Shown here piece after piece: positions 1 through 25,635 of a DNA stretch of 25,635 nt. The notes under the pieces are model-generated. The model was not told the DNA's origin. It saw only the letters and a list, made by a program, of their open reading frames with translations, and did no database searches. Numbering within the stretch: position 1 is the first letter of the stretch; each line of letters begins with the position of its first letter. The position numbers and the translations under genes were made by a program. Origin of the DNA: a virus; the IMG/VR virus record IMGVR_UViG_3300025138_000314, positions 1-25,635 of that record. The stretch is one strand, 5' to 3'.

Positions 1-1
1 A

Positions 2-625
2 TTAAATGAAAAAGAAGGTGTTCCACATTATACTAAAGATGGTAAAGAATGGAAAGGCAAACTACATAAAATGCCTGATGGTTCATTAATGTCAGGTAAC
101 CCTCACGATAAAAATGGAAGCGGTCCTAATGGTGAAAGTGAAAAACTATACCATAAAGAAGACTTAAAAGAAGATAGAAAATATAATCAAGAAGAATTAC
201 TTAGATTAGATTTAATTGCACGTCGTAAATTTGATTGTGATTACGAAAAATGTACTGATGAACAAAAATCTGAAGTCTTAAAAGATAAAATTAAAGTTGG
301 TGTTAGGGAAGCTTTACAAGAAGCTAAAAAAGAAATAGACGAAGCTGAATTTAAAGGTAAAAAAGTAGCATTAGGTAAACCAAAACGTGGTGGGCCTAAA
401 GCATATTATGTTTACGTTAAAGATGGAGATAAAGTTAAAAAAGTAACTTTTGGATCCGGTGGTTTAAGAGCTAAAATCAAAAACAAAGAAGCACGTAATG
501 CATTTGCAGCACGTCACAATTGTAAAGATAAAAAAGACAGAACAAAAGCAGGATATTGGTCATGTAATTTACCAAGATACGCCCCAGCATTAGGTTTAGG
601 TGCTAAAATGAATACTTTTTGGTAA
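2..625 (+). CDS. Phage conserved protein with C-terminal ARHNC...YWSC domain (5'-truncated)
   Basis: The reading frame is open from base 2, so this is the C-terminal 207 residues of a longer protein; the first ATG at 71 is internal. The upstream codons continue a recognisable phage motif (HYTKDGKEW then KLHKMPDGSLMSG). The C-terminal half is lysine-rich and carries KPKRGGPKAYYVYV, a K-V-x-F-G turn, and then AFAARHNC...DRTKAGYWSC. I know this block from small proteins, or tails of structural proteins, in T4-like cyanophages and other marine phages. The two cysteines with the nearby His could bind metal, but that is inference. Function is unknown; a nucleic-acid or virion role fits the basic character. 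It ends in TAA one base before the next ATG (TAATATG). Confidence 0.8.
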   Translation, partial: LNEKEGVPHYTKDGKEWKGKLHKMPDGSLMSGNPHDKNGSGPNGESEKLYHKEDLKEDRKYNQEELLRLDLIARRKFDCDYEKCTDEQKSEVLKDKIKVGVREALQEAKKEIDEAEFKGKKVALGKPKRGGPKAYYVYVKDGDKVKKVTFGSGGLRAKIKNKEARNAFAARHNCKDKKDRTKAGYWSCNLPRYAPALGLGAKMNTFW

Positions 626-626
626 T

Positions 627-872
627 ATGAACCCATACGTAAATAAAGGTAATATAAGAACATTTTCTAAAGATGTTGACCCCTTAAGTTTAGTATGGCA
701 TTCTGATCGAGAAGATAGAATGATTGAAGTATTAGAAGGTGAAGGATGGAAAGTTCAATTAGATAATCGATTACCCTTGGCATTAACAAAAGGAGATCGT
801 ATATTTATTAACGAAGGAGATGTCCATAGAATACATAAAGGTACAACAGATTTAAAGATAAAAATAAATTAA
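627..872 (+). CDS. Small cupin-like phage protein
   Basis: 81 residues. It contains the block WHSDREDRMIEVLEGEGW, then QLDNRLPLALTKGD and EGDVHRIHKG near the end. This pattern (WHxDxExR, GEGW, a GD turn, then HR-x-x-KG) is that of a single-domain cupin-like β-barrel found as a conserved small protein in marine phages. The His/Glu residues at about 25-31 and the His near residue 67 could bind metal. No enzymatic role is known to me. The start is set by TAATATG coupling to the upstream gene, and the stop is directly followed by the next ATG (872/873). The whole reading frame is well supported; function is not. Confidence 0.8.
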   Translation: MNPYVNKGNIRTFSKDVDPLSLVWHSDREDRMIEVLEGEGWKVQLDNRLPLALTKGDRIFINEGDVHRIHKGTTDLKIKIN

Positions 873-1289
873 ATGAAAGAACTAAATAGATTTAGACAAT
901 TCCTTACAGAAGAAGATTCTAAAAATCCAATTCTAGACAAATATTTAGAACTAAAAAAATCTATAGATTACAAAACAGTTTTTCCTACTGACTTACAAAG
1001 TTTTGTAGATTCGCTAGATAATACTGAACGTGAGGGATTAGAAAATGATTTAGCTGAAGGTAAAGTACTTAAAGAAGATTATGATAAAGAATCACTTCTT
1101 AAAGCTTTAGGAGATTCTGATGATGCTTTTATACAATTATCAGATGGTAGAGAATTAATAATATATAACCCAAACTCTAATAACGATGATAATGTAGATA
1201 TGTGGGGTGATTATGGAGTTTTTGCGGTTAGTAAAGATGGAGATGAAGAAGAAGTATTATACTCAGATATAGCAGGAATTAATTTATAA
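873..1289 (+). CDS. Hypothetical acidic protein with possible capsid-targeting N-terminus
   Basis: 138 residues, very acidic (runs such as DGDEEE and NNDDN), with no family that I recognise. The N-terminus MKELNRFRQFLTE is a short amphipathic helix ending in L-x-E at residues 11-13. It resembles the capsid-targeting sequence of T4 internal head proteins, which is removed by the gp21 protease after L/I-x-E. The C-terminal half (about 85-138) looks like a small β-rich domain (IQLSDGRELIIYN, then WGDYGVFAVSKDGDEEEV). The gene begins immediately at the stop of the cupin-like gene, so translation is probably coupled. It is the last gene before a 126-nt gap with a terminator. Confidence 0.7.
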   Translation: MKELNRFRQFLTEEDSKNPILDKYLELKKSIDYKTVFPTDLQSFVDSLDNTEREGLENDLAEGKVLKEDYDKESLLKALGDSDDAFIQLSDGRELIIYNPNSNNDDNVDMWGDYGVFAVSKDGDEEEVLYSDIAGINL

Positions 1290-1342
1290 ATAAAATAAAT
1301 AACATATAGACTGATTCATAGCCAGTCGCGATTAAAAAATAA

Positions 1343-1354
1343 ACAGATATCTGT
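1343..1354. promoter_or_regulatory. 12-bp perfect palindrome in intergenic gap
   Basis: ACAGATATCTGT reads the same on both strands. It sits between the end of the 138-aa gene and the terminator hairpin that follows it directly. Perfect dyads of this size can be operators or RNA hairpin bases; there is no direct evidence of function. A weaker GACTG...CAGTC pairing (1309-1313 with 1323-1327) lies just upstream. Confidence 0.3.
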
Positions 1355-1380
1355 GGCATCTCATTTGGAGATGCCATTTT
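1354..1380 (+). terminator. Rho-independent terminator-like hairpin
   Basis: A 9-bp perfect stem TGGCATCTC / GAGATGCCA (1354-1362 with 1368-1376) with a 5-nt loop ATTTG, followed by TTTT. The U-run is short, so termination may be partial. It lies in the gap between the small-gene cluster and the FAD-dehydrogenase gene, where a transcription boundary is expected. Confidence 0.65.
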
Positions 1381-1393
1381 AAGTTCGTATATT
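1364..1393 (+). promoter_or_regulatory. Candidate host-type promoter of the FAD-dehydrogenase gene
   Basis: TTTGG (1364-1368), 19 nt, then TATATT (1388-1393) inside TTCGTATATT, 22 nt before the ATG at 1416. The same arrangement with the same 19-nt spacer precedes the gene at 2750. It resembles the Bacteroidetes primary-sigma promoter (TTTG at -33, TAnnTTTG at -7). The upstream element overlaps the loop and 3' arm of the terminator hairpin. Inference from pattern only. Confidence 0.45.
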
Positions 1394-1415
1394 CACACAT
1401 AAATAAGAATACAAT

Positions 1416-2720
1416 ATGAGTAAAAATGTAGTAATGGTTGGAGCAGGTGTAGCAAATGTAAATGCTGCTACTAAGCTAATTGACAATGGTTTTAAAGGTA
1501 AAATTACTATAATTGATATGGGTAAAGATCCATATTTAAGACCATATGAAGAGGTAATGACAGGTTTCCTAGGAGCAGGAGGTTGGTCTGATGGTAAATT
1601 AACTTATCATACTTCAATTGGTGGTCAATTATCTAAATATTGTGGTGAAGAAAAAGCAATGGAATTATTTGATCAAGTAATCGATAATTTTAAACGTTTT
1701 CACCCTAAACCAGAAGAAGTACAATGTTCAAATCCTATAGCAGAACCAGATTTTATTAAACCATATTTTGGATTACGTTTATTTCCAGTATGGCACGTTG
1801 GTACTGATTATTTACATGAAATAGGTAAAAATTGGTATGACTTTTTAGTTAATGGTGGTGTAGAATTTATATGGGAAACTAAAGTAACAGCTATTGATTT
1901 TGATGATAGTTCAGTATTTTATGTTAATGCTCAAAATACAAGATTATTAAAATATGATAAACTTATATTTGGTGTAGGTAAATCAGGTATTGATTTTGGT
2001 AAATTATTAGCAGAACAGTATGAATTACCTACTGAACCAAAACCAGTTCAAATAGGTGTTCGATTTGAAGCACCACAAAAACACTTTCAAAAATTAATTG
2101 ATATAAGTTATGATTTTAAATTATATAGAAAATTTGAGGAAGCAGGAGTATCACTTCGTTCCTTTTGTACTAATAACAATGCAGCTTATGTAGCTGTAGA
2201 AGAAACATATGGTGATCATTCATATAATGGACATGCTAAAAAAGATGAATCATTTAGAAATAATATGACTAACTTTGGTATTTTAATGGAAGTCCAAGGC
2301 ATTGATAAACCATTTGAATGGGCTAGAGATGTAGTTAAAAAATTACAAATTGATGGCACAGGATTATATTATAGTCCAACACGTAAGCCATCAACAACAT
2401 CAGAAGGTGAAAATGTATCAGCAATTCAAGTAGATAGATTACATGAAATTTCAAAAGCAATGCAGCCTTATTTTCCTTATGTATATAATTTTATTAATGA
2501 CATGAAGAAAGTGTTCCCAACATTAAATGACGATTGGGGTATTTATGTACCCGAAGTAAAATATCTATCACCTGAGCCACTTGTCGATTATACCAATTTA
2601 GCCCTCACCAAATATCCCAACGTACACTTTGTTGGCGATGCATTATCAGCTAGAGGTATAACGGTAAGTGGTGCACAAGGGACTTATGTTGCAGAATATA
2701 TTTTGGATAATCAACAATAA
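1416..2720 (+). CDS. FAD-dependent dehydrogenase (possible auxiliary metabolic gene)
   Basis: 434 residues. The N-terminus has a dinucleotide-binding βαβ fold: VVMVGAGVAN at 5-14 is a GxGxxN variant of the usual GxGxxG, and D34 closes the second strand (TIIDMG). GAGGWSDGKL at 53-62 is the signature I associate with uncharacterised FAD-dependent dehydrogenases of the COG2509 type. A second Rossmann-like strand appears as LIFGVGKSG. The C-terminus VHFVGDALSARGITVSGAQG is the typical FAD-pyrophosphate/flavin-closing motif of these flavoproteins. The length matches a full enzyme with no sign of decay. The substrate is unknown. The gene is monocistronic-looking, set between a terminator and its own promoter-like element, and unrelated to the virion genes. 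A tRNA- or nucleotide-modifying flavoprotein is an alternative. Confidence 0.8.
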   Translation: MSKNVVMVGAGVANVNAATKLIDNGFKGKITIIDMGKDPYLRPYEEVMTGFLGAGGWSDGKLTYHTSIGGQLSKYCGEEKAMELFDQVIDNFKRFHPKPEEVQCSNPIAEPDFIKPYFGLRLFPVWHVGTDYLHEIGKNWYDFLVNGGVEFIWETKVTAIDFDDSSVFYVNAQNTRLLKYDKLIFGVGKSGIDFGKLLAEQYELPTEPKPVQIGVRFEAPQKHFQKLIDISYDFKLYRKFEEAGVSLRSFCTNNNAAYVAVEETYGDHSYNGHAKKDESFRNNMTNFGILMEVQGIDKPFEWARDVVKKLQIDGTGLYYSPTRKPSTTSEGENVSAIQVDRLHEISKAMQPYFPYVYNFINDMKKVFPTLNDDWGIYVPEVKYLSPEPLVDYTNLALTKYPNVHFVGDALSARGITVSGAQGTYVAEYILDNQQ

Positions 2721-2731
2721 TTTCGTATATT
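2702..2731 (+). promoter_or_regulatory. Candidate host-type promoter of the 2750 gene
   Basis: TTTGG (2702-2706), 19 nt, then TATATT (2726-2731) within TTCGTATATT, 18 nt before the ATG at 2750. It shares sequence and exact spacing with the element before 1416. The TTTGG lies in the last codons of the dehydrogenase gene. Confidence 0.45.
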
Positions 2732-2749
2732 AATATAAAATAAAATATA

Positions 2750-3016
2750 ATGAGCATAGAAACAGGACAAACATTCCCTAAATCAAGAAAATTATCAAAA
2801 CCAGATGGTACTATTGCTTATACTTGGGATGGTAAATTACATAACTGGGATGGGCCAGCTTTAATACCAGAGGGTAAAGAAAAAAAATCAGAATATTATC
2901 TTTATGGTATGCAAAAAACAGAAGAAGATTGGAAAGAAATGAGACGTCAAAGAGAAGGTATTCCTTTTTACAAAAACCAATCAATGAAAGCACAATTATC
3001 CGATTATAGAAATTAA
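2750..3016 (+). CDS. Small protein with a single DGPA-type repeat
   Basis: 88 residues. The segment DGKLHNWDGPALIPEG followed by EYYLYGMQKTEEDW matches one unit of the 'LHR-x-DGPA ... YYx-x-G' repeat found in many phage and bacterial proteins, where it usually occurs in tandem. Here there is one copy, flanked by a basic N-terminus and a charged C-terminus. The role is unknown. The start ATG follows an A/T-rich leader without Shine-Dalgarno and sits 18 nt after a promoter-like element. The gene ends 3 nt before the kinase-like gene, so the two are probably cotranscribed. Confidence 0.75.
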   Translation: MSIETGQTFPKSRKLSKPDGTIAYTWDGKLHNWDGPALIPEGKEKKSEYYLYGMQKTEEDWKEMRRQREGIPFYKNQSMKAQLSDYRN

Positions 3017-3019
3017 GAT

Positions 3020-3550
3020 ATGAAAATAGGTTTATGTGGTACAATGAGTGTAGGAAAAACTACACTAGTAAATGCTTTAAAAGAAACAAAGCAATTTAAA
3101 GATTATATGTTTAGGACAGAACGTTCTAAGTTTTTAATGGAGCAAGGTATTCCTTTAAATACTGACTCAACATTAAAGGGTCAAACTGTATTTTTAGCTG
3201 AACGTTGTGCTGAATTAATACAAACAGATGTTATTACAGATAGAACTGTTATTGATGTAATGGCATTTACTTTAAATGCAAAATCAATACCCCATCAAGA
3301 TAAGGATGCATTTGAAACATATGCCAGTGAATTTATTAGGGATTATGATTATATATTTTACATATCTCCTTATGGGATAGAAATTGAAGATAATGGAGTA
3401 CGCGAAACAGATGAACATTATAGAGATTTAATTGATTTTACTATTACAACACTTATCAAAAGACATGGGCATAAAGCAGGTAAAATTGAAAAAATATCTG
3501 GATCTACAGAGGAACGTATTCAACAAATATTAAATATTACTAAGCTTTAA
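3020..3550 (+). CDS. P-loop nucleotide kinase-like ATPase
   Basis: 176 residues. A Walker A motif GTMSVGKT at 7-14 opens the protein directly after strand β1 (MKIGLC). ITDRTVIDVM near residues 71-80 supplies the second conserved Asp-Arg, and DYIFYISP is the NMP-kinase-like core strand. The size and order of motifs match the small AAA/NadR-kinase-like and deoxynucleoside monophosphate kinase-like proteins of phages. It likely phosphorylates a nucleotide or nucleoside to feed phage DNA synthesis. The substrate cannot be read from the sequence; an RNA- or cofactor-kinase role (NadR-like ribosylnicotinamide kinase) is possible. It is cotranscribed with the 88-aa gene, and a late-promoter-like motif follows the stop. 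Confidence 0.75.
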   Translation: MKIGLCGTMSVGKTTLVNALKETKQFKDYMFRTERSKFLMEQGIPLNTDSTLKGQTVFLAERCAELIQTDVITDRTVIDVMAFTLNAKSIPHQDKDAFETYASEFIRDYDYIFYISPYGIEIEDNGVRETDEHYRDLIDFTITTLIKRHGHKAGKIEKISGSTEERIQQILNITKL

Positions 3551-3561
3551 CATATTTATAA
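3551..3561 (+). promoter_or_regulatory. Late-promoter-like motif CATATTTATAA
   Basis: One of eight copies of [CA]ATATTTATAA found before genes in this window. It starts one base after the kinase stop codon and lies 15 nt before the ATG at 3577. Confidence 0.6.
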
Positions 3562-3576
3562 TAAAATCCTATAATA

Positions 3577-4137
3577 ATGAAAAAATCAGCATTAAAAAAT
3601 TACATTAAAGAAAATATACTTTCTACGTTATCTGAAGAGATAGAAGATGATCTTAAAAGTTTAGAAGCTTATGATGAAAAACTAACAGATGTTATTAAGA
3701 AAAAGCAACAAGCGGGTATAGAAGAAAAAGAAGCTAAATCTGCAGATGATGTAATCGACCCAGCTGATTACGGTGACATAGGTAAAGGATACTTATCAGG
3801 TTTTAATAAACCTCATAGCTTAAATGCTGATGAATTAGAAACTCTTGGACGTAGAATTGTAAAGCAATTATATAAAGGAGATTTTGATAAAGCAAAAGCA
3901 AAATTTATAAAAGAAGATTTAAGAGAAGATGAGGATAAAGAACCTACATCATCAGATCTTAAAAAAACAAAAGGCTTAGCTAAAGCAAAAGAAGAACTTG
4001 CTCAATTAACTAAACAAATGAAATCTTTAGCTCGCAAATATAAAAAAGCAGAAGGTGAAGAAAAAGAAAAAATTGTAGCTGATCTTAAGAAAAAGACAAA
4101 ACTTAAAAAAGAGTTAGATTCTATCATAGATAAATAA
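3577..4137 (+). CDS. Helical charged protein, candidate internal head protein
   Basis: 186 residues, strongly charged. The N-terminus MKKSALKNYIKE is an amphipathic helix ending I-x-E at residues 10-12, like the T4 capsid-targeting/cleavage sequence. Residues about 55-110 contain a less charged block (DYGDIGKGYLSGFNKPHSLN followed by GRRIVKQLYKGDF). From about 125 to the end the protein is a Lys/Glu-rich heptad-like coiled coil. I do not recognise the family. Its own late-promoter-like motif and its place at the head of the packaging/head cluster suggest a late virion-associated role, perhaps inside the capsid. It ends one base before the next ATG. Confidence 0.7.
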   Translation: MKKSALKNYIKENILSTLSEEIEDDLKSLEAYDEKLTDVIKKKQQAGIEEKEAKSADDVIDPADYGDIGKGYLSGFNKPHSLNADELETLGRRIVKQLYKGDFDKAKAKFIKEDLREDEDKEPTSSDLKKTKGLAKAKEELAQLTKQMKSLARKYKKAEGEEKEKIVADLKKKTKLKKELDSIIDK

Positions 4138-4138
4138 G

Positions 4139-4531
4139 ATGAAATTTACAAAAACATGGTTAGGAAAAAATCTTAATCTATTAGTTATAATAGCTGCTTG
4201 CATATTAGTTTTTTGTTTCTTGCAAAAAGAAGAAAAATATATAAGTGAGTACAATGATAAAATACAAGCATTAGAAAATAAAGTCGATTCGTTACACCAT
4301 AAAAATGACGAATTGGCTTTTGAAATTGATACATTAACTGTACAAATAGTTAAATTAGATAAAGAATTAGATCTTAAAGATAATAGAATAAATAACTTAA
4401 GGTATGAAATTAGTACTAAAGTGGATGCTGTTGATAATTTTAATGATGACGAACTTGAAAGGTTTTTCACAAAACGTTATAGACAGTACTTCGATTCAAT
4501 TAAAAAAGCCGATAGTCAAATTAGTAATTAA
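4139..4531 (+). CDS. Inner-membrane coiled-coil protein (spanin-like partner 1)
   Basis: 130 residues: a short basic N-terminus, one transmembrane segment at about 12-28 (LNLLVIIAACILVFCFL), and then a long charged coiled coil at about 36-90. The topology N-in/C-out places the coiled coil in the periplasm, as in Rz-type inner-membrane spanins. The last 128 nt overlap, in another frame, the start of a second secreted coiled-coil gene (4404), the arrangement seen for Rz/Rz1 genes. This is a structural analogy: no sequence homology to known spanins can be claimed. It might equally be a lysis-inhibition or phage-specific membrane scaffold protein. Confidence 0.7.
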   Translation: MKFTKTWLGKNLNLLVIIAACILVFCFLQKEEKYISEYNDKIQALENKVDSLHHKNDELAFEIDTLTVQIVKLDKELDLKDNRINNLRYEISTKVDAVDNFNDDELERFFTKRYRQYFDSIKKADSQISN

Positions 4532-4817
4532 AGATTTAATTACAGGTGATGGAGCTAAAAAAGAATTAGTTCTATTTTCGGATAAAATAAAAATATTAGA
4601 ACATAAAGTAGTTTTAAAGGATAGTGTTATATTTAATTTAAACTCTCAGGTAAATAATTTTAATAATATATTATTAACCAAATCTGATCAATTAATATTA
4701 TCTCAAGAACTATCAAATAGACTTAAACAGGATTTGCAAAAACAAAAAATCAAAACTAAGTTAATGGGTGGAGCTGGTTTAGTTGCTGTTGTAGGAGTAA
4801 TATTTTTATTAAAATAA
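4404..4817 (+). CDS. Secreted, C-terminally anchored coiled-coil protein (spanin-like partner 2), overlapping gene
   Basis: 137 residues in a different frame from the upstream gene, which it overlaps by 128 nt. It opens with a clear signal peptide: basic K residues, a hydrophobic core LLIILMM, and a likely cleavage after GFSQ (residue 23). That ending is common in flavobacterial exported proteins. Residues about 45-115 form a coiled coil (KILEHKVVLKDSVIFNLNSQ and onward). The C-terminus is a second hydrophobic segment, LMGGAGLVAVVGVIFLLK (120-137). There is no lipobox cysteine, so it is not a classical Rz1 lipoprotein; the plan 'signal plus coiled coil plus C-terminal membrane segment' recalls unimolecular spanins. 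It ends TAATATG into the terminase gene. Confidence 0.75.
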   Translation: MKLVLKWMLLIILMMTNLKGFSQNVIDSTSIQLKKPIVKLVIKDLITGDGAKKELVLFSDKIKILEHKVVLKDSVIFNLNSQVNNFNNILLTKSDQLILSQELSNRLKQDLQKQKIKTKLMGGAGLVAVVGVIFLLK

Positions 4818-4818
4818 T

Positions 4819-6387
4819 ATGTCTGAATTAAAACAAGTAATACGTAAAGAATATCTTAAATGTGCTAAAGATCCCGTACATTTTATGCGTAAGTACTGTT
4901 ATATACAACACCCGCAAAGGGGGCGTATACAATTCAATTTATACCCATTTCAAGAAAAAGTATTAACGCTAATGCGTGATAATCCATATTCGATTATTTT
5001 AAAGTCAAGACAATTAGGTATATCAACATTATCAGCAGGTTATTCATTATGGATGATGACTTTCCATAAAGATAAAAATATATTATGTATTGCAACCAAG
5101 CAAGAAACGGCTAAAAATATGGTTACAAAGGTAAAATTTATGTACGAAAATTTACCTTCATGGCTTAAAATAGATGCCTCTGAAAATAATAAATTAACAC
5201 TTCGATTAACAAATGGGTCACAAATTAAAGCAACATCAGCTTCAAGTGATGCAGGTAGATCTGAAGCAGTATCACTACTATTAATTGATGAAGCAGCATT
5301 TATTGATAATATTGGTGAAATTTGGGCATCAGCTCAACAAACATTAGCAACTGGTGGTGGATGTATAGCATTAAGTACTCCATATGGTACAGGTAATTGG
5401 TTTCATCAAACATGGGTTAGAGCAGAATCTGCAGAAAATGAATTTTTACCTATTAAATTACCTTGGTATGTACACCCAGAAAGAAATCAGGAATGGAGAG
5501 ATAGACAAGATGAATTATTAGGTGATCCTAGAATGGCGGCACAAGAATGTGATTGTGATTTTAGCACTTCTGGGGATATAGTATTTTATCCTGAGTATAT
5601 AGATTTTTACGAAAAAACTTATATTAAAGACCCACTAGAAAAAAGAGGAGCTGATCAAAATTTATGGGTTTGGGAATCAGCTGATTATACTAGAGACTAT
5701 GTAGTAGTAGCGGATGTTGCTAGAGGTGATGGAAAAGATTATTCTGCCTGTCATGTGATTGATGTAGAAAATAATGTACAAGTTGCTGAGTATAAAGGGC
5801 AATTAGGAACAAAAGAATTTGGTCATTTATTAGTAGGTTTAGCTACTGAATATAATGAAGCAATGCTAGTAATAGAAAATGCTAATATAGGATGGGCAAC
5901 TATACAAGTTGCTATAGACAGAGCATATCCTAATCTTTATTATTCACAAAGAAGTGACTCCCCAAATGCTAGTTCGTATTTTGATAAATATCAAGACCAC
6001 TCCAAAATGGTAGCTGGTTTTACAATGTCATCTAGAACAAGGCCTATGGTAATAGGTAAGTTCCAGGAATATATTAGTGATAAAGGAGTAACGATTCAAT
6101 CTAAAAGATTGATAGAAGAAATGAAAGTATTTATTTGGCGTAATGCTAGAGCAGAAGCTCAAAGTGGGTACAATGATGATTTAGTTATGTCATTTGGTAT
6201 AGCTATGTATATTAGAGATACGGCATTAAAAATGAGACAAAGGGGTTTAGATGCAACCCGAAATGCATTAAATAATATATCAGTAAATAGAACATCGTAT
6301 CAAGGTGGATACTTTTCCTCAGGTAATGATAATCCTTACCACATAGACACAAAAGATGGAAAAGAGGACATTAGATGGCTTCTATAA
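4819..6387 (+). CDS. terL: Terminase large subunit (T4 gp17-like)
   Basis: 522 residues: the DNA-packaging motor ATPase and headful nuclease, acting at the portal vertex. The ATPase half shows a Walker A-like KSRQLGIST (62-70), Walker B LLLIDEA with catalytic E158, and the coupling motif ALSTPYGTGNW at about 184-194. The RNase H-fold nuclease half has acidic residues in ADVARGDG (D299), VIEN (E353) and YNDDLVMSF (D453/D454), matching the D-E-D triad of T4 gp17. The length is slightly below T4's 610. The start is fixed by TAATATG coupling to the upstream membrane gene. No small terminase is recognised in the window. In T4, sheath and tube genes follow gp17; here the portal follows directly. 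Confidence 0.97.
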   Translation: MSELKQVIRKEYLKCAKDPVHFMRKYCYIQHPQRGRIQFNLYPFQEKVLTLMRDNPYSIILKSRQLGISTLSAGYSLWMMTFHKDKNILCIATKQETAKNMVTKVKFMYENLPSWLKIDASENNKLTLRLTNGSQIKATSASSDAGRSEAVSLLLIDEAAFIDNIGEIWASAQQTLATGGGCIALSTPYGTGNWFHQTWVRAESAENEFLPIKLPWYVHPERNQEWRDRQDELLGDPRMAAQECDCDFSTSGDIVFYPEYIDFYEKTYIKDPLEKRGADQNLWVWESADYTRDYVVVADVARGDGKDYSACHVIDVENNVQVAEYKGQLGTKEFGHLLVGLATEYNEAMLVIENANIGWATIQVAIDRAYPNLYYSQRSDSPNASSYFDKYQDHSKMVAGFTMSSRTRPMVIGKFQEYISDKGVTIQSKRLIEEMKVFIWRNARAEAQSGYNDDLVMSFGIAMYIRDTALKMRQRGLDATRNALNNISVNRTSYQGGYFSSGNDNPYHIDTKDGKEDIRWLL

Positions 6388-6390
6388 TTA

Positions 6391-6400
6391 ATATTTATAA
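6391..6400 (+). promoter_or_regulatory. Late-promoter-like motif AATATTTATAA
   Basis: ATATTTATAA, 15 nt before the portal ATG at 6416 and just after the terminase stop. Confidence 0.6.
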
Positions 6401-6415
6401 CAATAATTATATACT

Positions 6416-8323
6416 ATGGCAGATAAAGGCTTATTTAGTAGACTACAGAGATTATTTTCAACAGACGTAATTATACGTAATGCTGGTGGAAATCAAGTAA
6501 AAGTAATAGATAGTAATACTATTCAAACTAGTGGTGAACTACAAACAAATTCATTAATAGATAGATATAATAGAATATATTCTACAAACCCATCTTCTTT
6601 ATATGGGTCTCAATTTAATGTAAATTATCAATATCTTAGACCACAATTATATTCTGAATATGATTTAATGGATCAAGATGCTATTATTGCTTCAGCTTTA
6701 GATATTATAGCAGATGAATCAACATTAAAGAATGATATGGGCGAAGTATTATCTATTCGTTCCGCAAATGAAGACATTCAAAAAATATTATATAATTTAT
6801 TTTATGACGTATTAAATATTGAATTTAACTTATGGTCATGGGTTAGACAAATGTCAAAATATGGTGATTTTTTCTTAAAATTAGAAATATCAGAAAAGTT
6901 TGGTGTATATAATGTTATACCTTACACAGCTTATCATATTGAAAGACAGGAAGGATTTAACTTAGATAACCCATCAGAAATTCGTTATAGATATTCCCCA
7001 GACGGTTTAGTTAATTCAAATTCTGGGTTATATAGAGTTCCTGGTCAAGCTTTTCAAGATGATCAAACTGGTATTTATTTTGATAATTATGAAATGGCTC
7101 ACTTTAGATTAATAGGTGATGTTAATTTCTTACCTTATGGTAGATCATATATAGAACCTGCTAGAAAATTATTTAAACAATATACATTAATGGAGGATGC
7201 AATGTTAATTCATAGAATTGCTCGTGCTCCTGAAAAACGTATTTTTTATATGAATGTTGGTTCTATTCCACCAAATGAAATAGAAGCATTTATGCAAAAA
7301 ACTATATCTCAAATGAAACGTACTCCTTATGTAGATCCAAAATCTGGAGAATATAATTTGAAATATAATATGCAAAACATGATGGAGGATTTTTATATCC
7401 CCGTTCGTGGAAATGATACAACTACAAAAATAGATACTACACCTGGTTTAGATTATGATGGTATCCAAGATGTTGAGTATTTAAGAGATAAATTATTTGC
7501 AGCTTTAAAAATACCTAAAGCATTTTTAGGATATGACGAAAATGTAGAAGGTAAAGCTACTTTAGCTGCGGAAGATATTCGTTTTGCTCGTACTATTGAG
7601 CGTTTACAACGTATACTAGTATCAGAACTTAATAAAATTGCACTTGTTCATTTATACGCTCAAGGATATAAAGATGAAGCATTAACTAATTTTGAGTTAT
7701 CAATGCAAACACCATCAATTATATTTGAACAAGAAAAAATAGAATTACTTAAATCTAAAACAGAATTAGCTTCACAATTATTAACTGATAATATTTTACC
7801 ATCAGAATGGGTTTATGATAATATTTTCCATTTATCCGAAGATCAATATGATGAATACAGAGATTTAATGCGTGAAGATGCTAAACGTAAATTTAGATTA
7901 GCACAAATAGAAGCAGAAGGAAATGATCCAGTTGAAACTGGTAAATCATATGGTACACCTCATGATTTAGCTTCATTATATGGTAAAGGAAGAATGTATT
8001 CAGATCCAGGAAACGTACCAGCAGGATATGACACAACACCTAATGATTTAGGTCGCCCTAAGGATAGTATTTCTAATCATGGAAAACAAGATAGTAATTT
8101 TGGAAAAGACCCGCTAGGAACAAAACGTATGAAAGATACTGATAAAAATGACTCCTCAGACAGTAGAACAGATACTAATAAATCGGGGTTAGCTTTGGAA
8201 AATGCCCAAGTAACTTATCTTAAAAACAAAGATATGTTTAAAAACATGAATAAAAAACAATTAGTATTTGAACATGATAAAGATGATTCATCATTATTAG
8301 ATGAAAACCAATTGAAGGAATAA
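6416..8323 (+). CDS. gp20: Portal vertex protein (T4 gp20-like)
   Basis: 635 residues: forms the dodecameric ring that nucleates prohead assembly, docks the terminase and conducts DNA. Landmark gp20-type blocks are YDLMDQDAIIASALDIIADE (82-101), LPYGRSYIEPARK (239-251), RIARAPEKRIFYMNVG (267-282), EDFYIPVRG (324-332) and a TPGLDYDGIQDVEYLRDKL stretch (342-360). T4 gp20 has 524 residues. The extra length is mostly a C-terminal tail from about 520, rich in Gly/Asp/Ser/Lys and low in complexity, ending in a short LVFEHDKDD...LLDE block. The first ATG, 15 nt after a late-promoter-like motif, is the clear start. Confidence 0.96.
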   Translation: MADKGLFSRLQRLFSTDVIIRNAGGNQVKVIDSNTIQTSGELQTNSLIDRYNRIYSTNPSSLYGSQFNVNYQYLRPQLYSEYDLMDQDAIIASALDIIADESTLKNDMGEVLSIRSANEDIQKILYNLFYDVLNIEFNLWSWVRQMSKYGDFFLKLEISEKFGVYNVIPYTAYHIERQEGFNLDNPSEIRYRYSPDGLVNSNSGLYRVPGQAFQDDQTGIYFDNYEMAHFRLIGDVNFLPYGRSYIEPARKLFKQYTLMEDAMLIHRIARAPEKRIFYMNVGSIPPNEIEAFMQKTISQMKRTPYVDPKSGEYNLKYNMQNMMEDFYIPVRGNDTTTKIDTTPGLDYDGIQDVEYLRDKLFAALKIPKAFLGYDENVEGKATLAAEDIRFARTIERLQRILVSELNKIALVHLYAQGYKDEALTNFELSMQTPSIIFEQEKIELLKSKTELASQLLTDNILPSEWVYDNIFHLSEDQYDEYRDLMREDAKRKFRLAQIEAEGNDPVETGKSYGTPHDLASLYGKGRMYSDPGNVPAGYDTTPNDLGRPKDSISNHGKQDSNFGKDPLGTKRMKDTDKNDSSDSRTDTNKSGLALENAQVTYLKNKDMFKNMNKKQLVFEHDKDDSSLLDENQLKE

Positions 8324-8332
8324 TAATTTTTA

Positions 8333-8343
8333 CATATTTATAA
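8333..8343 (+). promoter_or_regulatory. Late-promoter-like motif CATATTTATAA
   Basis: 16 nt before the ATG at 8360. The downstream bases continue to TAAATA, so this copy also contains a T4-type TATAAATA (8339-8346). Confidence 0.6.
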
Positions 8344-8359
8344 ATAAATATATTTTTTG

Positions 8360-9220
8360 ATGAAAATAAAACACTCCAAGTACAAAAATACAGGCATTCT
8401 TTTTGAACTGTTAGTACGTCAAATAACAGCAGACACATTGAAAGGTGGAGACTCCCCAGCAATCGATATATTAAAAGAATATTTTGTAAAAACTTCTTTA
8501 GGTCGTGAATATAAATTATACGAATCTATTTTAAAATCTAAAGTTTTAAACGAAGGAAGAGCAAATATGGTAATTACTACTATTTTAGAATCTTCTAATA
8601 AATTTAATCGTACTACTTTAAGAAAACAAAAATATAATTTAATTAACGAAATTAAAAAACATTATAATTTAGATGTTTTTTTTGGTGCCAAAATAAAAAA
8701 TTATAAAGAATTAGCTTCATTATATACTCTAATTGAAAGTTATAATTCTGAGGAATCAAATGATTCTAAACAAATAATTGATAATAAAATAACTTTATTA
8801 GAATATTTAACTAAACAAGAAGTTAATACTAAAGAAGTTAAAGAAGATGTTTTAAAAGAATTTCAAACTTATGATAAAGATTTAAGAATACTTACCTATA
8901 AAGTACTTTTAGAAAAATTTAATTCTAAATATGATAATTTATCTAATGATCAAAAACAAGTACTTAAAGAGTTTATTAATTCTGTAGATTCAACACCTGG
9001 CTTAAGAAATTTTTATAATTCTAAAATAAATGATTTAAAAAGCATTTTAAAGGAAGAATCTAAAAAAATTAAAGACCAAGTAATTCAAATTAAAATTAAT
9101 GAAATATCTAAATATTTAACTGAAGTTAATAAATCAACTAAAGTTAATAATGATAATTTAGTTGATTTGTTACAATATTATGAATTAGTAAAAGAAATTA
9201 AAGTAGCAAATGGCATTTAA
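8360..9220 (+). CDS. Conserved phage protein of unknown function (KNTGILFELLVRQIT family)
   Basis: 286 residues from the ATG at 8360. The frame also allows TTG one codon upstream, but the ATG fits the spacing from the promoter motif. The N-terminus HSKYKNTGILFELLVRQIT recurs, as I recall, next to the portal gene in marine T4-like phages, including those of pelagic bacteria. The rest is almost all α-helical, Lys/Asn/Ile-rich, with no catalytic motif visible. Its place between portal and prohead protease is where T4 has the small core proteins gp67/gp68, so a head-assembly or portal-associated role is plausible. It overlaps the next gene by 11 nt. Confidence 0.8.
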   Translation: MKIKHSKYKNTGILFELLVRQITADTLKGGDSPAIDILKEYFVKTSLGREYKLYESILKSKVLNEGRANMVITTILESSNKFNRTTLRKQKYNLINEIKKHYNLDVFFGAKIKNYKELASLYTLIESYNSEESNDSKQIIDNKITLLEYLTKQEVNTKEVKEDVLKEFQTYDKDLRILTYKVLLEKFNSKYDNLSNDQKQVLKEFINSVDSTPGLRNFYNSKINDLKSILKEESKKIKDQVIQIKINEISKYLTEVNKSTKVNNDNLVDLLQYYELVKEIKVANGI

Positions 9221-9887
9221 ATATAAAATTAAAGAAGCACCAGCCCCTAATTTAGCTAGAGATGGTAAATACAAAATGGGTGATGTTACTTATTCTAAAG
9301 ATGGTGATACTAAATTTGTAGTTAATAAAATTGACAAAGAAACAGGTCAAGTTGGATGGGACGTAATTGAATTACCTTCATTTGAAAAATTAAATGAAAC
9401 AGCAGATGAATTAGTTGCCACGGCCAAAAAAGTTTATACTAAAACTAAAGATGATGAAAAGTTTAGAGAAATATATGAAGATGCTAGACTTATAAGAAAT
9501 AAAATTAGAAGACATTTACGTAATGAATACCCAGATGAATATAAGAGAATGGCTATGGAAGGGGAAGTTGAAGAAATGTCTACTTCTGGTGGAGCTGGAG
9601 CTTATTTAACACCGTATGCATTTAGAAAAAAAGGTGCTAAAGCTGATGATGAAGCATATACTGAATTAGGATATACTTTAGCTAAAGAAGGTAAATTAGG
9701 AGATGGAGCAGATTTAGGCCCAGGACCAAAAGCAGGCCCAGATGGTGTTAATGATAATGCTTATGTAAAACAATTTAAGTATAAATTAGTACCTAAAAAT
9801 AAAAAAGGTAATTATGTACAAAAAGGAAGTGGTTTAGAAGTAAAAAATCTTTTTAGCGATAAAGATGCAACCCCAAGCCTAAGATAA
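9210..9887 (+). CDS. Conserved phage protein, SGGAGAY.TPYAF type
   Basis: 225 residues. The first third is a small β-rich domain (KYKMGDVTYSKDGDTKFVV), followed by a charged helical stretch (about 65-110). Then comes STSGGAGAYLTPYAFRKKG at about 126-144, a motif I recognise from many marine phage genomes without known function. The C-terminal part is Gly/Lys-rich. The start ATG lies inside the last codons of the previous gene (GTAGCAAATGGC), indicating translational coupling. Position between portal and protease suggests a head or prohead-core component. The stop is TAATATG-coupled to the next gene. Confidence 0.75.
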   Translation: MAFKYKIKEAPAPNLARDGKYKMGDVTYSKDGDTKFVVNKIDKETGQVGWDVIELPSFEKLNETADELVATAKKVYTKTKDDEKFREIYEDARLIRNKIRRHLRNEYPDEYKRMAMEGEVEEMSTSGGAGAYLTPYAFRKKGAKADDEAYTELGYTLAKEGKLGDGADLGPGPKAGPDGVNDNAYVKQFKYKLVPKNKKGNYVQKGSGLEVKNLFSDKDATPSLR

Positions 9888-9888
9888 T

Positions 9889-10122
9889 ATGTATAACGGT
9901 AATATAAAAGAACAAGAAGATAAAGCATCTAAATTCCATGAGGAACGTATAGAAGCTTTTGATAAATTAGAAATTAAGCTAGACAGTATAAAAAAATCAT
10001 TACGTCAGGCTAAAATAGAAACTATAAAAACATATAGAGAACAACCAAATACCTTTGCTGTAATAAAACCTACAGATATAATCGGAGATTATTTAAAAGA
10101 TATTGAAATTTTATTAAAATAG
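9889..10122 (+). CDS. Small helical protein in the gp67/gp68 position
   Basis: 77 residues, nearly all helical and charged up to residue 50, then NTFAVIKPTDIIGDYLKDIE near the C-terminus. I do not recognise a characterised family. The size, charge and location (downstream of the portal, upstream of the prohead protease) match T4 gp67, a small prohead-core component, but this is positional analogy only. Coupled by TAATATG to the gene before it and 5 nt from the gene after it. Confidence 0.7.
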   Translation: MYNGNIKEQEDKASKFHEERIEAFDKLEIKLDSIKKSLRQAKIETIKTYREQPNTFAVIKPTDIIGDYLKDIEILLK

Positions 10123-10127
10123 AAAAA

Positions 10128-11375
10128 ATGAAAAAAGCAGAAAAATTATTTAAAGATTTAATTAATGAAAATTTAGGATATGTTGATCTTAAACCTATTA
10201 CTCAAATCGAAGCAACCCCTAAATTAGATTTTGAAAATAAATTTGCTGAATATTTAGCAGAAGAAACTAAAAAAGCTAAAGAAGATGAAGCTGTAAAAGT
10301 TGATTCCGATAAAATAGCTAAAACTGTAGAAGAAATTGAAAGTCATAATTTTGACTATGCAGATAAAAGTAACATAGATAATTTAAATGCTGAAGAATTT
10401 CAAAAAGGAATTTATTTTGAAATGAATAAGGTTAGAGAAACTGTATCATCTGCTGATTTGGGAGACGCAATTAAAGAAGCAACAAAAGTAGTAGCTAAAA
10501 ATTTAGCTAAAGATGGTCATTATTATATGAAAAATGCTGCTTTTGGAGTTGAAGGTTTAGGGTATCAAGATTCAAAAGTTGAAGAAGCTAGTGGAAAATA
10601 TAAAGCTAGTGGATACTCAGATAAAATAAAAACAGTAGTAAAAGAATCATTAATGGGAGGAGTTATTACTTCAGGTCACCCAAATTCTATAGCATCCCAA
10701 CAAGGAAATGTTGTAAAACAAATGATGGAAGAAAATGATGAATTAGAAGAAAAAAAACAAGGATACGACGATAGAGAAGACGAATCTTTAGGTGCTCGTA
10801 GAGGTGCTGAAAAAGATAAAGAACAATCTATGAAAGATCGTAGAGATGATTCTTATGGAAAATTTGGTAAAAGAGATGATGAAGCTGAAGGTAAAGCAAA
10901 AGGACCAGGAAAAAATAAAGTAAAAAAAGAATCATTAGATAATGATTTAGCAGAAATTGATAGACAAGCTCAAATTGTAGCTATGGAAGCTAAATTAGAT
11001 AAATTAAGCGAAGTTATTGAAGCTAAATCTGACCGAATTAATATGGTTACTGAAGATGATAATTTATCTGAGTTAATGGATAAAAAGAAAATGAAGCAGA
11101 TGCAGAAAGAAGTTAAAATCTTAGAAAAAAGAAAAGCTAAGATGGAAAAAATCTATGAAAAATCTTGTGGTAAAAAATACCAAAAAGCAGAAGTAGTTGA
11201 TGAAGTAGAAGAAATTGAAGAAAAAAAACAAGGATACAATGATAGATTAGATGATGCTGAAGGTGCTAAACATGGTAAAAAGAAACAAGATATGGCTCAG
11301 AGAAGAGCTGATTCTGAAAACATGGAAAAAGCTGATGGTAAAAGAAAATTTTCTGGAGATTCTAAGATGAAATAA
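10128..11375 (+). CDS. Charged repeat-containing protein, candidate prohead-core/internal protein
   Basis: 415 residues, highly charged. The N-terminus MKKAEKLFKDLINE is an amphipathic helix ending I-x-E (12-14), a possible capsid-targeting and gp21 cleavage signal. Residues about 130-205 hold a more ordered block (DGHYYMKNAAFGVEGLGY, then GGVITSGHPNSIASQQGNVV). A Lys/Glu/Asp repeat beginning EEKKQGY[DN]DR occurs at about 207-247 and again at about 364-408. Between the copies is a coiled coil with a KKMKQMQKEVKILEKRKAKM segment. The QGYxDR repeat is one I have seen in marine phage proteins without function. The position suggests the T4 gp68 slot. Confidence 0.75.
   Translation: MKKAEKLFKDLINENLGYVDLKPITQIEATPKLDFENKFAEYLAEETKKAKEDEAVKVDSDKIAKTVEEIESHNFDYADKSNIDNLNAEEFQKGIYFEMNKVRETVSSADLGDAIKEATKVVAKNLAKDGHYYMKNAAFGVEGLGYQDSKVEEASGKYKASGYSDKIKTVVKESLMGGVITSGHPNSIASQQGNVVKQMMEENDELEEKKQGYDDREDESLGARRGAEKDKEQSMKDRRDDSYGKFGKRDDEAEGKAKGPGKNKVKKESLDNDLAEIDRQAQIVAMEAKLDKLSEVIEAKSDRINMVTEDDNLSELMDKKKMKQMQKEVKILEKRKAKMEKIYEKSCGKKYQKAEVVDEVEEIEEKKQGYNDRLDDAEGAKHGKKKQDMAQRRADSENMEKADGKRKFSGDSKMK
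10746..11344 (+). repeat. Two diverged copies of the QGYxDR repeat
   Basis: Copy 1 spans about 10746-10866 and copy 2 about 11217-11344. Both begin with codons for EEKKQGY[DN]DR, followed by a G-A-[RK]-[RH]-G block and a Q-x-x-x-x-R-R-x-[DS] block. The copies are separated by a coiled-coil segment and differ at many codons, so the duplication is old. Confidence 0.6.
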
Positions 11376-11381
11376 AAAATA

Positions 11382-11987
11382 ATGAGCAAAAAGCTATTAA
11401 TAGAGGTAAATACATTTAAAGTAAACCCCCTTCAATTAACTGAAAATGTTAATAAAGAAACGGGTAATTTAATGGTTGAAGGAATTCTAGCCTCTGCTGA
11501 AGTAAAAAATGGTAATGGACGATATTATTCTAAAGATCTATGGGATAGAGAGATGGAAAAATATGGTGAACTTATTAAAGAAAGACGTTCAATGGGGGAA
11601 TTAGACCACCCAGAATCTTCAGTTATAAACCTACAAAATGTATCACATCTTATTTCTGATTATTGGTGGGATGGAGATAATGTAATGGGTAAAATAGAAG
11701 TATTACCAACACCATCAGGCAACATACTTTCAGAATTAATTAAAGCAGGTGTAACTGTAGGTGTTTCATCTCGTGGTATGGGCTCTTTAGAAGATAGAGG
11801 TGGAGTAATGGAAGTACAAGATGATTTTGAATTATTATGTTGGGATTTTGTTTCTACACCATCAAATCCAGGTTCATATATGCATACTTTAAATGAAGGT
11901 AAACAATCAATTACTTACGATTATACTAAAGTAAATAGTATTATACAAGAAATCCTTTGTTCTAAAGGTTCTTGTTCTACTTTTTAA
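11382..11987 (+). CDS. gp21: Prohead core protease (T4 gp21-like)
   Basis: 201 residues, against 212 for T4 gp21. It is the serine protease that digests the scaffold and trims capsid proteins after L/I-x-E sites during prohead maturation. NGRYYSKDLWDREM at about 45-58 is the conserved N-terminal block. GELDHP supplies the catalytic His (H76), GVSSRGMGS the nucleophilic Ser (S129 or S130), and CWDFVSTPSNPG at about 153-164 a possible third residue (D155). The gene sits immediately upstream of the scaffold and capsid genes, as in T4. It starts 6 nt after the previous stop with an A-rich leader and no Shine-Dalgarno. Confidence 0.95.
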   Translation: MSKKLLIEVNTFKVNPLQLTENVNKETGNLMVEGILASAEVKNGNGRYYSKDLWDREMEKYGELIKERRSMGELDHPESSVINLQNVSHLISDYWWDGDNVMGKIEVLPTPSGNILSELIKAGVTVGVSSRGMGSLEDRGGVMEVQDDFELLCWDFVSTPSNPGSYMHTLNEGKQSITYDYTKVNSIIQEILCSKGSCSTF

Positions 11988-12010
11988 TTTTTCGAAATAT
12001 TCATATACGT

Positions 12011-12086
12011 ATAACCGTAATATGCCATCTCCTATATGGCATCGATAAACAAATTAATCCCTATTACGGTTCTTAATAACCGTATT
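12011..12086 (+). promoter_or_regulatory. Structured leader with mutually exclusive hairpins upstream of the scaffold gene
   Basis: Within the 122-nt gap, AACCGTAAT (12013-12021) is fully complementary to ATTACGGTT (12063-12071). This long stem encloses a local 7-bp hairpin ATGCCAT/ATGGCAT (12022-12028 with 12036-12042). The same ACGGTT (12066-12071) can instead pair with AACCGT at 12078-12083. ATAACCGTA is repeated directly (12011-12019 and 12076-12084). The two folds exclude each other, as in attenuators or riboswitch-like leaders. No late-promoter-like motif was seen here. No known RNA family was recognised, and function is inferred. Confidence 0.5.
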
Positions 12087-12109
12087 TCACAAACTTAAAT
12101 TTTGCGATT

Positions 12110-13432
12110 ATGTCAAAAAACAGAGACTTGCTTAAAGAAGCAATTGCTGATGCTAAAGCTGTAAAAGAAACTGCTATAGCAAATGCTAAAGCTGCATTAG
12201 AAGAAGCTTTTACTCCTCATTTGAAATCTATGTTAGCCGCTAAATTAGAAGAAATGGACAAAGAAGACGTTGACGAAGGATACGATAAGTATGAAGAAGA
12301 CGACGTTAACGAAGAAATGGATTCTAAGAAAAAAGCTGATAAGGAAAAAATGGATGAAGAGATGAAAGAAGATGATAAAGTAGACGAAGCTAAAAAAGAA
12401 GAGATTGACGAAGAAATCACTCTTGACGAATTACTTGCAGAACTTAATGAAACCGAAGTAGAAGAAAATAAACGAACTGATGCTGAACAAGAAGGTTATA
12501 AGGACGGATTCGAAGACGCTAAAGACGACATCGAAAAAGAACTTAAATCTATGAAAGTATCAGAAAGTGAAAATTCTGAAACTGAACTATCTGAAAATGC
12601 TAGAACAGACGCTGAAGAAGAAGGCTACAAAGACGGCCTGAAAGACGAGAAAGAAGACATGAAAGAAAACGCTCGTACGGATGCTGAAGAAGAAGGCTAC
12701 AAAGATGGTATGAAGGACGAAAAAGAAGACATGGACGACGAGGAAATTGATCTCGAAGATATGTCAGAAGACGACCTTAAAGGATTCATTGAAGATGTAA
12801 TTAAAGACATGGTGGGTTCAGGTGAATTAGAAGCTGGAGAAGAATTTGAATCTGAAGAAGTAGACGGAGACGTTGAAATCGACAGTGAAGAAGAAATCGA
12901 AGTGGAAGATGAAGTTGAAATCCCAATGATGGAAGAAAAAGAAGAGTTAGAGGAAATGGATGCAGTAAGTTGGAATGATAAAAACAATCCTACAAGAGGA
13001 GCTAGTAAAGTAGATCTAGATCCTAAAAAGGTTGGTAAATCAACAGCTGCTTATTCTATTAACGAGGAAGAAGTAACTAAAATGTTAGCTGAAGTTGAAG
13101 AACTTAAAAAAGAACTTACGGAAGTTAACCTTTTAAATGCTAAACTCCTTTACACTAATAAAATCTTTAAATCCAAAAACTTAAACGAAGCTAAAAAAGT
13201 TAAAGTGCTTAAAGCATTTGACAAAGCTTCAACAGTTAAGGAAGCAAAAGTTATTTTTGAAACATTAAACGAAGGAATGTCATCTAAAATGACAAAACCA
13301 TCTATTAATGAAGTAAAAGGTAGCGCTTCAAAAGCTTCAGGAATATCTCCTAAAGCAAAACAGCCAATAGTTGAAAACGCAGCATTTATGCGTATGCAAC
13401 AATTAGCTGGAATTATTAAAAAAGAAAATTAA
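12110..13432 (+). CDS. gp22: Prohead scaffolding core protein (T4 gp22-like)
   Basis: 440 residues, extremely acidic and helical, longer than T4 gp22 (about 270). It forms the internal core around which the capsid shell assembles and is then digested by gp21. The N-terminal half is Glu/Asp/Lys low-complexity with three copies of a 23-residue unit built on RTDAE[EQ]EGYKDG (starting near residues 119, 162 and 186). The conserved C-terminal third reads LNAKLLYTNKIFKSKNLNE, VKVLKAFDKASTVKEAKVIF and finally FMRMQQLAGII, a block I associate with gp22-like proteins in marine phages. It has more C/G-ending codons than its neighbours, as expected for a very highly expressed gene. The protease lies upstream and the capsid gene 24 nt downstream. 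Confidence 0.9.
   Translation: MSKNRDLLKEAIADAKAVKETAIANAKAALEEAFTPHLKSMLAAKLEEMDKEDVDEGYDKYEEDDVNEEMDSKKKADKEKMDEEMKEDDKVDEAKKEEIDEEITLDELLAELNETEVEENKRTDAEQEGYKDGFEDAKDDIEKELKSMKVSESENSETELSENARTDAEEEGYKDGLKDEKEDMKENARTDAEEEGYKDGMKDEKEDMDDEEIDLEDMSEDDLKGFIEDVIKDMVGSGELEAGEEFESEEVDGDVEIDSEEEIEVEDEVEIPMMEEKEELEEMDAVSWNDKNNPTRGASKVDLDPKKVGKSTAAYSINEEEVTKMLAEVEELKKELTEVNLLNAKLLYTNKIFKSKNLNEAKKVKVLKAFDKASTVKEAKVIFETLNEGMSSKMTKPSINEVKGSASKASGISPKAKQPIVENAAFMRMQQLAGIIKKEN
12464..12733 (+). repeat. Triplicated 69-bp coding repeat in the scaffold gene
   Basis: Units at about 12464-12532, 12593-12661 and 12665-12733. The last two lie 72 bp (24 codons) apart and are nearly identical at the protein level, with several synonymous differences. 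The first is more diverged. All encode EN-x-RTDAE-x-EGYKDG plus an acidic tail. Confidence 0.8.
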
Positions 13433-13456
13433 TTAACCCTTATTAAAACTTAAAAC

Positions 13457-15097
13457 ATGAGTTTACAAACTTTATTAGAAAGTGCAAACCCATATCACTC
13501 AGTACAAAGCGATGCCGCTAGATTGTCTGAAAAGTGGGAAAAAACAGGTTTGTTAGAAGGTATGAAAGGTGCTTCCAAAAATAACATGGGAATGATCCTT
13601 GAAAACCAAGCTAAACAACTTGTAGTAGAAAGTTCACAAACAGGTGGTGGTGTTAATTCGTCCGCGAATTTTACTGCTGGTGTAGGTGAGCAATGGGCTG
13701 GTGTAGCTCTTCCGTTAGTACGTAAAGTATTCGGACAGATCGCCGCTCAAGAATTTGTATCAGTTCAACCAATGAATTTACCTTCTGGTCTAGTATTTTT
13801 CCTAGACTTCCAATATGGAACTTCAAAAACTCCATTTAACACAACTGAAGGAACAGATTCATTATATGGAAATGATAGTGGTGCTCCATTTGGAAATGCT
13901 GCTGATGGTGGTTTATATGGTGCTGGCCGATTTGGTTACTCTATAAACAACACATCTTCTGTATTTACTTCAGCTGCTACATCATCTGCTGATTGGTCAG
14001 ATTTTGACTATGATTCAGATTATTCTTCTTCTGCTGTAAAAGGTGAGTACGTAAAAATTTCTTTTGCTACTTCATCAATTAGCTATGCAGATTGGAAAGG
14101 TGTAAGAGGATTTAGAATATCAGGTTCAGGCCTAAATTCATTCTCTTTTGATGACAACTTACCAGCATTTACAAAAGTAAATGGTGTAAATGTTGAATTC
14201 TTGATTACAGGATCACTTTATGGTGTTGCAACAGGAGCTTCTGCATGTACAATGGTATATCAATTACAACCAACTGATCAATACAGAGGTGACTTTGAAG
14301 ATGGAAATGATGCTATCAATGATAACAACTCTCCAATTCAAATTCCAGAAATCAATGTACAGATGAAATCATCTGCTATCGTTGCTAAAACTAGAAAACT
14401 GAAAGCTGTATGGACACCAGAATTTGCACAGGATTTAAATGCATATCATGCATTAGATGCTGAAGCTGAATTAACATCTATCTTAAGTGAGTACATTTCA
14501 TTAGAAATTGACTTAGAAATTTTAGATATGTTAATGGAAAGCGCTGCTGCTGGAACTGAAACATGGTCAGCTGTAAATAACAGAGCTATTACAGGAGCTG
14601 GAAACGGTAGTATTAGCGACTTAGGTTTCTACAATAGCCAAGGACAGTGGTTCCAAACATTAGGAACTAAAATCCAAAAACTATCTAACATCATTCACCA
14701 AAGAACACTTAGAGGTGGTGCTAACTTCTTAGTATGTTCTCCTTCTGTAGGTACAATCCTAGAATCTATTCCAGGATTTGCTGCTGACACAGATGGCGAT
14801 GCTGCTAAAATGAATTATGCATTTGGTGTACAGAAAGTAGGTAGCTTAAACAGTAGACAAAAAGTTTACAAGAACCCATATATGAAAGAAAATCAAATCC
14901 TATTAGGATTTAGAGGATCTCAGTTCTTGGAAGCTGGTGCTGTATTTGCTCCATACATTCCGTTAATCATGACTCCATTAGTATATGATCCAGACACTTT
15001 CACACCAAGAAAAGGTCTATTAACTAGATATGCTAAGAAAATGGTTAGACCAGAATTTTATGGATTAATCAACGTAAATGGTTTAAATACTCTATAA
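13457..15097 (+). CDS. gp23: Major capsid protein (T4 gp23-like)
   Basis: 546 residues (T4: 521). It is the hexamer-forming shell protein with an HK97-type fold. T4-like blocks are W-x-x-x-x-LLEG (27-35), MILENQAKQL (46-55), AGVALPLVRKVFGQIAAQ (81-98), VQPMNLPSGLVFFLDFQYG (103-121), VAKTRKLKAVWTPEFAQDL (309-327) and HALDAEAELTSIL (331-343). A gp21-type processing site is likely after VVE (E58), just before SSQTGGG; T4 gp23 loses 65 residues. Residues about 125-290 are a Ser/Gly/Asp-rich region that differs greatly from T4 and may include an insertion or decoration domain. It is followed by a strong terminator, fitting very high expression. Confidence 0.97.
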   Translation: MSLQTLLESANPYHSVQSDAARLSEKWEKTGLLEGMKGASKNNMGMILENQAKQLVVESSQTGGGVNSSANFTAGVGEQWAGVALPLVRKVFGQIAAQEFVSVQPMNLPSGLVFFLDFQYGTSKTPFNTTEGTDSLYGNDSGAPFGNAADGGLYGAGRFGYSINNTSSVFTSAATSSADWSDFDYDSDYSSSAVKGEYVKISFATSSISYADWKGVRGFRISGSGLNSFSFDDNLPAFTKVNGVNVEFLITGSLYGVATGASACTMVYQLQPTDQYRGDFEDGNDAINDNNSPIQIPEINVQMKSSAIVAKTRKLKAVWTPEFAQDLNAYHALDAEAELTSILSEYISLEIDLEILDMLMESAAAGTETWSAVNNRAITGAGNGSISDLGFYNSQGQWFQTLGTKIQKLSNIIHQRTLRGGANFLVCSPSVGTILESIPGFAADTDGDAAKMNYAFGVQKVGSLNSRQKVYKNPYMKENQILLGFRGSQFLEAGAVFAPYIPLIMTPLVYDPDTFTPRKGLLTRYAKKMVRPEFYGLINVNGLNTL

Positions 15098-15125
15098 TTA
15101 GAAATTTAAATTAATTTAATAAATC

Positions 15126-15151
15126 AACCCGGCCTTGTGCCGGGTTTTTTT
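15126..15151 (+). terminator. Rho-independent terminator after the major capsid gene
   Basis: An 8-bp GC-rich stem AACCCGGC / GCCGGGTT (15126-15133 with 15139-15146), a 5-nt loop CTTGT, and a run of seven T. It ends capsid transcription and is followed 8 nt later by a late-promoter-like motif. Confidence 0.95.
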
Positions 15152-15159
15152 ATCTTTTT

Positions 15160-15170
15160 CATATTTATAA
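15160..15170 (+). promoter_or_regulatory. Late-promoter-like motif CATATTTATAA
   Basis: 14 nt before the ATG at 15185, the usual spacing, but 124 nt before the phoH ATG. It supports a gene starting at 15185. Confidence 0.6.
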
Positions 15171-15184
15171 CTAACAAACGTTAC

Positions 15185-15433
15185 ATGAGTATACTACTTA
15201 TCTCATTATATTTTTATATTAAACTATATCCGTTTATTAACGTATTTTTATTGTTTGTCCTAATCATTTGTATAACCCCTAAATTAAGAAATCTATGGCG
15301 TCTAAACCGCACACTGACGACGTTTATCGTCCGAAAAGAATTCCAAAAAACCCAATTAAGTTCAAACTCCAACTTAATGATGAACAAAAACAAGCGAAAG
15401 CAGTTATACTTGAAAGTACAATTACCTTATTAG
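15185..15433 (+). CDS. Candidate small membrane protein overlapping phoH
   Basis: 82 codons from the ATG at 15185. The first 31 residues are strongly hydrophobic (LLISLYFYI and then FLLFVLIICI), followed by a basic tail (KLRNLWRLNR). The last 139 nt overlap the phoH gene in another frame, so the C-terminal third may be non-functional read-through. Support comes from position: the ATG is 14 nt after a late-promoter-like motif, as for the clear late genes, while phoH itself has none close by. No family is recognised; a holin- or leader-like membrane peptide is possible. The alternative is that 15171-15294 is simply an untranslated phoH leader with chance hydrophobic codons in AT-rich DNA. Confidence 0.4.
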   Translation: MSILLISLYFYIKLYPFINVFLLFVLIICITPKLRNLWRLNRTLTTFIVRKEFQKTQLSSNSNLMMNKNKRKQLYLKVQLPY

Positions 15434-16026
15434 CTGGTGGAGCTGGAAGTGGTAAAACACTTTTAGCATGTAATGTTGCATTAGATGGTTTACTAAGAAG
15501 ACAATATGATAAAATCATAATAACCAGACCTACAGTATCTAAAGAAGAAATAGGATTCCTACCAGGGGATTTAAGAGAAAAAATGGATCCTTGGGTTCAA
15601 CCTATATATCAAAATTTTTATCAATTATATGATAAAATTAAAATTGAAAAGCTTATTGAAGATGGTAAAATAGAAATTGTGCCTGTATCATTTATGAGAG
15701 GTAGAACATTTTTAGATTCAATGATTATTGTTGATGAGGCCCAAAATGTTACCCACCAACAAATGGAAATGATAACTTCACGTATAGGTTTAAGAAGTAA
15801 AATGATGATATGTGGTGATCAATATCAAACGGATTTAAAGAAAAAATCAGATTCTGGTTTTAAATTTCTTTATACAGCAGCAAGAAAAATTAAAAATTTA
15901 GAAGCCATAACATTATTTGCTAACCACAGAGATTCTATTGTAGAAGATTTATTACAATACTATCAAGAAGCTATAGATAAAGGAATATCAATAACAACAT
16001 CAGGTTCATATATTTATAAACAGTAA
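15295..16026 (+). CDS. phoH: PhoH-family P-loop ATPase
   Basis: 243 residues. Walker A GGAGSGKT at 48-55, the PhoH signature IGFLPGD at 86-92, SFMRGRTF at 132-139, Walker B MIIVDEAQN at 143-151 and the sensor-like ICGDQYQTD at about 172-180 cover the whole PhoH core in order. The protein contains little else, with no PIN or KH domain. PhoH proteins are predicted ATPases/helicases with proposed RNA-linked roles, and are common marine phage auxiliary genes; the function in phages is not settled. Its place inside the late structural cluster, right after the capsid gene, is unusual compared with T4. The alternative start is limited, since the Met at 15295 is the only nearby ATG. Confidence 0.95.
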   Translation: MASKPHTDDVYRPKRIPKNPIKFKLQLNDEQKQAKAVILESTITLLAGGAGSGKTLLACNVALDGLLRRQYDKIIITRPTVSKEEIGFLPGDLREKMDPWVQPIYQNFYQLYDKIKIEKLIEDGKIEIVPVSFMRGRTFLDSMIIVDEAQNVTHQQMEMITSRIGLRSKMMICGDQYQTDLKKKSDSGFKFLYTAARKIKNLEAITLFANHRDSIVEDLLQYYQEAIDKGISITTSGSYIYKQ

Positions 16027-16036
16027 GAACTAGCAT

Positions 16037-16047
16037 CATATTTATAA
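16037..16047 (+). promoter_or_regulatory. Late-promoter-like motif CATATTTATAA
   Basis: 12 nt before the ATG at 16060, just after the phoH stop. Confidence 0.6.
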
Positions 16048-16059
16048 CAAAATAGAATT

Positions 16060-16602
16060 ATGGCATTATGTACTCCTACGGGTTCATTAGAAGTATTTAT
16101 AAGAGAAAGTATACTTTTACCTAATGGCAACGAAGAAATTGCAACTAACAGCATTAAAATTGCTGGTGTAAACCAATTAGTAAGAAGAATAGATACTATT
16201 TCTTCTAAATGGGAAAACACTGGTGTAGAAATTTTAAGATTTGTAGATGATGAAGCTTCTCAAATAGCAGGTTCATTTGTTAGGAACACAGTTAAATATT
16301 TAAGATTTACTAATTTAGATTGTGATAATTATCTTTCTTTGTATTTAATTCAAGCTAGTCCCGATTCATATGCACCCAATACTGATAATTTAGATTCAGG
16401 AGATGTAGGTATACTTAAAATTGACCCGGGCAAATCTGTAATGTTATCAAATGCACAATTTGAAAGTAGTAATTATTATGATTATGTAGTAGATGGGTAT
16501 GTTGATTTACAATATATTTCATCATTTGCATCCTTATATAGTATAAAAGCAAAAGCAAATAATAAAGATATAAGAATAGAATACCTTGTAGGTTCTTCTT
16601 AA
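16060..16602 (+). CDS. Putative virion structural protein
   Basis: 180 residues, predominantly β-strand-like with short hydrophobic/polar alternation (VKYLRFTNLDCDNYLSLYLI; YVDLQYISSFASLYSIKAKA). No signal peptide or membrane segment. The N-terminus MALCTPTGSLEVFIRESILL is followed by NGNEEIATNSIKIAGVNQLV. I do not recognise a characterised T4 counterpart. Its own late-promoter-like motif and position ahead of a fibre-type protein and the neck genes support a virion role, perhaps a neck, fibre or decoration protein. Confidence 0.75.
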   Translation: MALCTPTGSLEVFIRESILLPNGNEEIATNSIKIAGVNQLVRRIDTISSKWENTGVEILRFVDDEASQIAGSFVRNTVKYLRFTNLDCDNYLSLYLIQASPDSYAPNTDNLDSGDVGILKIDPGKSVMLSNAQFESSNYYDYVVDGYVDLQYISSFASLYSIKAKANNKDIRIEYLVGSS

Positions 16603-16611
16603 TATTTATAA
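16602..16611 (+). promoter_or_regulatory. Late-promoter-like motif AATATTTATAA
   Basis: Overlaps the stop codon of the upstream gene by one base and lies 19 nt before the ATG at 16631. Confidence 0.6.
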
Positions 16612-16630
16612 CAAAATAAATTAAATAAAA

Positions 16631-17122
16631 ATGGCATTAACTTATAGAACAGGTTCAGGTTCAAATCCAGGTAAGGGTTCAGCTTTAACTATTGACGAAT
16701 TAGATAATAACTTTAGACATTTTACTGGGTCACACTCAGTAACTGGTTCATTAGAAGTATCTGGAAGTGTAGTACTTACAGGATCTTTAGATATATCTGG
16801 ATCAATTGATGGGGAAATAAATGGTTCATATTCTCAGCAAGGAAACTTAAGAATTACAGGATCATTAATAGTATCTGGATCAAATACACTTGAAAATATT
16901 GGTACTTTTAAAAATACAGGACTTGCAGATCTTAAAATGGGTCCAACAGGTCCAGTAACATTAACCGTTTCAGGTTCAACATTACTTACAGGTTCATTAG
17001 TTGTTTCCAGGATGGGAACGAGTGGAATTTTCTTTGAAAATCTTCGTACTACAGATTCTGGAGTAGCTGGAGAATTGTGGGTAGATCCAGCAGCTAATTA
17101 TGTTCTTAAAGTATCTCAATAA
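16631..17122 (+). CDS. Fibre-type virion protein with GS-rich β repeats
   Basis: 163 residues. The N-terminus has the adaptor-like LTIDELDNNFRHF (about 22-34), a pattern common at the N-termini of phage fibre and neck-appendage proteins. The middle consists of repeated V-T-G-S-L-x-[VI]-S-G-S units (SVTGSLEVSGSVVLTGSLDISG), typical of trimeric β-structured fibres. The C-terminus LRTTDSGVAGELWVDPAANYVLKVS matches the 'DPGVAGxLW' ending seen in many marine phage structural proteins. It is short for a receptor-binding fibre, so a whisker- or neck-type appendage is likelier. Closed by a terminator 53 nt downstream. Confidence 0.75.
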   Translation: MALTYRTGSGSNPGKGSALTIDELDNNFRHFTGSHSVTGSLEVSGSVVLTGSLDISGSIDGEINGSYSQQGNLRITGSLIVSGSNTLENIGTFKNTGLADLKMGPTGPVTLTVSGSTLLTGSLVVSRMGTSGIFFENLRTTDSGVAGELWVDPAANYVLKVSQ

Positions 17123-17174
17123 AAATATTTAATGGTAATAGATTAAACTCTTTTACCTTTAAAAATAAAATTAC

Positions 17175-17201
17175 AGGGACTCTAATTGAGTCCCTTTTTT
17201 T
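17175..17201 (+). terminator. Rho-independent terminator
   Basis: An 8-bp perfect stem AGGGACTC / GAGTCCCT (17175-17182 with 17188-17195), loop TAATT, then seven T. It is followed immediately by a late-promoter-like motif, giving the same terminator-promoter pairing as after the capsid gene. Confidence 0.93.
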
Positions 17202-17212
17202 CATATTTATAA
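17202..17212 (+). promoter_or_regulatory. Late-promoter-like motif CATATTTATAA
   Basis: Starts one base after the terminator T-run, 16 nt before the ATG at 17229. It probably drives the gp13-gp14-gp15 group. Confidence 0.65.
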
Positions 17213-17228
17213 TAAAACTAAACAGAGT

Positions 17229-18413
17229 ATGAATATTCCAATTTATGATGGTGATCCAATTTGGAACCCTAATGCAACCGCTTTTGGATTTTATAACAAT
17301 GATATTGAGTTTCAAGATGATTGTTTAAAAGTATCAAAATTTGTAACCACACGTTTAGGTTATCCTTTAATGGATGTTGAATTACAAACATCTTCTATAT
17401 TTACTGCATTTGAAGAAGCTATAACAATGTATGGAAATGAGTTGTATGCTTACCTAATCAGAGAAAATGTATTAGATCTTACAGGATTACCTTATGAAAA
17501 TATTGATTTAAGTGAAGTTATAGTCCAACCTAGTCTTGAAACTGTAATTAGATTATCTGAACAATATGGTGATGAAGCAGGAGTTGGAGGTTCAATTCCA
17601 TGGTATAAAGGTGCTGTCCCTTTAACAAGTAGTATACAAGATTATGATATTAAAAAATGGGCAACAGAACAAGACCCACCTATAACAGGTAGTATAGAAA
17701 TCAAAAGAATATTTTACCAAGAACCAGTACCTGCATCAGCAAGAATGTTAAACCCTTATGATGGGTTTGGATTTGGGGGAGTAGCAGCAGCAGGATTAAT
17801 GGGAATGGGAGGATTTGGTGGTGGATATGGTTATTTAATGATGCCATTAAATTATGATTTACAAGTTATTCAAGCTATTGAAATGAATACTCAAGTTAGA
17901 TTATCTAACTATAGTTTTGAAGTACATAATAATGTAATTAGAATATTTCCTATACCAAATCTTAATGCAGGTAGAGCTTTTGATGATGAAGGAAGTGTAG
18001 GTCAACTTTGGTTTGAATACATTTTAAGAGATGATAGAATAAATGCATCACTTATTTGTGCTGAAGATAAAGTAACAAACGTATCAAATATGCCATATCA
18101 AAACCCAGTTTATTCTTTAATAAATTCAGTTGGTAGACAATGGATATTTGAAATGACTTTAGCTATATGTAAAGAAATTTTAGGATATGTACGTGGTAAA
18201 TACAGTACAGTTCCTATACCAAATTCTGAAATGACATTAAATCAAGCAGATTTATTAGGAGCAGCTACAGCAGAAAAAACAGCTTTATTAGAAAGATTAA
18301 GAGCATATTTTGATGAAAATTCACGTGCCTCTTTATTAGAAAGAAAAGTAAGAGAAGCTGATGCAGTATTAAAAGAATTGGATCAAGTTCCAAGAGTAAT
18401 TTATATAGGATAA
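17229..18413 (+). CDS. gp13: Neck protein (T4 gp13-like head completion)
   Basis: 394 residues. The C-terminal part carries the block I associate with gp13-like neck proteins: EMTLAICKEILGYVRGKYST (about 315-334), PIPNSEMTLNQADLL (about 336-350), EKTALLERLRAYFDENSRAS and a terminal VPRVIYIG. The centre has a striking Gly/Met/Phe-rich stretch (FGFGGVAAAGLMGMGGFGGG, about 178-197), probably a flexible or membrane-like loop. T4 gp13 has 309 residues; the extra length lies in the N-terminal half. gp13 with gp14 forms the neck that seals the filled head and joins the tail. Order (gp13, gp14, gp15-like) is conserved with T4, which supports the call. Confidence 0.75.
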   Translation: MNIPIYDGDPIWNPNATAFGFYNNDIEFQDDCLKVSKFVTTRLGYPLMDVELQTSSIFTAFEEAITMYGNELYAYLIRENVLDLTGLPYENIDLSEVIVQPSLETVIRLSEQYGDEAGVGGSIPWYKGAVPLTSSIQDYDIKKWATEQDPPITGSIEIKRIFYQEPVPASARMLNPYDGFGFGGVAAAGLMGMGGFGGGYGYLMMPLNYDLQVIQAIEMNTQVRLSNYSFEVHNNVIRIFPIPNLNAGRAFDDEGSVGQLWFEYILRDDRINASLICAEDKVTNVSNMPYQNPVYSLINSVGRQWIFEMTLAICKEILGYVRGKYSTVPIPNSEMTLNQADLLGAATAEKTALLERLRAYFDENSRASLLERKVREADAVLKELDQVPRVIYIG

Positions 18414-18414
18414 T

Positions 18415-18930
18415 ATGGCAATGTTTGCAAGACAGAGAGATGTATCTCTGGTTAGAACTATAAATAGAGAATTGTTGGGTAATGTAATTACTCAACAGGC
18501 ATCGTTTTATCAATTTAAACTTGAAGAAACAAAAGTTAATTTATATGGAGAAGCAGATGCTGAAAAATTTTATGATGGTCCTTTTATATTTAACTGTTTA
18601 ATAGATAGACAAAACCAATCTTACCCAGAATCTGGGGAAGGAATAAATTTTGCTCAAGGTATATCTTTTGCATTTTTAAGAGATGATTTAAAAGATGCAG
18701 AAGTAGTTCCTGAAGTAGGGGATATTATTTTATACCAACAAGGATATTATGGAGTACAAAGTACTGTATCTAATCAATATTGGAGTGGTAAAAATCCTGA
18801 TTATCCAAATAATGTTAACCCACTAAACCCAGAATTAGAAAAATTCGGTAGTAATTTTTCAATAATTGTTGATACTTATTATATACCTGCTGACAAAGTA
18901 GCTATATCACCTTATAAAGAAAGATTTTAA
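18415..18930 (+). CDS. gp14: Neck protein (T4 gp14-like)
   Basis: 171 residues (T4 gp14: 256). Near the N-terminus QQASFYQFKLEETKVNLYGE followed by EKFYDGPFIFNCLID resembles the 'YY.......D..fGE....KF' region of gp14-type neck proteins. VGDIILYQQGYYGVQS follows at about 102-117. Homology is weak, so the call leans on gene order between gp13-like and gp15-like proteins. The start is TAATATG-coupled to gp13, and the stop shares one base with the next ATG (TAATG), so the three genes are probably translated as a coupled unit. Confidence 0.6.
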   Translation: MAMFARQRDVSLVRTINRELLGNVITQQASFYQFKLEETKVNLYGEADAEKFYDGPFIFNCLIDRQNQSYPESGEGINFAQGISFAFLRDDLKDAEVVPEVGDIILYQQGYYGVQSTVSNQYWSGKNPDYPNNVNPLNPELEKFGSNFSIIVDTYYIPADKVAISPYKERF

Positions 18931-19916
18931 TGGCTAAATATAGAAAACCCATACCAAAAACTCAACGTGAAATAAGTGAAGATCTTATTACACCTTTTGA
19001 TATTGAAAGAGGTAATCCTAATGCTCAAGTAAATCCTAATGAAAACGAAACAGGAATTGATTTTAATAGGTCTACTAAATTAAGTTTTAAAGGTGATACT
19101 TCTAAACCATTTTCAATTGGTATACAAGATTTAGATGAAGCTGTATTTTTTTATTTTGAAAATGTTATTCAACCTTTTGTTCGACAAAATGGTTTAAGAA
19201 TAAATGTCCCAGTTATTTATGGTTCTCCTGAAAGGTGGAAATCATTCCAAAAAGATGGATATTACAGAGACAAACAAGGAGCAGTAATGTTACCTATAAT
19301 AGTAATTAAAAGAGATACAATAACAAAAGATAGATCAATTACTAATAAATTAGATGCTAACATGCCTAATTTATATGCTTCATTTCAAAAAGCATATAAT
19401 CCTAAAAATTTCTATAGCAATTTTGCAGCTATAAATAATAAAATACCAGTAAAAAATTTTAATGCTGTAGCTGTCCCTGATTATGTAACCCTAGAATATA
19501 GTGTTATAATACAAACTTATTATATGTCTCAATTAAATAAAATAATTGAAGCATGTGAATATGCCTCTGATGCATATTGGGGTAATCCAGAAAGATTTAA
19601 ATTTAGAGCCTTTATTGATAGTTTTGCAACCCAAACAGAATTAACAATGGGTCAAGATAGATTAGTAAAAGGTACATTTAATATAAGATTAAGAGGATAT
19701 ATAATACCAGAAGTATTACAAAAAGATATAGCTTCATTAAAACAATATAATTCAAAATCTAAAGTTATTATAGGGATAGAAACAACATCTAATTCAGATA
19801 TTTTCAACCCAGATGTTACAAAATTAAGTGATGGTAGAACAAGAAAAAAACGAGCAGTTGAAGGAAATGCAGCAAATGTAAATGATGTAGCAGCTGGTAG
19901 AGAATTAAAAAGTTAA
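18930..19916 (+). CDS. gp15: Tail sheath stabiliser / tail completion protein (T4 gp15-like)
   Basis: 328 residues (T4 gp15: 272). Pattern matches to gp15 are INVPVIYGSPERWKSFQ (about 89-105), AVMLPIIVIKRDTIT (about 115-130), a VTLEYSVIIQTYYMSQLNKI stretch (about 189-208), a later F-x-F-R-A-F strand, and VKGTFNIRLRGYIIPE (about 248-263). gp15 caps the end of the tail tube and sheath and binds the neck. An N-terminal extension of about 60 residues and a basic C-terminal tail (TRKKRAVEG) are extra. One-base overlap with the gp14-like gene supports cotranslation. Confidence 0.7.
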   Translation: MAKYRKPIPKTQREISEDLITPFDIERGNPNAQVNPNENETGIDFNRSTKLSFKGDTSKPFSIGIQDLDEAVFFYFENVIQPFVRQNGLRINVPVIYGSPERWKSFQKDGYYRDKQGAVMLPIIVIKRDTITKDRSITNKLDANMPNLYASFQKAYNPKNFYSNFAAINNKIPVKNFNAVAVPDYVTLEYSVIIQTYYMSQLNKIIEACEYASDAYWGNPERFKFRAFIDSFATQTELTMGQDRLVKGTFNIRLRGYIIPEVLQKDIASLKQYNSKSKVIIGIETTSNSDIFNPDVTKLSDGRTRKKRAVEGNAANVNDVAAGRELKS

Positions 19917-19922
19917 GACAGT

Positions 19923-20321
19923 ATGGCAAATAATATTAGATTTGTAGATTCGCTAAAAGTAGGAGCATACCGAACTGAAGGTGGTAGTGCTGGAGGTTCA
20001 ATTGATATTTTAAATAATGTTGATAATTATGTTCTTACAGCTACAGGAGCTAGTGGTTCTATTGAAGGAAATGCTGAATTAGTTTTTGATTCAACTAATT
20101 TAAGAATTGGTGGTAATCCTTCTGGAGTAGCTCGACTAGAAGTTACACATTTAGGAAGTGTAGATGATATAATGTTAATCAAAAACACGGATAATGATAC
20201 AGGAATTAAAGTAACAAAAGAAGGTTTATTTGAACTTTTACCCTTTACTGCCTTACCAACACCATCCGAGGGAGCATTTGCTTACAGCGATAATAACTTT
20301 TGGTTAGGAGTAGGACCTTAA
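19923..20321 (+). CDS. Putative fibre/appendage structural protein
   Basis: 132 residues. GSIDILNNVDNYVLTATGAS, ELVFDSTNLRIGG and LPTPSEGAFAYSDNNFWLGVG are motifs seen in phage fibre and neck-appendage proteins (the latter resembling 'LPTPSEGxxxY...WLG'). It is rich in Gly, Ser, Thr and Asn and probably β-structured. It may extend or attach the longer protein encoded next. No T4 homologue is recognised. Starts 6 nt after the gp15-like stop, without a promoter motif of its own, so it is probably in the gp13-15 transcript. Confidence 0.65.
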   Translation: MANNIRFVDSLKVGAYRTEGGSAGGSIDILNNVDNYVLTATGASGSIEGNAELVFDSTNLRIGGNPSGVARLEVTHLGSVDDIMLIKNTDNDTGIKVTKEGLFELLPFTALPTPSEGAFAYSDNNFWLGVGP

Positions 20322-20323
20322 TA

Positions 20324-20333
20324 ATATTTATAA
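20324..20333 (+). promoter_or_regulatory. Late-promoter-like motif AATATTTATAA
   Basis: 25 nt before the ATG at 20359, the longest spacing in the set. Confidence 0.55.
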
Positions 20334-20358
20334 TAAATTAAAATAGAATAATTACCAT

Positions 20359-21693
20359 ATGGCAACTTGGAAAAAAATAGCAGTATCGGGATCTAATATA
20401 TCTCAATTTAACAATGATTCAGGGTATTTAACCCAACTATCAGCATCATTACACGCATTCTCAACTGCATCCTTTAATGGAACTGAATTATTAGCGGGTA
20501 CATCGAACGGAAATTTAAATTTTGCTTCAGGTTCTGGGACAGGTTTAAATATAGCGGCAAATGCTGGCACAGATACATTAACTTATAGCTTAATTGATGT
20601 ACCAAATGCTTCGTTAGAGAATGACAATCTTCGAATAGGTAACACATCAATAGCGTTAGGTGCTACGGGATCAACAGTTGATGGCGTAATATTAACTGAT
20701 GTAATAGCAACGGGTTCATTTAGTGGTTCCTTTACAGGTAACCTAAATGTTAATTTAGAAGATTTAACACCAGGAGCTGGTTTAAGTGGTAGTGCCTATG
20801 ATGGTAACCTTGCTAGAACATTTTCAGTAAATACTTCCTCTGTTCATTTTATTTCAGGTTCTAGAGAATCAATATCAACAACAAATACTGTAGGTGCTAG
20901 TGGAATTAATATGCATTATACTTCGAGTACAGGAGTATTATCAAGTACAATAGCAAACCCTTCATTAATGATAGGGACATCAGGAATTGACTTAGGAACT
21001 ACGGGTTCAGCAATTGCAGGTCTAACATCTCTTGGTGTAACTAATATAATAAATTCAGGTACAGTCTCAGGAACCCATCTTACGGGAAGTTTTACGGGTT
21101 CATTTATAGGTGATGGTTCAGGATTATCTGGATTAGCTACAACTTTAGCATTATCAGGTTCAGCAGGTAACACACCAGTAAATTTATTAACACAACAATT
21201 ATCAGTATTAGGTACTACTAATCAAATTAATACAGCTGCAACTCCTCAAACCTTAACTGTTTCATTAACAGATGATGTAACTATTGTAAATGATTTAACA
21301 GTAACAAGAGATACTACAATTGGTAGAAATGCTTTAGTACAAGGAAATTTATTAGTATTAGGTACTGCTTCTTTTGCAAATACACAAAACTTAGATGTAG
21401 CGGATAGATTTATTCGTTTAGCATCTGGTTCAACATCAACTGGAGATGGTGGTATAGTTGTTCAACAAGCAGGACCAACACAAGGTGAGGCATTTGCTTA
21501 TGATGCAATTACTACAAGATGGAGCATGACAGGATCATTTGATCCATCAACTGAAGCTTATGCCCCAGATGCATTTGTATCTACTGTAGTAGTAGGTTCA
21601 GGTGGAACACAATCTTCAAATGTAATAGCCAAATATTCTAAAGCAGGTAATATATTTACATCAGCTTCAGGAGATATTTGGATTTATTCATAG
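20359..21693 (+). CDS. Large fibre-type virion protein
   Basis: 444 residues, very rich in Ser, Thr, Gly, Asn and Ala. The N-terminus MATWKKIAVSGSNIS is nearly the same as that of the collagen-like gene at 22279 ([13 protein letters not shown]), suggesting a shared attachment module. Repeated GSFSGSFTGNL / TGSFTGSFIGDGSGLSG units (about 116-126 and 236-252) are typical of marine myovirus fibres. A later block LDVADRFIRLASGSTSTGDGGIVV (about 344-367) is like a fibre head segment. There is no recognisable C-terminal chaperone. It is probably a tail or neck fibre that meets the host surface. Confidence 0.75.
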   Translation: MATWKKIAVSGSNISQFNNDSGYLTQLSASLHAFSTASFNGTELLAGTSNGNLNFASGSGTGLNIAANAGTDTLTYSLIDVPNASLENDNLRIGNTSIALGATGSTVDGVILTDVIATGSFSGSFTGNLNVNLEDLTPGAGLSGSAYDGNLARTFSVNTSSVHFISGSRESISTTNTVGASGINMHYTSSTGVLSSTIANPSLMIGTSGIDLGTTGSAIAGLTSLGVTNIINSGTVSGTHLTGSFTGSFIGDGSGLSGLATTLALSGSAGNTPVNLLTQQLSVLGTTNQINTAATPQTLTVSLTDDVTIVNDLTVTRDTTIGRNALVQGNLLVLGTASFANTQNLDVADRFIRLASGSTSTGDGGIVVQQAGPTQGEAFAYDAITTRWSMTGSFDPSTEAYAPDAFVSTVVVGSGGTQSSNVIAKYSKAGNIFTSASGDIWIYS

Positions 21694-21723
21694 AAGTTAT
21701 TATATTTAAGGTAAAAGAGTTAT

Positions 21724-21951
21724 ATGAGTTTCAAAGCAGGAAAAGTAAATATAGGTGAAGAAGCAATAAAAAAAGCCCTCATTCCCTCAACTTCAAATTC
21801 TAGTATAAAATTAACTGAAAAAGAAATAGAATTTCTTCTAGTTACTATTAAAAATAGTTTATTTAAAGGTGAATATGTAGAAGTCCTTTATAATTTAACT
21901 TTGAAACTCCAAAAACACTTCATAGATTTAAAGTCAAACAATAATAAATAA
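21724..21951 (+). CDS. Small hypothetical phage protein
   Basis: 75 residues. The central part KLTEKEIEFLLVTIKNSLFKGEYVEVLYNLTLKLQ (written here in two overlapping ideas: an EKEIEFLL helix and a KGEYVEVLYNL helix) resembles small helical proteins found next to fibre genes in marine phages. No catalytic residue pattern is seen. The stop shares one base with the next ATG (TAATG), so the two small genes are coupled. Confidence 0.65.
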   Translation: MSFKAGKVNIGEEAIKKALIPSTSNSSIKLTEKEIEFLLVTIKNSLFKGEYVEVLYNLTLKLQKHFIDLKSNNNK

Positions 21952-22205
21952 TGGAAATATACTCTTTAGATAATCTTTCTTTAAGAGAAATAAGAGCTTT
22001 ACGTACAGCTTTAGACGCAATTTCTATCACAGGTATAGATGCAGCTTTTATAGCTCTACTACAACATAAAGTTTCTTCTCAAATACAAGAAATTGAAAAT
22101 CATCTAAAAAATGAAGAAAAGAAAAAGGATACTTTATTAGATGAAGCAATAGCAAAACATCCCGAATCAAATTTAAAAAAGGTCCGTGGAAAGAAAAAAG
22201 TTTAA
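21951..22205 (+). CDS. Small helical hypothetical phage protein
   Basis: 84 residues: an N-terminal helical part (NLSLREIRALRTALDAISI, then GIDAAFIALLQHKVSSQI) and a very basic C-terminus ending RGKKKV. It resembles small phage proteins of unknown role that start with a predicted two-helix unit. It overlaps the preceding gene by one base. Its stop codon is followed directly by a degenerate late-promoter-like motif that precedes the collagen-like gene. Confidence 0.65.
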   Translation: MEIYSLDNLSLREIRALRTALDAISITGIDAAFIALLQHKVSSQIQEIENHLKNEEKKKDTLLDEAIAKHPESNLKKVRGKKKV

Positions 22206-22214
22206 TATTTATCA
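22205..22214 (+). promoter_or_regulatory. Degenerate late-promoter-like motif AATATTTATCA
   Basis: ATATTTATCA differs from the other copies at one core position. It is 64 nt before the collagen-gene ATG but only 7 nt before the short ORF ATG at 22222. Confidence 0.45.
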
Positions 22215-22221
22215 CTATATT

Positions 22222-22251
22222 ATGGCCCCTCGGGGAAGTGGACTAGAATAA
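22222..22251 (+). other. Nine-codon ORF in frame with the downstream collagen-like gene
   Basis: ATG GCC CCT CGG GGA AGT GGA CTA GAA TAA. The start follows the promoter-like motif, begins ATGGC like several late genes here, and is in the same frame as the collagen-like CDS, from which it is cut off by TAA. The UAA sits in the 6-nt loop of a small hairpin ACTAG/CTAGT (22242-22246 with 22253-22257). The local GC-rich run CCCCTCGGGG is out of character for this genome. It may be a leader peptide or the broken original start. Confidence 0.3.
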
Positions 22252-22278
22252 ACTAGTAACCAACCTAATAAAGTTAAC

Positions 22279-25200
22279 ATGCCGAATTGGAAAAAAGTAA
22301 TAGTTAGTGGATCAAATGCTCATCTGTTATCACTTGAAGTAGACAATAGTGTAACACCAGGTAGTATAATAGATAAAGATGGTGATTCAGGTACTTCTGG
22401 TCAAGTATTATCTTCTACAGGTACTGAATTAAATTGGATTGATTCAGATACCGGCCCTCAAGGTTCAACAGGAGCACAAGGTGCAACAGGAACTCAGGGT
22501 TCACAGGGTACAACAGGTACTCAAGGTGCAACAGGAACTCAGGGTTCACAGGGTACAACAGGTACTCAAGGTGCGGCGGGTGCAACAGGTCAACAAGGTA
22601 TTACTGGTCCACAAGGAACTACTGGTTCGCAAGGAACAACAGGTACACAAGGAACAACAGGACAACAAGGTGCAACTGGAACTCAAGGTATAACAGGTCC
22701 TCAAGGTATAACAGGTACTCAAGGTGCAACTGGTACTCAAGGTACTCAAGGTACTCAAGGTATAACAGGCCCTCAAGGTACAACTGGTAGTCAAGGTGCA
22801 ACTGGAAATCAAGGTTTACAGGGTATAACAGGTCCTCAAGGTATAACAGGTCCTCAAGGTATAACAGGTACCCAAGGTGCAACAGGTACCCAAGGTGCAA
22901 CTGGTATACAAGGTGAAACAGGTACTCAAGGTGCAGCGGGTGCAACAGGTCAACAAGGTATAACAGGCCCTCAAGGTACAACTGGTAGTCAAGGTGCAAC
23001 TGGAAATCAAGGTTTACAGGGTATAACAGGTCAACAAGGTATAACGGGCCCTCAAGGTATAACTGGTAGTCAAGGTGCAACAGGAACTCAGGGTTCACAA
23101 GGTGCAACAGGTACTCAAGGTACTCAAGGTATTACTGGTCCACAAGGTGCAACTGGTACTCAAGGTGAAACAGGACAACAAGGTTCAACAGGTACTCAAG
23201 GTACAACTGGTCAACAAGGAACAACTGGTCCGCAAGGAACAACAGGTACACAAGGAACAACAGGACAGCAAGGTGCAACTGGTGCACAAGGAACAACAGG
23301 ACAACAAGGTGCAACAGGAAATCAAGGTGCAACAGGAACCCAGGGAGAAACAGGTACCCAAGGAACAACAGGTTCTCAAGGAACAACAGGCATAACCGGC
23401 CCTCAAGGGATACAAGGTATTACTGGTTCCCAGGGTACAACTGGTACCCAAGGTGAAACAGGTACCCAAGGTGCAACAGGTACCCAAGGTGCAACAGGAA
23501 CTCAAGGTTCACAAGGTATTACTGGTCCACAAGGAACTACAGGATTACAAGGAACAACAGGTACTCAAGGTGCAACAGGAAATCAAGGTGCAACAGGAAC
23601 CCAAGGTACAGTTGGTGAAACAGGTCCTCAAGGTATAACAGGTCCTCAAGGTATAACTGGTAGTCAAGGTGCAACTGGAAATCAAGGTGCAACTGGAACT
23701 CAAGGTACTCAAGGTACTCAAGGTATTACTGGTCCACAAGGTACAACTGGTACTCAAGGTTCAACCGGTCCTCAAGGAACAACAGGAACTCAAGGAACAA
23801 TAGGTTCAACAGGACCCATAGGACCAACAGGACCTCAAGGAACTCAAGGAACTCAAGGAATTCAAGGAAAAACTGGTTCACAGGGTACAACAGGAACTCA
23901 AGGAACTCAAGGTGCAACTGGTATACAAGGTGCAACAGGTACACAAGGAACAACAGGACAACAAGGTGTAACTGGTACACAAGGAACCCAAGGAATAACT
24001 GGAGCCCAAGGAACAACAGGTTCACAAGGAACAACAGGACAACAAGGTGTAACTGGTACACAAGGAACCCAAGGAATAACTGGAGCCCAAGGAACAACAG
24101 GTTCACAAGGTATTCAAGGTATAACAGGGGAAGATGGTAATTTTGGAGGTGCTTCATTTGATTATACTTTTGATTCACAAACAGGAGCTGCAGACCCAGG
24201 AACAGGTAAAGTTAGATTAAATAATAACGGAGGTAATCAAAATACATCTAATGCAATGTATATAGATGCTACTGATGATGATGGTAATAGTATAGTTCAA
24301 TTTATGACTACTATTTCTAATTCTTCTTCTACAATAAAAGGCCACGTTAGAATATCAGAAAAATTTAATACTAATGACTTTGTATTATTTCAAATAACTG
24401 GCGTAGCTGGTCAAAGTGGTAATGCATGGTATAATTTAACCGTATCTGGAGAAACATCATCAGGTGCAAATCCATTTTCAAACTTAGATGATGTAGTATT
24501 ATCATTTCAAGTAACAGGTGATAAAGGAGATACAGGCTTACAAGGTAACACAGGTTCAACAGGTCCACAGGGTACTACTGGAAGCACCGGTCCACAAGGA
24601 ACAACAGGAACCCAAGGAACAACTGGAACACAAGGTATAACTGGAAGTACTGGACCACAAGGAACAACTGGTACACAAGGTACAACAGGAACCCAAGGAA
24701 CAACTGGAACACAAGGCACAACAGGTTCAACAGGCCCACAAGGAACAACTGGTACTCAAGGTACAACAGGCACAACAGGACCTCAAGGCACAACAGGTTC
24801 AACAGGCCCACAAGGAACAACAGGTTCCCAAGGAACAACAGGCACAACCGGCCCCCAAGGAACAACAGGTACACAAGGTAACACAGGTTCAACAGGACCT
24901 CAGGGAACAACAGGCACAACCGGCCCTCAAGGAACAACAGGTACACAAGGTAACACAGGTTCAACAGGACCACAGGGTACTACTGGTACTCAAGGTACAA
25001 CAGGTACAACAGGACCAATAGGACCAACAGGACCACAGGGAACAACAGGTGAAACAGGACCAATAGGACCAACAGGACCACAAGGAACAACAGGAACTCA
25101 AGGCACAACAGGTACAACAGGACCACAAGGAACAACAGGAACTCAAGGAACTACTGGTGCACAAGGTTTAACAGGTTCAACAGGACCCCAAGGAACAACA

Positions 25201-25635
25201 GGTACACAAGGTAACACAGGTTCAACAGGACCACAGGGAACAACAGGCACAACCGGCCCTCAAGGAACAACTGGTACTCAAGGTACAACAGGTACAACAG
25301 GACCAATAGGACCAACAGGACCACAAGGAACAACAGGAACTCAAGGCACAACAGGTACAACAGGACCACAAGGAACAACAGGAACTCAAGGAACTACTGG
25401 TGCACAAGGAGAAACTGGTGCTCAAGGAACAACAGGACCACAAGGAACAACTGGTACTCAAGGTACAACAGGTTCTACAGGACCTATAGGACCAACAGGA
25501 CCACAAGGAACAACAGGAACTCAAGGAACAACTGGTACCCAAGGTACAACTGGAACACAAGGTACAACAGGTACACAAGGTACAACAGGTACAACAGGAC
25601 CAATAGGACCAACAGGACCACAAGGAACAACAGGA
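22279..25635 (+). CDS. Collagen-like Gly-X-Y repeat fibre protein (3'-truncated by window end)
   Basis: At least 1119 residues, open at base 25635. Residues 1-56 are a non-repeat head ([13 protein letters not shown]..., then [17 protein letters not shown]), matching the N-terminus of the fibre protein at 20359. From about 59 to 617 every third residue is Gly (G-[TAIPS]-[TQ] triplets such as GTQ, GAT, GPQ, GIT). An island of about 129 residues (618-746) with no triplets follows, then collagen-like repeats continue to the end. Such proteins form trimeric rods in phage tail fibres, and Thr-rich triplets can be stabilised without hydroxyproline. It is probably a long receptor-contacting or tail fibre. 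No stop codon was found in this frame; the C-terminal receptor or chaperone domain lies outside the window. Confidence 0.88.
22480..22569 (+). repeat. Exact 45-bp tandem duplication in the collagen gene
   Basis: Units 22480-22524 and 22525-22569 are identical (15 codons, five Gly-X-Y triplets). Identity includes wobble positions, implying a recent duplication. Confidence 0.85.
22756..23031 (+). repeat. 78-bp direct repeat, 198 bp apart
   Basis: 22756-22833 and 22954-23031 are identical, including the rare TTA-CAG pair, and encode [20 protein letters not shown] and onward. The offset is a multiple of nine, so the triplet register is kept. Confidence 0.8.
23944..24105 (+). repeat. Exact 81-bp tandem duplication in the collagen gene
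   Basis: Units 23944-24024 and 24025-24105 are identical over 27 codons (nine triplets), ending just before the non-collagen island. Confidence 0.9.
24130..24516 (+). other. Non-collagenous domain interrupting the collagen-like rod
   Basis: Residues 618-746 of the fibre protein. The sequence changes abruptly to a mixed-composition β-type domain ([64 protein letters not shown]) and then back to triplets with GDKGDTG. The start [15 protein letters not shown] and the order of strands are those of a small domain I have seen inside other phage collagen-like proteins. It could be a trimer-registering knob or a sugar-binding domain; function is unknown. Confidence 0.7.
24841..24984 (+). repeat. 72-bp near-exact tandem duplication in the collagen gene
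   Basis: Units 24841-24912 and 24913-24984 differ only at a few third-codon positions and encode [20 protein letters not shown] and onward. Confidence 0.75.
25054..25409 (+). repeat. 113-bp direct repeat, 243 bp apart
   Basis: 25054-25166 and 25297-25409 are identical. They include the [10 protein letters not shown] block, which also occurs near 23814, 25012, 25482 and 25596. The offset of 243 bp equals three 81-bp units. Confidence 0.8.

Follow-up and report, generated by a model that had tools for sequence, protein, structure and literature searches.

Two conserved hairpins in the leader of the prohead scaffold gene of aquatic T4-like phages

Sequence comparison indicates that the prohead scaffold gene (gp22) of a wide group of aquatic T4-like phages is preceded by a conserved RNA element, composed of two independent, constantly formed hairpins at near-fixed spacing before the start codon. 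The hairpins, P1 and P2, were studied in a stretch of viral DNA of 25,635 nucleotides, positions 1 to 25,635 of IMG/VR record IMGVR_UViG_3300025138_000314, referred to here as the window. The original prediction that the scaffold-capsid leader holds a structured cis-acting RNA, apparently not described before, is supported by the covariation of P1 and P2 and by the lack of an Rfam match. The element is a widespread RNA at the control point of head assembly in an abundant group of aquatic T4-like phages. It also provides a handle on how much scaffold and capsid such phages make in hosts where most genes are translated without a Shine-Dalgarno sequence.

Gene neighborhood

All three head genes of the locus are on the + strand. 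The upstream neighbor, which is outside the element, encodes the prohead protease gp21 (11382-11987; Pfam Peptidase_S77, E 1.5e-29). The gp22-like scaffold gene (12110-13432, 440 aa) is placed between gp21 and gp23, and its product has no match in Pfam or PHROGs. The major capsid protein gp23 follows (13457-15097; Pfam Gp23, E 6e-75). Between the end of gp21 at 11987 and the start of gp22 at 12110 is an intergenic gap of 122 nt. Most late genes of the window begin approximately 0-35 nt past the preceding gene, and the leader is unusually long here, as originally claimed. The gp22-gp23 gap is 24 nt in the window and lacks a promoter motif; among relatives, where it is 20-35 nt, such a motif is found in just 2 of 220. 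The same leader therefore probably heads the capsid message too, with gp23 on the same mRNA as gp22. Elsewhere in the window, positions 22440-25635 hold a long run of 9/18/27-bp repeats that resembles a collagen-like Gly-X-Y coding tract and continues past the window end.

Anatomy of the element

The first feature of the gap is CATATACGTATA (12002-12013, + strand). Alignment with relatives and motif enrichment make it the probable core of a late promoter that serves gp22 and gp23. An invariant AAT (12019-12021), present in 64 of 64 leaders, is located just 5' of P1 in the probable transcription start region. P1 spans 12022-12042 and pairs 12022-12028 with 12036-12042. This is the perfect 7-bp hairpin that had been predicted, and it is borne out, as ATGCCAT/ATGGCAT with a 7-nt loop. 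A variable linker (12043-12064; 18-27 nt among relatives) ends in a conserved (C)TAT. P2 spans 12065-12084, pairs 12065-12071 with 12078-12084, and carries a conserved AAT in its loop. The last part, 12085-12109, is a single-stranded ribosome-binding stretch, TTTCACAAA...AAATTTTGCGATT, which is conserved within the close clade and turns into an AGGA-type Shine-Dalgarno in some sister clades. These features are all on the + strand.

A small upstream open reading frame in the leader was considered and rejected, as ATG-started frames are absent or differ between clades. In the cultured phage immuto, the leader element is overlapped by an annotated 31-aa "hypothetical protein", KNV73_gp068 (NC_055915 125506-125598; L201 6847-6939), which is probably a spurious annotation.

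Covariation of P1 and P2

The comparison set is made up of gp22 leaders from more than 250 related phage contigs. An IMG/VR search with gp21 returned 80 close contigs, a distant gp21 used as query returned 80 more, and further leaders were collected by a scan for the P2 pattern. In an alignment of 64 diverse leaders, 99.3% of P1 and P2 cells are paired (99.1% for P1, 99.6% for P2), where many leaders were fetched by the P2 pattern, a selection that biases P2 toward paired but neither P1 nor the position left free in the pattern. Compensatory double changes are found in 12 of the 14 pairs, seven of seven in P1 and five of seven in P2. Double-change cells number 150, versus 37.9 in shuffled alignments. 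The covariation score is 0.486 versus 0.193 shuffled, none of 500 shuffles being as high, and slid controls stay at or below 0.116. RNAalifold, run on the same 64 leaders, returns the P1 and P2 helices and no others. Among 57 close leaders, P1 is paired in 100% and P2 in essentially every one.

Since the P2 pattern search supplied some of the leaders, P2 is tested most cleanly at the free position. Of the 152 distinct gp22 leaders, 151 have a Watson-Crick pair there, and all four pair types are used (A-T 57, T-A 48, G-C 32, C-G 14, and a single T-G). In bacterial genomes, the same pattern outside a gp22 context is Watson-Crick at this position in only 14 of 43. Distant leaders found by gp21 homology swap much of the stem, to UAGAGUU/AACUCUA in Microcystis phage Mel-JY01 and to UGUAGUU/AACUACA and UAUAGCU/AGCUAUA in two other phages (L221 and L223). 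The helices of the leader covary beyond shuffled and slid controls and keep a constant position before one gene family, as expected of a conserved structured cis-regulatory RNA, which would also be transcribed with the downstream mRNA and affect its expression.

That the palindromes act as DNA, as protein-binding sites or promoter architecture, is very unlikely. They do adjoin a probable promoter, but the arms covary through all four base pairs, G-U pairs included, and their position is tied to the start codon. Concerted changes of the arms count against a DNA element, since a protein that binds DNA as a dimer would keep the arms themselves constant in sequence.

Distribution among relatives

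The element occurs in the cultured Flavobacterium phage vB_FspM_immuto (L201, approximately 6852-6969) and in Mel-JY01 (L202, approximately 6727-6844). It is directly testable, since it is present in the cultured pair of Flavobacterium sp. LMO8 and phage immuto. Among the matches of the P2 pattern scan that were listed, all except two (L127 and L177) sit 19-31 nt before a gp22-like open reading frame. In distant contigs, other genes separate gp21 from gp22, and the element still adjoins gp22. In the loci inspected, it was seen only upstream of gp22, while the upstream neighbor varies. A covariance model was run on seven records of 68-238 kb and matched each of them once, with no second copy elsewhere in these genomes. 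A single element per genome, restricted to gp22, is consistent with a dedicated control over the output of scaffold and capsid.

An element common to T4 and the classic cyanophages was rejected. T4, S-RIM8, P-SSM3, pf16, and D479 give no match to the model, and their gp21-gp22 gaps are too short, at merely 30-68 nt. Bacterial genomes yielded 48 pattern matches, of which just five are in a gp22 context. These five are in MAGs labeled Flavobacteriales, Flavobacteriaceae, Maricaulis, Pelagibacter, and unclassified, and they are weak for host assignment because the labels are mixed. The host of the window phage is probably a member of the Bacteroidota.

Promoter and transcript start

The window holds nine copies of the sequence ATATTTATAA, every one on the + strand (3552, 6391, 8334, 15161, 16010, 16038, 16602, 17203, and 20324). 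This is roughly a tenfold enrichment over the 0.82 copies expected, and none of 100 shuffles reached nine. Copies lie mostly in intergenic gaps, approximately 18 nt ahead of a start codon, and ATATTTATAA is likely the T4-type late-promoter motif of the window phage. The block upstream of gp22 is a diverged form, TATACGTATA, that aligns with TATTTATA of distant relatives; within it, CATATACGTATA aligns column for column with their TATATTTATA. Given this alignment and the resemblance to the likely late-promoter motif, the transcript probably begins at P1. The distance from motif to P1 is 8-17 nt, and T4-type spacing would put the start at approximately 12018-12020. Of 205 distinct relatives, 80 have an intrinsic terminator directly upstream of the promoter block, and there gp22 would head a unit of its own.

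Upstream of two genes that do not encode head proteins (starts at 1416 and 2750) stands another motif, TTCGTATATT (1380-1415 and 2720-2749), possibly a further class of promoter. A GGCATCTC/GAGATGCC hairpin also lies ahead of the gene at 1416.

Switch and attenuator readings

P2 was originally thought to compete with a long-range stem, the two forming mutually exclusive folds or a late attenuator. The repeats behind this idea are present as described: AACCGTAAT spans 12013-12021, ATTACGGTT spans 12063-12071, and AACCGT spans 12078-12083. Both competing stems pair without a mismatch in the window, and the long-range stem 12013-12021/12063-12071 is part of the leader's minimum-energy fold. That fold has an energy of -18.4 kcal/mol versus -11.7 +/- 2.8 for shuffled sequences (z -2.36), and 6 of 200 shuffles equaled it. 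A single sequence is unable to choose between the stems, as its lowest-energy fold contains the long-range one; relatives can. Their comparison carries far more weight than the fold of one sequence.

Compensatory changes, proposed as the check on both competing stems, support P2, with double changes in five of seven pairs, but not the long-range stem. In the 64 diverse leaders, the long-range stem is 69.5% paired versus 70.3% shuffled, and in the 57 close leaders 87.1% versus 87.5%. For this one of the two alternatives, the relatives thus give the outcome that the original proposal had named as its refutation, broken stems lacking compensation. At least eight of its nine pairs form in 35 of the 57 close relatives, and its only invariant part is an AAT/ATT core, where invariant pairs are neutral as evidence for a stem. 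The 5' arm also overlaps the inferred promoter and start region; with a start at approximately 12018-12020, most of this arm would be absent from the transcript. No terminator-like hairpin with a U-run occurs in any of 205 leaders, and none in the window. With the long-range stem at shuffle level and terminators missing, there is no conserved switch or attenuator. As a conserved feature, the two-fold switch is thus largely refuted by the sequences of the relatives, and as an explanation of the leader it, or a transcription attenuator, keeps scarcely any probability.

Possible function

The preferred reading, held with slightly better than even confidence, is a 5' leader of the scaffold-capsid late mRNA in which P1 is a protective hairpin at the 5' end and P2 a recognition hairpin that affects translation or stability, with no switch between two folds. 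Transcription from a T4-type late promoter at approximately 12002-12013 would begin only a few bases from P1. This hairpin would then form a stem-loop at the 5' end of a very abundant mRNA and slow its 5'-end-dependent decay. P2, together with its conserved flanks and the 3' half of its loop, may offer a constant site to be recognized by a protein or by the ribosome at initiation. In this role, it would set gp22 translation and insulate the open ribosome-binding stretch. The start region is slightly more open in native leaders than in shuffled ones (0.596 versus 0.548; native higher in 52 of 64, P 6e-7), a small effect that goes in the opposite direction in immuto and Mel-JY01.

The protective role of P1 is suggested by the inferred start site and by a precedent in Escherichia coli, where a 5'-terminal stem-loop of the ompA type stabilizes the mRNA. 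The decay enzymes of Bacteroidota hosts may be different from those of E. coli. The ompA-type stabilizer is alike in that an abundant mRNA has a stem-loop at, or very close to, its probable 5' end; it is unlike in that the host here is probably a member of the Bacteroidota.

The main rival to protective and recognition hairpins is an operator of the kind bound by the T4 gene 43 repressor. P2 would be a translational operator, at which a protein of phage or host origin, bound to the hairpin and to the start-adjacent stretch, represses gp22 and so balances scaffold against capsid. The repressor would possibly be autogenous, like T4 gp43 or gp32. The sequence around P2 is strongly conserved, which might just as well mark a repressor site. 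The T4 gene 43 RNA operator, which serves autoregulation of the DNA polymerase, is also a leader hairpin a few tens of bases before a start codon, with a variable stem and a conserved part of the loop (PMC3014915). In contrast, the element described here precedes a scaffold gene, has two hairpins, leaves the start-proximal sequence uncovered, and has other loop and stem sequences. An operator is considered rather unlikely: no candidate repressor was identified, whole genomes hold a single copy of the element, and the ribosome-binding stretch is outside P2.

P2 or its flank could instead be a processing site, at which a nuclease cut produces a matured mRNA that is more stable or more translatable. 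Conserved, unpaired U/A-rich flanks next to the stem favor such a site, and in T4, RNase E cleaves gene 32 mRNAs at a point preceding the start codon (PMC3014915). The flank that follows P2 varies by clade, however (TTTCACAAA, CTTTCCCAAC, CGACAAAC, CAATCACA), and processing is regarded as quite improbable.

Relation to known leader RNAs

No Rfam 15 family is at or above its gathering threshold in the element. The best hit, to DUF2693, is on the minus (wrong) strand at 18.2 bits versus a threshold of 81.3, and freshwater-2 reaches 16 bits in a group-3 relative, far under threshold; both were rejected. A literature search, in which subscription journals are thinly covered, found no description of a leader of this gene. 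A phage leader RNA is a known kind of element, and this one looks new.

Like the T4/RB69 gene 32 leader pseudoknot, the gp22 element is a structured 5' leader of a T4-type phage mRNA of the sort that sets translation (PMC3014915), but it has just two separate hairpins. The manA and wcaG leader RNAs of T4-like cyanophages are likewise structured, come from aquatic T4-like phages, and were found by comparative genomics (PMC2864571). They precede metabolic or host-derived genes, whereas the element here is restricted to the head scaffold gene and matches nothing in Rfam.

Sister clades with bS21

In two sister sets, neither selected for AGGA before gp22, a Shine-Dalgarno sequence precedes gp22 in 14 of 20 and 36 of 93 phages, gp23 in none, and other open reading frames in 3-7%. 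In one clade (L241-L283), a bS21 gene (Pfam PF01165) is directly upstream of the gp22 leader. The bS21 gene is directly or closely upstream at 5593-5769 in L281, 4883-5059 in L241, and 5155-5379 in Mel-JY01. These three phages have a Shine-Dalgarno-like site at gp22 but not at their other genes. Bacteroidetes phages have been reported to carry bS21 close to head genes (PMC9723584). Bacteroidota ribosomes hide the anti-Shine-Dalgarno by means of bS21, and bS21-free ribosomes of F. johnsoniae favor mRNAs with a strong Shine-Dalgarno (PMC9976891).

The leader might accordingly be a dedicated initiation device for a phage-altered ribosome. If so, the hairpins and the Shine-Dalgarno would let bS21-free or bS21-swapped ribosomes translate the scaffold selectively late in infection, which is conceivable because bS21 hides the anti-Shine-Dalgarno in Bacteroidota ribosomes. 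This role is judged distinctly unlikely. It is not directly applicable to the window, whose own clade has a Shine-Dalgarno-like site before gp22 in 0 of 44.

Members of the L241-L283 clade also possess an extra covarying domain, GTTGRTT...GTGACCGAACAAYCRAC, inserted between P1 and P2. It is approximately 50 nt long, GTTGRTTAATGAATACCC...AAGGNGTGACCGAACAAYCRAC (approximately 5850-5900 in L281 and 5138-5187 in L241), and its arms covary. Matches to this domain with flanking arms are located before gp22 only.
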